From: Acidovorax sp. NCPPB 4044
GTDB lineage: Bacteria; Pseudomonadota; Gammaproteobacteria; Burkholderiales; Burkholderiaceae_C
Length of the DNA: 64,000 nt
Reading direction: 5' to 3'
Assembly (NCBI RefSeq): GCF_028069655.1
Contig: NZ_JAMCOS010000001.1
Coordinates: 340,001 to 404,000 of the forward strand
Of this stretch, positions 1 through 64,000 are shown piece by piece (within the stretch, counting starts at the first letter, position 1; each line of letters opens with the position of its first letter). The notes under the pieces were generated by a model. That model saw only the letters and a list, made by a program, of their open reading frames with translations. It did no database searches and was not told where the DNA came from. The translations under genes and the position numbers were made by a program.

Positions 1-2536
1 AGCGACCTGCCGCGGCCTGTAGTGCCGGCATGCGGAGCGTCGCCAGCAGCACTGCGGCGGCAAACAACACCAGCCAGGCACTTTGCATGCGCAGTCCGGC
101 CTCGGGGGACGGCGCAGCCTGCTGGGACTGGCGGCGCCCGGCCTCCTGCCGATCGGCAAGCCGGGGCCACAGCGCGGTCTCTGCCACCCAGGTGATGCGC
201 CGCAATTCGAACAGGTCCTCATCGTCCCAGTGCACGGACGGCGCCGGTTGCCCATCGGCGCCGATCCACGTCCCGTAGTCCAGCCACACCGGGGCAGGCA
301 GTGCCGGGAAATCCTGGAGGGAACTCCGGTCCGGCTGCAGCGCCGCATGGCCTGTGCCCAGACGCAGGACCAGCCCATCGGCGAGGGCCTGGCGTACCGA
401 AGGCACCGTGCCGACCCCCAGGACCACGCCCAGTTCAGCCCCCGGCGCGGGGGGGGTGGACAGGTGGGCCGTCCACGCCATGGTCTTGACCGTTTCGTCG
501 GCGGCGAAGCCGCCATTCCTCAGTATTTCGGAGAGCCCGGTCTGCCACTCCGTGTCCACGGGGCACAGGCGCTGACGGGCGTGGGAACCCCGATCGCCTG
601 TGACTTCCAGCGTGAGCCAGCACGCTTCGGAAGGTGCTGCGCCGGTCCCCTGGGTGATGCGGGCCTGGAGCAGGTCGCCGGCGCGCACTGGCGCAGGGGA
701 ACTGTCCCATCGGTAGGTACCATCCGCCGGCAAGCCCGTCTGGCGCGCCAGCGCTTGGGGCAATAGCTTCCAGCCCGGGCGCGGCTGCTCTGCGATGAGG
801 GAGTGCGGAACGGCATCGGAACGGAAGATGCCGATGCCGGCCAAGGTCCAGTCCTCTGCCGCCCCTGTGGGCTGGAAGCGTACGCGGACGGCTTGGACCC
901 GGCTCCCCGCCGGCAGGCCGGGGGGCAGAAGCTGTGCCCGGTTCGGACCCACCTCGAATCGCTCCACGGCTCCGGAGTCCAGTTGCAATTCAGCGTGCAG
1001 TGTGTCGAACTGCCGCGCACCTGCAGGCATATCCACATAGATGCGAAGCTGCGGCTGTACGGCGACGTCCGTCTTCCATTCCAATTGCGCAGCGCGGATG
1101 CCCGAGGCCTGCATGCCCTCCTTGCCCACGGTGGCGACTGGCTTGTCGCCCGCCCATTGCCAGCGTGCCGCCCAACCGGGCAACTCCGCGTGGAACCCGG
1201 GGATGTCGCTGCGGCCCAGCGTCGGCTGGGCCTGGGCGATCGGCAGCCAGGCCATCCACTGGAGCCATTCCACCGAACCCTCGCGGGGCGGCAGGAACGG
1301 CCCTCCCAGCTTCTCGAGGGTCTTGCCGACCTTCGACTGGAAGACCGGTTGGGATGGCGCACGCTGCGCCTGGATCAGATGGGCCCGGATGGGTCCGAGA
1401 TCGCATCCGGAGGGGCTTTGCACCGCCAGGCCCACCACATCCTGGTGCGCCTCCGGTGGCCCACCCTGCAGATCGCGCAAGGGAAATTGGTATCGGCGGC
1501 GAAGCTTGCCGGACGCCTCATCCTTCAGGGTTTGGATTTTCGTGGTCTGGCCGCTGTCGGAAGCGGGCGCGCCCATTTCCGGATCGGCCAGCACGCGCAT
1601 GCTCTGGAGAGGCTTGCGCGCGGCCACCTCGGCTTCGGTGCCCTGGTAGGCGATCAGTATCTCGGCGAGGTGCGGATCGGTACCCCAGCGCGCCGTGTCC
1701 GACAGGATGGATCCCAGGTAGAGGGAGACCCGCGTGCGTGTTCCGTCGTCTTCCGTGCGGCTCGTGAACTCGCTGCCCGAGAGCAACTGGGTGGCGCGTG
1801 CCCCGGTTCCTTTGCCGATGGACAAGTTCACGCCGCTGAGAACGGTCTTGCTCGGGAATTCCAGCTGGATCGTGTGACTGCGGCGCAGCGGCACATCCAT
1901 GCGGCGCTGAAGCACCGTGAAATCGCCGTCCTGCGCGTACCGCCACCGCAGATCGGGTGCCAGTCCCAGCTGGCGCCGGACGATGTATCCCAGATCCTTC
2001 TTGGCCCACTCCATCTGGTGGGGTTGCTCCGCCATCGCCTCCGCGGCGTTGGTGCCATTGGCTTTCTGCAGATTCACCACCTGCCGGGAAGCCCCCGGCT
2101 GTGGCGACTGCAGCACCATGTCCAGCTCTGCCGGGCAACCGGGCCGGTAATCGTGTTCGACCACCAGCGTCCCGTACCTGCGCAGGCGGGTACCGGACGG
2201 CGGGGCGAGTTCCACGGTGGAGGTGCCCTGGCTGGTCCGTGGCACCCCGCTGGGCTGGAGCGCCACGCCGAGGTCGCTGGCATCGTCGCTCGCGAAGCGG
2301 GGTACCAGCTCTGCCTTGACGCGATAACTGCCGCCCAGCATCGCCTCGCCGCCGCTGAGCGGCTGAATCCTTTGCCCCCAGTAACTGGAAACGGGCGCTG
2401 GGCCGAACGTGACTTCCTGGACAGGACCTGGGGAACCTGCGGCATGCGCGCCCGCCCCGGCCACGGCAAGCAGGGCGAGGCCCCGCCGCAGCGCACCCGA
2501 AGTGACCTGCCAAAGGGATGAGGGATCGCTCGTCAT
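1..2536 (-). CDS. Large exported envelope protein of unknown family, 3' end outside the window
   Basis: An open frame runs from the ATG at 2536 to the left edge with no stop, giving 845 codons; the C-terminus is missing. The first 30 or so residues look like a signal peptide (LALLAVAGAGAHAAG). Most of the rest looks like a soluble, beta-rich extracytoplasmic region, and a hydrophobic segment starts just before the edge. It is clearly a paralogue of the 1122-residue protein at 22205-25573: both contain WRYAQDGD followed by TVLQRR, and both have a DD(E/D)DLFEL(R/K)R motif near the end of the soluble part. By that comparison about 280 residues with several membrane segments are missing. It is the third gene of a leftward operon, 25 bp after the carbamoyltransferase. 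Its function is unknown; context suggests a role in polysaccharide assembly or export. The frame is certain, the role is not. Confidence 0.8.
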   Translation of the reverse strand, partial: MTSDPSSLWQVTSGALRRGLALLAVAGAGAHAAGSPGPVQEVTFGPAPVSSYWGQRIQPLSGGEAMLGGSYRVKAELVPRFASDDASDLGVALQPSGVPRTSQGTSTVELAPPSGTRLRRYGTLVVEHDYRPGCPAELDMVLQSPQPGASRQVVNLQKANGTNAAEAMAEQPHQMEWAKKDLGYIVRRQLGLAPDLRWRYAQDGDFTVLQRRMDVPLRRSHTIQLEFPSKTVLSGVNLSIGKGTGARATQLLSGSEFTSRTEDDGTRTRVSLYLGSILSDTARWGTDPHLAEILIAYQGTEAEVAARKPLQSMRVLADPEMGAPASDSGQTTKIQTLKDEASGKLRRRYQFPLRDLQGGPPEAHQDVVGLAVQSPSGCDLGPIRAHLIQAQRAPSQPVFQSKVGKTLEKLGGPFLPPREGSVEWLQWMAWLPIAQAQPTLGRSDIPGFHAELPGWAARWQWAGDKPVATVGKEGMQASGIRAAQLEWKTDVAVQPQLRIYVDMPAGARQFDTLHAELQLDSGAVERFEVGPNRAQLLPPGLPAGSRVQAVRVRFQPTGAAEDWTLAGIGIFRSDAVPHSLIAEQPRPGWKLLPQALARQTGLPADGTYRWDSSPAPVRAGDLLQARITQGTGAAPSEACWLTLEVTGDRGSHARQRLCPVDTEWQTGLSEILRNGGFAADETVKTMAWTAHLSTPPAPGAELGVVLGVGTVPSVRQALADGLVLRLGTGHAALQPDRSSLQDFPALPAPVWLDYGTWIGADGQPAPSVHWDDEDLFELRRITWVAETALWPRLADRQEAGRRQSQQAAPSPEAGLRMQSAWLVLFAAAVLLATLRMPALQAAAGR

Positions 2537-2561
2537 GCTGGCGTGAAGGTGCGGTCGCGCA

Positions 2562-4340
2562 TCAGGAAACGACGAAGTTCTCTATGGCAAGGGCATCCAC
2601 GCAGCCCTGCTGGTAGGCCCGGATCGCGTCTTCCGGCGTGTTGACGATGGGCTCCTCGTGCATGTTGAAGCTGGTATTGACCAGGATCGGCACACCGGTG
2701 AGCTTCTCGTACTGGATCAGCACTTCGTGATAAAGCGGATGCTTTTCCTTCTTGATCAATTGGGGACGCGCCGTTCCATCGACATGGACGACGGCCGGCG
2801 CAAGCTGCCGGTATTTTTCATGCACTTCATAAGTAATGGTCATGAATTCCGCTGCGAATTCCGAGCCTGCAACCTTGCCGGCCAGAACATCCTCTGCGCG
2901 TTCATGGGGCATCACCGGTGCGAAAGGCATGAACTCAGAGCGTTTCATGCGCTTGTTGAGCGTGTCGTTGATCTCGTATTGCTTTGCCGATGCAAGAACA
3001 CTCCGGGCCCCCAGCGACCGGGGACCGAATTCCATGGCGCCACTGAAAAATCCCACCACGCGGTTCTGGGCAATCAGGCTTGCAATGCGCTGGGCTCGAA
3101 GATCCGGGTCGTCGATGCGCTCCACATTCGGGACTGCCGCTTTCTCGAGGGCTTTGGCCACGCGCTCGCTGTCGTAGGAAGGGCCGAGGTACATCGTGTC
3201 CAGTACCCGCCCCGAAAATGCGGGGGCCTGGCGTTTCAGGTCCAGATAGGCCGCTCCCACGCATAGCCCTTCGTCACCCATGTAAGGAGCGACAAAAATA
3301 TTCTGAACACCTTCCAGATTGAAGAGATGCTGGTTCATCTTCACGTTGGCGACCACGCCGCCAGCAAGAACCAGATTGGAGCAGCCGGTCTTTTTCAGGT
3401 AATGCCGGATCAACTGCTTAATGCTGTCTTCAAGCACAGCCTGCGCGGCAGCAGCCATGTCCTCGCGGGTGTATTGCCCCTCCTGGAAATGCTGCCGGAA
3501 AGCCGAACTGGGGCGGTAATTGTTCAATTCATCCTTGAACTGCTGCATGGTCTGCTGTCCGCTGATGAACTTGAAATAGTTGCGAGCCAGGAATATCTGT
3601 TCCGAGGGAAAGTCCCGGGCAAACATGGCATCCACGAGATCCGACTTGATCTTGATTTCGTCTCCCTCCGTGCTGATCTGGAAGAGATTGCTCAGCTTGG
3701 AATAGAGCTTGGCCTTGTCCCCGTAGGCCGCGAGCCCTGTCAGCTTCCCTTCGTGCCTGAAGATGCGAAAGCCCAGTCCGCTGGTAATGGCTCCATAGAA
3801 GAAGCCCAGCGATGCGTTTTCCTTGAATTCCTTGAGGCGCTGCAGTGAACCGCCTTTGCCGTGTGATACGGTCAGAGAAAGTCCGTCGCCACCGCCATCG
3901 ACGGTTACCACCAGGGCATCGTCGAATCCGCACGCATAGTAGGCGCTGGCCGCATGGCACTCATGGTGGTCGTACCATGCCGGTGTACCGGAAATGCCCA
4001 TATTGCGCAGTATGGCCTGCCATTCCGAACGACCGTCTTTCTTCGAAAGGAAGCGCGGCAGCAGCAAGGGATTTCTCAGGCTCTTTTCCTGCTGGTCCGA
4101 TGGCAGAAAATCAATTTTCCTAAAACGGTGTCCGCCCGCAATGGCAACGCCCTGGACACGGGTCATGTCGAAATTTTGTGCGACATGGGCCAGTGTATTC
4201 AAGGGGATGGAGTTGTAGCATTTGATCCGGTTGAACCGCTCTTCGGATGCCGCAAAAAGAATCTTTCCTTCTGCATCGACGACGCAAACGGATGACGTAT
4301 GTTGCGGCGAGATGCCGATGAACAAAGAATTGCTTTTCAT
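2562..4340 (-). CDS. NodU/CmcH-family O-carbamoyltransferase
   Basis: This 592-residue protein belongs to the family that transfers a carbamoyl group from carbamoyl phosphate, through carbamoyl-AMP, to a hydroxyl on a sugar or antibiotic. The N-terminal Kae1-like ASKHA domain shows FIGISPQHTSSVCVVD, SEERFNRIK, the metal-site motif DHHECHAASAYY and the nucleotide-binding TVDGGGDG. The C-terminal YrdC-like part has FGPRSLGARSVLA and RSEFMPFAPV. The length is normal for the family. Its ATG overlaps the stop of the preceding membrane protein gene by 4 bp, so the two are probably translationally coupled. In a polysaccharide locus it probably carbamoylates a sugar of the repeat unit; the acceptor cannot be read from the sequence. 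Confidence 0.9.
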   Translation of the reverse strand: MKSNSLFIGISPQHTSSVCVVDAEGKILFAASEERFNRIKCYNSIPLNTLAHVAQNFDMTRVQGVAIAGGHRFRKIDFLPSDQQEKSLRNPLLLPRFLSKKDGRSEWQAILRNMGISGTPAWYDHHECHAASAYYACGFDDALVVTVDGGGDGLSLTVSHGKGGSLQRLKEFKENASLGFFYGAITSGLGFRIFRHEGKLTGLAAYGDKAKLYSKLSNLFQISTEGDEIKIKSDLVDAMFARDFPSEQIFLARNYFKFISGQQTMQQFKDELNNYRPSSAFRQHFQEGQYTREDMAAAAQAVLEDSIKQLIRHYLKKTGCSNLVLAGGVVANVKMNQHLFNLEGVQNIFVAPYMGDEGLCVGAAYLDLKRQAPAFSGRVLDTMYLGPSYDSERVAKALEKAAVPNVERIDDPDLRAQRIASLIAQNRVVGFFSGAMEFGPRSLGARSVLASAKQYEINDTLNKRMKRSEFMPFAPVMPHERAEDVLAGKVAGSEFAAEFMTITYEVHEKYRQLAPAVVHVDGTARPQLIKKEKHPLYHEVLIQYEKLTGVPILVNTSFNMHEEPIVNTPEDAIRAYQQGCVDALAIENFVVS

Positions 4341-6115
4341 TTTTCCCCCAAACGCTGTGTTGTATGAATGCTGCCGATGGGCGCAGGTATTTCTTTTAGG
4401 GCTTTCACGCCGTTGATCTCGTAAATGCTGATATCCAGCGATCTGCAGGTCAGAGAAACACCGCAGTCTTTTTCGTCGAGGAAATGGCGACCCAGTGATG
4501 TCAGCCGTGGGTCGGAAGAAAGCGTCTGGTGGAGCTGCCGCGCGTTATCCATCAGGCGGTTGTAGATGACGATGCGATTGATTCCATGGCTTGCCAGGAC
4601 ATCGATGGTCCGGGGATCGGCTATGTCCCCGAACAAAGGGCGGGCCTCCGGGTCCCACTGGAAAAGGCGCAGATCTTTCGCGCCTGCCAGCGGTTTCTGG
4701 TGTACGACCTGCCCAATGACCTCAAACAACGGGGCGGTTCCCCATCGCTGGTTGTAATAAGTCATCGGATAGCTGGCTATGGCGGTGACCCGGGTATCTT
4801 CGGCAAGGCTCTCGTAGACTTTTGCCACCTGTGAGAAGTCTGTTTTCTGGCGAATCGTGGGCGAACCGGGGTACGTTTCCGCCAGATACCAGGTCAGGAA
4901 GACAGCCAGACCTGCGACTATCCACGAGGTCCGCTGCCTGCAACTGGCAACGTAGATGGCCACCAGAAGGCCCGCGAAAAAGGAAGCCATCTGTATGACC
5001 CGCGATACGCCGCGGAACATATCGAAAAAGACAAAATAAAGAAAATTGAAACCCGTTAGCGCCGGAACATAAGAAGAGAGAGTGATCGCGCCCGCAAAGC
5101 ACAGCAAGGCAGGTTTGAATGCTGGATGGCTCCAGGATTCTTTGCGGCAACATGCGGCCGTCAGTAACAACAGAAGGGAATAGCCGAGAAATGCGCCCAC
5201 GTCCATGGGTGCGAAGAACGGATAGATCTTTGGCATCACGCCTGGCATGAAAGGCGCACCCTGCTCGAATATGGCAGAAAGCACTTCACCGGGTGGTCGC
5301 ACCAATCCTGCCATGACAGGATTGGTAATCAGGTACCACTGCTGCTGGATGAATTGAATATTCAGAATAAATAAAAACAACCCGCTCAACAGCGAATATT
5401 GTATAAAGCCGATGGCCTTGGATTTCCAACTCTTTTGGGCAAAGACCAGGAATACCGGAGTGAATAGCCACCCGTAAAAAGCCCAGTAGGGGTTGATGCG
5501 GAACTGAAGCCCTGTCAAGATGCAGGAAAACAGAAGCTGGTGCCAGCGGCCTGACTCGCAATACCGAATGAAGCAGAGATAAACCAAGGGCAGCAACCAG
5601 AAATGGTTGTTGGCCATGGAGCCCCGCGACAGCATGATGAAATACCCCGAAAATCCGAAAACGATGGCACCCGCCAAGGACGCGAGTTGCCGCTGCGTGA
5701 GATGCCAGCAGAGCATATACATCGTGGCCGCAGACAGCGGATAGGCAATCAAGGCCGAGGCATTGATGACAAAAACGGCAGCTTGCCAGCCACCGTCCGA
5801 CCAACGGATTGCAGCAGAACGCAGATCGTCGATAAGATTATCGAATGGGAAGGGGCTGAGGTCGAACCCGTAGGGATAGCTCAGCAACGGCGTCAACTCC
5901 ATGCTGGAGAAGATCTTGCCCGAATAGGCCTTGATCCATATGAACCAGAGCGTGCCATCGGTATCGACATCGGGCATCGAATAAACGGCGAACGGATCCA
6001 CGGACCACCAGCGGTGGCTGAAAAGCACCGCAGTCAGGCATATGAAGAGAGCGAATGCCGATCCATATCGCAGTGCGATGGAATAGGGTGGATTGCGGGT
6101 GTTATGTGGCGCCAT
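4337..6115 (-). CDS. Polytopic GT-C-like membrane protein, paralogue of 9405-11174
   Basis: A 592-residue membrane protein with about ten hydrophobic segments across the first 420 residues and a soluble C-terminal part. The first external loop carries an acidic motif (MPDVDTDGTLWFIW), the position where GT-C glycosyltransferases such as ArnT and PMT have catalytic acidic residues. Other conspicuous blocks are FRINPYWAFYGWLFTP, NIQFIQQQW and KTDFSQVAKVYESLAED, all shared with the protein at 9405-11174. It is the first gene of the leftward operon and overlaps the carbamoyltransferase start by 4 bp. It is probably a lipid-phosphate-sugar-dependent glycosyltransferase; the GT-C assignment rests on topology and the acidic loop, not on a recognised family match. 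Confidence 0.75.
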   Translation of the reverse strand: MAPHNTRNPPYSIALRYGSAFALFICLTAVLFSHRWWSVDPFAVYSMPDVDTDGTLWFIWIKAYSGKIFSSMELTPLLSYPYGFDLSPFPFDNLIDDLRSAAIRWSDGGWQAAVFVINASALIAYPLSAATMYMLCWHLTQRQLASLAGAIVFGFSGYFIMLSRGSMANNHFWLLPLVYLCFIRYCESGRWHQLLFSCILTGLQFRINPYWAFYGWLFTPVFLVFAQKSWKSKAIGFIQYSLLSGLFLFILNIQFIQQQWYLITNPVMAGLVRPPGEVLSAIFEQGAPFMPGVMPKIYPFFAPMDVGAFLGYSLLLLLTAACCRKESWSHPAFKPALLCFAGAITLSSYVPALTGFNFLYFVFFDMFRGVSRVIQMASFFAGLLVAIYVASCRQRTSWIVAGLAVFLTWYLAETYPGSPTIRQKTDFSQVAKVYESLAEDTRVTAIASYPMTYYNQRWGTAPLFEVIGQVVHQKPLAGAKDLRLFQWDPEARPLFGDIADPRTIDVLASHGINRIVIYNRLMDNARQLHQTLSSDPRLTSLGRHFLDEKDCGVSLTCRSLDISIYEINGVKALKEIPAPIGSIHTTQRLGEK

Positions 6116-6554
6116 ATATCTAGATTTTCACGCGCCGCCGTTGGCAAGCCGAAGAAAGGCCGTGAATAATGGGATTGCGAGAATGAATCCCATAAACGCT
6201 TGTGGGACTGCCCTCCTGGAATTTCCCAGATCATGGCCCTCGACTGCCGTGCTGGAGGAATGTAACACCATGTGTGCGAGAATCCGATGCTGTTACCCAA
6301 CGGCTTCATGAAAGCGGGGGTTGCCCTTCGACGTGTTCGCGTGCTAATGCCAGTGATGGCAGTGGAAAACCAACGTTTCTTGCTGGTGCTTCCGCTGGTC
6401 GAATGGTGGAGTCGACGACTACAATCGCCGCTCTCCGGGGATCGGACAGGAGGGGGCCGAAGCCTCACGGGCTTCGCGTGTTGTCCGAAAAATGCTGCTG
6501 CTGCCGTAGCGAATCTGCCGGCCAGCGATCACTCATCAAAACCACCGGAATCCG
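6116..6554. promoter_or_regulatory. Divergent intergenic region of the polysaccharide operons
   Basis: This 439-bp gap separates the leftward (6115) and rightward (6555) polysaccharide operons and must hold both promoters. On the plus strand TACAAT at 6420-6425 is a good -10 candidate, with no clear -35 upstream. An inverted repeat ATGGGATT-N9-AATCCCAT lies at 6169-6193, 54-78 bp before the leftward start codon, and could be an operator. No coding region is supported here, and no JUMPstart-like element was recognised. About 130 nt of leader would precede the first rightward gene if 6420-6425 is used. Confidence 0.4.
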
Positions 6555-6923
6555 ATGGCTTCTCTGCAAGTAACCACCGCACTGATGGGCATCGGTTTGG
6601 CGGGTCTCATCCTGTATCTGATTCGGCGAGACCACCTCTATCTAATGCATGGCCTGTTCTGGGTGGTGGTCGCATGTTCCGCTGCGCTGCTGGGCGCGTG
6701 GCCCGGTCTCATCGACCGGCTGGCGCAAGTGCTGGGAATCAGCTATCCGCCTGCCCTCCTGCTGTTGCTCTCTTCCATCGTCTTGTTGGTCAAGGCCTTG
6801 CACTCCGACATGGTGAACACCCGGATCGAAAGGGACGTGCGCCGTTTGAACCAGCGCTTGGCCATGCTGGAAGCAGACAACGAGGGTGTACGCCACGACT
6901 CTGTCTCGGATGCTCCGCTATGA
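6555..6923 (+). CDS. DUF2304 small membrane protein
   Basis: A 122-residue protein with three hydrophobic helices (about residues 5-22, 35-52 and 68-85) followed by a charged helical tail (RIERDVRRLNQRLAMLEAD) likely to form a coiled coil in the cytoplasm. Size and layout match DUF2304 proteins, which commonly lie beside polyprenyl-phosphate glycosyltransferases in polysaccharide loci and may act as their accessory subunits. It is the first gene of the long rightward operon; its TGA overlaps the manC ATG (ATGA). Confidence 0.75.
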   Translation: MASLQVTTALMGIGLAGLILYLIRRDHLYLMHGLFWVVVACSAALLGAWPGLIDRLAQVLGISYPPALLLLLSSIVLLVKALHSDMVNTRIERDVRRLNQRLAMLEADNEGVRHDSVSDAPL

Positions 6924-8368
6924 ACGATCAATTGCTTCCCGTCATCCTGTGTGGCGGTTCTGGGACACGCCTCTGGCCCTTGTCGAGGGAAACCTACCCC
7001 AAACAGTTTCTTCCACTGGCAGGGCAGCACACGATGCTGCAGCAAACCGCCTCGCGCCTTGGCGGGTTGCCATCTTCCATACCGGTAGATCTCTCTACGG
7101 TGGTGGTCTGCAATAGGGAGCATCGTTTCCTGGCCGCAAGCCAGCTGCTGGCAGCGGGAGTCGATCGGGCCCGCATCCTCCTCGAGCCATCGGGCCGGAA
7201 CACCGCGCCTGCGCTCACCTTGGCGGCGTTGCAGGCGCAGGCGGACGGCAATGATCCGGTAATGCTGGTCATGCCGGCGGACCACGTCATGGCCGATCTT
7301 CCCGCCTTTCATGAAGCCGTGTCATGCGCGTTTCCGCACGCATGCGCCGGAGCCATGATCACCTTCGGCATCGTCGCCAGCCGCGCCGAGACCGGGTATG
7401 GATACATCCAGCGCGGAGAGCCCCACGGGCCAGGTATCGACAGCATCGCCAGCTTCGCGGAGAAGCCCGATGCGGAGCGGGCGCAGCGGTATATCGATGA
7501 AGGCAACTATCTCTGGAACAGCGGTCTCTTCATGGTTCGAGCCAGCATTTGGCTGAAGGCCATACGAACCTGCCGACCCGATATTGCCGCGGCGTGCGCG
7601 ATTGCAATGGCGCAAGCGCAGAAGGATCTGGACTTCGTCCGGCCAGATGGCGCGGCCTTCGAAGCATGCCCTGCAGACTCCATCGACTACGCGGTCATGG
7701 AACGTCTCCCCGCCATGCCTGAATTGGGTGTTCCTGCCTGCGTTGTTCCGCTGGCCGTGGGGTGGTCGGACCTTGGCGCATGGGATGCGGTCTGGGAGAT
7801 CTCGCCGCATGACAGCAGCGGCAATGCCGTCGTGGGCGATGCAGTGGCACACGACTGCGAAGGCTCATTGCTTTTCTCGAGCAGCAGGCTGGTGGCCGGC
7901 GTGGGGCTGGAGCACATCGTCGTCATCGAGACACCGGATGCCGTATTGGTGGCCGACAAGCGCCAGACGCAGGATGTCAAGCAGATCGTTGCGATGCTCC
8001 GCCAGAACGGCCATGCGCTGGCTCAGAACCACCGCAAGATGCACCGCCCCTGGGGGTGGTATGACGCGATCGACAGCGGTGACAGATTCCAGGTGAAACG
8101 CATCGTGGTCAATCCAGGAGCCAGCCTGAGCTTGCAGAAGCATCACCACCGCGCCGAGCACTGGGTGGTTGTGAAGGGGACTGCAGAAGTGACCAAGGGC
8201 GAAGAGGTTTTTCTTCTTGGGGAGAACGAATCCACCTTCATTCCGCTGGGGCATGTGCACCGCCTCTCGAATCCCGGCAAGGTGCCCCTGGAAATCATCG
8301 AGGTCCAGTCAGGCAGCTATCTGGGCGAGGACGATATTGTCCGTCTGCAGGATACCTACGGGCGCTGA
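6920..8368 (+). CDS. manC: Mannose-1-phosphate guanylyltransferase / mannose-6-phosphate isomerase
   Basis: A 482-residue bifunctional enzyme of the ManC/AlgA/CpsB type that makes GDP-mannose, precursor of the GDP-sugars built downstream by gmd and its neighbours. The N-terminal nucleotidyltransferase has the signature GGSGTRLWPLSRETYPKQF, and FAEKP in the middle. The C-terminal cupin (type II phosphomannose isomerase) has RPWGWYD, the metal-ligand region QKHHHRAEHWVVV and FIPLGHVHRLSN. The ATG at 6920 overlaps the DUF2304 stop and gives the usual family length; the same frame is open upstream to 6272, but that extension has no similarity to the family and lies over the DUF2304 gene. Confidence 0.95.
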   Translation: MNDQLLPVILCGGSGTRLWPLSRETYPKQFLPLAGQHTMLQQTASRLGGLPSSIPVDLSTVVVCNREHRFLAASQLLAAGVDRARILLEPSGRNTAPALTLAALQAQADGNDPVMLVMPADHVMADLPAFHEAVSCAFPHACAGAMITFGIVASRAETGYGYIQRGEPHGPGIDSIASFAEKPDAERAQRYIDEGNYLWNSGLFMVRASIWLKAIRTCRPDIAAACAIAMAQAQKDLDFVRPDGAAFEACPADSIDYAVMERLPAMPELGVPACVVPLAVGWSDLGAWDAVWEISPHDSSGNAVVGDAVAHDCEGSLLFSSSRLVAGVGLEHIVVIETPDAVLVADKRQTQDVKQIVAMLRQNGHALAQNHRKMHRPWGWYDAIDSGDRFQVKRIVVNPGASLSLQKHHHRAEHWVVVKGTAEVTKGEEVFLLGENESTFIPLGHVHRLSNPGKVPLEIIEVQSGSYLGEDDIVRLQDTYGR

Positions 8369-8430
8369 GCGCTTGGTGGGCAGGGAGTGGCCGCAAGGCT
8401 TGCGGTGAATGAATCAATGGCGGACAGGCA

Positions 8431-9396
8431 ATGATGAAAAAAATATCGATCGTGGTACCGGTCTTCTGTGAAGAGAAGAATATCGCCAACCTTTACAGAA
8501 GAACCGCTGCTGCAATGGAGAAGGTCCGGGATGTATCGGTGGACTATATTTTCGTCAACGACGGAAGCTCCGACAGGTCCATGGACGTTCTGCGTGAAAT
8601 GGCGCAGATCCATGCAAATATCAAGGTGATCGACTTTTCCAGGAATTTTGGTAAAGAAGTCGCCTTGACCGCTGGTGTGCACTGTGCGGATTCGGACGCC
8701 GTGATTTGCATGGATGCCGACCTGCAGCATCCTCCGGAGTTGATCCCTACGTTGATCGAAACATGGCGAGCCAGTGGGGCTGATATTGTTGCGACGATAC
8801 GCACTGGCATCGACAAGCAGCCGATCTTGAGGCGTATCGGGTCCCATGGATATTATTGGTTGATGTCCAAAATATCCGGCCTGGACATGGTCTCCCAAAC
8901 CACGGATTTTCGTCTTTTCGATCGCAAGGTGGTGGAAGCATTCCGTACCGTTACCGATCGCCAACCGATGTTTCGAGGGATCATGGACTGGATGGGGTTC
9001 CGCAAGGTATACGTCGAGTTCCACGCGGGTGCCCGGGAAGCGGGTGTGCCTGGATATTCCTACCTGCGCTTGATGAAGATGGCTGTCTCCAGCATCACAT
9101 CATTTTCATTATTTCCTCTGCGATTGATTGGATATATTGGCGCATTCATCACGCTTCTGAGTGGTGGGCTTCTGGCCTGGATGCTGATGTCCTATTTTCT
9201 TTCGGAACTGCATGTCTATACGCCACTCGCTATCGTCGTGGTGGCCAATACATTTTTCATCGGGCTCGTACTCATGGCCATGGGCCTCATGTCGCTGTAC
9301 ATCGGGGCAATCCACACGGAGGCTATCCACCGGCCTGTCTACATCATTCGCGAGCGGCTGAATTTCCAGGCGGCACCTGCGCACGATCGTCCGTGA
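8431..9396 (+). CDS. GT2 polyprenyl-phosphate glycosyltransferase, GtrB/DPM1-like
   Basis: A 321-residue GT2 enzyme that probably transfers a sugar from a nucleotide donor to undecaprenyl phosphate. The N-terminal domain has ISIVVPVFCEEKNI, the nucleotide-binding FVNDGSSDRS, the DFSRNFGKEVALTAG block and the catalytic CMDADLQHPPELIP, all typical of GtrB, ArnC and dolichol-phosphate mannose synthases. Two membrane helices at the C-terminus (about 232-265 and 270-298) complete the GtrB layout. Its product would be the lipid-linked sugar used by GT-C enzymes such as the neighbours at 9405 and 4337. It follows manC by 62 bp, and its TGA overlaps an alternative GTG start of the next gene. Confidence 0.9.
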   Translation: MMKKISIVVPVFCEEKNIANLYRRTAAAMEKVRDVSVDYIFVNDGSSDRSMDVLREMAQIHANIKVIDFSRNFGKEVALTAGVHCADSDAVICMDADLQHPPELIPTLIETWRASGADIVATIRTGIDKQPILRRIGSHGYYWLMSKISGLDMVSQTTDFRLFDRKVVEAFRTVTDRQPMFRGIMDWMGFRKVYVEFHAGAREAGVPGYSYLRLMKMAVSSITSFSLFPLRLIGYIGAFITLLSGGLLAWMLMSYFLSELHVYTPLAIVVVANTFFIGLVLMAMGLMSLYIGAIHTEAIHRPVYIIRERLNFQAAPAHDRP

Positions 9397-9404
9397 ATCT
9401 CGCC

Positions 9405-11174
9405 ATGAGAGACAGCCCGATACCAGTGGGGGTAAGCAGGCCGGTTGCGCTAAACCGCATCGGTTGGCAGTGGCATGTGGGTGCCATCTTGTTCTTTACT
9501 GCACTGACGGCTGCATTGTTTGCGCATCGATGGCTTTGGGTCGATCCATCGTCGGTTTACTCCATGCCCGATGTGGATACGGACGGCACACTGTGGTTCA
9601 TCTGGCTGAAAGTTCATACCGGAAATATATTCTCCAGTATTGGCATTGCCAAGGATCTGACTTTTCCGTACGGATACGATCTTTCACCATTTCCGTTCGA
9701 CAATATTCTGGATGATCTTCGTGCCCTGATAGTGCAATGGGCGGGCGGTTCCTGGCGGGATTTGGTTTTTGTTGTCAACATGTCTGCGCTGATTGCTTAT
9801 CCGCTTTCGGCTTACAGCATGTATTTGCTGTGCTGGCATATTACTCGCAAGCATGTGCCGGCTTTGGTCGGGGCAATTGTTTTTGCCTTTTCTGGCTATT
9901 TTCTGATGTTGTCGCGAGGATCCATGTCGAACAACCATTTCTGGTTGCTTCCCCTCGTGTATCTATTTTTCTTGAAGTATCTTGAAACGGGCCTGTTGCG
10001 GTACGTGCTGGTGTCGTGTCTGCTCAATGCCCTGGAATTCAGAATCAATCCTTACTGGGCTTTTTATGGGTGGCTCTTCACTCCGCTGATTCTTATCATG
10101 CAGCCATGGCCGTGGAGACTGCGGCTCGAGAGGCTGGCCATATACTGCTTGTTGAGTGGCGGCTTCCTGTTCTTGCTGAATATACAGTTCATTCAGCAGC
10201 AGTGGTTTCTCATGACCAATCCTATCCAGTCGAACCTGGTAAGACCTGCTGGCGGGCTTGAAAATGCCATATTTCAGCAAGGCGTACCATTGGTTCCCGG
10301 GGTCGGTTCGAAGCTTTATCCATTTTCTGCTCCTGTCGATGTCGGGGCGTTCTTGGGGTATTCCGTCGTATTCCTGATTGCCGCAGCCTGTTTCCACCCA
10401 GGCGTGTGGAAAAAGAGATACTGGGTGCCATTCATCATCAGCTTCCTGGCGGCTGTGGTGCTGTCATCCAATTTTCCCGCCTTGATTCTATTGAATCATG
10501 CGTATTTCTTTTTCTTCGACATGTTTCGCGGAGTGTCTCGCATCGTTCAGTTGGCGTCTTTTTTCGGAGCATTGCTATTGGCTTTGGTCTTTTCTTCCGA
10601 CCGTCTGAGGCTCCGTGTGCAAATTCCAATCGCCTTGCTGTTTTGCTTGCTGTATCTTTGGGAGGTATTTCCGGGTTCACCCACAGTGGTACAAAAAACC
10701 GATTTCAGCCAGGTTGCAAAAATTTATGAAGGCTTGGCAGAGGATAAGGAAGTTACGGCCATAGCCAGCTACCCCATGGTCTATTCCAATGTCAATTGGG
10801 GGACCGCACCATTGTTCGAGGCATTGGGGCAGATAGTTCACCAGAAGCCCATCGCAGGCGGCAAGGATCTTCGTCTTTTTCGACGTGACCCTGAAGGGCG
10901 TCCTATTTATGGGGAGATCGATGACCCGGAAACGATAGCCAACCTAGCGAGGAATGGGATCAATCGAATCGTGGTTTACAACCGGATTCTGGAAAATGCT
11001 TCAGCGGTCAATGCCGAGTTGATCGCTGATCCTCGGCTGAAATTGCTGGAAAGCCGCCGAATTTCCGAGCGGGAGTGTGGCCAATCTCTGCTGTGTCGTT
11101 CACTGGACATCAGCGTTTATGGCATCAAGCAGATTGCGCCACCGCCATTGCCTGAAATCTCCAGAAGCATGTGA
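9405..11174 (+). CDS. Polytopic GT-C-like membrane protein, paralogue of 4337-6115
   Basis: A 589-residue membrane protein that matches the leftward-operon protein along its whole length: MPDVDTDGTLWFIW in the first loop, MLSRGSMSNNHFWLLPLVYL, FRINPYWAFYGWLFTP, and KTDFSQVAKIYEGLAED in the C-terminal soluble part. The topology is about ten membrane helices followed by a soluble domain of about 160 residues. The ATG at 9405 was chosen; a GTG at 9393 overlapping the previous stop is in frame and equally possible. Directly after a GtrB-like gene, it is a good candidate for the GT-C enzyme that uses the lipid-linked sugar made there. No catalytic residue is proven. Confidence 0.8.
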   Translation: MRDSPIPVGVSRPVALNRIGWQWHVGAILFFTALTAALFAHRWLWVDPSSVYSMPDVDTDGTLWFIWLKVHTGNIFSSIGIAKDLTFPYGYDLSPFPFDNILDDLRALIVQWAGGSWRDLVFVVNMSALIAYPLSAYSMYLLCWHITRKHVPALVGAIVFAFSGYFLMLSRGSMSNNHFWLLPLVYLFFLKYLETGLLRYVLVSCLLNALEFRINPYWAFYGWLFTPLILIMQPWPWRLRLERLAIYCLLSGGFLFLLNIQFIQQQWFLMTNPIQSNLVRPAGGLENAIFQQGVPLVPGVGSKLYPFSAPVDVGAFLGYSVVFLIAAACFHPGVWKKRYWVPFIISFLAAVVLSSNFPALILLNHAYFFFFDMFRGVSRIVQLASFFGALLLALVFSSDRLRLRVQIPIALLFCLLYLWEVFPGSPTVVQKTDFSQVAKIYEGLAEDKEVTAIASYPMVYSNVNWGTAPLFEALGQIVHQKPIAGGKDLRLFRRDPEGRPIYGEIDDPETIANLARNGINRIVVYNRILENASAVNAELIADPRLKLLESRRISERECGQSLLCRSLDISVYGIKQIAPPPLPEISRSM

Positions 11175-12277
11175 GAGCCATGGAAAAAAAGCAGACTGAT
11201 ATGGAAAGCTTCATGCGCGCAGGCATGCCGCTCATCACCGTGGTCATAGCCACGTTCAACTCGACCAAGCTCTTGCCCATGGTCATCGGGGCGCTGCGCA
11301 AGCAGACTTATCCTCAGGAGTGCCTGGAGATATTGGCCGTTGATGGTGGATCTTCCGATGGAACGAGGCAAATGGCCGAAAGCATGGGCTGCAGGGTGAT
11401 AGATAACCCCCTGACAGAGCCTGTGCATGCCAAGTACCTGGGGTTCCAGGCTGCGCGCGGCAAGTATCTGATGTACCTTGACCACGATGAAGAGGTCGTC
11501 AATCCGGATGCCCTGGCAGAAATCATTGCCACATTCAGGCAGTTTCCCGATGTGAGAACAGTAGACAGTTCTGGATACATCAATCCCGAGGGATACCCCC
11601 TCGTCAATGAATATATCAATGAATTCGGCGAACCTTTCTCATTCTTCATGTATCGGCAATCCCGCGGCATGGGCTTTCATCTGCCTGCAGTAGTTCGCCA
11701 AGCCAGGATGACGGCAGAGGGTCCCCATGCAATTATCTTTGCTCCCGCACCATCGAATAATCGCCTCTTCATCGAAAATTTGGCGGCAGGCGTGGTTACG
11801 GATATCGATTTTGTGAAAAATCAGGTCGCTATCGAAAAAGCGCAGGACTTATGCCATCTGTTTTTCCTGTTGAACGAGAAAGGGGCTTCATTTGCGGTCG
11901 CCAAAAATAATCCATTGCGGCATTATTCCGGCGATACGTGGGCAAAATTTCTTGCGAAGATCCGGTGGCGAATCAAGAACAACATTTTTCATCTTGACGG
12001 AGTCGGTGCTGCAGGTTTTACAGGGCGTCAGTCTTTCCAGCCCACGTCGCTGTCCATAAGAAAGTTTCTTTTCCTTCCTTATGCATTCACTTTGATATTT
12101 CCGTTGGTTGATGGCGTATGGTTGTCGTTCAGCCGGCGCCAGGCTTTATATATGGCCCATCCGTTGTTGACGCTTTATACGGCCTGGAAGATATGCCACT
12201 ATATGGTACTCAAGATGGTTGGTTATCACCCGGAAATGATGAGCTACGATGAGAAATCTGTGATCAAGGGGAAATAG
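11171..12277 (+). CDS. GT2 family glycosyltransferase
   Basis: A 368-residue GT2 enzyme. The catalytic domain starts at about residue 18 with PLITVVIATFNSTKLLP, followed by ILAVDGGSSDGTRQMA (donor binding) and MYLDHDEEVV, which takes the place of the DxD metal site. The C-terminal third contains one or two hydrophobic stretches around FLPYAFTLIFPLV that may sit in the membrane. The GTG at 11171 forms a GTGA overlap with the preceding stop; an ATG at 11180 is an alternative. Donor and linkage cannot be read from the sequence. The gene is noticeably AT-richer than the flanking housekeeping genes. Confidence 0.85.
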   Translation: MRAMEKKQTDMESFMRAGMPLITVVIATFNSTKLLPMVIGALRKQTYPQECLEILAVDGGSSDGTRQMAESMGCRVIDNPLTEPVHAKYLGFQAARGKYLMYLDHDEEVVNPDALAEIIATFRQFPDVRTVDSSGYINPEGYPLVNEYINEFGEPFSFFMYRQSRGMGFHLPAVVRQARMTAEGPHAIIFAPAPSNNRLFIENLAAGVVTDIDFVKNQVAIEKAQDLCHLFFLLNEKGASFAVAKNNPLRHYSGDTWAKFLAKIRWRIKNNIFHLDGVGAAGFTGRQSFQPTSLSIRKFLFLPYAFTLIFPLVDGVWLSFSRRQALYMAHPLLTLYTAWKICHYMVLKMVGYHPEMMSYDEKSVIKGK

Positions 12278-12280
12278 AAA

Positions 12281-13000
12281 ATGCTGTTTTCACCCATGGA
12301 TAGCGAGCGGTTTTCCTTGCGAATTGGCAAGGCGGCCATTTCGGGGCTGGAAGAGGCCAGGAATTTGGCGAAAACGGCAAGAGAAGAACAGATTGAACTG
12401 ATTATTGTGCGTTGTCCGGTGGACAAGCTCGCTGTAATCCATCAATTGGAATCCGATGGATTCCAATTGATGGACACACTGATCTATCTATCCCGGTTTA
12501 TTAACGCTGGCGATATCCAATCGAATGAAGAAAACATCAGGCAGGCGACGGTGTCTGACGCAGATGCTGTAGAGAGCATCGCCCGATCATCTTTTGCGAA
12601 TTACGTCGGGCATTACCATGCTGATGATCGGTTGCCTCGAAACGCTGCCGATCAGATATACCCAGACTGGGCTCGCAGATGTGTATTGGTTCCGTCAGTG
12701 GCTGATTGTGTGCTCGTGTATGAGCAGGATTCCGTGATTGCTGGATTTGCTGCGCTGAAACGATTGAACCCGGACTGCTGCGACGGGATGCTTTTCGCCG
12801 TTTCTCCTGATTGTCAAAAAAAAGGAATTTTCAGGGCGCTGCTTCAGGCTTCGTGTTCCTGGGCGGAAAAACAGGGCGCCAAGGAAATGGAATACTCCAC
12901 CCAATTGAGGAATGCGCCAGCTCTTCGGGGCGTGATGCAAAGTGGGTTTCTCATCAAAAAAGCTGCGCATACTTTTCACTGCTGGACAGGGCATAAATAA
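12281..13000 (+). CDS. GNAT N-acetyltransferase, WecD-like
   Basis: A 239-residue protein with a GNAT domain in its C-terminal half (about 95-235): IRQATVSDADAVESIA at the domain start, VIAGFAAL in the central strand and FAVSPDCQKKGIFRALL as the acetyl-CoA-binding loop (Q/R-x-x-G/A). The layout, and the position directly before a WecE-type aminotransferase (TAATG overlap at 13000), match WecD, which N-acetylates dTDP-4-amino-4,6-dideoxygalactose. It probably acetylates the amino sugar made by the next gene. A 35-bp palindrome lies within the coding sequence at 12439-12473. Confidence 0.8.
   Translation: MLFSPMDSERFSLRIGKAAISGLEEARNLAKTAREEQIELIIVRCPVDKLAVIHQLESDGFQLMDTLIYLSRFINAGDIQSNEENIRQATVSDADAVESIARSSFANYVGHYHADDRLPRNAADQIYPDWARRCVLVPSVADCVLVYEQDSVIAGFAALKRLNPDCCDGMLFAVSPDCQKKGIFRALLQASCSWAEKQGAKEMEYSTQLRNAPALRGVMQSGFLIKKAAHTFHCWTGHK
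12439..12473. repeat. 35-bp perfect palindrome inside the GNAT gene
   Basis: Two 16-bp arms, CCATCAATTGGAATCC and its exact reverse complement, are separated by GAT. The arms encode IHQLESDGFQLMD. Such a hairpin in an mRNA would be strong; whether it matters is unknown. Confidence 0.85.
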
Positions 13001-14130
13001 TGGAAATGATTCCTTTCAACAAGCCCTTCATGACGGGCAAAGAGTTGGACTACATTCAGCAGGCTGTGGCGTCAGGAAAGATATCGGGAAATGGCGGCTT
13101 TACTGGTAAATGCCATACCCTGATGAAGAAGCAGTTTGGCTTCCGAGGCACACTGCTGACATCTTCATGTACCGATGCTTTGGAAATGTCGGCCTTGCTG
13201 GCTGATATTTCTCCCGGAGATGAAGTCATCCTTCCTTCGTACACCTTTGTGTCGACCGCCAACGCGTTCGTTCTCCGAGGCGCCCACATCGTATTTGCAG
13301 ACAGCCGGCCGGATGAGCCAAATATGGACTGCGAGAGTGTGAAATCCCTCATCACCTCTCGCACTAAAGCCATCGTTCCAGTGCATTACGCCGGGGTGGC
13401 CTGCGATATGGATCCGCTCCTGGAGTTGGCAGAGGCCCACGATCTCATCGTGGTTGAGGATGCAGCACAGGCCATTGACTCCTATTACAAGGGTCGACCG
13501 CTGGGAGGCATTGGCGATCTTGGTGCCTTCTCTTTTCATGAGACGAAAAATATCATCTCAGGCGAAGGAGGAATGTTGTGCATCAACGATCCTGCGATGG
13601 AGGCGAGGGCTGAAATAGTCTGGGAAAAGGGTACCAACCGCTCCGCATTCTGGCGGGGTGAGGTGGATAAATATGGTTGGGTGGACATCGGTTCTTCTTT
13701 CCTGCCCTCCGATGTCACGGCAGCATTTCTCTTTGCGCAACTTGAACAGCTCAGGCGCATCCAGGACCGCCGGCTTTCACTTTGGGAGCAATATTATTCC
13801 CAGTTGCAGCCATTGGGAGAGAGGGGACTGTTGACACTGCCCCATATTCCGGAATATGCGACCAACAATGCACACATGTTCTACATTGTGTGTGCAGACT
13901 TGGAAGAACGCTCCGCTTTGATCCGGCACCTCAAATCGGCAGGGGTCCATGCTGTCTTTCATTATCAAAGCCTGCATTTGAGCCCCTATTACGCGGCACG
14001 CCACGATGGTCGTTCTCTGACCCAATGCGAGAAGTATGCAGACTCTTTGTTGAGGCTGCCTCTTTTTTATGAACTTAAAGAGGAGCAGGTAGAGCGTATC
14101 ACCACGCTGATCCGCGACTTCTATCTTTGA
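13000..14130 (+). CDS. wecE: dTDP-4-amino-4,6-dideoxygalactose transaminase (WecE/RffA-type)
   Basis: A 376-residue DegT/DnrJ/EryC1 PLP aminotransferase. It carries the RffA/WecE signatures IPFNKPFMTGKELDYI at the start, SCTDALEMSALL, VVEDAAQAIDSYYKG and SFHETKNIISGEGG, where K183 is the PLP lysine. The length equals that of E. coli WecE. It would convert dTDP-4-keto-6-deoxyglucose to dTDP-4-amino-4,6-dideoxygalactose (dTDP-Fuc4N), which the preceding GNAT could acetylate to Fuc4NAc. The rmlA and rmlB genes needed to make the substrate are not in the window. The ATG overlaps the upstream stop by one base. Confidence 0.92.
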   Translation: MEMIPFNKPFMTGKELDYIQQAVASGKISGNGGFTGKCHTLMKKQFGFRGTLLTSSCTDALEMSALLADISPGDEVILPSYTFVSTANAFVLRGAHIVFADSRPDEPNMDCESVKSLITSRTKAIVPVHYAGVACDMDPLLELAEAHDLIVVEDAAQAIDSYYKGRPLGGIGDLGAFSFHETKNIISGEGGMLCINDPAMEARAEIVWEKGTNRSAFWRGEVDKYGWVDIGSSFLPSDVTAAFLFAQLEQLRRIQDRRLSLWEQYYSQLQPLGERGLLTLPHIPEYATNNAHMFYIVCADLEERSALIRHLKSAGVHAVFHYQSLHLSPYYAARHDGRSLTQCEKYADSLLRLPLFYELKEEQVERITTLIRDFYL

Positions 14131-14140
14131 AGCCTTGCCC

Positions 14141-15241
14141 GTGCAATACAAGAATATTTATTTCTTCATCGGAACCACTGCCGAACTCATCAAGATGATG
14201 CCTGTGATGCACGTCTGTTGGAGGCGCGGCGTTCCCTTTCAGCTGGTTGCTTCTGGTCAGAACGACATTCGTAACAGCGAGTTGCTGGGTCTTTTTGGAA
14301 AGAATCGTCCAGATGTAATCCTGTTTGAGGGAAACATCAGAAAAAGTGCCGCATCGCTTCTTTTCTGGTTCTTCAAGACCTTTTTCCGGTCGATCGGTGT
14401 TTTAAAAAAGAGCATGCGTGCCGCGCCAGGCCCGAGCGTCATGGTGGTCCATGGCGACACCGTTTCCACGGTGATGGGTGCCATGCTCGCAAAAATCCAT
14501 CGTATGGACGTGGCTCACGTGGAGGCAGGTTTGCGCTCCTTCAATTATCTGCATCCCTTCCCGGAAGAGATCGACCGAGTCATCACGTCACGGTTGGCCA
14601 ACCTGCATTTCTGCCCCAATGAATGGTCTTTGAAGAATATCCGTGGGTTGGGGGGGGAGAAGATCAACACATCTGAAAATACACTGCGCGATGCTCTTGC
14701 GATGGCGCAGGCCTCGCCTGCGATCTCCTCGGATCCAACGTTGTCAATCGGACGGCCTTATTTCGTATTTGTAGTGCATCGCCAGGAAAACCTTTTCAAT
14801 GACCGGTTGGTGAGGAGCCTTGTCGCCAAGGCAATTCAGCAGTCCAAACGGGATCAGTGCGTTTTCATTCTTCACCACCTTACAGAGGTAGCGCTTGTTC
14901 GACTTGGTTTGTTGGATGTTCTGAAGAAAGAAGCCGGGGTCACTCTCATGAAGCGCTTGCCTTATATGGATTTCATGAGGGTCTTGGGTGGTGCGAAATA
15001 TGTAGTCACTGATGGCGGGTCGAATCAGGAAGAGTGTTACTACTTGGGCAAGCCGTGCCTGATACTGAGAAACGTGACGGAGCGCATGGAAGGAATCGGG
15101 CATAACGCCGTGCTCAGCAAGCTGGATGATTCCGTCATTGATGAATTCTTGAGAGACCCGTCGATCCACCAACGCACACCCACTCCCGCAGATTTTAAAG
15201 CCAGCGATCTCATCGTGGACCGGCTTGCAGGCATTCGATGA
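14141..15241 (+). CDS. UDP-N-acetylglucosamine 2-epimerase-like protein
   Basis: A 366-residue protein of the WecB/MnaA fold (two Rossmann-like domains). It has MVVHGDTVSTVMGAMLA, HVEAGLRSFNYLHPFPEE and TDGGSNQEECYYLGKPCLI, the UDP-binding and catalytic blocks of the non-hydrolysing epimerase family. It would supply UDP-ManNAc or a related 2-epimer. The blocks differ in detail from housekeeping WecB (for example PFPEEIDRVITSRL rather than PEExNRxxxD), so a divergent substrate is possible. The GTG at 14141 was chosen; a TTG at 14135 would add two residues. Confidence 0.8.
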   Translation: MQYKNIYFFIGTTAELIKMMPVMHVCWRRGVPFQLVASGQNDIRNSELLGLFGKNRPDVILFEGNIRKSAASLLFWFFKTFFRSIGVLKKSMRAAPGPSVMVVHGDTVSTVMGAMLAKIHRMDVAHVEAGLRSFNYLHPFPEEIDRVITSRLANLHFCPNEWSLKNIRGLGGEKINTSENTLRDALAMAQASPAISSDPTLSIGRPYFVFVVHRQENLFNDRLVRSLVAKAIQQSKRDQCVFILHHLTEVALVRLGLLDVLKKEAGVTLMKRLPYMDFMRVLGGAKYVVTDGGSNQEECYYLGKPCLILRNVTERMEGIGHNAVLSKLDDSVIDEFLRDPSIHQRTPTPADFKASDLIVDRLAGIR

Positions 15242-15275
15242 TGTGTATGCACGCCGCAATGAAGGGCTACCGATA

Positions 15276-16568
15276 ATGGCTGAATCGCCCGGGCAAAAGC
15301 CATTGGGGCAGAAGCTCGTCAGTACATCTGGCTATCTTTTCGTCACTTCGATCGCAGGTGGGCTTCTGGGGTATGCCTATTCCGTTGCCATGGGGCGAAT
15401 GCTCGGGCCTGAAGATTACGGCTTGCTGGGCGCATTGTTGGCCCTGGTGCCCATTCTGAGTGTGCCCATATCCACGATGAACATCGCCATGGCGCGGCTG
15501 TTTTCCCGGCACCTGGCGTTGCACGGCAGCAAGGATATTCGGCAGATCTTCTGGAGGAACCAGTTCTGGCTCCTGGGGGCAGGTGTCTGCGGATTGGTTG
15601 TTTTTGCTGCACTGTCGGTCATGCTCCGGAATGCCTTGCGTTCGCCTGACATCCTGCCCATTGCTTTCATTGGCTTGAACATCTTTTTCATGCTTTTGCT
15701 GCCCATAGCCAATGCCTTGGCGCAGTCGCGGCACCATTTCGGGTTTCTCGCGGTGTTGAACGTCCTGGGGCCTCTGGCCAAGCTCGTCGGTAGTGCTGCG
15801 TTGGTGGCGATTGGCTGGGGTGTGCAAGGGGCTGCACTGGGCCTTGCGTTGGCCAGCGGATTCCTGGCGATCTTCAGCATTGCCTATTGCTGGCGGAAAT
15901 TGGATGCTCCGCTCAGCCTGGACAACCCTGTCGATCATGTCGGACTGAGGGATCTGTTTCCTGTGCTGTTGGCCACGTTGGCTTTCAATTTCCTGTTCCA
16001 AGTCGACGTGCTGTTGGCGAAGGCATTTTTCGATGCCGAGCATGCTGGGTACTATGCCGCCGCCGCGACCTTGGGCAAGGCTGTGATGTATCTGCCATCC
16101 GCCGTGGTCGTACCTCTGTTGCCCATGGCGGCCGCCGGGTCGGCCTTGAAGAGCAACACGGGGCATCTGCTTGCGAAAGCCATCGCATTGACCCTCGTCA
16201 TGACGGTGCTGGGCGCGGGCTTCTACTGGTTTTTTGCCGAGCAGGTCACCCTGCTTTTGTTCGGCGAGGCGTACCGGGATGCGGGGCACATCCTGAAATG
16301 GTATGGATGGGCGATGGTGCCGGTCGCACTCATCATGGTGCTGGAGCATTATTTACTGGCCCAGGGGAAATTGCTGTTCGCTTACCTGGTGTTCCTGGCC
16401 GCGCCTCTGCTGGCCTTGGGTGCGTGGTACTTTCGCGGCAGCCCGATGAATCTTGTCTGGGTAATGCTGTCTGCCGGCGTTGGAATACTGGCAGTGGCAC
16501 TGATATTTTGGCTGGTGCGCATGAGAGGTACGGCATACCGTACCCTGATCTCAATTTTCAGAGGCTGA
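15276..16568 (+). CDS. wzx: Polysaccharide flippase (Wzx/MATE-like)
   Basis: A 430-residue membrane protein of the MOP superfamily with about twelve hydrophobic helices. The start region SGYLFVTSIAGGLLGYAYSV and GRMLGPEDYGLLGALLAL (fold-typical G-R-x-L-G-x-x-x-Y-G) identify an oligosaccharide flippase that moves undecaprenyl-PP-linked repeat units across the inner membrane. The ATG at 15276 was preferred over a TTG at 15225, which would overlap the previous gene and add a charged leader without similarity. It is the first of two flippase genes in this operon; the other is at 25574. Confidence 0.88.
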   Translation: MAESPGQKPLGQKLVSTSGYLFVTSIAGGLLGYAYSVAMGRMLGPEDYGLLGALLALVPILSVPISTMNIAMARLFSRHLALHGSKDIRQIFWRNQFWLLGAGVCGLVVFAALSVMLRNALRSPDILPIAFIGLNIFFMLLLPIANALAQSRHHFGFLAVLNVLGPLAKLVGSAALVAIGWGVQGAALGLALASGFLAIFSIAYCWRKLDAPLSLDNPVDHVGLRDLFPVLLATLAFNFLFQVDVLLAKAFFDAEHAGYYAAAATLGKAVMYLPSAVVVPLLPMAAAGSALKSNTGHLLAKAIALTLVMTVLGAGFYWFFAEQVTLLLFGEAYRDAGHILKWYGWAMVPVALIMVLEHYLLAQGKLLFAYLVFLAAPLLALGAWYFRGSPMNLVWVMLSAGVGILAVALIFWLVRMRGTAYRTLISIFRG

Positions 16569-16572
16569 TCGG

Positions 16573-17349
16573 ATGAGTGATTTCGCAATATTGATATTGT
16601 CGTGCGACAAATACAGCGACCTCTGGGCTCCGTTCATGGATCAATTCAGGAAGCAGTTCCCGGAGAATATTTATCCTGTTTATTTCGGCACCAATGAAAT
16701 ACCGTTCTCTGAAAACGGAGTGATTCCAGTTCTTTCGGGCGAAGACAGGGATTGGTCCAGTAGTTTCAGAGCCATCCTGCAGCAGATACCTGCAAAGAAG
16801 ATCTTTGTGATTTTAGAAGATCTGATGGTGGCGACGAAAATCGATCCTGCGCGTTTCCGGCATTGCGTGGAATTCATCGATCGGCACGACGCCCTGCATC
16901 TGAAATATTGGAATCACATCAAAACGGACCTGGATACGAGTGACCCGGCCATTGGTGAATTCAAGCGGGGCGCGCCCTACCGCGCGACCGTGGCTGCTTT
17001 CTGGGATCGCGATTATCTTCTCAAGCTCTTGTTGGATGGAGAGAATCCTTGGAACTTCGAAATCATGGGGTCATACAGGACGTCGTACAGTGATGGCTTC
17101 TATGGAATGAAGGAGCCCCTTTTCGATTTCGTGAATCTGGTGGAAAAAGGACACTGGATTCCCGATTCCCTCGACTGGGCCAAAAAGGAAGGTGTCGCGC
17201 TCAATGTGGCCAAGCGGCCCGCGCTCACAGGGCAGCGTGGGCGCATCGCTGTACTGCAAACACTCTACTTCGGCTGGATGGCACGCGTTCCCTGGCAGCG
17301 TCGCCTGCGGTGGATGCAGACGTTGCGGCGGGCCCTGATCTGCTATTGA
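16573..17349 (+). CDS. Protein of unknown function in the polysaccharide operon
   Basis: A 258-residue protein without signal peptide or membrane helix and with no family I can name with confidence. It starts with [18 protein letters not shown] and contains [20 protein letters not shown] and [17 protein letters not shown], a pattern resembling a small nucleotide-sugar-binding Rossmann domain (LEDL in the position of a DxD-like acidic motif). It may be an unusual glycosyltransferase. It lies 4 bp after the flippase, with a 40-bp gap before gmd, and is AT-rich like its upstream neighbours. Confidence 0.65.
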
Positions 17350-17389
17350 AGAGCAATTTATTTATAAATTCAAGAATAATGGAACTCAA

Positions 17390-18469
17390 ATGAAAACAGC
17401 ATTGATTACCGGGATTACGGGGCAGGACGGTGCCTATCTGGCGGAGTTTTTGCTTGAAAAAGGATATACGGTCCACGGCATCAAGCGCAGGACTTCGTTG
17501 ATCAATACCGCGCGTATCGATCACCTTTTTCAGGATCCCCACACGCCCGATCCGAAGTTCATTCTTCATTATGGTGACATGACGGACTCCCTGTCCCTGG
17601 TGCGCATCATTCAGAAGGTCCAGCCGGACGAGATTTACAATCTTGCCGCGCAGAGCCATGTGGCCGTGTCTTTCGAAGAGCCTGAATACACAGCAAACTC
17701 GGATGCCCTTGGCCCTTTGAGAATTCTGGAGGCCATACGTATCCTGGGCATGGAGAAAAAGTGCCGCTTCTATCAAGCATCCACCTCCGAGCTTTATGGG
17801 CTGGTGCAGGAAATCCCCCAGCGCGAGAGTACGCCATTTTATCCGCGCTCCCCTTATGCCGCTGCCAAGCTGTATGCGTACTGGATTACGGTCAATTATC
17901 GCGAAGCCTACGGTATATACGCCTGCAACGGAATACTTTTCAACCATGAATCTCCCATTCGCGGTGAGACATTCGTGACCCGAAAAATCACCCGTGCATT
18001 GGCCCGTATCAAGCTTGGAATGCAGGAGAACCTTTATCTCGGCAATCTGGATGCCAAGCGCGACTGGGGCCACGCGCGGGATTACGTGGAAGCGCAGTGG
18101 CTGATGCTGCAGCAGGAAACGCCCGAAGACTTCGTCATTGCCAGCGGTATTCAATACAGCGTGCGGGACTTCGTGAATGCCGCCGCTCAGGAACTGGGCC
18201 TGGTGCTCCGTTGGCAAGGTGAGGGCATCGACGAGAAGGGGTACGACGAGAACGGCGTCGTGCGCGTGAGCGTGGATCCCCGGTATTTCCGCCCCACCGA
18301 AGTCGAAACCTTGTTGGGTGATCCCGCAAAGGCCAAGCAAGCGTTGGGTTGGGCGCCCCGGACCCGGTTCGAGGAGTTGGTGCAGGAAATGGCGCAGGCG
18401 GATCTCAAGCTCGCCGAACGGGACAGGTTGTGCCTGGAAGAGGGGTTCCAACCCGGCGGCGGCATCTGA
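17390..18469 (+). CDS. gmd: GDP-mannose 4,6-dehydratase
   Basis: A 359-residue extended short-chain dehydrogenase that converts GDP-mannose to GDP-4-keto-6-deoxymannose, the branch point for GDP-fucose and GDP-colitose. It has the NADP-binding [19 protein letters not shown], the conserved [15 protein letters not shown] and the catalytic [10 protein letters not shown] (Y-x-x-x-K). [19 protein letters not shown] and the [12 protein letters not shown] block are diagnostic of Gmd. It is followed by the fcl/colC-like and colD-like genes and fed by manC at 6920. Family length is normal. Confidence 0.97.
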
Positions 18470-18488
18470 CGTGGCGGGTGAGAAAGCG

Positions 18489-19439
18489 ATGCGCATCCTT
18501 CTGACGGGATCGACCGGAATGGTCGGCCGCAACTTCATGGAGCATCCCGCCGCCCAGGACTTCGAGATCCTTGCGCCTTCCCATCAATCGCTCGATCTCC
18601 AGGATTACCTGCAGGTGGAGCGCTTCATGGCGCAGAACAGGCCGGATGTGGTGGTTCACGCTGCCGGTGTGGTCGGAGGAATCCAGGCCAACATGGCCCG
18701 GCCGGTGGCGTTCCTGTTGGGCAATCTGGACATGGGCCGCAACGTGGTCATGGCGGCCCGCTCTGCCGGTGTGCGCCGGCTTGTCAATCTCGGGAGCTCC
18801 TGCATGTTTCCCCGGGGGCTGGCCACGCCGCTGCGCGAAGACATGGTGCTCACGGGCGAGCTGGAGCCCACCAACGAGGGCTATGCGCTGGCGAAGATCA
18901 TGGTGGCGCGGTTGTGCGACTACATCAGCCGGCAGAAGGAAGGGTTTGAATACAAGACCCTGATTCCCTGCAACCTGTTTGGCCGCCATGACAAGTTCTC
19001 ACCCGACGTGTCCCATTTGGTGCCTGCGATCCTGCAGAAGATCCATGCAGCGAAGCGCGACGGTGCTCCCAGCGTAGAGATATGGGGAGACGGCAATGCC
19101 CGGCGCGAATTCATGTATGCCGGCGATCTGGCGGACTGCCTGGTAGAGGCCATCCGACGGTTCGACAGTCTGCCTTCCGTCATGAATGTAGGCATCGGTG
19201 CTGACCACACCATCAATGACTATTACCGCATCGGTGCCGAGATCGTCGGCTATACCGGCACGTTCCACCACGACCTGACGAAGCCGGTCGGGATGATGCG
19301 CAAGCTGGTCGATACCTCAGTGGCACGAGGCTGGGGATGGCAGGCTTCGACGCCCCTCGAGGAGGGAATGCGCAAGGCGTATGACTACTACCTTGGCCTG
19401 TCTTCACAAACCCCATCGCAGGCCGCCGGCCGTGTGTGA
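18489..19439 (+). CDS. GDP-fucose synthase / GDP-colitose synthase type epimerase-reductase
   Basis: A 316-residue short-chain dehydrogenase of the Fcl/ColC group. It has the NADP motif MRILLTGSTGMVGRNF, the SGSCMFP-like block GSSCMFPRGL, the catalytic YALAK, and NLFGRHDKFSPDVSHLVPA, whose His matches the epimerase His of E. coli Fcl. These residues support the two-step 3,5- or 5-epimerisation and 4-reduction. Fcl makes GDP-L-fucose; the close relative ColC makes GDP-L-colitose after a ColD step. With a ColD homologue immediately downstream, ColC is as likely as Fcl. The ATG at 18489 matches the family start; the upstream frame overlaps gmd. Confidence 0.88.
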   Translation: MRILLTGSTGMVGRNFMEHPAAQDFEILAPSHQSLDLQDYLQVERFMAQNRPDVVVHAAGVVGGIQANMARPVAFLLGNLDMGRNVVMAARSAGVRRLVNLGSSCMFPRGLATPLREDMVLTGELEPTNEGYALAKIMVARLCDYISRQKEGFEYKTLIPCNLFGRHDKFSPDVSHLVPAILQKIHAAKRDGAPSVEIWGDGNARREFMYAGDLADCLVEAIRRFDSLPSVMNVGIGADHTINDYYRIGAEIVGYTGTFHHDLTKPVGMMRKLVDTSVARGWGWQASTPLEEGMRKAYDYYLGLSSQTPSQAAGRV

Positions 19440-19461
19440 ACAAGCAGATAAGCGAGAGCAA

Positions 19462-20649
19462 ATGACAGCAGCAAACAGCTACCCCCTGGCCAGCACCACG
19501 TGGGACCACGAAGAATATGCATCCCTCCAGGAGGTGATCACATCCGGGATGTTCACCATGGGGCCCAGGGTGGCCGCATTCGAACGGGAATTCGCGGACT
19601 ATGCCGGCAGCAAGCATGCCGTGATGGTCAGTTCGGGATCGGCCGCCAACCTGCTGATGGTGGCGGCGCTTTTCTACCGCAAGCAGGGCACGAGGCTGCG
19701 CCGCGGCGATGAGGTGATCGTGCCGGCGGTGTCCTGGAGTACCACCTACTACCCGCTGTACCAATACGGGCTGAAGCTCAAGTTCGTGGATATCGACCGC
19801 GACACCCTGAACTACGACCTCGAGCAACTCGAGGCCGCCATCACGCCGGCCACGCGCCTGGTCATGGCAGTGAATCTGCTGGGCAATCCCAACGATTTCG
19901 ATCGCATCTCCTCCTTGCTGGAAGGGCGGGACATTGCCCTGATCGAAGACAACTGCGAATCGATGGGTGCGGTCTTCCAGGGCAAGCAGGCGGGAACGAT
20001 CGGATTGATGGGAACGTTCAGTTCCTTCTTCAGCCACCACATCTCCACCATGGAGGGTGGCCTGGTGGTCACGGACGACGACGAACTGCACCATCTCCTG
20101 GTGTGCCTGCGCGCGCATGGCTGGACACGCAACCTGCCCAAGTTCAACCACGTGTGCGGTGAAAAATCGGACGACCCGTTCCAGGAGTCTTTCCGGTTCG
20201 TGCTGCCCGGCTACAACGTCCGCCCCCTCGAGATGAGTGGAGCGCTGGGATCGGCCCAGCTCAGGAAGCTGCCAGGCATGGTGGAGGTCCGCCAGGAGAA
20301 TGCGCGCAAGTTCGTGGCGCTGATGGCCGACTACCCGATGCTCCATGTCCAGAAGGAGATCGGGCAGAGCAGTTGGTTCGGCTTCAGTATGGTCCTGGCA
20401 GAGAACGCTCCATTCGACCGGCGCCAGCTGGTGGCGGCGCTGGAGGCCCACCGGATCGATTGCCGCCCGATCGTGGCGGGAAACTTCGCCAAGAACGAGG
20501 TGATGTCATGGTTCGACCATGAGATCCATGGACAACTGCGCAACGCCGACTGGATCGACCAGCACGGGCTGTTCATCGGCAACCACCACTATCCCCTGGA
20601 CGCCGAGTTCGAGCTGCTGCGTGGTGCGCTCGACACGCTGGTGCGTTGA
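19462..20649 (+). CDS. ColD-type GDP-4-keto-6-deoxymannose 3-dehydratase
   Basis: A 395-residue DegT-family PLP enzyme in which the usual PLP lysine is replaced: the motif reads FFSHHISTMEGG (H192-H193). A histidine here marks the 3-dehydratases ColD and RfbH rather than aminotransferases. RfbH-type enzymes are longer and carry an iron-sulfur cluster; length and GDP-mannose context favour ColD, which removes O-3 and leads to GDP-colitose. Other blocks are VMVSSGSAANLLMV and IALIEDNCESMG. The start ATG at 19462 has AGCGAGAG upstream. If right, the surface glycan contains a 3,6-dideoxyhexose. Confidence 0.85.
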   Translation: MTAANSYPLASTTWDHEEYASLQEVITSGMFTMGPRVAAFEREFADYAGSKHAVMVSSGSAANLLMVAALFYRKQGTRLRRGDEVIVPAVSWSTTYYPLYQYGLKLKFVDIDRDTLNYDLEQLEAAITPATRLVMAVNLLGNPNDFDRISSLLEGRDIALIEDNCESMGAVFQGKQAGTIGLMGTFSSFFSHHISTMEGGLVVTDDDELHHLLVCLRAHGWTRNLPKFNHVCGEKSDDPFQESFRFVLPGYNVRPLEMSGALGSAQLRKLPGMVEVRQENARKFVALMADYPMLHVQKEIGQSSWFGFSMVLAENAPFDRRQLVAALEAHRIDCRPIVAGNFAKNEVMSWFDHEIHGQLRNADWIDQHGLFIGNHHYPLDAEFELLRGALDTLVR

Positions 20650-22208
20650 GGCGCACGGTGGCTGGAGCGGATGCGGCGGGCTGGAGGACCCGGGTGGTCC
20701 TTGTCGCCCTCGCCGGCGCGATGGTCGCCATGTCCTTGCTCAAATACCAGGCGCTGGCCAGCAATTGGTTCGATCTCGGGCTTTTTGAGAGCGTCTTCTA
20801 TGCCTATGCGCAGGAGGGCGGCACCGGGCACGCCTTTTTCGGGCATGCCCAGCCGTTCATGGGCCTCTACGCGTATGTCTACCTGTGGCTGGGGCCGTTG
20901 GGCCTGTTGGCGCTCCAGGGTCTTGCGCTGACCGTCCTTCCTGCCTGGTGGGTGTGGCGCCAGTACGGCCCCTGGCCTGCCCTGGCATTGCTGCTGTATT
21001 ACCCGCTGTGGGCCAATGCGCTGTTCGATTTCCATTTCGACCATCTCGCCGTGCCGTTGCTGCTGGGCTTCTATGTGGCCTATGAGCGGCGAAGCATCGC
21101 CTGGGCCCTGGCCTGCGCTTTGCTGCTGGCCTGGGTCAAGGAGCCGTTCGCGCTGCAGACGGCGGCGTGCGGTGTGTTCCTGATCTGGCAGGCGTGGCGG
21201 CTTCGGGCGGCAGACCCGCTTTCCCGGCGCTGGGCCATGGCGGGCGGAGTACTGGTGGCTGCGGGACTGGCGTGGTTCTATGTGGCGACGCAATGGCTCA
21301 TTCCGCATTTCACCGGTTCGGGCGGGGGCCTGGATGCGGATGCGTTCACCTGGCTCGGCCAGGGGTTGGGCCGCATGGTGGTGCACTTGCTGACCCACCC
21401 CTGGCTTCCCGTGACCGAAGCATTGGCGAACCCGGGAAAGCTGCTCTATCTGTTCATCTGTTTCGGACTGCTGGCCTTCATCCCGCTGCTGAGCCCCCAA
21501 TGGCTGATTCCTGCCCTGCCGCCGTTGCTGATCGCGATGCTGGCGCGGTCGGAGAACTACTACAGCTACGGCAACCACTACACGGCAGGCCTCATCGCGC
21601 CGCTGATCGTGGCATTTGCGCACGGCATGCCGGCGTTCCGGCGCATCTGCGCCCGTTGCGGGCTGTCGTCCGTGGCAGCGGTGCGGTTGCTCTGTCTCGT
21701 GCTGCTGGTGGGCCACGTGATGTTCGCGCCTTCCCCGCTGGGACGTCTTTTCTGGAGTGACAAGGTGTGGAGTTACAGCAAGCAGGCCTATTGGCCGGAT
21801 GCGCGCACCCAGCGCATCAAGTCGGCCATCGAGCGCTGGATTCCACACGATCCCGGCATCAGCGTTGCGACGCAGAACCCCCTGAACTGGGGCCATCTGC
21901 CACGCCGCGAGGCGTACTTTGCCTTCCCCGACGGCGTCTTCGAGGCAAAGGCCGTCCCCGGCTGGACTCTGGGCAGCGCCGGATGGCGCGTTGCGCCGGC
22001 ACGGATGCGCCAGGCCGACTATGTCGTCCTGGATGAAAAGCGCCCATGGTTCCTGCTGGACCGAGGCTGTCTCTGGCTGCATGGCCGGTGCACGGACGAA
22101 GCGGCAGCACAGCGCTACCGCGGTGCGGTGGCCGAGGTGAGAAAGCGCTACGCGCTGGTTTATGAAGACGATGGTTTTTCCATCTTCCGCCGCACGGAGA
22201 CACCATGA
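20646..22208 (+). CDS. DUF2079 polytopic membrane protein
   Basis: A 520-residue protein with about ten membrane helices. It shows the DUF2079 hallmarks FDLGLFESVFYAYAQ near the N-terminus, then DFHFDHLAVPLLLGFY and NYYSYGNHYTAGLIAPLIVAF. The family resembles GT-C glycosyltransferases, with acidic and His residues in periplasmic loops. The TTG at 20646 overlaps the previous stop; a GTG at 20658 is in frame and may be the real start. The stop overlaps the next ATG by 4 bp. It could be a glycosyltransferase or, lacking any other candidate, the polymerase; neither is shown. Confidence 0.78.
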   Translation: MRRTVAGADAAGWRTRVVLVALAGAMVAMSLLKYQALASNWFDLGLFESVFYAYAQEGGTGHAFFGHAQPFMGLYAYVYLWLGPLGLLALQGLALTVLPAWWVWRQYGPWPALALLLYYPLWANALFDFHFDHLAVPLLLGFYVAYERRSIAWALACALLLAWVKEPFALQTAACGVFLIWQAWRLRAADPLSRRWAMAGGVLVAAGLAWFYVATQWLIPHFTGSGGGLDADAFTWLGQGLGRMVVHLLTHPWLPVTEALANPGKLLYLFICFGLLAFIPLLSPQWLIPALPPLLIAMLARSENYYSYGNHYTAGLIAPLIVAFAHGMPAFRRICARCGLSSVAAVRLLCLVLLVGHVMFAPSPLGRLFWSDKVWSYSKQAYWPDARTQRIKSAIERWIPHDPGISVATQNPLNWGHLPRREAYFAFPDGVFEAKAVPGWTLGSAGWRVAPARMRQADYVVLDEKRPWFLLDRGCLWLHGRCTDEAAAQRYRGAVAEVRKRYALVYEDDGFSIFRRTETP

Positions 22209-25200
22209 GAAAAACCGTTCTGCGGACCCCGTTGCGACACGGGCTCTGGCAAAGCGCCCTGGCGCTGCTGCTGCTGCTACCCGGCGCCGCTTCTGCGGCG
22301 GATGTCGCCACCGATGTGGCGTTTGGTCCGCCGCCCATGCCCGGGTACCTGGGGCGGCTTCTGCAACCCGTGAAGGCGGGCGACCCCCTGCTGCCGGGGT
22401 CTTTCGACCTCAAGGCACAACTGGGCCTGAAGCATGTGCCCGCGATGGAACTGGATTCGAGCGTGCCGCTGGAAGCCAGCCCTTCGGCCGGCCGGCCTGC
22501 AGGCGCCGAGCGCGGTGTGCGGCTGACCCCGCCTCCCGATACGGACCTTTCGGCCTACGACGAACTCTGGGTCGACCATGCTGCGCCGGGCCACTGTACG
22601 CCGCAACTGGAACTGCAGACGAATGAAGGATTGCAGGAGGGGCGCCTCAGCAGTACGACCATCGTGGGCATGGCGGAAGGGCGCGGCGTTCTTTTCACCG
22701 AGCAGCCGTATCGCATGCCGTGGGTCGGCAAGGACATGTTCTACCTGCTGGCCCGCCAGTTGGGAAGCCGCGACGACCGCCAGTGGCGTTATGCCCAGGA
22801 TGGCGATGCCACGGTGCTCCAGCGGCGCCTGCAGGTTCCGCTGGACCGGGCGCAGGTCATCGAGCTGGAATTCCCTTCCGGGGCGCGCCTCAACGGGGTC
22901 AACCTCCTCATCAGCGTGGGAGACCATCACCGCCCGAGCCGGCTGCTGACCCCGGCCGATTTCACGAGTGAGACCCAGGACGACGGTGTGCGGACGCGCG
23001 TGCGGTTGCGCGTAGACCGGGTCCTGGCGGAATACCGCCAAAGCAAGCGGCCGGTGTCTCTGGCCGAGGTGCTGGTGTTCTACCAAGGCACCAAGGAGCG
23101 CGCGCTCTCTGACAAGCCATTGCGCCGATTGACCCTCCTGAGCCTTCCCGGCGCCGGGCTCGTGGCGGCGGGGGACCGCACGCTGCAGGCGCCCATGAAA
23201 ACGGAGCAGCTCACGGCAAACACCTGGCGCACCTCGCTGGACCTCAAGGATGTCACGGGCCGCTGGGTCGCCCGCATGCCGCTGCGCATGGCGGAGTGGC
23301 AGATCACCGGCGGTGCTGCGTGCCGGGTGGAGCTTCTGGGGGCCCACCTGGTGAAGCTGAAGCGATCCAGCTCGCCGGCTTTCGTGAACTACATGGCAGC
23401 GCATGTCCGTGCGCTGGGCGGTCCTTTCCTGGTGAGGCCCGAGGACCGGACGGGCATCGAATGGCTGGATATCGCCGCCCAGTTGCCGCTCGCATGGGCG
23501 CAGCCGCTGCCGCAGTCTCCGCGGGTGCGGGGCTCCGACGCGGAGTACCCGGGGTGGGGCCTGCGCGTGGCTTCTACCGGAGGCAATGTCCTGGACGGCG
23601 CGCAGGGAGAGGGCCTCGCTTTTTCCGGCGGGGCCGCGGTATCGATGGATTGGCGCGTCGACTTCCGGGTACAGCCGGGCCAGCGTCTCCATGTGGATGT
23701 GCGCTCCGAAGACCACCGGCAACCGGAGATCGACGTCCGGGTCATGGCCGAAGGCGGCCGGCAATATGACTTCCGGGTGCCGCCCAACCAGCCGGTGCTG
23801 CTCGACCGCCGGATCCCCGAAGGCGTGCGGGTGCGCTCCATCGCCTTGCGGCTGGATGCGCAGGGCCTGGGCACGCCCTGGTCGGTGCGAGGCGTCACGG
23901 TATTCCGCCCCTACCGCATGGAAGCGGCACAGGTGGGCAATGCCTACCGCCCCGGCTGGGGTGTGATTCCCCTCGTGGTCCAGCCGGAAGAGGCGGACCC
24001 GGGGGACACGTGGCGCTCTGACGGCATGCAGGCCGTCGGAGCACTGCATTCACGCCAGGGAGCTCCGGGCGGCACGGTGCTGCGCTGGACCACCCCGGTG
24101 CAACTGCCGGCACGGCACGTCCTCGACCTGCGGCTGCGGTATGAGATCCAGGGTGCGGAAATCGACCCTTGCTGGCTGCGTGCGGAGATCCGCGGCGACC
24201 GGGGCCACCGGTTGGAGCGGCAGCTGTGCTCTCGCGACGGAGACATCCGGGAGGGGGTGACCGCCGACCTCCTCGAACACTTCGACGAGGACGAACAGAT
24301 CGTCGCCATCCACTGGAAGGGGGCGCTGTATGTGGAGCAGCCTGCGCAGGTGAATCTGCAGGCCTCGATCGGCGTCGGCGCCCGCCCGTCCGTGAACGAG
24401 ACCCTGTCCCGCGGGCCGGTGCTGCTCATGGGGGGCGAGCGATGGCTTCCCGGAACGCTGACGGCCGATGTCCGGAAGACCCTGGCGCAGGGCCGCCGGC
24501 CTGTCTGGCTGGACTACGGCAGGCTGACCATTGCGCCGAAGCAGGACATGGCTCCCGCGCTGCTTCAGGACGATGACCTGTTCGAGCTCAAGCGCGTCAC
24601 GCTCGTCAGCGACCAGGATGCGCAGTCCGCGGCCGTGGTCCAGTGGCGCGAGCAGTTGCGCCCCCCAGCGCCATCGCCCGGCATGGGCAAGCTCCAGAAA
24701 CTTGGTGTGGCACTGCTGGCCGGGCTGGGGGTCTGGCTGGTATGGCGCGGGCTGGCCTGGCGGTGGCGCGCGGTCCTGCGGCTGGTACAGCCACTGCGGG
24801 ACCGCAGCCGCCAACTGGCCGCGAAGGCCTGGGCGCTGTGCGAGCACCTGAGCGCTGCCGCCAGCCGCCACATGCCGCTGTTCCATTTCGCCGTGATGGT
24901 GGCGGCGCTGCCGCTGTTCTGGCGGGCCGGGCGCGGTGACGAGGGCGCCCCATGGTTGCTGGGTGCGGGCGTTTCCCTCTGGATCACCTCTGCCCTGCAC
25001 CTGTGGCGGGAACTGCCGGCCTGGGGGCGGTTCTTCGTCCAGTACCTGTGGCCCTGCATGTGGATCGCCTGGGTGGCCTGGGCGTTGGGCGCCTACGAAG
25101 CGCCGTCGACGCTGGCCGCCGCTGCGGCCACGGCGGCCGGCACCCTCTGGCCGGTGGCATCTGCAGTACACCGGTCGCTGTGGTGGATGCGCAGGGGCAT

Positions 25201-25573
25201 GGGGCTGCTGGTCGGCGGCGTGCTGTGCCTGGCGGCCATCTGCTATGGCCTCGGCTTCATGAGCACGGTCGATTGGGGTGAGAACGTCTTCATCACCCTG
25301 GGTGGGCTCTGCATGATCGCGGCATGGTGGTGTGCCGTGCGGAGCGCGCGTGAAGGCCTGACGCGGTGGCGGCCGGGGCTGGCCCGCTGGCTGTACGGCG
25401 AACGGGGAGGGCCTTTCCTGGTCGGTGCGATGCTCGCGCTGGTGGCGTCGATGGTGCTGCTGCAGCTCGGCATGAGCCAGCTCGCGGCGCACGTGGTGAC
25501 GCTGTGCTTCTACCAGCTCTGCCTCGGCGTCGCGCTGCAGGCCTGGGTGCATGCAAGGCGGGGACCTCCCTAG
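22205..25573 (+). CDS. Large exported envelope protein of unknown family, complete paralogue of 1-2536
   Basis: This 1122-residue protein has a signal peptide (residues 1-31, LALLLLLPGAASA), a long extracytoplasmic region to about residue 825, and about eight membrane helices from 828 to the end. Two parts of the soluble region look like beta-sandwich, carbohydrate-binding-type folds (VDFRVQPGQRLHVDV). It shares many short blocks with the truncated protein at the left edge. It is tightly coupled: ATGA overlap with the DUF2079 gene upstream and no gap before the flippase downstream. I do not recognise the family. A role in polymer synthesis or transport across the periplasm is an inference from context and topology. 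Confidence 0.85.
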   Translation: MRKTVLRTPLRHGLWQSALALLLLLPGAASAADVATDVAFGPPPMPGYLGRLLQPVKAGDPLLPGSFDLKAQLGLKHVPAMELDSSVPLEASPSAGRPAGAERGVRLTPPPDTDLSAYDELWVDHAAPGHCTPQLELQTNEGLQEGRLSSTTIVGMAEGRGVLFTEQPYRMPWVGKDMFYLLARQLGSRDDRQWRYAQDGDATVLQRRLQVPLDRAQVIELEFPSGARLNGVNLLISVGDHHRPSRLLTPADFTSETQDDGVRTRVRLRVDRVLAEYRQSKRPVSLAEVLVFYQGTKERALSDKPLRRLTLLSLPGAGLVAAGDRTLQAPMKTEQLTANTWRTSLDLKDVTGRWVARMPLRMAEWQITGGAACRVELLGAHLVKLKRSSSPAFVNYMAAHVRALGGPFLVRPEDRTGIEWLDIAAQLPLAWAQPLPQSPRVRGSDAEYPGWGLRVASTGGNVLDGAQGEGLAFSGGAAVSMDWRVDFRVQPGQRLHVDVRSEDHRQPEIDVRVMAEGGRQYDFRVPPNQPVLLDRRIPEGVRVRSIALRLDAQGLGTPWSVRGVTVFRPYRMEAAQVGNAYRPGWGVIPLVVQPEEADPGDTWRSDGMQAVGALHSRQGAPGGTVLRWTTPVQLPARHVLDLRLRYEIQGAEIDPCWLRAEIRGDRGHRLERQLCSRDGDIREGVTADLLEHFDEDEQIVAIHWKGALYVEQPAQVNLQASIGVGARPSVNETLSRGPVLLMGGERWLPGTLTADVRKTLAQGRRPVWLDYGRLTIAPKQDMAPALLQDDDLFELKRVTLVSDQDAQSAAVVQWREQLRPPAPSPGMGKLQKLGVALLAGLGVWLVWRGLAWRWRAVLRLVQPLRDRSRQLAAKAWALCEHLSAAASRHMPLFHFAVMVAALPLFWRAGRGDEGAPWLLGAGVSLWITSALHLWRELPAWGRFFVQYLWPCMWIAWVAWALGAYEAPSTLAAAAATAAGTLWPVASAVHRSLWWMRRGMGLLVGGVLCLAAICYGLGFMSTVDWGENVFITLGGLCMIAAWWCAVRSAREGLTRWRPGLARWLYGERGGPFLVGAMLALVASMVLLQLGMSQLAAHVVTLCFYQLCLGVALQAWVHARRGPP

Positions 25574-26749
25574 ATGTGGTTGCGCGGATGGGCCAACCAG
25601 GCGGCTGCGAGCCTGTGGGTCGCGGCTGTCTCCATGGTGCTGGTGTTCGCGCTGGGGCGCCTGCTGGGGCCTGCGGCATTCGGTGAATACAACTATGTGC
25701 TGACGCTGGCATCGCTGATCGCGATCCTGCAGGACGGTGGTTTCAAGACCCTGCTGCAGCGGGAGTCCGCGCACCGCAGCATCGAGGTGGAACCCGCGAT
25801 GGTGCTGCGCTATGCGCTGGGGCACGTTCTGCTGGTCAGTGCCGTGGCACTGGCCCTGGTGCTGGCGCTGGCGGGAGAGCGCCGGCTACCCCTGTCCTTG
25901 GCGGTGGCGACGATGGCCCTGCTGGCGGTGGCCAACGCGGTATCTGCGCGCTGGCGAGGGCAGGGGCTCTACGCACGCGACGCCCTCTGGCAAGTGGGAT
26001 TGCGCAGCGCCACGGCATTGGCGGTGCTGGCCTGCGTGCTGCTCTGGCGCATGGACACCACGGCGGTATTCGTCGGATGGGCGGCCGGCGTGGTGGTTTC
26101 GCTGGCAGTGGTGCGCTTCATGGCAAAGCCCCGGTGGAACCCTCCGGGCACCGTGTACCGGACGGCCGCGGCGTTCATGCTGATCGACCTCGCCACGACC
26201 ATCTATTTCCGCATCGACATCGTGATGATGGAGCGCCTGGGCGTGCCGTCCGACGACATCGGCCGCTATGCCGCGGCCTATCGCCTGTTCGAAGGCGGCG
26301 TGCTTTTGCTGGCGCCCGCTGCCACCATCCTCTTCCGGGAGCTGCGGCTGCGCTGGCAGGAGCGCGAAGCCGCGCGGGTGCTGCTGCGGCGTGCGCTGGG
26401 GGGCGCGCTGGCGCTGGCTGCCGCAGGGGCTGCCGTGGTGCACTGGCTGGCCGAGCCCCTGCTGGTGCTGGCCTACGGCGCGGCCTATGCGGGCGCGGCT
26501 CCGCTCCTGTCGTGGCTGCTCGTCGCCTTTCTTTTCCTGGCGCCGAACTACGTGTTGACCCAGGCCGCGGTCGCCCTCGGACGCGAGCGCTGGTATGCGG
26601 GGGCGGTGTGCGTTGCCGCCGTGGTCAATGTCGGTCTGAATTTCTGGCTGCTCCCCCGGTTCGGCGTCGTCGGTGCGGCCTGGGCCAGCATCGCGACCGA
26701 AGCGGTGCTGATGCTGCTTTTGTACAAAGGGGTGCGTTCATGGCTTTGA
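25574..26749 (+). CDS. Second polysaccharide flippase (Wzx/MATE-like)
   Basis: A 391-residue MOP-superfamily membrane protein with ten to twelve helices. It starts with a helix carrying AAASLWVAAVSMVLVFALGR, then LLGPAAFGEYNYVLTLASL, the conserved N-terminal flippase pattern. YFRIDIVMMERLG is a typical mid-protein motif of Wzx-like proteins. It is much more GC-rich than the other flippase at 15276 and unlike it in sequence, so the two are not a recent duplication. It starts directly after the stop of the previous gene and overlaps the GT4 gene by 10 bp. Confidence 0.87.
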   Translation: MWLRGWANQAAASLWVAAVSMVLVFALGRLLGPAAFGEYNYVLTLASLIAILQDGGFKTLLQRESAHRSIEVEPAMVLRYALGHVLLVSAVALALVLALAGERRLPLSLAVATMALLAVANAVSARWRGQGLYARDALWQVGLRSATALAVLACVLLWRMDTTAVFVGWAAGVVVSLAVVRFMAKPRWNPPGTVYRTAAAFMLIDLATTIYFRIDIVMMERLGVPSDDIGRYAAAYRLFEGGVLLLAPAATILFRELRLRWQEREAARVLLRRALGGALALAAAGAAVVHWLAEPLLVLAYGAAYAGAAPLLSWLLVAFLFLAPNYVLTQAAVALGRERWYAGAVCVAAVVNVGLNFWLLPRFGVVGAAWASIATEAVLMLLLYKGVRSWL

Positions 26750-27831
26750 AGGGCGTGGTGCTCTACGATTTTCTGCATGCGAAAGGCGGCGCCGAGCGGT
26801 TGACGCTGGACCTGGTGCGTGGCCTGGAGGGCACCGAGCTGTGCTACGGCTACCGCCAGCCCGAGGTGTTCTCGGCCGGCGAGCTGGCCGGTATCGCGTG
26901 CCATGACCTGGAGGCGACGACGCCGGTGCCGGGCTGGCGCACGTTGAAGGTGCTGCGTGCCTTTGCCGGACGGCGTGCCGCCTTCCTGGACCGGTACGAT
27001 TGGGCGATCTACAGCGGCGTGCTCGCACCGGTGGCCGTGCGGCACCGCAAGGGGCAGCGCAACCTCTATTACTGCCACACACCGCCACGGTTCGTGTATG
27101 ACCTCCGTGACTACTACCGGGACAAGTTCTCGCCGCTCCTGCGGCCCGCGCTGGCGGTGCTCGCGGCCTACCTGAAGCAGCAGTACGAGGCCTCGGTGGC
27201 CGCCATGGATGTGGTGATCGCCAACTCCGAGAACGTGCGGAGCCGGCTGCGAACCCACCTGGGTGTGGAGTCGAGGGTGGTGCACCCCCCCATCGATGTC
27301 GAGCGTTTCCGCTGGCGCCAGCAGGGGGATTACTTTCTCTCGCTGGCACGCCTGGAGGATTTCAAGCGCGTCGAATTGATCGTGGATGCCTTCCTGCGCA
27401 TGCCCTCGCGGCAACTGGTGGTGGTTTCGGGGGGATCGCAGTTCGAGATGCTGCGCGCCAAGGCGGCCTCCGCGCCCAACATCCGGTTCACCTCCTGGCT
27501 GGGCGATGAGGCCCTGGCCGAACTGATGGGCGGGGCCCGGGCGTCGATCTACATTCCCCGCGACGAGGATTTCGGCATGTCTCCGGTCGAAAGCATGGCC
27601 GCAGGCAAGCCGGTGATCGGGGTGGCCGAGGGCGGCCTGCTCGAAACCATCGTTCCCGGTGAAACAGGCTGGCTGCTGCCGGCCGAGCCCACGGTGGATC
27701 AATTGATCGAATCGGTGATGTCCCTGTCGGGCGACCGGGCCGCGGCCATGCGCACCGCCTGCGAGAGCCGCGCGCAGGTGTTCAGCAAAGACCGCTTCCT
27801 CCAGAAGATGAAAGAGCTGGTCGCTGAATAA
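26740..27831 (+). CDS. GT4 glycosyltransferase (WbaZ/mannosyltransferase-like)
   Basis: A 363-residue GT-B enzyme. The N-terminal domain begins GVVLYDFLHAKGGAERLTLD and includes YYCHTPPRFVYDLRDYY, a block typical of mannosyltransferases such as WbaZ. The C-terminal GT4 domain shows LSLARLEDFKRVELIVDAF, and the donor-site acidic motif appears as IPRDEDFGMSPVESMAAGKP followed by GVAEGGLLETI. It probably transfers mannose or a GDP-sugar made in this locus to the lipid-linked repeat unit. It is the last gene of the rightward operon, whose stop is only 24 bp from the convergent leftward operon; no terminator is visible in the gap. Confidence 0.9.
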   Translation: MALKGVVLYDFLHAKGGAERLTLDLVRGLEGTELCYGYRQPEVFSAGELAGIACHDLEATTPVPGWRTLKVLRAFAGRRAAFLDRYDWAIYSGVLAPVAVRHRKGQRNLYYCHTPPRFVYDLRDYYRDKFSPLLRPALAVLAAYLKQQYEASVAAMDVVIANSENVRSRLRTHLGVESRVVHPPIDVERFRWRQQGDYFLSLARLEDFKRVELIVDAFLRMPSRQLVVVSGGSQFEMLRAKAASAPNIRFTSWLGDEALAELMGGARASIYIPRDEDFGMSPVESMAAGKPVIGVAEGGLLETIVPGETGWLLPAEPTVDQLIESVMSLSGDRAAAMRTACESRAQVFSKDRFLQKMKELVAE

Positions 27832-27855
27832 AGCGGCCTTCGTACGGGCCCGGAC

Positions 27856-29688
27856 TCAGTCCCCCGGCGAGGCGCGCACAGGGCGGGAACGCACCACGGC
27901 GAAGCGGAAGAGGGCCAGCAGCGCGAGCCGGCGGGCCAGGCTCCACCACGGCGCGGGTGGCGTCCGCGGCAGGGCAGGGGCGCCCTGCGCCAGCGGCAAC
28001 TCCAGCCGGAGGACGCGCAGTTGCGCGCTGCGCCGGAGCCAGAGCAATCCCAGCTCCGCATCGTCCAGCAGGGCGGCTTCGCGCGAGGACAGCGCTTCCA
28101 CCGCCGCGCGGCTGTAGCAGCCCAGGCGGGGCGGCTCCGAACGGGCCATGCGGGCGATCCGGCCCCACCAGGGGGCGTGCGGGCCGTGCGCCGAGGCGGG
28201 GTCGATCACCACCACGTCCGCCTGTTCCGCGTGCTGCAGCAGAGGCTGCAGCCCTTCGGGGCCGGGGAAATGGTCGCCCGGTACCGTGACGACGCCGGAA
28301 TAGCCCTTGGACAGCGCGTAGCGCATGCCGGTCTGGACGGCTTCCCAGGCGCTCATAGGGATCAGGGGGCGCAGGATCTTCGCCCCCGCCCGTTCCGCAA
28401 AAAGGCAGGTGCCGTCGGTGCTGCGGTGGTCCACCACCAGCGGCGCGTCCATGCCGGCCTGCCGCAGCGAAGCGACGAGGGCGCCGATCGATCCGGCATC
28501 GTTGCGCGTGGTGATGACCGCCAGCAGGCCCTTGCCCTGGGCGGATGGGCGGGGCTTGGACGTGATGTGCCGGTATTCGCGCTCGATGGCTTGCGCGCTG
28601 CTGCGGATGTCGAAGGATTTGAGCAGCGCTTGGCGGCCCGAGGTGCCCAGGCGCTGGCGCAGGGGCGGGTCATGGCGCAGGCGCGTGATCGCTGCAGTCC
28701 ATCCCTCCACATCCTCGATCGGCACGCGCAGCCCGGCCTTGGCATGGGCGACCAGCCACGGCATTCCCGAGCCCGGAAGATCGGTCACGATGCACGGGCG
28801 TGCGTGGAACATGGCTTCGAGAAGAACCACGCCGAACGCTTCCGTGCGCTCCCTGGAGGCCAGACAGAAGACGTCGCAGCTGGCGAGCAGCGCATGTTTC
28901 TGCGCATCGTCCACGTCCCCGAGCAGCCGGACCGTGCCACCTGGTCCACTCGCGCGGGCAGCCTGGATGCGCGCCTGCAGGTTGGCCCGGAGTTCGCCAT
29001 CGCCCACGATCAGCAATTCCACGCCCGGCAGGGCCGCGACGGCCTGGATGAGCGTCTCGAAGCCCTTGTAGTAGGTCAGGCGCCCGATGGACAGCAGCCG
29101 CAGGGCCGTCCCGGGCGACCAGTCGTTGCAGGCCGCGGGCGGCGGGAGGGCCTCCAGGTCGATGCCCAGCGGCGCGACGACGCACTTGCTGCGCCAGTAC
29201 TGCAGCGTCCTGCTGGCCTTGAGGTAGGGCGGCGAGGTCGCGATGACACGCTCGGCCCCATCCAGCAAGGCATGTTCGAAGGGTCGGTAGAGGGCGTAGG
29301 CCAGGGCGACGGAGAGCTTGATCTCCGACACCACGACATCGGAGTGCCAATGCACCACCCAGGGGATTTTCCGCGCGCTGGGCAGCGTCAGCGCCCAGAG
29401 CGCGGAGTTGTTGGGCATGTGCAGGTGCAGCACATCCGGGCGGAAGCGGCGGATCGCCCGGGCCAGGGCCGCGCGGAACCCGAGCGCGAACGGGGCATAG
29501 ACCAGCTGGAACTGCACCGGCACGCGTTCGAGCCATGGCGGGTCATACGGCAGCGGCGTGCCGTGGACGAGGGCGGACGCATCGATGCCCTGGGCGCGCT
29601 GGGCCGCGACCAGGTCGGAGAGAAAGACCTCCATTCCGCCGCGGTAGGGCGGGAAGAACTTCCCCACATGGAGGACGCGCAGCACCAC
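27856..29688 (-). CDS. GT4 glycosyltransferase fused to a degenerate GT2-like domain
   Basis: A 610-residue fusion. Residues 1 to about 375 are a complete GT4 enzyme: VLHVGKFFPPYRGGMEVFLS, WVVHWHSDVV, LSIGRLTYYKGFETLIQA, and the donor motif RTEAFGVVLLEAM with GSGMPWLV. Residues about 385-580 resemble a DPM1-like GT2 domain (LAVITTRNDAGSIGALV, VVDHRSTDGT), but the usual VDDGS and DAD motifs read VDHRS and VPGDH, so the catalytic site looks altered. It lies 13 bp after the TPR membrane protein gene and is convergent with the main operon. The GT4 part is probably active; the GT2-like part may bind or hold a substrate without catalysis. Confidence 0.85.
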   Translation of the reverse strand: MVLRVLHVGKFFPPYRGGMEVFLSDLVAAQRAQGIDASALVHGTPLPYDPPWLERVPVQFQLVYAPFALGFRAALARAIRRFRPDVLHLHMPNNSALWALTLPSARKIPWVVHWHSDVVVSEIKLSVALAYALYRPFEHALLDGAERVIATSPPYLKASRTLQYWRSKCVVAPLGIDLEALPPPAACNDWSPGTALRLLSIGRLTYYKGFETLIQAVAALPGVELLIVGDGELRANLQARIQAARASGPGGTVRLLGDVDDAQKHALLASCDVFCLASRERTEAFGVVLLEAMFHARPCIVTDLPGSGMPWLVAHAKAGLRVPIEDVEGWTAAITRLRHDPPLRQRLGTSGRQALLKSFDIRSSAQAIEREYRHITSKPRPSAQGKGLLAVITTRNDAGSIGALVASLRQAGMDAPLVVDHRSTDGTCLFAERAGAKILRPLIPMSAWEAVQTGMRYALSKGYSGVVTVPGDHFPGPEGLQPLLQHAEQADVVVIDPASAHGPHAPWWGRIARMARSEPPRLGCYSRAAVEALSSREAALLDDAELGLLWLRRSAQLRVLRLELPLAQGAPALPRTPPAPWWSLARRLALLALFRFAVVRSRPVRASPGD

Positions 29689-29701
29689 GGGGCCTTCCTG
29701 C

Positions 29702-31699
29702 CTATTTCCGGGCGGCGGCGACCTGGGCCCTCATCTGTGCGTACTGCGGGTTGCGGGGATCCAGGCGGATGGCCTCGTCCAGATCCTTCAGGCTCGCCGC
29801 GAGCTGGTTGGCACCGCGGTAGGCCATGGCGCGCCCGTAGTAGGCCGCGGCGTTGGGCGCGCGCGCGATCATCGTGTCGAAAAGGGCCAGGGCGGCCTTG
29901 GTATCGCCCTTGCCCACATGCGCCATCCCCAGGCCCAGCAGCAGCCGCGGATTGTTCGGGCTGGCAGCGAGCAATTCCGTGAAGCCGCCGATGGCGTCGT
30001 CGAACCGGTTTGCGCCGATCGCGCTTTCGGCACGGCGCAGGCGCATGGCCTGCCGGATGCGGTCCATCTCGGCCGCGTTCGCGCTGGGCAGCTCCATGCG
30101 CAGCCCCTGGCTGAAATGCTCGAAGGCCTGGGGGTAGAGCCCCAGCGCGAATTCCGATTCGCCGCGGTGGTAGTAGAGCTGCAGTTCCTCGAAGCCCTGC
30201 TTCTGCGCTTCGTCGAAAGCCGCGATGGCTTCGGCATGCTTCTTCTGCTGCTGCAGGGCCACGCCCGCGTTAAAGCGGGCGGTGCCGCGCAGCGCGCCCA
30301 GCGCTTCGGCGGTGGCGAAGGCCTTCTGCGCCTCGGCGACCGAGCCGCGGTCCAGGTGGTAGGCCCCCAGGTTGAGGAACGGCCTCCAGCGCCCGACCGC
30401 GTTCTGCGGCGCCTTGAGATCGGTCTTCTCGGCCGCGTCGCCCCAGGCGGTGTAGTCGTCGCTCAGCGATGCGACACGCTCGAAGGCGAGCAGGGCGAAG
30501 ACCAGCCCCACGATGCTGCCCAGCGCATAGATGGTGCGCGGCTTGAAGCCCGTGAGCACGACCGCCACGAGCACGGGAACCGCCACCGCCCAGAGGTAGC
30601 TGCGGTACAGCACGAAAGGATCCTGCACCCACACCGTGGCGAATTCGGTCACGTACAGCAGCAGCGGGAACAGCAGCGCCACACCGACGAGGCTGAGCAC
30701 GCCCCGGCGCCGCAGCACGGCCCATACGGCGGCGGCCCAGAGGGCGAGGTAGCCCACGAGCCCCAGCACCTGCGGGAAGGCCGCGTAGCTGAGCGGGAAG
30801 GCCGGGCGCAGGTCCACCGACATCCACATCACGTTCGGCACGAACCACAGGAAGCCGTAGGCGAAGAACAGCGCCGCCTCGTTCAGGATGCTGAGCGAAT
30901 ACATGCGCGCGCCGATGCCCGGGCTCAGGCGTTCGAGCTGCTGGGTGAAATCGATGGAGCGCTGGTCGAAGACCTTGCCCAGGAGGTCGCCGTAGACGCC
31001 GAACAGCACGGCCGCCGCCACGGCGACGAGCGCGGCGGACACCCCCGCGATGCCGGCGATGGTGCGCCAGCCCGGGCGCCGGACATGGATGTAGAGCGGC
31101 ACGGCCATGGCCGCGACCATCACCGCGTGCTCCTTGGAGAGCACCGCCGCGGCATAGGCCGCGATGGCGCCGGCATACCAGCCCGCGCCCCGGCCCGACA
31201 GCCCCCGCACGAAGCACCAGCAGGCCAGCACCGCGAAGAAGGTGGCCATGACGATGGAGCGCTGCACGAGGTAGGCCACCGCATAGACGGCCATCGGGTT
31301 GACCGCGAAGAGCGCCACGCCCACGCGGACGGCGGCGCTGCGCGACGGGCCGAAGTGCGGCTGCGCCTCGAATTCCTCGGGGAAGCGGGTGCGCGCGAGC
31401 AGGTCGCGCACCAGGGCATAGAGGGCGGCCACCGTGGCCAGGTGCAGCGCCACGTTGAAGAGCCGCTGCTTTCCCCAGCCTGCGCCGGCCAGACTGTCCA
31501 CCCACACGAAGCTGCCGTAGGACAGCATGCGCTGCTTGAAGGCGAGCAGGTTGCCGTAGTTGCCGAAGATCGTGCCGTCGGTCAGCGCCAGATCGTCGAA
31601 CAGCAGCGCATGGTTCCAGCTGGGCAGGTAGATGGCCAGCACGGCGGCCAGGACGGCGAGCCCGAAGACGACGAAGGAAGCGGATGGTTTGGTGGCCAT
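29702..31699 (-). CDS. TPR-containing polytopic membrane protein (TMTC/GT-C-like)
   Basis: A 665-residue protein with about ten membrane helices in residues 10-420 and tetratricopeptide repeats in residues 440-660 (for example ARFNAGVALQQQKKHAEAIA and AAYYGRAMAYRGANQLAASL). The first loop has SWNHALLFDDLAL, an acidic pair where GT-C O-mannosyltransferases carry catalytic acidic residues, and LLSKEHAVMV-like spacing in the middle. The layout resembles TMTC-type O-mannosyltransferases and bacterial relatives, so it may glycosylate proteins or a glycan. It heads a two-gene leftward operon with the GT4-GT2 fusion, 13 bp apart. The enzymatic role is inferred from architecture only. Confidence 0.78.
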   Translation of the reverse strand: MATKPSASFVVFGLAVLAAVLAIYLPSWNHALLFDDLALTDGTIFGNYGNLLAFKQRMLSYGSFVWVDSLAGAGWGKQRLFNVALHLATVAALYALVRDLLARTRFPEEFEAQPHFGPSRSAAVRVGVALFAVNPMAVYAVAYLVQRSIVMATFFAVLACWCFVRGLSGRGAGWYAGAIAAYAAAVLSKEHAVMVAAMAVPLYIHVRRPGWRTIAGIAGVSAALVAVAAAVLFGVYGDLLGKVFDQRSIDFTQQLERLSPGIGARMYSLSILNEAALFFAYGFLWFVPNVMWMSVDLRPAFPLSYAAFPQVLGLVGYLALWAAAVWAVLRRRGVLSLVGVALLFPLLLYVTEFATVWVQDPFVLYRSYLWAVAVPVLVAVVLTGFKPRTIYALGSIVGLVFALLAFERVASLSDDYTAWGDAAEKTDLKAPQNAVGRWRPFLNLGAYHLDRGSVAEAQKAFATAEALGALRGTARFNAGVALQQQKKHAEAIAAFDEAQKQGFEELQLYYHRGESEFALGLYPQAFEHFSQGLRMELPSANAAEMDRIRQAMRLRRAESAIGANRFDDAIGGFTELLAASPNNPRLLLGLGMAHVGKGDTKAALALFDTMIARAPNAAAYYGRAMAYRGANQLAASLKDLDEAIRLDPRNPQYAQMRAQVAAARK

Positions 31700-31740
31700 G
31701 GCGGTGGAGGCGTGACGCGGAGACGGGCGCCGCGGCGGTC

Positions 31741-31775
31741 AAAAAGGGGCGGGCGCGCTAGGAGCGCGCGCCCCT
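31741..31775 (-). terminator. Rho-independent terminator of the TetR gene
   Basis: On the minus strand a GC-rich stem (AGGGGCGCGCGC, loop TCCTA, GCGCGCCCGCCCCT) is followed by TTTTT. It separates the TetR gene from the leftward TPR gene that starts at 31699. Confidence 0.8.
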
Positions 31776-31865
31776 GCGGCGATGAACCGCGGAAGTCTAA
31801 GCGATGGGGCGGCGCCCGCCGGCATGGCCGAGCCTGCGGGCCGGTGCCCCGCGGGCCGGGCGATT

Positions 31866-32651
31866 TCAGCCGGGCGCCAGCCCCTTCAGCACCATGTGGC
31901 AGATCAGGTCCTCGGCCTGCGCGTAGTCCTTGCGGGTCAGCGCCGGCTTGCCCAACAGCAGTGCGAACTGCGCCTGCTGGTCGGCATAGGCCTGGGTGAC
32001 CGACCAGATGATGAACATCAGGTGCGTGAAATTCACCCGGGCGATGCGGCCTTCGCGGGCCCAGCGCTCGAAGGTGCGCACGTCGTTGCGCAGCACCGGG
32101 CCCACGCGCTCGGCAATCACGCTGCCGTAGCGCGGCGCGCCCGCGATCACTTCCTTGGCGAAGACCTTCGCGGCATTGGGCCGCTCCAGCGAGGAGCGCA
32201 GCTTGGCGCCGATGTAGCGCCGCAGCGCCTGCGCGGGGTCTTCGCCGTGCGACATCTCTTCCATGCCGTCCAGCCACTGCGTGAGCACATCGTCCAGCAC
32301 GCGGCGGTAGAGCGCTTCCTTGCTGGGGAAGTAATAGAGGAGGTTGTGGCGGCTGATGCCTGCCGCGGCGGCGATGTTTTCCAGCGATGCGCCTTCGAAG
32401 CCGAACTGCGCGAAGTGGCTTTCCGCCTCCGCGAGGATGGACAGCTCCTTGCGCAGGCGCGCGGGCGAGGGGCTGCGCGGCGCGTCCGGGCCCGGATCGG
32501 GCACGGGCGCCGCGGCCGCGGAGGGCGCGGAAGAAGGCGTTTGGGAGGCAGGCTTCGGAGTGGCGGCAGCGCGGCGGCGCGGCGCGCTTGCGGTGCGTGG
32601 ATGCACAGGGGCGGGGCGGGAAGGCGGTCGGCGGGGGCTCATGCGCACCAT
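31866..32651 (-). CDS. TetR-family regulator, RutR-like
   Basis: A 261-residue regulator. The HTH lies at about residues 75-120 (AESHFAQFGFEGASLENIAA, AAGISRHNLLYYFPSKEALY), and the C-terminal ligand domain (AKVFAKEVIAGAPRYGSVIA, THLMFIIWSVTQAYADQQAQ) matches RutR/YcdC, which senses uracil in E. coli. The first 60 residues are a Pro/Ala/Arg-rich low-complexity extension not usual in RutR, so the true start may be internal. It is divergent from the pyrimidine catabolic genes and is the obvious candidate to bind the two palindromes at 32730-32762. A -10-like TAAAAT on the minus strand at 32732-32727 overlaps the first palindrome, suggesting autoregulation. Confidence 0.9.
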   Translation of the reverse strand: MVRMSPRRPPSRPAPVHPRTASAPRRRAAATPKPASQTPSSAPSAAAAPVPDPGPDAPRSPSPARLRKELSILAEAESHFAQFGFEGASLENIAAAAGISRHNLLYYFPSKEALYRRVLDDVLTQWLDGMEEMSHGEDPAQALRRYIGAKLRSSLERPNAAKVFAKEVIAGAPRYGSVIAERVGPVLRNDVRTFERWAREGRIARVNFTHLMFIIWSVTQAYADQQAQFALLLGKPALTRKDYAQAEDLICHMVLKGLAPG

Positions 32652-33002
32652 TGTGGGCCGAAGCCGGGGCGGTCCGGGCGGCCCTGCGGGGGAAACGCGC
32701 CGCTGGCATGGTGCTTGCAGTTCGGGATTTTACCAATGGGTAAGTTTTTACCGGTTGGTAAATTGCCATCACACAACGGCGGGCCACGCACCCGCCACCA
32801 CGAGCGAGGACCCCCGATGACCCCTCCGCCTTCCCTCCGGCCCCGGTGCGCCAGGCGCGCCCGGCATGCGCCTTTTGCCGCACCGGCATTCCCTCCAGGC
32901 TGCGCGCGCGGCCGATCCACCGGCGCGGCCCCGCTGCGCACGGCTTCCGCTTCCCTGCCTTCCTGAATCCCTTCCGGGACCCCACACCACAGGAGCTATC
33001 CG
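32652..33002. promoter_or_regulatory. Divergent control region of the pyrimidine catabolic genes
   Basis: This 351-bp gap lies between the TetR gene and preT. It holds the tandem palindromes at 32730-32762, then about 240 bp of leader before preT. The leader contains an open frame of 49 codons at 32818-32966 (start MTPPPSLRPRCARRAR) that might be a leader peptide, but nothing beyond being open supports it. A good ribosome site AGGAG lies at 32991-32995, 7 bp before the preT ATG. Confidence 0.6.
32730..32762. promoter_or_regulatory. Two tandem palindromic operators for the RutR-like repressor
   Basis: Site 1 (32730-32743) is TTACC-AATG-GGTAA; site 2 (32747-32762) is TTTACC-GGTT-GGTAAA. Both have a 4-bp spacer and their centres are 18 bp apart. 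The architecture matches the known E. coli RutR box (TTGACC-N4-GGTCAA), with A for G and T for C in the arms. Two sites in helical near-register suggest cooperative binding. Confidence 0.8.
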
Positions 33003-34358
33003 ATGGAAACGACGACCGCAAGCGCTGGCTGCGGCGTGCATGGCGCACGCCTGAACCTGGCCGAATACGCGCAGAACTTCAGCGATGCGCACCCGCCGCT
33101 CACGCGGGCGCAGGCACTGATCGAGGCCGAGCGCTGCTACTACTGCTACGAGGCGCCATGCGCCACGGCCTGCCCGACGGGCATCGACGTGCCCTCCTTC
33201 ATCCACCGCATCGCGCAGGGCAACGAGCGCGGTGCGGCGCGCGCCATCCTGGAGGCCAACCCCCTGGGCGGCATGTGCGCGCGTGTCTGCCCCACCGAAG
33301 TGCTGTGCGAGCAGGCCTGCGTGCGCAACGTGAACGAAGACAAGCCCGTGGAGATCGGCGCGCTGCAGCGCTACGCGACGGATGCGCACTTCGCGCAGCC
33401 GGGCGCGCCGATGTTCACGCGGGCCGAGCCCACGGGCAAGCGGGTGGCCGTGGTGGGGGCGGGCCCCGCGGGGCTGGCCTGCGCGCACGGCCTGGCGCGG
33501 CGCGGGCACGACGTGGTGCTGTTCGACGCGCGGCCCAAGCTCGGCGGGCTCAATGAATACGGCCTGGCGAGCTACAAGACCACGGGCGGCTTCGCGCAGA
33601 AGGAGATCGACTGGCTGCTGTCCATCGGCGGCATCGCGCCGCGCTGCGGCCAGGTGCTGGGGCGCGACATCACGCTCCCCGGTCTGCTGCAGGCCTACGA
33701 CGCGGTGTTCCTTGGGCTGGGCCTGGCCGGCGTGAATGCGCTGGGCATCGGGGAGCCCGAGGCCCAGGGCCTGCTGAACGCGGTGGATTTCATTGCCGAC
33801 CTGCGGCAGGCGCAGGACCTCTCCACCCTGCCCGTGGGCCGCCGCGTGGTGGTGGTGGGCGGCGGCATGACCGCGGTGGATGCCGCCGTGCAGGCCGCCA
33901 AGCTCGGCGCCGAGGAGGTGACCATCGTGTACCGCCGCGGGCAGGAGAGCATGTCCGCGTCGCTCGTGGAGCAGCAGTGGGCCCGGACGAACGGCGTGGC
34001 GATCCGGCACTGGGCCGCACCGAAAGAGCTGCTCTGCGAAGGCGGCGCGGTGCGCGGCATGCGGTTCGCGGCCATGGGGCTGCAGGATGGCCGCCTGGTG
34101 GAGACGGGCGAGGCCTTCACGATCGAGGCCGACATGGTGCTCAAGGCCATCGGCCAGAGCTACCTGTCCGGGCATGCCGGTGCCTCCGTCGCGCTGCAGC
34201 AGGGGCGCATCGCCACCGATGCCGAGGGCCGCACCAGCGTGCCGCGCGTCTGGGCCGGCGGCGATTGCCGCGCCGGCGGCCGCGATCTCACCGTGGAAGC
34301 CGTGGAGCACGGCAAGGTGGCCGCGGTGTCCATCCACGAGGCGCTGCGGGCGGCCTGA
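33003..34358 (+). CDS. preT: NAD-dependent dihydropyrimidine dehydrogenase subunit PreT
   Basis: A 451-residue flavoprotein subunit that passes electrons between NAD(P)H and PreA in the reduction of uracil and thymine. The N-terminal iron-sulfur domain has CYYCYEAPCATACPTGIDVP and CARVCPTEVLCEQACV. The FAD site is VVGAGPAGLACAHGLARRG and the NAD(P) site is VVVVGGGMTAVDAAVQAA; WAGGDCRAGGRDLTVEAVEHG closes the FAD pocket. These correspond to the N-terminal half of eukaryotic dihydropyrimidine dehydrogenase. It heads the catabolic operon and starts 7 bp after AGGAG. Confidence 0.95.
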   Translation: METTTASAGCGVHGARLNLAEYAQNFSDAHPPLTRAQALIEAERCYYCYEAPCATACPTGIDVPSFIHRIAQGNERGAARAILEANPLGGMCARVCPTEVLCEQACVRNVNEDKPVEIGALQRYATDAHFAQPGAPMFTRAEPTGKRVAVVGAGPAGLACAHGLARRGHDVVLFDARPKLGGLNEYGLASYKTTGGFAQKEIDWLLSIGGIAPRCGQVLGRDITLPGLLQAYDAVFLGLGLAGVNALGIGEPEAQGLLNAVDFIADLRQAQDLSTLPVGRRVVVVGGGMTAVDAAVQAAKLGAEEVTIVYRRGQESMSASLVEQQWARTNGVAIRHWAAPKELLCEGGAVRGMRFAAMGLQDGRLVETGEAFTIEADMVLKAIGQSYLSGHAGASVALQQGRIATDAEGRTSVPRVWAGGDCRAGGRDLTVEAVEHGKVAAVSIHEALRAA

Positions 34359-34422
34359 CGCCGCGCCACCCCGCACGCACGCACGCACGATCCCCCCGCG
34401 ACGACAGAGACCGGAGAAGCAC

Positions 34423-35781
34423 ATGGCAGACATCCGCAGCGATTTTCTCGGCATCCGCAGCCCGAACCCGTTCTGGCTCGCCTCGGCGCCCCCCACCGAC
34501 AAAGAGGTGAACGTCACCCGCGCCTTCGAGGCCGGCTGGGGCGGCGTCGTCTGGAAGACCCTGGGCGAGGACCCGTCCGTGGTCAACGTGAACGGCCCGC
34601 GCTACGCGACGCTGATGTCGCAGGACCGGCATGTGATCGGGCTCAACAACATCGAGCTGATCACCGACCGCCCGCTGGCCGTGAACCTGGAGGAGATCCG
34701 CCGCGTGAAGCGCGCCTGGCCCGACCGCGCGATGATCGTCTCGATCATGGTCCCCTGCGTGGAAGAGAGCTGGAAGCACATCCTGCCGCTGGTGGAGGAC
34801 ACGGGCGCCGACGGCATCGAGCTGAACTTCGGCTGCCCGCACGGCATGAGCGAGCGCGGCATGGGCGCGGCCGTGGGGCAGGTGCCCGAATACATCCAGA
34901 TGGTCACGCAGTGGTGCAAGCACTACACGCGCCTGCCGGTGATCGTGAAGCTCACGCCCAACATCACCGACGTGCGCCAGCCCGCCCGCGCGGCCCGGGC
35001 GGGCGGGGCGGACGCGGTCTCGCTCATCAACACCATCAATTCGATCATGGGTGTGGACCTGGAGCGCATGGCCATGAGCCCCAACACGGGCGGATGGGGA
35101 TCGCACGGCGGCTACTGTGGGCCGGCCGTGAAGCCCATCGCGCTCAACATGGTGGCCGAGATCGCGCGCGATGCGCAGACGGCCGGGCTGCCGATCAGCG
35201 GCATCGGCGGCGTGAGCACCTGGCGCGATGCGGCCGAGTTCATCGCGCTGGGCTGCGGCACGGTGCAGGTGTGCACCGCGGCGATGGTGTACGGCTTCAA
35301 GATCGTGCAGGACATGTGCGACGGCCTCTCCAACTTCATGGATGCGCAGGGCTACGCCACGCTGGCCGATTTCCAGGGCCGCGCGGTGCCCACCGTGAAG
35401 GACTGGAAGCAGCTCGACCTCAACCACGTCGACAAGGCCGTGATCCACCAGGAGTCGTGCATCCAGTGCGGGCGCTGCCACGTGGTCTGCGAAGACACCT
35501 CGCACCAGGCCATCACCTTCTCGCGCGAGGACGGCGTGCGCCGCTTCGAGGTGAACGAGGCCGAGTGCGTGGGCTGCAATCTCTGCGTGTCGATCTGCCC
35601 GGTGCCCGAGTGCATCACGCTGCGCAGCCTGGCGCCCGGCGAGGTGGACGCGCGCACCGGCCGCATGGTGACGGGCGACTACGCCAACTGGACCACGCAT
35701 CCGCACAACCCGAACCGCGTCGCGCCGCCCGCCGTTGCCTCGCCCGCCACCCCCGCGCCCGCCGCCGTGGCCGCCGCGTGA
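34423..35781 (+). CDS. preA: NAD-dependent dihydropyrimidine dehydrogenase subunit PreA
   Basis: A 452-residue protein with an FMN-binding barrel (about 1-330) and a C-terminal ferredoxin domain with two [4Fe-4S] motifs (CIQCGRCHVVCEDTSHQAI and CVGCNLCVSICPVPECI). The substrate loop reads NFGCPHGMSERGMGAAVGQ; the position of the catalytic Cys of mammalian DPD (GLACGQ) is valine here, as I recall also for E. coli PreA. A Pro/Ala-rich tail of about 30 residues follows the ferredoxin domain and makes the protein longer than E. coli PreA. It follows preT by 64 bp; the gap carries four GCAC tetranucleotides. Confidence 0.95.
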   Translation: MADIRSDFLGIRSPNPFWLASAPPTDKEVNVTRAFEAGWGGVVWKTLGEDPSVVNVNGPRYATLMSQDRHVIGLNNIELITDRPLAVNLEEIRRVKRAWPDRAMIVSIMVPCVEESWKHILPLVEDTGADGIELNFGCPHGMSERGMGAAVGQVPEYIQMVTQWCKHYTRLPVIVKLTPNITDVRQPARAARAGGADAVSLINTINSIMGVDLERMAMSPNTGGWGSHGGYCGPAVKPIALNMVAEIARDAQTAGLPISGIGGVSTWRDAAEFIALGCGTVQVCTAAMVYGFKIVQDMCDGLSNFMDAQGYATLADFQGRAVPTVKDWKQLDLNHVDKAVIHQESCIQCGRCHVVCEDTSHQAITFSREDGVRRFEVNEAECVGCNLCVSICPVPECITLRSLAPGEVDARTGRMVTGDYANWTTHPHNPNRVAPPAVASPATPAPAAVAAA

Positions 35782-38793
<3,012 letters not shown>

Positions 38794-38811
38794 ACCACCG
38801 GAGCCTCCACC

Positions 38812-40077
38812 ATGGACACCAAAACCACCAGCACCGCCACCGACATCGCCGCGCTGCGCGTCAACGGCGAACGCCTCTGGGATTCGCTCATGGAGCTGGC
38901 GCGGATCGGCGCCACGCCCAAGGGCGGCGTGTGCCGCCTCACGCTCACCGACCTGGACCGGCAGGGCCGCGACCTCGTCACGGGCTGGGCGCGCGCGGCG
39001 GGCATGTCCGTCACCATCGACAGGATCGGCAACGTCTTCATGCGCCGCCCGGGCCGCGACGACCGCCTGCCGCCCATCATGACCGGCAGCCACATCGACA
39101 CGCAGCCCACGGGCGGCAAGTTCGACGGCAACTACGGCGTGCTGGCCGGCATCGAGGTGGTGCGCACGCTCAACGACCACGGCATCGAGACCGAGGCGCC
39201 CATCGAGGTCGCCTTCTGGACCAACGAGGAAGGCTCGCGCTTCGTGCCCGTGATGATGGGCTCGGGCGTGTTCGCCCGGGCCTTCACGCTGGAGCACGCC
39301 TACGCCGCCACCGACACCGAGGGCAAGACCGTGAAGGGCGAGCTGGAGCGCATCGGCTACGTGGGCGACCAGGAGCCCGGCGACCACCCCATCGGCGCCT
39401 ACTTCGAGACCCACATCGAGCAGGGCCCGGTGCTGGAGGACAACGGCAAGACCATCGGCGTGGTGACGGGCGTGCTCGGCATCCGCTGGTACGACTGCAC
39501 CGTGACCGGCATGGAGGCGCATGCCGGCCCCACGCCCATGGCGCTGCGCCGCGACGCGCTGCAGGTGGCCACGCGCCTCATGCAGGAAGTGGTGGCCTGC
39601 GCGCACCGCCACCCGCCCCACGGCCGCGGCACGGTGGGCATGGTGCACGTGCACCCCAACAGCCGCAACGTGATCCCGGGGCAGGTGAAGTTCAGCATCG
39701 ACCTGCGCAACGCCACCGATGCCGACTGCGAACGCATGGACGCCGACATCCGCGCCGTGGCCGCACGCCTGGCCGCCGAGACCGGGCTGGAGATATCCAT
39801 CGAGCCCGTCTCCGCCTACCCCGCGCAGCCCTTCCACGCCGAATGCGTGCATGCGGTCGAGCGCGCCGCCGCGCAACTGGGCTACTCGCACATGCCCGTG
39901 GTGTCCGGCGCGGGGCACGACGCCGTCTACATGGCGCGGCTGGCCCCGGCGGGAATGGTCTTCATCCCCTGCAAGGACGGCATCAGCCACAACGAGATCG
40001 AGGATGCGCAGCCCGCGCACATCACCGCCGGCTGCAACGTGCTGCTGCACGCCATGCTGGAACGCGCAGGCACCTGA
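38812..40077 (+). CDS. M20-family amidohydrolase (beta-ureidopropionase / N-carbamoyl amino acid hydrolase)
   Basis: A 421-residue zinc hydrolase expected to release beta-alanine, ammonia and CO2 from the dihydropyrimidinase product, the last step of reductive pyrimidine degradation. Metal ligands are seen in GSHIDTQPTGGKFDGNYGVL, WTNEEGSRFVPVMMG, YFETHIEQGPVLE and SGAGHDA. These fit the HyuC/AmaB/allantoate amidohydrolase group; allantoate as substrate cannot be excluded from sequence, but the operon argues for ureidopropionate. It begins 18 bp after hydA. The stop lies 2 bp before a copy of the dispersed repeat at 40080. Confidence 0.92.
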   Translation: MDTKTTSTATDIAALRVNGERLWDSLMELARIGATPKGGVCRLTLTDLDRQGRDLVTGWARAAGMSVTIDRIGNVFMRRPGRDDRLPPIMTGSHIDTQPTGGKFDGNYGVLAGIEVVRTLNDHGIETEAPIEVAFWTNEEGSRFVPVMMGSGVFARAFTLEHAYAATDTEGKTVKGELERIGYVGDQEPGDHPIGAYFETHIEQGPVLEDNGKTIGVVTGVLGIRWYDCTVTGMEAHAGPTPMALRRDALQVATRLMQEVVACAHRHPPHGRGTVGMVHVHPNSRNVIPGQVKFSIDLRNATDADCERMDADIRAVAARLAAETGLEISIEPVSAYPAQPFHAECVHAVERAAAQLGYSHMPVVSGAGHDAVYMARLAPAGMVFIPCKDGISHNEIEDAQPAHITAGCNVLLHAMLERAGT

Positions 40078-40079
40078 TC

Positions 40080-40128
40080 GCTATCAAATAAATAGCAAAC
40101 TATCGAATGGATCCGGCGGCATGGAGGC
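40080..40128 (+). repeat. Dispersed 49-bp repeat, copy A
   Basis: It begins GCTATCAAATAAATAGCAAA, continues CTATCGAATGGATCCGGCGG and ends CATGGAGGC. The first 17 bp can pair (GCTAT with ATAGC). It starts 2 bp after the stop codon of the M20 hydrolase and has the same orientation as that gene. Three further copies are at 46230, 49258 and 60115. Confidence 0.85.
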
Positions 40129-40263
40129 TAAAGCATGCCCAACCGGGTGGCTGCGTTCCGGAGAGCGGGGAGTTACAGCGCCCCCACCATGGTCGGGTTG
40201 CCGGAAGCCGCCTGCCCGCCTAACGTCATCCGCTTTGCCATGCGTTTCTTCGCCCGTACTTCC

Positions 40264-41343
40264 ATGAACCTGCCATCTTCTTCCTCGACGGCCCCGTCCT
40301 TCCTGCCCTCCCGCTCCGCAGCCGTGGCCTGCGCCGCGCTGGCCGCCGTGCTGCTGTCGGGCTGCGAAACCACCAACATGCGCATGGGCAGCGCGGAATC
40401 GAAGACCGTGGCCACCGGTGCCGCCGCCGGCGAGGCCTCGGCCAACGCCAGCTCGCAGCTGGAGCGCTGCGCCTCCCCGCTGGGCACGGTCTCGCTGGTG
40501 GAGAACCAGCAGGCGGGCTGGTACACCATCCTGCGCAACGAATACCGTCTGCCGCCCACGGCGAACCTGCTGCGCCTGCTGGTGCAGCAGTCCAACTGCT
40601 TCGTGGTGGTGGAGCGCAGCGCCGCGGGCATGGGCGCCATGAACCGCGAGCGCGCGATCATGCAGTCGGGCGAGATGCGCGGCGGCAGCAACTTCGGCCA
40701 GGGCCAGATGGTGGCGTCGGACTATGCGATGTCGCCCGAGATCATCTTCTCCAACAGCGACGCGGGCGGCATCGGCGGCGCGCTGGGTGCGCTGGTCGGC
40801 GGCGGCAGCGGCCGCGCCATCGGCGCGTTGGGCAGCTCGCTCAAGACCCGTGAGGCGAGCGCCATGCTGACGCTGGTGGACAACCGCTCGGGCGTGCAGG
40901 TGTCGGTGTCGGAGGGCAGTGCCTCCAAGAGCGACTTCGCGGGCTTCGGCGGCCTGTTCGGCGGCTCGGCCGGCGGCGCCATGGGCGGCTACCAGAACAC
41001 CTCGCAGGGCAAGGTCCTCACGGCCGCGTTCATGGACGCCTACAACCAGATGGTGGTGGCGCTGCGCAACTACAAGGCGCAGAGCGTGCGCGGCCAGGGC
41101 CTGGGCGGCGGCGGCCGGCTGGGCGTGGACGGCGCCGCGGCGCCGTCGCAGACGAAGGCCGGCACGGCGATGTCGGTGCGCGAGGCGCAGTCGCGGCTCA
41201 ACGCGCTGGGCTACGACGTGGGCGCGCCGGACGGCGGCCTGGGCCCGAAGACGGCCAACGCGCTGCGCACCTACCAGAAGGACAAGGGCCTGCCCGTGAC
41301 GGGCCGGCTCGATACCGCGACGGCGGACGCGCTGTCGCGCTGA
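40264..41343 (+). CDS. CsgG-like lipoprotein with C-terminal peptidoglycan-binding domain
   Basis: A 359-residue predicted lipoprotein: the signal ACAALAAVLLSGC ends in a lipobox (LLSGC). The central part (about 60-270) resembles CsgG/curli-assembly proteins: AGWYTILRNEYRLPPTANLL, FVVVERSAAGMGAM, SPEIIFSNSDAGGIGG and LTLVDNRSGVQVSVSEGSAS. The last 60 residues form a PG_binding_1 domain (REAQSRLNALGYDVGAPDG). No curli genes are nearby, so a pore for curli subunits is unlikely; an outer membrane protein anchored to the wall is the safer reading. The ATG at 40264 gives the shortest signal peptide; ATGs at 40240 and 40135 are in frame. Confidence 0.82.
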   Translation: MNLPSSSSTAPSFLPSRSAAVACAALAAVLLSGCETTNMRMGSAESKTVATGAAAGEASANASSQLERCASPLGTVSLVENQQAGWYTILRNEYRLPPTANLLRLLVQQSNCFVVVERSAAGMGAMNRERAIMQSGEMRGGSNFGQGQMVASDYAMSPEIIFSNSDAGGIGGALGALVGGGSGRAIGALGSSLKTREASAMLTLVDNRSGVQVSVSEGSASKSDFAGFGGLFGGSAGGAMGGYQNTSQGKVLTAAFMDAYNQMVVALRNYKAQSVRGQGLGGGGRLGVDGAAAPSQTKAGTAMSVREAQSRLNALGYDVGAPDGGLGPKTANALRTYQKDKGLPVTGRLDTATADALSR

Positions 41344-41486
41344 GGCCCGGCGGGCCGGGCGCCGTCTTCCCTCCGCCCGGTTCCGCCACTGCAGAGTTCC
41401 CCCCAGCGGAAGCTCGCTCCAAGGCTTGGTTTGTCGCTCGGACATGACGTATTGTTACGAGTCGATGACTTTGCCTTGGGAATGAA

Positions 41487-43043
41487 ATGAAATTGCGGAC
41501 CCGGATCCTGCTGCTGTGCGGTGCCACGCTGCTGGGATTGCTCGTTCTTTCTGCGGTGGCACTGACCACGCAGTACGAGACCATGGTGCGGGAGCGCACG
41601 TCCCAGCTCTCGACCCTGGTGACACTGGCGCATGCGGCCGCGCAGAAAGCCTACGACCAGGAGAAGGCGGGCCAGCTGTCCCATGAAGATGCCATGAAGG
41701 CGGCCAAGCAGGCCATCGGCAGCTTCCACAAGGGCGACCTGTACTTCTTCGTGCGGGGCTACACCGACGACGTGAACCTCGTGCACCCCAACCCCAAGCG
41801 CATCGGCATCGTCGATGCCAACGTGGGCAGAGCCGCGGGCGAGCGCTACCGCGCGGCGCTGCAGGGCAAGACCATCGGCACCGTCGTGGCCAAGGGAACC
41901 CGCCCGGGGGCCAAGGAAGAGGTGGAGAAGCTCTACGCGATCGTCAAGTTCGAGCCCTGGGACTGGATCATCGGCTTCGGCGATTACATCGACGACATCG
42001 AGAAGGCGTTCTGGCACAACGCGGCCATCCTGCTGGGGATCGGCTCGGCGCTGATGCTGGTCGTCGCCGTGCTGGCCTGGGACATGTTGCGCACGCTGGT
42101 GCGGCAACTGGGCGGAGAGCCGCAGTACGCCGCCGAGGTGGTGCGGCAGATCGCGGAGGGCAACCTGGCCGTGGATGTGCAGACCCGGCCCGGCGATCGG
42201 ACGAGCATCCTGCATGCCATCCAGGTCATGCGAGACAACCTGTCCGCCCTGGTGCGGCAGGTGCGCGAAAGCACCGGTTCCATCACCACCGCCTCCGCGG
42301 AGATCGCGTCGGGCAATGGCGATCTCTCGTCGCGCACGGAATCGCAGGCCAGCGCGCTGCAGCAGACGGCCGCATCGATGGAGGAGCTGACCTCCACCGT
42401 GGAGCAGAACGCGCAGAACGCCCGCCTTGCGAACGAGCTGGCCGTGGCGGCGTCCGGCGTGGCGGTGCGCGGCGGCACCATGGTGGGCCAGGTGGTCGAC
42501 ACCATGGGCTCCATCGATGCGTCCTCGCGCAAGATCGTGGACATCATCGGCGTGATCGACGGCATCGCGTTCCAGACCAACATCCTGGCGCTGAACGCGG
42601 CCGTGGAGGCCGCGCGCGCCGGCGAGCAGGGCCGCGGCTTCGCGGTGGTGGCCAACGAGGTGCGCAGCTTGGCCGGTCGCTCGGCGGCTGCCGCCAAGGA
42701 GGTCAAGGGACTGATCGACGACTCCGTGGCCAAGGTCGGCGCAGGCACCCAACTGGTCCACCAGGCCGGGGCGACGATGCAGGAGATCGTCGACGGCGTG
42801 CAGCGCGTGACGGCGATGGTGGCCGAGATCAGCGCTGCGAGCGCGGAGCAGAGCGCCGGCATCGCGCAGGTCAACCAGGCCGTCTCGCAGATGGACCAGG
42901 GCACGCAGCAGAACGCAGCCCTCGTGGAGCAGGCCCTGGCCGCGGCCCAGTCGCTCAGCCAGCAGGCCCAGGCGCTCTCCCACACGGTCGACAAGTTCCG
43001 CGTGGACGACGCCGCACAGGGCCTGCCCGCGCTGCCGCGCTGA
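41487..43043 (+). CDS. Methyl-accepting chemotaxis protein with a single Cache domain
   Basis: A 518-residue chemoreceptor. Helix 1 (8-28), a periplasmic single Cache (sCache_2-like) domain (about 30-180; [38 protein letters not shown]), helix 2 (about 188-208), HAMP, then the signalling domain with the hairpin tip [20 protein letters not shown] and [18 protein letters not shown]. Pyruvate- and propionate-type sensors use such Cache domains, but the ligand is not predictable. There is no CheW/CheB-binding pentapeptide tail; the protein ends in GLPALPR. A hairpin of two 9-bp arms (43060-43079) follows the stop, without a T-tract. Confidence 0.93.
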
Positions 43044-43113
43044 ACCTTGCCGGGCCCCGGCAGCCCGCCTGCGGGCTGCGCCGGGCGGTTCAGCGCGCCG
43101 CCGGGTCCTCGCG

Positions 43114-43140
43114 CGTGATCCCGAGGAAGTGGTCCTCGAA
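43114..43140. repeat. Left direct repeat and scar of the NadM/Nudix 3' end
   Basis: Bases 43114-43135 are identical to 45049-45070 within the 3' end of the NadM/Nudix gene. Read on the minus strand the segment here encodes DHFLGITREDPAAR and then a stop, which looks like the original C-terminus of that protein, left behind on the far side of the ATPase-DUF4276 insert. The next bases (TCGAA) match the gene again after an 18-bp gap. Confidence 0.8.
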
Positions 43141-43178
43141 AAAGACCCCTTTCCAACCTGGCCAACGCGCGCCTTACA

Positions 43179-43862
43179 TCAACGCTTGCGCTTTCGCAGT
43201 TCGTCGAGAAATCTCTTGGCCCAAGGCGATGCGGTTTCCACGAGGGCCGGATCGACCAGCGCCAGCAGCTTGAAAGAATGGGCTCCTTTGCCGTAGGGAA
43301 GCTTTGTCCGGCAAGCTGCCGTGGCCGCCTCCAGAGCCGTGTACACAGCGGTCTTGTCGGTCTTTTCGATCGCACTGGTCGGTCGGGCTGCTGCCTTGAA
43401 GCCATGGCCGAAGAAGCTCGCCACGGCTTTCCAGTCCGCCAGGAACCAGTTTTCCATACAAGGCACCATGAAGTGGGCGTCCGCGTCCGTTGCAGGCCCC
43501 GGCTGATTCCAACCAGCCTGAGCGGCCAGATGGCTCCACGGCTTGTAGCCCGCGACAGCCGGCGGCTCATGTTGGGCAGCAACCAGGCTCTCGCTATCTA
43601 CCAGCAGCAGGGCGTTTTGTCCCTGCTTGACTGCTGTGCAGAAGCGGTCGAAAGCTTGCTCTCTGCCGCCGCAGGCCACCATGCGTGGCCTGCGGGTGGT
43701 GCCAAGGTCGGTCTTCGAGAGAAACACCGCGAACGCCTGCGCGAACTCTCTTTGCAGTGCAGAGCTACCGGTCCCGCTGCCGCCACCTTCGGCATAAACG
43801 AAGACATCGTTCTTGATGCGCTTCTCTACCACCGCGTGCCTCCGATCTGGCCGCTTGTCCAT
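43179..43862 (-). CDS. DUF4276-family protein, possible TOPRIM-like partner of the ATPase
   Basis: A 227-residue cytoplasmic protein. The N-terminal core has DVFVYAEGGGSGTGSSALQR and then ALLLVDSES, an arrangement like the glutamate and DxD/E motifs of TOPRIM nucleases, followed by HFMVPCMENWFLADW, characteristic of DUF4276. C-terminal KLPYGKGAHSFKLLALVDP completes the family pattern. It follows the ATPase gene on the same strand with a 37-bp overlap if the ATG at 43862 is used; a GTG at 43832 would give a 7-bp overlap. Such ATPase plus DUF4276 pairs recall two-gene defence systems with an OLD-like or PARIS-like ATPase and a TOPRIM effector. The nuclease role is an inference. Confidence 0.8.
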   Translation of the reverse strand: MDKRPDRRHAVVEKRIKNDVFVYAEGGGSGTGSSALQREFAQAFAVFLSKTDLGTTRRPRMVACGGREQAFDRFCTAVKQGQNALLLVDSESLVAAQHEPPAVAGYKPWSHLAAQAGWNQPGPATDADAHFMVPCMENWFLADWKAVASFFGHGFKAAARPTSAIEKTDKTAVYTALEAATAACRTKLPYGKGAHSFKLLALVDPALVETASPWAKRFLDELRKRKR

Positions 43863-44998
43863 AGTTCGCCGAGGCGGTATTTCTCCAGCCAGGGCGCCAA
43901 GTAGTCCGGGTCTAGTCGTTCGATGCGTGACCCCTCGGGATCGCGTTCGCACACGAGAATGGCTTCAGGGTGTTCGGAAAACACATCCATGAAGGCAGGT
44001 GCATGGGTGGTCACGATCCATTGGGCTCGTGTACTGGCTTCCGACAGCAGGCGTGCGAGCGGCGCAAGCATGTCCGGGTGAAGTCCGAGTTCAGGTTCCT
44101 CCAGTACGACGAGCGGGGGCGGTGCAGGGTCGCAAAGCAACGCGAGCAGGGCGAGGTACCGCAAGGTTCCGTCGGACAGGCGGGTGGCGGGTATCGGCCC
44201 AGCGCCCTCGATCAGGAAGATTTGTGCAGCGCCTCCATCGATTTGGACATGCACGTCCTCAATGCCTTCGTAGACCAATTGCAGACCTTCGATGAACTGC
44301 TTCCATGCCGGCCGCTGCATTTTCAGGCGGTTGATCACCAGGGCAAGATTCGAGCAATCCTGCTCCAGCCGGTCGCTGGGCAGATCGGTTTTTTGCTGCA
44401 GGCGGGGCGCCGAATATCGCCCGAAGGTCCATTCCCGGTACAGGCGGATGGCATCGAATTGATCCGCCAGCCATGTCATTTCTGGATAAAGATCCGCATC
44501 CCTTTTCTGCGCGAGGATGGATTGATCCGGCTTGATGGTTTCCCGCATGAGCTTGCGCTCACCCCAATCACGCGCATTCAAGACAGGCCGGCCCTCGTTC
44601 CACCGGTAGAAGAAATAAGGCTGCTCCTCACCTGCTCGGGCTTGCGCATACTCCAAAAATTCGTCTTGGACATTGAGGCGTCCGGCCTCTTGGTTCAATG
44701 CCAGGCCGTAACGCAGGTCTGCTTTGCTCGCGACATTGGTCAGCCGTGCTTCTATGCGTGCGTCTTGTCGTGCCGCTTTGCCTTCTGACTTATGCAGCCA
44801 GTCCTGTATGCCGCCGCCGTCGCGGATCGGCTCAGTAATTCTCCCTGGGGTGGCCTGCAGTAGAGAGATAGCCTCAAGAAAATTGGATTTCCCCGAGCCG
44901 TTCGGTCCGATGAGGATATTGAGCGGACTAAGTTCGGTGGCTTCGCTCTCCGGGCCATAACTCAGGAAGCTGGTGAGTTTCAGACTTTTGATCAGCAT
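43826..44998 (-). CDS. AAA family ATPase (OLD/RecF-like, AAA_21)
   Basis: A 390-residue ABC-type ATPase of the SMC/RecF/OLD group. It has LTSFLSYGPE, the Walker A motif NILIGPNGSGKSNFLEAISL, the signature region RLSDGTLRYLALLALL, Walker B PPPLVVLEEPELGLHPDM and the switch histidine in QWIVTTHAPAFMD. The insert between Walker A and the signature is short, so there is no coiled-coil arm and no TOPRIM domain on this chain; the next gene may supply one. The ATG at 44998 follows a consensus-like promoter so closely that the mRNA could be leaderless. It is less GC-rich than its neighbours and sits with DUF4276 between the two direct repeats. Confidence 0.9.
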   Translation of the reverse strand: MLIKSLKLTSFLSYGPESEATELSPLNILIGPNGSGKSNFLEAISLLQATPGRITEPIRDGGGIQDWLHKSEGKAARQDARIEARLTNVASKADLRYGLALNQEAGRLNVQDEFLEYAQARAGEEQPYFFYRWNEGRPVLNARDWGERKLMRETIKPDQSILAQKRDADLYPEMTWLADQFDAIRLYREWTFGRYSAPRLQQKTDLPSDRLEQDCSNLALVINRLKMQRPAWKQFIEGLQLVYEGIEDVHVQIDGGAAQIFLIEGAGPIPATRLSDGTLRYLALLALLCDPAPPPLVVLEEPELGLHPDMLAPLARLLSEASTRAQWIVTTHAPAFMDVFSEHPEAILVCERDPEGSRIERLDPDYLAPWLEKYRLGELWTSGQIGGTRW

Positions 44999-45002
44999 AG
45001 GG

Positions 45003-45031
45003 TTAGCAAGTGAGGTGCGTGTTGCTGTCAA
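45003..45031 (-). promoter_or_regulatory. Promoter of the ATPase-DUF4276 module
   Basis: On the minus strand TTGACA (45031-45026) and TGCTAA (45008-45003) are 17 bp apart. The TGA of the NadM/Nudix gene (45030-45028) lies inside the -35. Transcription would begin within a base or two of the ATPase ATG at 44998, and no ribosome site precedes that ATG. Confidence 0.55.
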
Positions 45032-46074
45032 CGCAATGGGACACGGTTCGTGATCCCGAGGAAGTGGTCCAGCATATGGAAGTGGTCCTCGAAGAACGCT
45101 TCCTCCAGCGCGGCGAGCGCCGCGATCGGCAGCCACTCCACCTGCGCCGCGTCGTCGTCCGCGCGCACGGCGGGAAAAGCGTCGCTGCCCAGGTCGAAGT
45201 AGTGGGCGTGCGTGATGGTGCGGCCGCGCTGGCTGCGGTCCGGGTGGTCGAACACGGCCACTTCGCGCAGGGCGGCGCGCATGCGGGCCTCGGGCAGTTC
45301 GCAGTGCGTTTCCTCGGCCAGTTCGCGCAGGCACGACTGCCACACGGTCTCGCGCTGCTCGATGAAGCCGCCCGGCGCGGCGAGCTGGCCCTTGCCGGGC
45401 GCGTGTGCGCGGCGGATGAGCAGCACGTGGTCCTGGCAGCGCAGCACGGCGTCCACGGTGACGAACACGGGCGGATAGGGCGCCTGGGCCCAGGCCTCGC
45501 GGTAGCCGCGCAGCATGCGCCATTCCTCCTGCAGCGCCGCATGGTGCGGGCCCGCCGAGAAAGCGCGCAGGAAGTCGAGCGTGCTGTCCGGCATCTGCGC
45601 GGCCAGGGGCCGGAGGGCCGTGAGCAGCGTGTCCGGCGTGGCGCCGAAGACCGCGTCGCGGATGGCGGTGGCATCGATGCTGCCCTGGCGCTCCATGGGG
45701 ATCAGCTGCCAGCCCGGGAAGGCGCGCAGGTAGCTGCTGGTGGCGTCCTTGAAGTGGCCCACGAGGCCGATGCGCGCATCGGGCGGCGTGTGGCGCGACA
45801 CCGTCTGCAACACCGCGGCGACCCAGGCGAGTTCGTTGTAGTGGTCGCGCACGGGCAGCACGGTGAGGCGCGCGCGGTCGGCCTCGGGCAGCGCGTTGCG
45901 CAGCATGGCCTCGCGCTCCTGCCAGGTGAACGGGTTCTTGGGCGAGCGCGCCTGCCAGGCCGAGCCCATGATGACGATGGCGCTGTGCGCGCTGTCCAGC
46001 GCGCGGCGCAGCAGGGCCAGGTGGCCGTTGTGGACGGGCTCGAAGCGCCCGATGAGGATGGCGGTGTCGTACAT
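45028..46074 (-). CDS. Bifunctional NMN adenylyltransferase / Nudix hydrolase
   Basis: A 348-residue protein. The N-terminal NadM-type nucleotidyltransferase has ILIGRFEPVHNGHLALLRRA with the HxGH motif, VIMGSAWQARSPKNPFTW and the later SIDATAIRD. The C-terminal Nudix domain (about 200-330) has GGFIEQRETVWQSCLRELAE and ETHCEL, matching the Nudix box. It makes NAD or NaAD from the mononucleotide and may hydrolyse ADP-ribose. The extreme C-terminus (ITNRVPLR) comes from the module inserted at the 3' end; the presumed ancestral end lies at 43114. The ATG at 46074 matches the family start. It is the last gene of the NAD operon. Confidence 0.92.
   Translation of the reverse strand: MYDTAILIGRFEPVHNGHLALLRRALDSAHSAIVIMGSAWQARSPKNPFTWQEREAMLRNALPEADRARLTVLPVRDHYNELAWVAAVLQTVSRHTPPDARIGLVGHFKDATSSYLRAFPGWQLIPMERQGSIDATAIRDAVFGATPDTLLTALRPLAAQMPDSTLDFLRAFSAGPHHAALQEEWRMLRGYREAWAQAPYPPVFVTVDAVLRCQDHVLLIRRAHAPGKGQLAAPGGFIEQRETVWQSCLRELAEETHCELPEARMRAALREVAVFDHPDRSQRGRTITHAHYFDLGSDAFPAVRADDDAAQVEWLPIAALAALEEAFFEDHFHMLDHFLGITNRVPLR
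45049..45093. repeat. Right direct repeat at the insert boundary
   Basis: Bases 45049-45070 repeat 43114-43135 exactly (22 bp), and 45078-45093 repeat GGAAGTGGTCCTCGAA, which is also in the left copy. This is the intact version in the Nudix reading frame. Confidence 0.8.
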
Positions 46075-46229
46075 GGATGGCGGGTGCGAGGGTGGGCGGC
46101 CGTCATGCGCCGCCCGGAGAGGCGGCACGGTGCGCGCGGGACTGCGGGAAATGTAGCCTTCTTGCCGGCGGCGGGCCCCGCGGTGCGGCGGCCCGGGCCT
46201 GCCGCGTTTGGGGGGTAAGCATCGGAATG

Positions 46230-46277
46230 GCCCGATGTCGCCGGATTCATTGAATAGTTTGCTATCAAATAAGTAGC
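46230..46277 (-). repeat. Dispersed 49-bp repeat, copy B
   Basis: On the minus strand it begins GCTACTTATTTGATAGCAAA, then CTATTCAATGAATCCGGCGA and CATCGGGC. It begins 14 bp after the nadE stop codon in the same orientation as nadE, in the 217-bp gap before the NadM/Nudix gene. Confidence 0.85.
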
Positions 46278-46291
46278 AATTGCGCTGCGGA

Positions 46292-47992
46292 TCAGACGTA
46301 CTTCGCCGCGATCGGCATCTGCCGGCCGTTGCCGAACGCCTTGGCGCGCACGCGCAGGATGGGCGGCGCCTGGCGGCGCTTGTACTCGTTGCGCGCGATC
46401 ATCTGGCGCACGCGGTGCACCAGCGCGCGGCCGGCCTCGTCGTGCTGCAGTTGCACCGAGAACGCGCGCGCTGCCTCGTACTCGGCGTGCGAGAGGCCTT
46501 CGCCCTCGATGATGAGCTTGAGCACCTGGTCCAGCACCGGGTAGGGCGGCAGGCTGTCCACGTCGCGCTGGCCCGGGGCCAGCTCGGCCGAGGGCTCCTT
46601 GTCGATGATGGCCTGCGGGATCAGCTCGCGCCCGGCATGCGCATTGACGTGGCGCGACAGCTCGAACACCTCCGTCTTGTAGAGGTCGCCCAGCAGGCCC
46701 AGGCCGCCGTTGGTGTCGCCGTAGAGCGTGCAGTAGCCCACCGAGATCTCCGACTTGTTGCCCGTGGTGAGCAGCAGGTGGCCGAAGGCGTTGGAGTATT
46801 CCATCAGGATGGTGCCGCGGATGCGCGCCTGCAGGTTCTCCAGCGGCAGGCCTGCGAGCGGCTGGCCGAAGCTCTCGCCGAACTGCGCGGCATAGCCCGC
46901 CACGAGGTCCGCGATGGGGTGTGTGTGCAGCCGGATGCCCAGGTTCTCGCACAGCCGCACCGAATCGTCCACCGAGCCGCTCGACGAGAAGCGCGAGGGC
47001 ATGGTCACGGCCACCACGTTCTCCGGGCCCATGGCTTCGGCGGCAAGGGCCAGCGTGAGTGCGCTGTCGATGCCGCCCGAGCTGCCCACCACCACCTGCC
47101 GGAAGCCGCAGCGCCGCGCATAGTCGCGCAGCCCGAGCACGATCTGCTGGCGGTAGAAATCCATCGTGGGCAGCCCCTCGGCGGGCACCGGCGGCAGCGC
47201 GGCGCCGTCCTCGGCGAGGAAGCGGCCGTCTTCGAGCCGCAGCGTGCGCACGTCCTCGGCGAAGCGCGGCGCCTCGAACACCACGCCGCCCTCGGGCTCC
47301 ACCGCGAACGAGGCGCCGTCGTAGACGATCTGGTCCTGCCCGCCCACCTGGTTCACATAGACCACGGGCAGGCCGTGGCGCCGCGCCGCATCGCCGAACA
47401 CCTGGTGGCGCACCTCGCGCTTGCCGATGTGGCTGGGGCTCGCGTTGATGCTCACCACGAGGTCGGGCGCCGCGTCGGCCACGCGCTGGAAGGGGTTGGT
47501 GGCGTAGTCGGCCACGGTGTCGTTCCAGCCGTCCTCGCAGACCAGGAAGCCGATCTGCGCGTGGCCGATGCGCAGCACGCGCGCCACGTCGGGGCCGGGC
47601 TCGAAGTGGCGGCGCTCGTCGAAGATGTTGTAGGTGGGCAGCAGCTGCTTGGCATAGGTGATCCGCACCTCACCGCCCTGCAGCACCAGCAGGCTGTTGT
47701 GCAGGCGCTTGCCGGGGCCCTGGGCGCGCGTGGGCGTGCCCACCACCCAGTGCAGGCCCGGCGTGCCGCGCGAGGCCTCCTGCAGCGCCGCGATGCCGGC
47801 GTCCACGCGCTCCATGAAGCCGGGCTCCTCGAGCAGGTCGCCGGGGTAGTAGCCGCACAGCGCGAGTTCGGTGAACACCACCAGGTCGGACCCGGCCTGC
47901 GCGGCGCGCTGCGCCGCGTCCACCATGCGCTGCACGTTGCCTTCGATGTCGCCCACGGTGAAGTTGAGCTGGGCAAGGGTGATTCGGAGCAT
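46292..47992 (-). CDS. nadE: Glutamine-hydrolysing NAD synthase
   Basis: A 566-residue two-domain enzyme. The N-terminal nitrilase-type glutaminase has the Glu in VVFTELALCGYYPGDLL, the Lys in ITYAKQLLPTYNIFDE and the Cys in FLVCEDGWNDT. The C-terminal synthetase has the pyrophosphatase loop GSSGGIDSALTLALA and TGNKSEISVGYCTLYGDTNG. It amidates nicotinate adenine dinucleotide to NAD using glutamine. The ATG at 47992 was chosen because LRITLAQLNFTVGDIEGN is the family start; an upstream in-frame extension lacks similarity. It is the third gene of the NAD operon, 61 bp after pncB. Confidence 0.96.
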   Translation of the reverse strand: MLRITLAQLNFTVGDIEGNVQRMVDAAQRAAQAGSDLVVFTELALCGYYPGDLLEEPGFMERVDAGIAALQEASRGTPGLHWVVGTPTRAQGPGKRLHNSLLVLQGGEVRITYAKQLLPTYNIFDERRHFEPGPDVARVLRIGHAQIGFLVCEDGWNDTVADYATNPFQRVADAAPDLVVSINASPSHIGKREVRHQVFGDAARRHGLPVVYVNQVGGQDQIVYDGASFAVEPEGGVVFEAPRFAEDVRTLRLEDGRFLAEDGAALPPVPAEGLPTMDFYRQQIVLGLRDYARRCGFRQVVVGSSGGIDSALTLALAAEAMGPENVVAVTMPSRFSSSGSVDDSVRLCENLGIRLHTHPIADLVAGYAAQFGESFGQPLAGLPLENLQARIRGTILMEYSNAFGHLLLTTGNKSEISVGYCTLYGDTNGGLGLLGDLYKTEVFELSRHVNAHAGRELIPQAIIDKEPSAELAPGQRDVDSLPPYPVLDQVLKLIIEGEGLSHAEYEAARAFSVQLQHDEAGRALVHRVRQMIARNEYKRRQAPPILRVRAKAFGNGRQMPIAAKYV

Positions 47993-48053
47993 GTCGGTTC
48001 CTTGGCTGTGGAAGAGGAAGAGAGAGGGGGGAGACGGCAGCGGCGCAGTGGCC

Positions 48054-49250
48054 TCAGGCGCCGGTCGGCAGGCCGAACACCTGCCGCAGGTAGGCCAGGT
48101 AGGTTTCATCGTCGCACAGCGTCTTGCCCGGGCTGTCGGACAGCTTCGCGACCGGCTGGCCATTCGCGCGCACGATCTTCATGACGATGTTGAGCGGCGT
48201 GGGGCCCATGTCGTTGCTGAGCTGCGTGCCGATGCCGAAGCCCAGCTGCACGCGGTCGCCGAAGTGGCGGTAGAGGGCGAGCGCGCGGTCCACGTCCAGC
48301 CCGTCGGAGAACACGAGCCGCTTGCCGTGCGCGTCGATGCGCAGCCGCGCGTAGTGCGCCAGCGCCTTCTCGCCCCAGGCGACGGGGTCGCCCGAGTCGT
48401 GCCGCAGGCCGTCGAAGAGCTTGGCGAAGTAGAGGTCGAAGTCGGCCAGGAACGCGTCCATGCCCACGGTGTCGGTGAGCGCGATGCCGAGGTCGCCGCG
48501 GTACTCCTGCACCCAGTCCTCCAGCGCGGCCTTCTGGAAATCGCGCAGCCGCACGCCGAGCGCCTGGTAGGTCTGCAGGTATTCGTGCGCCATGGTGCCG
48601 ATGGGCACGATCCGCAGGTCCAGCGCGAGGCGCACGTTCGACGTGCCCTTGAACCACTGCGGCACCTGGGCGGCGAAGGACTGCACCACCTCGCGGTGCC
48701 AGTCGCGCCCCCAGCGGCGGCGCACGCCGAAGTCGAACATCTCGAACGGGTGCGCGCGCGGCGCCTCGGCGGCGAGCTGCTGCACGCGGGCGATCTTCGC
48801 GGCCAGGCGGCGGCGGCCTTCGGCCAGGGCTTCTTCTGCGCGGCCGAGCCGGCGGAAATACAGCTCGTTCACGATGGCCAGCACGAAAATCTCGAAGCCC
48901 ATCACGTGCACCTGCGGCCCGCGCGCGACGATCGACAGCACCGGCCCCTCGGCCCGCGCCTCGATGAAGGCGCGCTGGAACTGGAAGATGCGCAGGAAAT
49001 CGACGAAATCGCTCTTGATGTAGCGCAGCCCGGCCAGGTACTCCAGCTCGGCGGGCGTGAAGCGCAGCGCACAGAGCGCGTCGAGTTCGGCGTTCACCTC
49101 GGGCAGCAGTTCGGCGAGCGGGAAGGCCGGCGTGTTGCGGCAGACGAAGCGGTACTCGGCCTGGGTCTGCGGGTGCCGGTGCAGCAGCGCCTGCCACATG
49201 GTGAACTTGTAGAGGTCGGTGTCCAGCAGGCTCTGGATGATCGGGGTCAT
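48054..49250 (-). CDS. pncB: Nicotinate phosphoribosyltransferase
   Basis: A 398-residue enzyme that joins nicotinate to PRPP, giving nicotinate mononucleotide with ATP hydrolysis. The start [20 protein letters not shown], the block [20 protein letters not shown] with the phosphorylated His in TMAHEYLQ, and [11 protein letters not shown] with KIV(R/K)[11 protein letters not shown] are typical of PncB. The ATG at 49250 is preceded by AGGAG at 49263-49259 with 8-bp spacing, and this site lies inside the dispersed repeat copy C. It is the second gene of the NAD operon. Confidence 0.96.
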
Positions 49251-49257
49251 GCGGTCT

Positions 49258-49306
49258 GCTCCTATAAAGATAGCAAACAATTCAATGGATACGGCGGCAT
49301 CAGGCC
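49258..49306 (+). repeat. Dispersed 49-bp repeat, copy C, between nicotinamidase and pncB
   Basis: On the plus strand it begins GCTCCTATAAAGATAGCAAA, then CAATTCAATGGATACGGCGG and CATCAGGCC. It is opposite in orientation to both flanking genes. It contains the nicotinamidase stop (TGA at 49302-49300) and the pncB ribosome site (AGGAG, minus strand). Confidence 0.85.
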
Positions 49307-50166
49307 AAAAATTCTGTGGACTGCGCGAGCTGCACGCCCTGCGCGCGCACCGTGTCCAGGAAAGCGCCGTGCTGCGCCTCGAAGCCGCGCACCGGGCTCA
49401 TGCAGTCGGTGAGCAGCACCACGCGCGAGGGCGTCCAGCCCGGCTGCAGGCGCGGCAGGTGCTGCACGATGTGCTCGGTGGTGGCGCGCACGCAGTGGCT
49501 GCTGGCCTCGCCCGCGATCACCAGGCGCTCCGCAGTGCCCAGGCGCTGCAGCAGCGGCACGTTGAGCGCGGTGCCCGGGTCCTGCGGATCGGGCACCTCG
49601 GCCTCGATGGCGCTGTAGTGCTCGGTCCAGGGGTTCATGCCCTTGAACACCGCATGCACGGCCTGCCCCTGCACAGCCTGCCACTGCGCGCAGGCGTCCA
49701 GCAGGTCGGCATGCACGCCGTGGCCCCAGCTGCCGATCTCGCAATGCACGGGCCAGACCATGAGCGTGTAGCGCCCCTGCGCCTCCAGCGCGTCCAGGTA
49801 GGCCAGCACGCGCGGCAGGGCGGTGGCGTCGCGCGGTGCGAAGTCGCCGGCGCGCACCTGCGCGGCGGCGATGGGGGTGAACGGCGCCACGTCCGCGCCG
49901 CCGCGCGCCTGCCAGAAGAGCGGGTGCGCCACGTCGTGGCGCTGGTGCGAATCGAGCGTGACCGTCACCGCGCCGAGCTGCGGTGCCACGCGGCGCACGA
50001 ACGCCGCCAGCCGCTGCAGGTCGCCATGCGCCCCGGCCACGGGCAGCGAGGGCGCGAGGCGCTGGCCGGAGAGGGGATCGGCCGGGCACCACGCGGCCGG
50101 CAGATCGCAGAAATCGTTCTGCGGGTCGATGGCCAGCAGATGGAGGGCAGCGGATGGGTGGGTCAT
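49300..50166 (-). CDS. pncA: Nicotinamidase (PncA-like cysteine hydrolase)
   Basis: A 288-residue member of the isochorismatase-like fold, longer than E. coli PncA. The catalytic triad is visible: Asp in [14 protein letters not shown], Lys in [14 protein letters not shown] and Cys in [15 protein letters not shown]. The metal site includes [11 protein letters not shown] with paired His residues. It deamidates nicotinamide to nicotinate for PncB. It heads a four-gene operon (nicotinamidase, pncB, nadE, NadM/Nudix) that carries out the Preiss-Handler route to NAD. Its promoter, with an overlapping palindrome, is at 50209-50242. Confidence 0.92.
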
Positions 50167-50208
50167 GGACGGCTCCGTTCAGGACGATGGAAGAAAGGCG
50201 TTGACGCG

Positions 50209-50242
50209 ATTGTAGACAGTTAGTTTATTAATGCAACTAACT
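50209..50242 (-). promoter_or_regulatory. NAD operon promoter with overlapping palindromic operator
   Basis: On the minus strand -35 TTGCAT (50236-50231) and -10 TACAAT (50214-50209) have a 16-bp spacer. The palindrome AGTTAGTT-N9-AACTAACT (50218-50242) covers the -35 and much of the spacer, a position expected of a repressor site. Its TAGT and ACTA halves recall NrtR, the Nudix-related NAD regulator, but no nrtR gene is in the window. Confidence 0.7.
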
Positions 50243-50363
50243 AACGCGCCCGGTGACCGCCTGCATGCCATGGGAGCAGGACCCGGCGGCCTGCGGCTCT
50301 GCATGCCCGCAGGAGAGGTTTGGGGCCGGTGGGGGCGGAAGGGGCTGCGTGGCCGCAGGCGGC

Positions 50364-50425
50364 AAAACGCCCATGCCCGGGCCGGCAGTGCCACCGCGAG
50401 GTGGCCGCCGGCCCGGGCATGGGCG
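50364..50425 (-). terminator. Long hairpin and terminator after the DUF1328 gene
   Basis: Two perfect 19-bp arms (CGCCCATGCCCGGGCCGGC at 50368-50386 and its complement at 50407-50425) enclose a smaller GCCACC-GCGA-GGTGGC hairpin. On the minus strand the stem is followed by TTTT. It lies 50 bp after the DUF1328 stop and before the NAD operon promoter. The rest of the 50167-50475 gap shows nothing else. Confidence 0.75.
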
Positions 50426-50475
50426 TGCGATGCAGTGCGGACGCCAAGCGGCCGGTGGGGTGCCGCCGCGGGCCG

Positions 50476-50661
50476 TTACTTCATCACCCTCCGTGCCGCT
50501 CCCACCCCCAGGACTGCGAGCACCACGAAGACGATGGCGACCACGAGGAACAGGAAGAACAGGATCTTGGCGATGCCGGCGGCGCCCGCGGCAACGCCGG
50601 TGAAGCCGAGCGCGCCGGCGATGAGGGAAACGATGGCGAAGATGATGGCGTACTTCAGCAT
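50476..50661 (-). CDS. DUF1328 small membrane protein (YtjA-like)
   Basis: A 61-residue protein of two membrane helices with a Gly/Ala-rich turn: [20 protein letters not shown], then [20 protein letters not shown], ending in a positive tail (ARRVMK). This is the DUF1328/YtjA pattern; such proteins are often induced in stationary phase or stress. AGCCTTCGCC-type purine-poor sequence lies upstream and no strong ribosome site is seen. Followed by the hairpin at 50364. Confidence 0.88.
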
Positions 50662-50820
50662 GGCGAAGGCTCCGGTGGTGTGGTGGGGAATGGGTGCATC
50701 TTCCCGGCGCCGCCGCGCCGCGGCCGTCAGCAGGCCATGGCTCCGCGTGTAGGAAAAGGTGCGCCGGGATGCCCTGCGCCGCGCCGTGCCTTCATGGCCT
50801 CGTCGGCCGCCGGCCAGCGC

Positions 50821-53583
50821 TCAGGGCGCGGCCCGCCGCGGGGCGCGGTCGGCCCTCTGCGCCCGCTCCAGCACGTTCAACACAGCGTAGTCCCTCGCTT
50901 CCCCGGCGATCCCCAGCGAACGCTTCAGGCCGGTGCGCGCACCCGCATCCAGCAGCAGTTGCACCGCGTCGGCATGCCCCGACATGGCGGCCAGCATCAG
51001 TGCCGACTCGTCGTATTCGGAACTCCAGTCGAGTTCTTCGACGTCCTCCCGGGCCAGCAGAACCCTCAGGACGTCGGTATGGCCTTCGCGGGCCGCGTAC
51101 ATGAGGGGCGTCAACTCCCGGTCGTTGCCGGCATCCGGCTTCGCCCCCGCGGCCAGCAGCAGCCGAACGGCCTCCGCATGGCCGCGCTTCGCCGCGATGC
51201 CGAGCGCGGAGTTTTCCGTCTTGGTGAGCGCATTCACCTTCGCGCCGGACTGCAGCAGCAGCGCCATCATCTCCGTGTTCCCCGTCTTTGCCGATTGCAT
51301 GAGGGGCGTGGTTCCATCGGGCTGCTCCCGCAGTACGTCGGCCTGGGCCGCGATCAGGACTTTCGCCATCCGGACATCCTGCCGTGCGATCGCCTGCATG
51401 AGGGGGCACCGCTCCGATGCATCCGTGCGCGACAGGTCGCTGATCGGGGCGAGGAAGGCCGCCATCTCGTACTGCGCATGCCGGACCGCCTCCATGAGCG
51501 GCGTGGTGCGATCGATCGTGTGTGCATCGGGGTTGGCGCGGTCGGTCCTCGGGCGCAGGCTGCCCAGGTAACCCTGGCGTGCGGGCATCAGCAGTCGGGC
51601 AATGCCCACGCGGCCCTTTCGGGCGGCCTCGTGCAATGCGGTGGTTCCGTCGTGACTTGCCACTGCGACGTTCGCGCCGGCGGACCGCAGCATTTTCACG
51701 ATGGCCTCCTGCCCGTTGGCCGCCGCGGCCATCAGCGGCGTCCGGCCGGTGTTCGATGCCGTGTCCAGCGCGCCGCGGTCTTTGCGGTTCTGGGTGAGCG
51801 TCTGTACCAGGATGCCTACCGATGCCACGTCGCCCGCCTGCGCCGCCAGGTACAGGACCGTTTCGCCCTGGCGATTGCGGGTGCCGAGGGCCGCTCCGGC
51901 CCCCAGGAGATGGCTGACCGTCTGGGTGCGTCCATGCCGCGCCGCCTGCAGCAGCGGGGTATCGCCCCGTGCGTTGGTGGACTGCAGCAGGGCCGGCGTC
52001 GTCAGCAACGACACCACGGCATTGGCCCCTGCGGCGGCAGCGTGGTGCAGCAGGGTGTTGCCGTCCGCATCCTTCCATGACGCGGGCATGGGCAGGCCGA
52101 CCAGCCAGCTGGCGGTGGCCGCGTCGCCGGCCGCCAGGCTCTGAGCGACGGCTGCGGGGCGGTCTTCCTCCGCGAGCTTCTCGACCTCTTCCACGGCCAT
52201 GCCTGCCAGGGCCGATTCGATGGATGGCGACGAGGCGCGGTAGCGCTGCAGCGCGGGATGCATGAGCGCCGCCTGCCACGGGGTGCCGCTGGCGGATGCC
52301 GCCGAGCGGATGAGGGGCCAGACCCTCGCAGGGTCGAGGCCGCGCAGTTCCTCGGGGTCTTTCGTGGCGGCGAGGGCGTGCATCAGCAGTTCGGACGACC
52401 ACTCGGCCGCCGGGGGAAGATCGGGCACCCGCACGCTGCGATAACCGACATCGCCGGCACGGGTCGTTTCCTTCACGTAGAAGTCGCCTGTGCCGATCCG
52501 CTTGATCCTGCGCATGCCGTCCTGCGTCTTCGAAGTGTCGATGACGGCGCACTTTTCCTTCTCGATCAGCCCCTGCGTCTTCATGTTCTTCGCGATGGTG
52601 CGCATGAGCAGCGCAGGGTCCGCGATGACCGAATAGGGCGCCTCTTCGCTGCCGGTGGGCTCGTGCCCGGAGATGACGACAGCGGCCGGGATCGGTCCGA
52701 AGCGGCTCTGCAGGCCGGTTTCGAGGTGGTCGCGGTATTCGGCATGCAGCCGGTAGGCCGTCTCCTCCGTCAGCGCGCAGCCCAGGTGCGGCCGGAAGTG
52801 CTCCTGCAGTTCGGCCAGGCACTCTTCGGCCAGGTTGCGCACCAAAGCGTCGGGCGCCACGCGCGCCTCGGCGAAAGCCAGCGCGTCGGCCGCATGGGCG
52901 TTGACGGTCGGCCTGTCGACGAACTGGTCATCGCGCCCGGCGACCTGGAACTTCTTCGCCAGCAGATTGCGGTAGCCGTTCACATAGTGGATCTCGTTGA
53001 TCTCGTAATGCTCGCTGTCGCCGTGCCGAGCCTGGCTGAAGTCCCGCAAGGCCTGGTCCAGCATGCCTTCCCAGACCTTCTGGGCGTGGGTGTGCAGCCC
53101 CTTGTTCAGGGTCAGTTCCTGCACGGCCATGACCAGGTTGGCGAGGCTGCCCTCGGAGCAGACCTGCAGCCCCTCCGCCAGGTTCTCGAGGATGTCGATG
53201 CGGGTCGACAGCGGCGTCGCTTCGTCGGTGATGGCCACGCACAGGGTGTCCAGCGACGCCTTGCCCTCGCCATAGAGACGCGTCACGTGGCCGGAGAAAA
53301 ACCCGTCGGCACCCTCGCGCACGCGTTGGTGGAACGTGTCCAGGGCGTGGGCGGCCTGCTGTGCCCTGGCCGGGGACGGATGGTTGTCGCGGAGGAAACG
53401 CTGGAGCGTCTCGATACCGGTCCGGTACTGCTGGATGAGCTGCTTGCCGCGCGCCGATTTCTCGAAGGCGCGCACGGAAGATCCGTCGCGTCGGCGTTCG
53501 TAGCGTACGGCGGTCTGTTCGGGGTAGGGCTGCGCAGGCGCATCGGTGCGCGCTTGCGGACGAAAGAGGGGGGTGATCCGCAT
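50821..53583 (-). CDS. Ankyrin-repeat protein, candidate type III effector (paralogue 2)
   Basis: A 920-residue protein with no signal peptide or membrane helix. Residues 1-400 form a conserved domain shared with the next gene (TPLFRPQAR, VRAFEKSARGKQLIQQYRTG, LYGEGKASLDTLCVAITDEA, EIHYVNGYRNLL). From about residue 480 to 900 there are roughly a dozen ankyrin repeats, for example DGNTLLHHAAAAGANAVVSL and RGDTPLLQAARHGRTQTVSH. Host-protein binding is the usual use of such repeats in secreted effectors. A PIP-box-like promoter lies at 53603-53664. The N-terminal 400 residues match no domain I can name. Export by a type III system is an inference; no hrp genes are in the window. Confidence 0.85.
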   Translation of the reverse strand: MRITPLFRPQARTDAPAQPYPEQTAVRYERRRDGSSVRAFEKSARGKQLIQQYRTGIETLQRFLRDNHPSPARAQQAAHALDTFHQRVREGADGFFSGHVTRLYGEGKASLDTLCVAITDEATPLSTRIDILENLAEGLQVCSEGSLANLVMAVQELTLNKGLHTHAQKVWEGMLDQALRDFSQARHGDSEHYEINEIHYVNGYRNLLAKKFQVAGRDDQFVDRPTVNAHAADALAFAEARVAPDALVRNLAEECLAELQEHFRPHLGCALTEETAYRLHAEYRDHLETGLQSRFGPIPAAVVISGHEPTGSEEAPYSVIADPALLMRTIAKNMKTQGLIEKEKCAVIDTSKTQDGMRRIKRIGTGDFYVKETTRAGDVGYRSVRVPDLPPAAEWSSELLMHALAATKDPEELRGLDPARVWPLIRSAASASGTPWQAALMHPALQRYRASSPSIESALAGMAVEEVEKLAEEDRPAAVAQSLAAGDAATASWLVGLPMPASWKDADGNTLLHHAAAAGANAVVSLLTTPALLQSTNARGDTPLLQAARHGRTQTVSHLLGAGAALGTRNRQGETVLYLAAQAGDVASVGILVQTLTQNRKDRGALDTASNTGRTPLMAAAANGQEAIVKMLRSAGANVAVASHDGTTALHEAARKGRVGIARLLMPARQGYLGSLRPRTDRANPDAHTIDRTTPLMEAVRHAQYEMAAFLAPISDLSRTDASERCPLMQAIARQDVRMAKVLIAAQADVLREQPDGTTPLMQSAKTGNTEMMALLLQSGAKVNALTKTENSALGIAAKRGHAEAVRLLLAAGAKPDAGNDRELTPLMYAAREGHTDVLRVLLAREDVEELDWSSEYDESALMLAAMSGHADAVQLLLDAGARTGLKRSLGIAGEARDYAVLNVLERAQRADRAPRRAAP

Positions 53584-53602
53584 GGAAGCTCCTGGTGCCC
53601 CG

Positions 53603-53664
53603 ACGGTAGAGGCACCGGATGCCGGGGGCGTGCGCGGATCCGAAGCGAGTGCCTGAATGGCGAT
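53603..53664 (-). promoter_or_regulatory. PIP-box-like HrpX promoter of ankyrin gene 2
   Basis: On the minus strand ATCGC-N15-TTCGG (53664-53640) differs from the PIP box TTCGB-N15-TTCGB at one base. TACCGT (53608-53603) fits the YANNNT -10 and lies 31 bp downstream, inside the 30-32 bp window known for HrpX promoters. The 123-bp gap between the two ankyrin genes is otherwise empty. Confidence 0.65.
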
Positions 53665-53706
53665 GGGGCACTCAACGGACCGCGAACGGCGGGCAGATGA
53701 CCAGCG

Positions 53707-56529
53707 TCAGCTTCCCGTACGGGGTTCCCGAGGACGCGTGGCTCCTTCGGTCTTCTGGAAGGCTGCGAGCAATTCCAACACTTCCGGGTGACCCTCCGAC
53801 CGGGCGATTCTCCGGGCCTGCTCCAGGCCCTCCCGGGCACCGGCCTGCAGTAGCAGCTTCACCACGGCAGTATGGCCCTTGGCCGCGGCCATCACCAGCG
53901 CCGTGTCTCCGTTGAAGGCGCGGTCTTCCACGCCGCAGATTTTGCGGCGCAGCAGCAGTTCGACCATGTCGGCATGCCCGTTGGCCGCCGCATACACGAC
54001 GGGGCTCGTGTGGTCGTCTTCGGTGGGTTTCCACCGCAGATCTTTCGGGGCGTTCCTGCGCAGCAGGGCATCGACGGTCTCGACGTGGCCATTGCTCACG
54101 GCCTCCTGGAACGGCTTCCGGTGAATGCTGACGAGGTATTCCCGGGGATTTGCGTCCAGCAGCAGTTCGAGCGCGGCCGTGTGGCCACGGCCGGCCGCGG
54201 CGATGATGTCCCCCTCGTCCGGCTTTCCGCCGGACTTCAGCAGCAGGTCCACCATCTCCGGTTGGCCCGTGATGGCCGCGTTTCTCAGCGGGTTGGCGCC
54301 TATCAAAGAGCCCTTGACCCTGGCCCCGGCGCCGATCAGGAACTCGGCAGCGCGCATGTTCTTCTGGTTCACTGCGCGCGCCAATGCTCCGTTCATGTCC
54401 CAATCGGGCTGTGAGAGGTTGCTCTTCGGGGCCAGCAGGGCCGCCATCTCGTAATGGCCGCGATCGAGCGCCTCCATGAGCGGCGTGACTCCACCGTGGA
54501 GGATTCCCGTGAAGGCTTTGGGATCGGCGCGGGCGTCCAGGAGCATCCGGGCGCAATCCATGCGGCCGTGGCGCGCGGCCTCGTGCAGGGCCGTGGTGCC
54601 GTCGCTGCTGTAGGCATTGACGTTGGCGCCGGCGCTGTGCAGCATCTTCACGATGGCGGTCTGGCCGGAAGCCGCGGCGACCATCAAGGGCGTGCGCCCC
54701 GTCCGAGATGCCGCATTGAGCATGCTGCGGGCCTTGGCATTCTGGAGACTGGCTTGCACCAGTACCCCCACCGAGGCCGCATCGCCTGCCTGCACGGCGA
54801 GGTAGAGCGCCGTCTCACCCTTCTGGTTGGATTTGCCGATATCGGCCTTGGCCTGCAGAAGCTGGTGCACCGTCGTGGTCCGGCCGTAGCGTGCGGCATG
54901 CAGGAGCGGGGTATCGCCCCGGGCGTTGGTGGTCTCGAGCAGCGCCGGTGTCATGAGCATCGAAACGAGGGAATCGGCCCCCGCGGCGACTGCGTGGTGC
55001 AGCAGGGTGTTCTTGTTGGCGTCCACCCACGATGAGGGCATGGGCAGTGTGGCCAGCCAGCTGGCGGTGGCGGTGTCGCCGGCCATGAGGCTCTTGGCCA
55101 CGGCGGCGGGCCGTTCGGCTTCGGGCAGGTTGTCTACCTCTTCCACGGCCTTGTTCACCAGGAACGATTCGATCGCCGGAGAGGCGGCCCGGTAACGCTG
55201 CAGCGCGGGGTGCATCAACGTGGCCTGCCATGAAGCGCCGCCTTGCTCCGCCGACGAGCGGATCAGCGCCCAGACCCGCTCGGGGTCGAGGCTGCGCAGT
55301 TCTTCGGGATCCTTCGTGACGGTGAGCGCATTCATGAGCAGCGCGGAGGACCACTCGCCGTCCGCAGGCAGATCGGACACCCGGACGTCGCGGTAGCCGG
55401 CCTCGCCTTCGGTGGTCGTCTCTTTGACGTAGAAGGCCCCGTCCGTGATCTGCTTGATCTTCCGGTTGCCTTCCTCGGTCGATGCGGTGTCGATGGCGGC
55501 GAATTTCTCCTTTTCCAGCAGCCCCTGCGTTTTCATGTTCTTCGCGATGGAGCGCATGAGCAGTGCCGGGTTCATGACGATGGAGTACGGCGCGTCCTCG
55601 TCGCCGGTGGGCTCGTGCTCGGAGATGACGACCATGCCTGGAATCGGGCCGAACCGGCTCTGCAGCCCCGCTTCCACGTTGTTCTCGTATTCGGTGCGCA
55701 GCTTGAATGCAGTCTCCAGCGTCAATGGGCGGCCCAGGTGCTCCCGGAAGTGCTCGTGGATTTCCGACAGGCAGGTCTCGGCGAGGTGGCTCACCAACTG
55801 CTCGGGGTTGACGCGGGCCCGCACGAACCCTGCGGCTTCTTCGGCATGGTTGCTGACGGCCTGCTGGTCGACGAAGCTGTCGCTGCGTTCGGCAACCTTG
55901 AATTCGTCCGCGAGGAAATTGCGGTAGCCGTTCACGTAATGGATTTCGTTGCCCGCATAGTGCTCGACACGGCCGTGCTTCGACTGGCTGAAATCGCGCA
56001 CGGCCTGGTCCAGCATGTTCTCCCAGGTCTTGCGTGCATGGGAGTGCAGGCCCTTGGCGAGGTTCATGTCCTGGACGGCCATGATCAGGTTGGACGTGGT
56101 GCCTTCGGAGCAGACCAGCAGCCCTTCGGCGAGGTTTTCGATGATCTCCATGCGCGTCGACAGCGGAATGGCTTCGTCGGCCATGGCCACGCACAGCGCG
56201 TCCAGCGACGCCTTGCCTTCGCCGTACAGGCGTGCGATTTGCGTGGAGAAATGCCCGTCGATCCCTGCCTCCACCCGGCTGCGGAACACGTCCAGCGCAT
56301 CCGCGGACTGCTGCGAGGTAGCGGAGGGGTGCTCGTGCAGAAAGGCTTTCAGCTTGCCGATGCCGGCCCGGTACTGGGTCATCAGCTGTTTGCCCCGCTC
56401 CGATTTCTCGAAGGCGCGTACGGAGGTGCCGTCCTGCCGCGGATCGTAGCGGACGGCTTTTTGCGCAGGGTAGGGTTCCGCAGCGGTATCCGCGCGCGGT
56501 GGGCGGTGGAAAAGGGGGGTGACTTGCAT
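53707..56529 (-). CDS. Ankyrin-repeat protein, candidate type III effector (paralogue 1)
   Basis: A 940-residue paralogue of the protein at 50821, similar along its whole length: the same N-terminal domain (TPLFHRPPR, VRAFEKSERGKQLMTQYRAG, EIHYVNGYRNFLADEF) and about twelve ankyrin repeats from residue 490 (ANKNTLLHHAVAAGADSLVS, DGTTALHEAARHGRMDCARM). The C-terminal repeats diverge most: here the last ones include a block around KDLRWKPTEDDHTSPVVYAA absent from the other copy. The two genes are tandem on the minus strand but each has its own PIP-like promoter. It has no signal peptide. Type III secretion and a plant target are inferences. Confidence 0.85.
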   Translation of the reverse strand: MQVTPLFHRPPRADTAAEPYPAQKAVRYDPRQDGTSVRAFEKSERGKQLMTQYRAGIGKLKAFLHEHPSATSQQSADALDVFRSRVEAGIDGHFSTQIARLYGEGKASLDALCVAMADEAIPLSTRMEIIENLAEGLLVCSEGTTSNLIMAVQDMNLAKGLHSHARKTWENMLDQAVRDFSQSKHGRVEHYAGNEIHYVNGYRNFLADEFKVAERSDSFVDQQAVSNHAEEAAGFVRARVNPEQLVSHLAETCLSEIHEHFREHLGRPLTLETAFKLRTEYENNVEAGLQSRFGPIPGMVVISEHEPTGDEDAPYSIVMNPALLMRSIAKNMKTQGLLEKEKFAAIDTASTEEGNRKIKQITDGAFYVKETTTEGEAGYRDVRVSDLPADGEWSSALLMNALTVTKDPEELRSLDPERVWALIRSSAEQGGASWQATLMHPALQRYRAASPAIESFLVNKAVEEVDNLPEAERPAAVAKSLMAGDTATASWLATLPMPSSWVDANKNTLLHHAVAAGADSLVSMLMTPALLETTNARGDTPLLHAARYGRTTTVHQLLQAKADIGKSNQKGETALYLAVQAGDAASVGVLVQASLQNAKARSMLNAASRTGRTPLMVAAASGQTAIVKMLHSAGANVNAYSSDGTTALHEAARHGRMDCARMLLDARADPKAFTGILHGGVTPLMEALDRGHYEMAALLAPKSNLSQPDWDMNGALARAVNQKNMRAAEFLIGAGARVKGSLIGANPLRNAAITGQPEMVDLLLKSGGKPDEGDIIAAAGRGHTAALELLLDANPREYLVSIHRKPFQEAVSNGHVETVDALLRRNAPKDLRWKPTEDDHTSPVVYAAANGHADMVELLLRRKICGVEDRAFNGDTALVMAAAKGHTAVVKLLLQAGAREGLEQARRIARSEGHPEVLELLAAFQKTEGATRPREPRTGS

Positions 56530-56550
56530 GGGCGCTCCGGGGATCGAACG

Positions 56551-56612
56551 ACGATAGGAGCGTCTTCCGCAGGTGCCACGCGCGCACCCGAAGCGATTGC
56601 CCGGCTGGCGCA
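56551..56612 (-). promoter_or_regulatory. PIP-box-like HrpX promoter of ankyrin gene 1
   Basis: On the minus strand TGCGC-N15-TTCGG (56612-56588) matches the PIP box with one mismatch, and TATCGT (56556-56551) fits YANNNT with the same 31-bp spacing as at the other ankyrin gene. The start codon follows 21 bp later. Confidence 0.65.
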
Positions 56613-56663
56613 GGGGCGTTTTTGCGCCATGGTGCCGCGCTGCGGGGCGCAGGCCTGCGCCAA

Positions 56664-56698
56664 GGAAAAAGCCATCGGCCGGGAGGGCGGATGGCTTT
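56664..56698 (-). terminator. Rho-independent terminator for metK
   Basis: Arms AAAGCCATC and GATGGCTTT close a 13-nt GC-rich loop. On the minus strand the stem runs into TTTTTCC; the opposite strand also has a short T-rich end, so it could act both ways. Confidence 0.75.
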
Positions 56699-56765
56699 CT
56701 TTGTGTGCCGTGGAACGGCGCGAGGGTGCGGCTTCGGGGCCGCCTGGCGGTCTGGGGCCTGGCCT

Positions 56766-57020
56766 ACAGCCCGGCCGCTGCGCGCAGCGCGGTGGCCTTG
56801 TGGTCTGCGTTCACATCGCTGCGCGATATGAACTCCGCCCCAAAGCCCAAGGCTTGGCCTAGACCCAAGCGCCGGGCCTCACAGCCCGGCCGCTGCGCGC
56901 AGCGCGGTGGCGTTGTGGTCTACGTTCACATCGCTGCGCGATATGAACTCCGCCCCAAAGCCCAAGGCTTGGCCTAGACCCAAGCGCCGGGCCTCACAGC
57001 CCGGCCGCTGCGCGCAGCGC
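56766..57020. repeat. 115-bp tandem repeat including the 3' end of metK
   Basis: Units at 56766-56880 and 56881-56995 differ at only a few bases; a third, partial unit (56996-57020) is the last part of metK itself (ACAGCCCGGCCGCTGCGCGC). Each unit carries the sequence of the last metK codons plus about 90 bp of downstream DNA, so the repeat arose by tandem duplication across the metK stop. Confidence 0.9.
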
Positions 57021-58175
57021 TTGGGCCTTGTCCGTCTTTTCCCAGGTGAACTCGGGTTCTTCGCGGCCGAAGTGGCCGTAGGCGGCGGTCTTCTCGTAGA
57101 TGGGGCGCAGCAGGTCGAGCATCTGGATGATGCCCTTGGGGCGCAGGTCGAAGTGCTCCTGCACCAGTGCGGCGATGCGGTCGTCGGGGATCACGCCCGT
57201 GCCTTCGGTGTAGACCGTGACGTTGATCGGGCGGGCCACGCCGATGGCGTAGCTCACCTGGATCTGGCACTGGCGCGCGAGGCCGGCGGCCACGATGTTC
57301 TTGGCCACGTAGCGTGCGGCGTAGGCGGCCGAGCGGTCGACCTTCGTCGGGTCCTTGCCGCTGAAGGCGCCGCCGCCGTGCGGGCAGGCGCCGCCGTAGG
57401 TGTCCACGATGATCTTGCGGCCCGTGAGGCCGCAGTCGCCCTGCGGGCCGCCGATGACGAAGCGGCCCGTGGGGTTGATGAGGTACTTCGTGTCCTGCAG
57501 CCATTCCTTGGGCAGCACGGGCTTGATGATCTCCTCGATCACCGCCTCGATGAAGCTGGCCTTCATCTTGGTGGGCGTCTCGGACTGGTCGGGATGGTGC
57601 TGGGTGGAGAGCACCACGGTATCGATGCTGTGGGGCTTGCCGTCCACGTAGCGCAGGGTCACCTGGCTCTTGGCGTCGGGGCGCAGGAAGGGCAGGCGGC
57701 CGTCCTTGCGCAGCTGGGCCTGGCGCTCCACGAGGCGGTGGGCGTAGTAGATGGGCGCGGGCATCAGCTCGGGCGTCTCGTCGCAGGCGTAGCCGAACAT
57801 CAGGCCCTGGTCGCCGGCACCGGTGTTGAGGTGGTCGTCGCTCGCGTGGTCCACGCCCTGGGCGATGTCGTTGGACTGCTTGTCGTAGGCCACGAGGACC
57901 GCGCAGCCCTTGTAGTCGATGCCGTAGTCGGTGTTGTCGTAGCCGATGCGCTTGATGGTGTCGCGCGCCACCTGGATGTAGTCGACGTGCGCGTTGGTGG
58001 TGATCTCGCCGGCGAGCACGACCAGGCCCGTGTTGGTCAGCGTCTCGGCGGCCACGCGGCTGCGGGGGTCTTCGCGGAAGATCGCGTCGAGGATGGCGTC
58101 GGAGATCTGGTCCGCCACCTTGTCGGGGTGGCCCTCGGACACCGATTCCGACGTGAAGAGAAAGTCGTTCGCCAT
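56994..58175 (-). CDS. metK: S-adenosylmethionine synthetase
   Basis: A 393-residue enzyme that makes SAM from methionine and ATP. All signatures are present: [20 protein letters not shown] (with the catalytic His), [18 protein letters not shown], the P-loop-like [20 protein letters not shown] and [19 protein letters not shown]. Length is normal. The ATG at 58175 is preceded by AGGAG 8 bp upstream. The gene is monocistronic and divergent from the acyltransferase genes; its last codons are repeated downstream. Confidence 0.98.
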
Positions 58176-58330
58176 TTGAATAAACTCCTGTGCTTTTTTG
58201 GCATTTTGGGCGTTGCCCTCAGCCTGGGGAGCCTTGGCGAACGCTTTAGCAGAGTTGTTTAACGTCGCCCTGCAAGTTGCTCTGTTTAACTCAGCGACCG
58301 CGCCATTCTACTGATACGGACCTGTCTCCG
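58176..58330. promoter_or_regulatory. Divergent leader region between metK and the acyltransferases
   Basis: On the minus strand TAGAAT (58308-58303) is a -10 candidate for metK, leaving a leader of about 120 nt. The leader has complementary GC runs (GGGCGTTGCCC; CAGCCTGGGGAGCC) that could fold, and ends in AGGAG. I looked for a SAM or SAH riboswitch core and could not place one. The acyltransferase promoter must overlap this region. Confidence 0.35.
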
Positions 58331-59203
58331 ATGCCCGCCCTGTTCCAGTTCTTCGCCCGCCTGCCGCTGCCCGTGCTCCATGCGCTGGGTGCGCTGCTGG
58401 GCTGGATCGCCTACCTCGCCTCGCCCACCTACCGGCGCCGCTTCAACGCCAATGCCGCGCAGGCGGGCTACCCGTTCGCGCGCGTGCGCGCCGCCGTGGG
58501 GCATGCGGGGCGCATGGTGACCGAGCTGCCGCGCCTGTGGCTGCGCGCCGATGCGCCGCCCTACCGCATCGAGGGGGGCGAGTGCGTCGAGGCGGCCTGG
58601 GCGGCCGGCCGCGGCATCGTCTTCCTTACGCCGCACATGGGCTGCTTCGAGCTGTCGGTGCAGGCGGCCGCGCTGCGCTGGAGCCCCGCGCACGGGCCCA
58701 TCACCATCCTCTACCGGCCCGCGCGACAGCCCTGGCTGGCCGAGATGATGCGCACCGCGCGCGACCGGCCCGGCATCCGCGCCGTGCCCACGGCGCTCAT
58801 GGGCGTGCGGCAGATGATCAAGGCGCTGCGCCGCGGCGAGGCCGTGGGCCTGCTGCCCGACCAGGTGCCGCCCGAGGGGCAGGGCCTGTGGGCGCCGTTC
58901 TTCGGCCAGCCGGCCTACACCATGACGCTGGCCGCGCGCCTCGTGCAGCAGACGGGCGCCACCCCGATCCTCGTGCGCTGCGAACGCCTGCCGCGCGGCC
59001 GCGGCTACGTCGTGCATTTCGGGCCGCTGCCCGAGCCGCTCTCCGATTCCCTCGAAACCGCCACCGTGCAGATCAACCAATCCATGGAACGCACCATCCG
59101 CCAGTCGCCCGACCAATACCTCTGGGGCTACGGCCGTTACAAGCAGCCGCGCGCCGAGCCGCACGCCGCCCAGCCGCCCGCCACGCCCGGAGACCGCGCA
59201 TGA
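58331..59203 (+). CDS. Lipid A biosynthesis acyltransferase (LpxL/HtrB-like), first copy
   Basis: A 290-residue membrane-anchored acyltransferase with an N-terminal helix (FFARLPLPVLHALGALLGWI). The catalytic motif is H-x4-E (PHMGCFELSV), followed by ITILYRPARQPWL and GEAVGLLPDQVPPEGQGLWA, typical of the LpxL/LpxM family that adds secondary acyl chains to lipid A. The ATG at 58331 was chosen over an upstream in-frame start because MPALFQFFARLPLP resembles the next gene's start. It overlaps that gene by 4 bp. Confidence 0.92.
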   Translation: MPALFQFFARLPLPVLHALGALLGWIAYLASPTYRRRFNANAAQAGYPFARVRAAVGHAGRMVTELPRLWLRADAPPYRIEGGECVEAAWAAGRGIVFLTPHMGCFELSVQAAALRWSPAHGPITILYRPARQPWLAEMMRTARDRPGIRAVPTALMGVRQMIKALRRGEAVGLLPDQVPPEGQGLWAPFFGQPAYTMTLAARLVQQTGATPILVRCERLPRGRGYVVHFGPLPEPLSDSLETATVQINQSMERTIRQSPDQYLWGYGRYKQPRAEPHAAQPPATPGDRA

Positions 59204-60072
59204 CGGCGGGGCGCTTCAACGTCGCGCTGATGCGGGTGCTCGCGCGGCTGCCGCTGCCGGTGCTGCGCGGCCTGGGCTGGCTGCTGGGGCAGGTGCTCTA
59301 CGTGCTGGCCAGGCCGCGCCGCAAGGTCGCGCTGCGCAACCTGGAGCTGTGCTTTCCGGAGGCCAGCGCCGCGCAGCGCCGGGCCTGGGCGCGCGAGACC
59401 TTCGTGCGGTTCTGCCAGTCGTGGCTGGACCGCAGCTGGCTCTGGATGGCGCCGCAGTCGGTGGTGGAGCAGCGCCTGGAGATCCACGGCGCGCTGGATG
59501 AACTGGAGGGCGACACGCCCACCATCGTCTTCGCGCCGCACTTCCTCGGCATGGACGCCGCGGGCACGGCGCTCACGTTGCAGACGGGCCGCGCGTTCAC
59601 GTCGATCTTCACGCCGCACCCCGACCCGGACATCGACGCCTGGCTCTTCGCCGGGCGCCAGCGCTTCGGCAATGTGCGCATGCTCAACCGCGGCGATGGC
59701 GTCAAGCCGATCCTGAGCGGCCTGCGCAAGGGCGGTCTGCTCTACCTGCTGCCCGACATGGATTTCGGGCCGGGCGATTCGCTGTTCGTGCCGTTCTACG
59801 GCATGCAGGCGGCCACCATCACCTCGCTCTCGCGCTTCGCGCGCCTGGGCCGAGCCAAGGTGGTGCCGCTGGTGGGCCGCATCACGCCGCGCGGCTACAG
59901 CGCCGAGATGATGCCGGCCTGGGAGCACTTCCCCACCGACGACCTCGAGGCCGACACCGCGCGCATGAACCGCGAGCTGCAGCAGTGGATCGACACCATG
60001 CCCGGCCAGTACTACTGGGTGCACAAGCGCTTCAAGACGCGCCCGGGCGGCGAGCCGTCGGTCTACCGGTAG
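59200..60072 (+). CDS. Lipid A biosynthesis acyltransferase (LpxL/HtrB-like), second copy
   Basis: A 290-residue paralogue of the previous gene, with the same N-terminal helix (ALMRVLARLPLPVLRGLGWL). The catalytic motif here is H-x4-D (APHFLGMDAAG). It also has GGLLYLLPDMDFGPGDSLFV, VPFYGMQAATITSLSRFARL and a YYWVHKRFKTRP end that matches LpxL. The two enzymes probably add different acyl chains or act at different positions of lipid A. The pair is translationally coupled (ATGA). Confidence 0.93.
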   Translation: MTAGRFNVALMRVLARLPLPVLRGLGWLLGQVLYVLARPRRKVALRNLELCFPEASAAQRRAWARETFVRFCQSWLDRSWLWMAPQSVVEQRLEIHGALDELEGDTPTIVFAPHFLGMDAAGTALTLQTGRAFTSIFTPHPDPDIDAWLFAGRQRFGNVRMLNRGDGVKPILSGLRKGGLLYLLPDMDFGPGDSLFVPFYGMQAATITSLSRFARLGRAKVVPLVGRITPRGYSAEMMPAWEHFPTDDLEADTARMNRELQQWIDTMPGQYYWVHKRFKTRPGGEPSVYR

Positions 60073-60114
60073 CCATCCGCGCGGTTGCCGGTGCAGGCGG
60101 ATTTGGATCAAAAA

Positions 60115-60163
60115 GGCTCCATGCCGCCGGATTCATTGAATAGTTTGCTATCTATTTAATAGT
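60115..60163 (-). repeat. Dispersed 49-bp repeat, copy D
   Basis: On the minus strand it begins ACTATTAAATAGATAGCAAA, then CTATTCAATGAATCCGGCGG and CATGGAGCC. The stop codon of the alpha/beta hydrolase (TAG, 60154-60152) lies inside it and its last residues (TIK) are coded by it. Confidence 0.85.
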
Positions 60164-61081
60164 GACCGGCCGCTGCAGGAAATCGCCGATCTCGCGCGCC
60201 ACGAGCGCGGGCTGCTCGTGCACGAGCCAGTGCGACGCGCCGGGCACCTCGCGCAGCCGCAGGTCGGGCACCCAGCGTTCCAGCCCGTCCAGCAGGCCGG
60301 GCCGCAGGGCCGGGTCGTCCAGCCCCCAGACCACGAGCGTGGGCCGCGCGATGGACAGCATGGCATCGGGCAGCGCCACGGCCTCGGCATGGGCGCCGCC
60401 CTCGCGCGGCGGGCGCAGGGGGCTGGCCCGGTAGTAGTTGCAGGGGCCCGTCAGGCCCTCGTCCCAGGTGGCGCGGTAGCGGCCCCGCAGCTCGGGCGTG
60501 AGCCAGTCGGGCGCCGTGCCGTCCGGGCGGCCGAAGAAGCCGAACAGCCGGCGGTAGCCATCGGCGGCGAGCATCGCCTCGGCGTCGGGCCGGCAGAGGA
60601 AGTGCATGTATTCGCTCGCCTGCTGCTGCTCCGGGCTGCGCTGCAGCTCCCGCAGGAAGGTGCCGGGGTGGGGCGAGTTCACGATCACGAGACGCTCCAG
60701 CAGGTCGGGCCGCTGGTTGGCGAAGTTCCAGGCCACGGCGCCGCCCCAGTCGTGCGCGACCAGGGCCGCCAGCCGGCCGCCGCCGGACGCCGGCCCGCAT
60801 TCGGCCTCGACCAGCGCCACCAGGTCCTGCACGAGGTGCTTCGCGCGGTACGACTCGGCGGCCTGGGGGCTGCTGGAGGGGGCGAAGCCGCGCAGGAAGG
60901 GCGCCACGCAGCGGTAGCCGCCGTTCTCGGGGCGCGCGAAGTGCTCCAGCATGCCGTCCCAGATGAAGGCGCCTTCCGGAAAACCGTGCAGGAAGACGAG
61001 CACCGGGCGGCCGCGCTCGCCGCTCGTGTGGCAGTGCAGGGTGATGCCGTGGGGCAGGGCGTGGAGGATGGTGTCGGTCAT
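60152..61081 (-). CDS. Alpha/beta hydrolase (epoxide hydrolase/haloalkane dehalogenase-like)
   Basis: A 309-residue hydrolase. The oxyanion motif is FLHGFPEGAFIWDGML, and the nucleophile elbow is VAHDWGGAVAW with Asp as nucleophile, as in epoxide hydrolases and dehalogenases. The acid residue is in VVWGLDDPALRPGLL and the base His is in VPGASHWLVHEQP. The substrate is unknown. The ATG at 61081 was preferred; one at 61105 adds eight residues. The last three residues and the stop come from repeat copy D. It is a separate unit, 52 bp after the engB stop on the same strand. Confidence 0.9.
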   Translation of the reverse strand: MTDTILHALPHGITLHCHTSGERGRPVLVFLHGFPEGAFIWDGMLEHFARPENGGYRCVAPFLRGFAPSSSPQAAESYRAKHLVQDLVALVEAECGPASGGGRLAALVAHDWGGAVAWNFANQRPDLLERLVIVNSPHPGTFLRELQRSPEQQQASEYMHFLCRPDAEAMLAADGYRRLFGFFGRPDGTAPDWLTPELRGRYRATWDEGLTGPCNYYRASPLRPPREGGAHAEAVALPDAMLSIARPTLVVWGLDDPALRPGLLDGLERWVPDLRLREVPGASHWLVHEQPALVAREIGDFLQRPVTIK

Positions 61082-61133
61082 GCGGCGGTGCGGTGGGGAG
61101 ACCACCCGCGCGTGCCTTGCTCCACGCGGGTCG

Positions 61134-61892
61134 TCAGGGGTTGTCGAGGGACTCGCCAGGGGCGTTGTCGTCGTCGGTGGCCGGCGCGGACGGTGCGGCC
61201 TCGGCCTCCGGGCCGGGCTCCACCACCGGGTGCGACCACTGCCAGAGCAGTTGGGCGACCTCGTCCACGCCCTGCTTCTTCAGGGCCGAGAACATCTTCA
61301 CCTCACCGCCGCCCGCCTGCAGTCGCGTGATGGACAGCACCTTGGCCTGCTCGGCGCGCGTGAGCTTGTCGGCCTTGGTGAGCAGCACGAGGAATTTGAG
61401 TCCCGCCTCGACGCGCGGGCGCACGGCCTCCAGCAGCGCCTCGTCCAGCTCGGTGAGGCCCAGGCGGGGATCGCACAGCAGCACGATGCCCGTGAGGCCC
61501 CGGCGCTGCACGAGGTAGTTCAGCATCACCTGCTGCCAGCGCTGCTTGTCCGAGCGCGAGACGGCCGCGTAGCCGTAGCCGGGCAGGTCGGCCAGCACGG
61601 CGTCGGTCGTGCCGTGGCGGCCCAGCGAGAACAGGTTGATGTGCTGCGTGCGCCCGGGCTTCTTGGAGGCGAAGGCGAGCTGCTTTTGCTGCGTGAGCGT
61701 GTTGATGCAGGTGGATTTGCCCGCGTTGGAGCGGCCCACGAAGGCGATCTCCGGCACCTCGATGGCCGGCAGGTGGTGCAGCTGCGCGGCGGTGGTCAGG
61801 AAACGGGCCGTGTGCATCCACCCCACGGCGACCTTGGCGTCGGGTGCGGGCGGGAGAGAGCCAGCAACTGGCGCATGTGATGTAGTCGTCAT
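61134..61892 (-). CDS. engB: Ribosome biogenesis GTPase EngB (YihA/YsxC)
   Basis: A 252-residue TRAFAC GTPase needed for large-subunit assembly. G motifs are clear: G1 FVGRSNAGKSTCIN, G2 GRTQHIN, G3 LADLPGYGYA, G4 LTKADKL. The C-terminal 40 residues form an acidic, Pro/Ala-rich tail (EPGPEAEAAPSAPATDDDNA) beyond the usual end of the family. The N-terminus precedes the core normally. The gene is divergent from the cytochrome c4 gene, 92 bp apart. Confidence 0.97.
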   Translation of the reverse strand: MTTTSHAPVAGSLPPAPDAKVAVGWMHTARFLTTAAQLHHLPAIEVPEIAFVGRSNAGKSTCINTLTQQKQLAFASKKPGRTQHINLFSLGRHGTTDAVLADLPGYGYAAVSRSDKQRWQQVMLNYLVQRRGLTGIVLLCDPRLGLTELDEALLEAVRPRVEAGLKFLVLLTKADKLTRAEQAKVLSITRLQAGGGEVKMFSALKKQGVDEVAQLLWQWSHPVVEPGPEAEAAPSAPATDDDNAPGESLDNP

Positions 61893-61984
61893 AAATGGGG
61901 GTTAGCAGGGAGACGCCCGCGAAGGGGCGCATTGTAAGATTGACGGGCTTTGCGGCACCCTTCTACAACACAGAACCCCCCGAT

Positions 61985-62623
61985 ATGAAGAAACTGCTTG
62001 CTCCCATGCTGATGGCTGCCGCGCTGGCGGCGGCGGTGTTACCGGCCTCGGCCCAGGCGCCCGCCGCGGCGCAGAAGGCGGGCAAGCCGGATCTGGTGAA
62101 GGGCGAGGCCAGCTTCACCGCCGTGTGCGCCGCCTGCCACGCGGCCGACGGCAATTCGGCCATCGTCGCCAACCCCAAGCTGGCGCAGCAGCACCCCGAA
62201 TACCTCGTCAAGCAGCTGCAGGAGTTCAAGTCCGGCAAGCGCAACGACCCTGTCATGAAGGGCATCGCCTCCACCCTCTCCGAGGACGACATGCGCAACA
62301 TCGCGTACTGGGTGGCGTCCAAGCAGGCCAAGCCCGGCTTCGCCAAGGACAAGGACCTCGTCGCGCTGGGCGAGCGCATCTACCGCGGCGGCATCGCCGA
62401 CCGCAACATCGCCGCCTGCGCGGGCTGCCACAGCCCCAACGGCGCCGGCATTCCGGCCCAGTACCCGCGCCTGTCGGGCCAGCACGCCGACTACACGGCC
62501 AAGCAGCTCTCCGAGTTCCGCGAAGGCAAGCGCGCCAACAGCGTGCAGATGACCCAGGTGGCGGCCAAGCTCAACGACCGCGAGATCCGCGCCGTCGCCG
62601 ACTACATCGCCGGGCTGCGCTGA
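61985..62623 (+). CDS. Cytochrome c4, dihaem
   Basis: A 212-residue periplasmic dihaem cytochrome with a signal peptide (MKKLLAPMLMAAALAAAVLP, cleavage after ASA). Haem motifs are CAACH (about residue 49) and CAGCH (about residue 142), each followed by the LVKQLQEFKSGKRNDPVM or AKQLSEFREGKRANSVQM block that carries the Met ligand, showing the internal duplication of c4. It delivers electrons to terminal oxidases. It is followed by an FNR-like box and a terminator. Gene order engB, c4, resB is common in betaproteobacteria. Confidence 0.96.
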   Translation: MKKLLAPMLMAAALAAAVLPASAQAPAAAQKAGKPDLVKGEASFTAVCAACHAADGNSAIVANPKLAQQHPEYLVKQLQEFKSGKRNDPVMKGIASTLSEDDMRNIAYWVASKQAKPGFAKDKDLVALGERIYRGGIADRNIAACAGCHSPNGAGIPAQYPRLSGQHADYTAKQLSEFREGKRANSVQMTQVAAKLNDREIRAVADYIAGLR

Positions 62624-62661
62624 ACCCTGCGCCCCTGCGGGAATCCCCGAGGGGCCCGCGC

Positions 62662-62723
62662 TTGACTTGCGTCAAAATCCCTCCGGTCGGCCCTGCCGCC
62701 CTCCGGAACCAGCCGCCGATAAT
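62662..62723 (+). promoter_or_regulatory. FNR/Anr-like box and candidate activated promoter
   Basis: TTGAC-TTGC-GTCAA (62662-62675) matches the FNR/Anr/Dnr half-site layout. GATAAT at 62718-62723 would put a start near 62730, with the box centred at -61.5, a class I position; no -35 is seen, as expected for an activated promoter. Confidence 0.4.
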
Positions 62724-62735
62724 CACAACCAAGAC

Positions 62736-62771
62736 GGGCGGGCACATCTGAACGGATGGCCCGCCCTTTTT
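62736..62771 (+). terminator. Rho-independent terminator after cytochrome c4
   Basis: GGGCGGGC (62736-62743) and GCCCGCCC (62759-62766) enclose a 15-nt loop and are followed by TTTTT. It lies 112 bp after the cytochrome c4 stop and 96 bp before resB. Confidence 0.85.
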
Positions 62772-62867
62772 GCGTTCAGGCCGCATCGCCGCATTCCGGC
62801 GCCGCCTTTCGCCTTGTCTCCCCCTGTCCCTCCACCGCATCCGCCACCGCTTCTCGCCGTTCTGCCC

Positions 62868-64000
62868 ATGTCCGACACCGCCCCCGGCCACCCGCCCCAG
62901 CCCCGCACGTCCCCCGCGCGTGCCGTGGTCGAGCTGCTGTCGTCCATGCGCTTCGCGATCTCGCTGCTCACGGTGATCTGCATCGCCTCGGTGATCGGCA
63001 CGGTGCTCAAGCAGCACGAGCCCGCGGTGAACTACGTGAACCAGTTCGGGCCGTTCTGGGCCGAGCTGTTCCTGGCCATGCGCCTCAATGCGGTCTACAG
63101 CGCCTGGTGGTTCCTGCTGATCCTCGCCTTCCTGGTGACCAGCACCTCGCTGTGCATCGCGCGCAACGGCCCGCGCTACCTGGCCGACCTGCGCAGCTAC
63201 AAGGAGAACATCCGCGAGCAGAGCCTGAAGGCCTTCCACCACCGCGCGCAGTCGGCGCTCGCGGCCGAGGCGCCCGAGGCCGCCGCGCGGCGCATCGGCG
63301 GCCTGCTGGCCGGCGGGGGCTGGAAGGTGCGGCTGCAGCAGCGGGACACCGCGGCCGGCCCCGGCACGGGCTGGATGGTGGCCGCCAAGGCCGGCGCGGC
63401 CAACAAGATCGGCTACATCGCCGCGCACAGCGCCATCGTGCTGATCTGCCTGGGCGGCCTGCTCGACGGCGACCTCATCGTGCGCGCGCAGATGTGGATG
63501 GGCGGCAAGACGCCTTACACCGGCGGCGGGCTCGTGTCCGAGGTGGGCCCCGAGCACCGGCTCTCCGAGCGCAACCCCACCTTCCGCGGCAACCTCTTCG
63601 TGGCCGAGGGCACGCAGTCGGGCACGGCCGTCCTGAACCAGTCCGACGGCGTGCTGCTGCAGGACCTGCCGTTTTCCATCGAGCTGAAGAAATTCATCGT
63701 GGAGCACTACTCCACGGGCATGCCCAAGCTGTTCGCGAGCGAGATCGTCATCCACGACAAGGCCACGGGCGAGGCCACGCCCGCGCGCGTGGAGGTGAAC
63801 CATCCCGCCAGCTACCGCGGCATCGAGATCTACCAGTCGAGCTTCGACGACGGCGGCTCCCGGCTCAAGCTGCGCGCCGTGCCGATGGCGCCGGGCGTGC
63901 AGCCGTTCGACGTGGAAGGCACCGTGGGCGGCTCCACGCGCATCGAGCGCGCGGGCCGCGCCGGTGCCGGCGAGGCCATGGCACTCGAATTCACGGGCCT
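62868..64000 (+). CDS. resB: Cytochrome c biogenesis protein ResB (Ccs1), 3' end outside the window
   Basis: The first 377 codons are present. ResB with ResC/CcsA forms the system II haem lyase that attaches haem to periplasmic c-type cytochromes, such as the c4 just upstream. Membrane helices lie at about residues 25-50 (FAISLLTVICIASVIGTVL), 80-100 (WWFLLILAFLVTSTSLCIAR) and 180-200 (IGYIAAHSAIVLICLGGLL); the first contains the conserved S(M/A)RFAI start. A large periplasmic domain follows (VLLQDLPFSIELKKFIVEHY, YRGIEIYQSSFDDGGS). The ATG at 62868 is the first that fits; a fourth helix and the C-terminus are outside the window. Confidence 0.93.
   Translation, partial: MSDTAPGHPPQPRTSPARAVVELLSSMRFAISLLTVICIASVIGTVLKQHEPAVNYVNQFGPFWAELFLAMRLNAVYSAWWFLLILAFLVTSTSLCIARNGPRYLADLRSYKENIREQSLKAFHHRAQSALAAEAPEAAARRIGGLLAGGGWKVRLQQRDTAAGPGTGWMVAAKAGAANKIGYIAAHSAIVLICLGGLLDGDLIVRAQMWMGGKTPYTGGGLVSEVGPEHRLSERNPTFRGNLFVAEGTQSGTAVLNQSDGVLLQDLPFSIELKKFIVEHYSTGMPKLFASEIVIHDKATGEATPARVEVNHPASYRGIEIYQSSFDDGGSRLKLRAVPMAPGVQPFDVEGTVGGSTRIERAGRAGAGEAMALEFTG

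Follow-up and report, generated by a model that had tools for sequence, protein, structure and literature searches.

Defence genes turn over quickly, and the route by which two-gene systems that lack a recombinase reach new chromosomal sites is, to our knowledge, little understood. One two-gene system, PARIS (AriA/AriB), acts by tRNA cleavage. Its OLD-ABC ATPase and its TOPRIM are separate chains, the DUF4435 family of the partner protein (PF14491) is the marker of the system, and the anti-restriction protein Ocr acts as its trigger (PMC9122126). In OLD nucleases of classes 1 and 2 and in Gabija GajA, ATPase and TOPRIM lie on one chain, as described in PMC10568477. TOPRIM-linked OLD-ABC modules have also been reported inside BREX loci, as backup effectors (PMC12839542, the main text of which does not contain the terms DUF4276 and HEC). 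In addition, PADLOC includes candidate systems termed HEC ('Hma-embedded candidate'), which stem from 'guilt by embedding' and are grouped under unknown mechanism in that literature; several of them are antiviral, with HEC-06 being named (PMC12988326, which cites Payne et al. 2024, bioRxiv 10.1101/2024.01.29.577857, as the source preprint).

The locus analyzed here lies in a stretch of 64,000 nucleotides from Acidovorax sp. NCPPB 4044, referred to as the window, and comprises the following features:

41487..43043, plus strand: methyl-accepting chemotaxis protein (MCP) gene (PF00015, 5e-55), convergent with nadM and adjoining it at the empty site
43090..43143, minus strand: displaced nadM tail, FFEDHF-LGITREDPAAR-stop; the joined flanks align with the empty sites of two relatives (G013, G015)
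43114..43135, minus strand: left copy of the direct repeat, belonging to the displaced native nadM end
43179..43832, minus strand: DUF4276 gene (217 aa), HEC-01B, with a GTG start; predicted TOPRIM nuclease
43826..44998, minus strand: OLD-type ABC ATPase gene (390 aa), HEC-01A, with a Rad50/SMC-like head and a chain without TOPRIM
45028..46074, minus strand: nadM/Nudix gene (NF003788, 2e-105, 353 bits with the cut-off at 354), present end ...DHFLGITNRVPLR
45049..45070, minus strand: right copy of the direct repeat, within the present nadM 3' end (GGACCACTTCCTCGGGATCACG)

Read along the minus strand, the order is thus nadM, a gap of 29 nt, the ATPase gene, the DUF4276 gene, the displaced nadM ending and the convergent MCP gene, with the module running in the direction of nadM. 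The DUF4276 gene overlaps the ATPase stop by 7 nt if GTG 43832 is taken as its start, as was done here; ATG 43862 is a possible alternative. Of the 1913 bases between the repeats, 1820 are occupied by the two genes. The GC content of the module (ATPase 0.585, DUF4276 0.616) is lower than that of nadM (0.716) and MCP (0.685), and the same is true for GC3 (0.66 and 0.70 versus 0.943 and 0.921).

A first-pass annotation had described the leftward gene as an ATPase with all ABC motifs and no TOPRIM on its chain. Both points hold, since the motifs GPNGSGKS (31), LSDGT (274), EEPELGLH (300) and TTHAP (330) were located, and a Pfam profile search of the ATPase chain found no TOPRIM. HEC-01A and HEC-01B were the best profiles for the two proteins, far above any other listed: the ATPase matched PDLC04177 with 3.3e-160 (residues 1-390 on 3-393 of 393), and the DUF4276 protein matched PDLC04201 with 4.2e-60 (residues 20-225 of the 227-aa frame on 4-199 of 202). 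The sole Pfam family of the partner at a cut-off of E 0.001 is PF14103 (DUF4276). The E-G motif and the gene overlap read earlier are borne out for this protein (E15-G16), while its supposed D-x-D-type motif is in fact D79-S80-E81, that is, D-x-E. E15, D79 and E81 are invariant across 66 aligned DUF4276 sequences, and the window copy has all three. A search of PDB sequences with the DUF4276 profile gave no match at E 1. The structural comparison with TOPRIM that had been proposed gave a TOPRIM-type predicted fold, with aligned ranges beginning at 6 to 17, and because of this predicted fold the data suggest that DUF4276 represents the TOPRIM partner in an OLD-type pair. Judging from the motif pattern and the starts of the aligned ranges, E15, D79 and E81 would be putative metal ligands, with E15 corresponding to E26 of AriB. 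In the literature searched we found no mention of DUF4276 by name; the TOPRIM reading thus appears to be new, though databases may already state it.

These results place the locus with respect to the known systems. That ATPase and DUF4276 form a candidate defence pair, of a kind already catalogued as HEC-01, is a sound observation: as in HEC-01, two overlapping genes match HEC-01A and HEC-01B, and relatives of the window pair likewise lie inside other defence operons. The window copy differs in standing alone at the end of a housekeeping gene, with a repeat scar derived from its target. The likeness to PARIS pointed out in the first-pass annotation extends to the two-gene layout and the separate OLD-ABC ATPase and TOPRIM chains, but not to identity: the partner carries DUF4276 (PF14103) and no DUF4435 (PF14491) match, and with HEC-01A/B as the best profiles, membership of PARIS was rejected. 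The OLD nucleases of classes 1 and 2 and GajA are related to the pair through the sequence of the ATPase and the predicted structure of the TOPRIM, but the pair is split over two chains. The TOPRIM-linked modules described in PMC12839542 share its architecture, and their BREX embedding is also found in the window family.

The 22-bp direct repeats said to bracket both genes are exact (43114-43135 and 45049-45070), and a search with up to 2 mismatches found the sequence at just these two sites in the 5.32-Mb genome. As a control for chance, the window and 19 further stretches of 20 kb from this genome (444 kb in all) were searched for exact repeats of at least 20 bp spaced 1-3 kb apart, which returned the nadM pair and three other cases, namely a pair inside two neighbouring paralogous genes, a 968-bp repeat and a tandem-repeat region. 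The left repeat was correctly read as continuing into a displaced Nudix end: on the minus strand it leads into LGITREDPAAR and a stop codon (43090-43092), a tail that is in frame with nadM once the flanks are joined. The present nadM runs past the repeat to NRVPLR and a stop, so that the scar consists of a nadM with a new six-codon end and the displaced native end beyond the module. The left copy is longer than 22 bp, as 43125-43143 also matches 45078-45096 with one mismatch, and it continues toward DUF4276 as TTTTTCGA, resembling nadM before the first GGACCACTTCC motif. Because of this match, the left copy can be read as the nadM end minus the 18 bp that separate the two GGACCACTTCC motifs of nadM. 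We take this difference to reflect either a crossover between unlike GGACCACTTCC copies or a later slippage deletion, both of which fit the data. Prophage e14 in icd likewise supplies a new 3' end to its target gene and pushes the original one aside; e14 carries an integrase, whereas the nadM module does not, but the gene-end replacement is similar.

An insertion at this position predicts empty sites in relatives and alignment of the joined flanks across the junction, and both were found among 16 genomes of the same genus, none of which belongs to the species of the window genome (G000). In five of them (G001, G003, G005, G013, G015) nadM is directly followed by the convergent MCP gene without the module, and in one (G006, Acidovorax sp. 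SUPP3334) the module lies between nadM and MCP, so that all six share the MCP neighbour; nine of the others have no MCP match in the stretch taken, and in one the contig ends too early. Joining the window flanks at the repeat yields one open nadM ending in LGITREDPAAR. The joined sequence aligns through the junction with G013 and G015, and for G003, G005 and G001 the sequences on either side of the junction align as well, the tail itself being unconserved. The empty-site end ITREDPAAR foreseen in the first-pass annotation is therefore found in form, with the nearest empty sites reading LGLTREPTAD. The insertion at the nadM end is well documented. In the nadM tree, the window genome groups with G011 (100/97) and G006 with G003 (98/96); the module was not found at nadM in either sister, and on these well-supported branches this requires at least two changes. 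Across the 325 residues that precede the repeat, the window nadM has 96% identity with the nadM of G011, from which it diverges after LGIT, and the nadM end of G006 diverges from those of G003, G007 and G016 just after DHF. The G006 locus holds the two module genes and nothing else between nadM and MCP, and no repeat was found around its module. Its ATPase is 83% identical to the window ATPase (nadM, 0.815), whereas the other 44 aligned relatives reach at most 73%, save for one metagenome protein at 80%; hence the modules of the window and G006 are closely related and either arrived at the same gene end or stayed there. At third positions the module copies (0.51 and 0.58) differ more than the flanks (0.71-0.78), but we rejected this as proof of separate gains, since it may stem wholly or partly from the much lower GC3 of the module.

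To place the pair in a wider context, we surveyed 80 named loci listed from GTDB genomes, out of a total of at least 80. A DUF4276 match adjoins the ATPase in 74 of these listed loci, two of the matches being weak (40 and 23 bits), and three of the remaining six loci have at most 81 bp of sequence after the ATPase. The family occurs inside BREX and restriction operons: defence relatives lie within two ORFs in 26 of the 72 clear-pair loci listed, namely BrxC-like proteins in 17, PglX/PglZ without BrxC in 4, PglW in 2, the type III pair mod and res in 1, and HsdR or DarG in 2. The other 46 have no neighbour related to the ten defence seeds, which were picked by eye and identified with PADLOC, so that other defence neighbours may be missed; near-identical locus pairs (L063/L064, L070/L072) are within these counts. 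PADLOC searches with 69 downstream neighbours were led by PglX, PglZ and methylase families. Within the taxonomic family of the window genome, presence of the pair is patchy (8 of 399 genomes, the window genome included). The proposed search for other pairs at Nudix 3' ends left the Acidovorax locus as the one where nadM adjoins the pair (1 of the 80 named loci listed); in L096, nadM is about 4 kb away with other genes between. In other taxa, the pair thus occupies other places and mostly lacks such repeats. No tblastn match to the pair was obtained in plasmid and phage collections at 1e-40 and 1e-30, and carriage by plasmids or phages was rejected on these grounds. Integrases are absent among the 25 of 65 and 25 of 79 Pfam families listed for adjacent ORFs, which excludes little at this coverage and with ORFs picked mechanically.

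For a repeat test across the family, the 500 bp before the ATPase were compared with the 400 bp after DUF4276, using a score cut-off of 20 that was fixed after the scores had been seen; one same-locus control (23.5) exceeds the window (22.0). In the first set, 3 of the 69 loci listed reached the cut-off (the window, L111 and L131), as did none of 544 cross-locus controls and 4 of 1049 controls from the same locus. The second set added 1 of 17 (L148, its longer stretch being L165), and here the highest score among 272 cross-locus comparisons was 16. Repeats were thus found at 4 of 86 loci overall. With the window left out, as it had given rise to the test, 3 of 85 remain (Fisher p 0.011 relative to same-locus controls), and a rule that the pair is always flanked by repeats was rejected. 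From the first set, 12 of the 80 named loci had been dropped for want of a clear adjacent DUF4276 match or of sufficient flank, and from the 35 of the second set, 12 as duplicates or already used, 4 by the adjacency rule and 2 as too short; L162, dropped by the adjacency rule, does have a DUF4276 match. Every scored repeat sits at a gene boundary, those outside the window being:

L148/L165: 3' end of the Fic gene (fic, PF02661), 49 bp, displaced copy 14 bp after the DUF4276 match
L131: 5' end of hsdR, about 62 bp
L111: start of a DUF2961 gene or immediately ahead of it, about 83 bp

At all four repeat loci the module points in the direction of the gene with the doubled end. The repeat copies in L148/L165, L131 and L111 are roughly 75-90% alike, as judged by eye, and look as though one of each were donor-derived. 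We found no literature on repeats or hotspots for such pairs, and the gene-end scars are apparently new.

Based on the present data, we consider it probable that an OLD-type pair of defence genes, belonging to the HEC-01 kind, entered nadM at its last codons in the orientation of that gene, through a crossover at the nadM end, and that it functions as sensor and nuclease. The data behind this explanation are the pair with its family assignments, a predicted TOPRIM-like fold in which acidic residues are conserved, the scar and the empty sites, from which we infer the mobility route and, by analogy with related systems, the function. The incoming DNA would have nadM-3'-like sequence at either end, which is what a circle with one nadM end would provide. 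A crossover at the GGACCACTTCC motif, which is present twice in nadM, would then rebuild an open nadM with a new tail and place the pair behind it, with 29 nt from the nadM stop to the ATPase start. The ATPase would act as a sensor that holds the DUF4276 nuclease until it is released by a signal from the phage, which may be a counter-restriction protein as in PARIS; the nuclease would then cut RNA or DNA, and growth would stop before the phage multiplies. The embedding in BREX and restriction operons would fit such a PARIS-like trigger role.

Other explanations were weighed against this insertion. It seems unlikely that the pair is what a larger integrative element, attached in the 3' end of nadM, left behind between attL and attR after deletion of its integrase and other cargo. 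The scar does resemble attL/attR with a replaced gene end, and L165 has a gene for a tyrosine integrase some 1.8 kb ahead of the ATPase, but the two genes fill the repeat interval, thus leaving no room for a remnant, and the G006 module consists of the same two genes alone between nadM and MCP. A motif search of 18 relatives up to 6 kb downstream of nadM also showed no clear second nadM end, which excludes little because the motifs are poorly conserved. Doubtful, too, is exchange of a long homologous tract spanning nadM and MCP, with a donor that had this arrangement and without self-movement in the window lineage: the order nadM-module-MCP exists elsewhere in the genus (G006), and the third positions of module and flanks differ as such an exchange would have it, within the limits set by the low GC3. 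However, the nadM is close to that of sister G011 up to the repeat and the displaced tail looks native (TRE...), which points to insertion in the window lineage or one very near it.

That the pair is ancestral to the genus and was lost many times is disfavoured and in our view highly improbable. The same site is used in two species, and the ATPase identity between the carriers equals that of nadM, but the sisters of both carriers have no module at nadM, five clean nadM-MCP junctions would demand exact deletions, and the scar is that of an insertion into an intact nadM end. As to function, the pair might act in DNA repair or in the control of the cell cycle, roles reported for an archaeal OLD ATPase: Cran1 is reported to be apparently outside antiviral defence (PMC12796447), and 46 of the 72 loci listed lack a neighbour related to the defence seeds. 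The patchy presence and the embedding among BREX and restriction operons speak against this role, which we regard as quite improbable.

The insertion into nadM thus accounts for the first-pass reading of a mobile defence cargo in part: the insertion itself and the related module at the same site in G006 stand, but not mobility as worded, as no recombinase was found within the module by Pfam search, the two genes filling the repeat interval, and no plasmid or phage match was obtained. The scar and the G006 module hint at how such pairs travel. A bolder and only tentatively held generalization is that the pairs travel as recombinase-free cassettes, small excised circles with one gene-end copy that would re-enter a matching gene in another strain through a crossover within this short copy, replace its end and be transcribed with it; the scars at nadM, fic, hsdR and the DUF2961 gene and the G006 module would then be snapshots of one process. 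Since the nadM locus offers a readable scar, empty-site partners and a related module in another species, the question of spread can be tested within one genus.

Repeats of other kinds were also seen near the pair. A 35-bp repeat at L114 was set aside because of its distance of 704 bp from the ATPase and an adjoining IS30-like transposase, recognized from sequence only. Weaker repeats at L128 (15 bp) and L097 (23 columns) lie below the cut-off and were left uncounted.

The gap between nadM and the convergent gene for a methyl-accepting chemotaxis protein (MCP) looks like a small variable spot. In G011, the closest relative of NCPPB 4044, a zeta-toxin-family gene lies just 3' of nadM, at the position that is held by the ATPase-DUF4276 module in the window:

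L039:8747-9529 (G011), minus strand, zeta-toxin-family gene (PF06414, 6.5e-11)

The MCP gene was not found in the stretch taken from G011. In G016 (locus L047), nadM is directly followed by a 364-aa ORF, which we read from its sequence as transposase-like.

Relatives of the pair were also observed at other loci. At locus L060 the pair sits inside a type III restriction system, with mod on one side and res on the other. At locus L091 the flanking genes, as judged from sequence, read as gatA and gatB, and they appear to enclose the pair together with one further ORF, which would place it in the interior of a housekeeping operon. A comparison of the 500 bp before the ATPase gene of this pair with the 400 bp after the DUF4276 gene yielded no flanking repeat with a score of at least 20.

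Other repeats were present in the genome of NCPPB 4044 itself:

Window 50821-56529, minus strand, a pair of neighbouring ORFs (920 aa and 940 aa) with a 20-bp exact repeat common to both
L183 (G000:C1:700001-720000), about 3752-5800, tandem repeat with a unit of ~144 bp

The two adjacent ORFs look paralogous.
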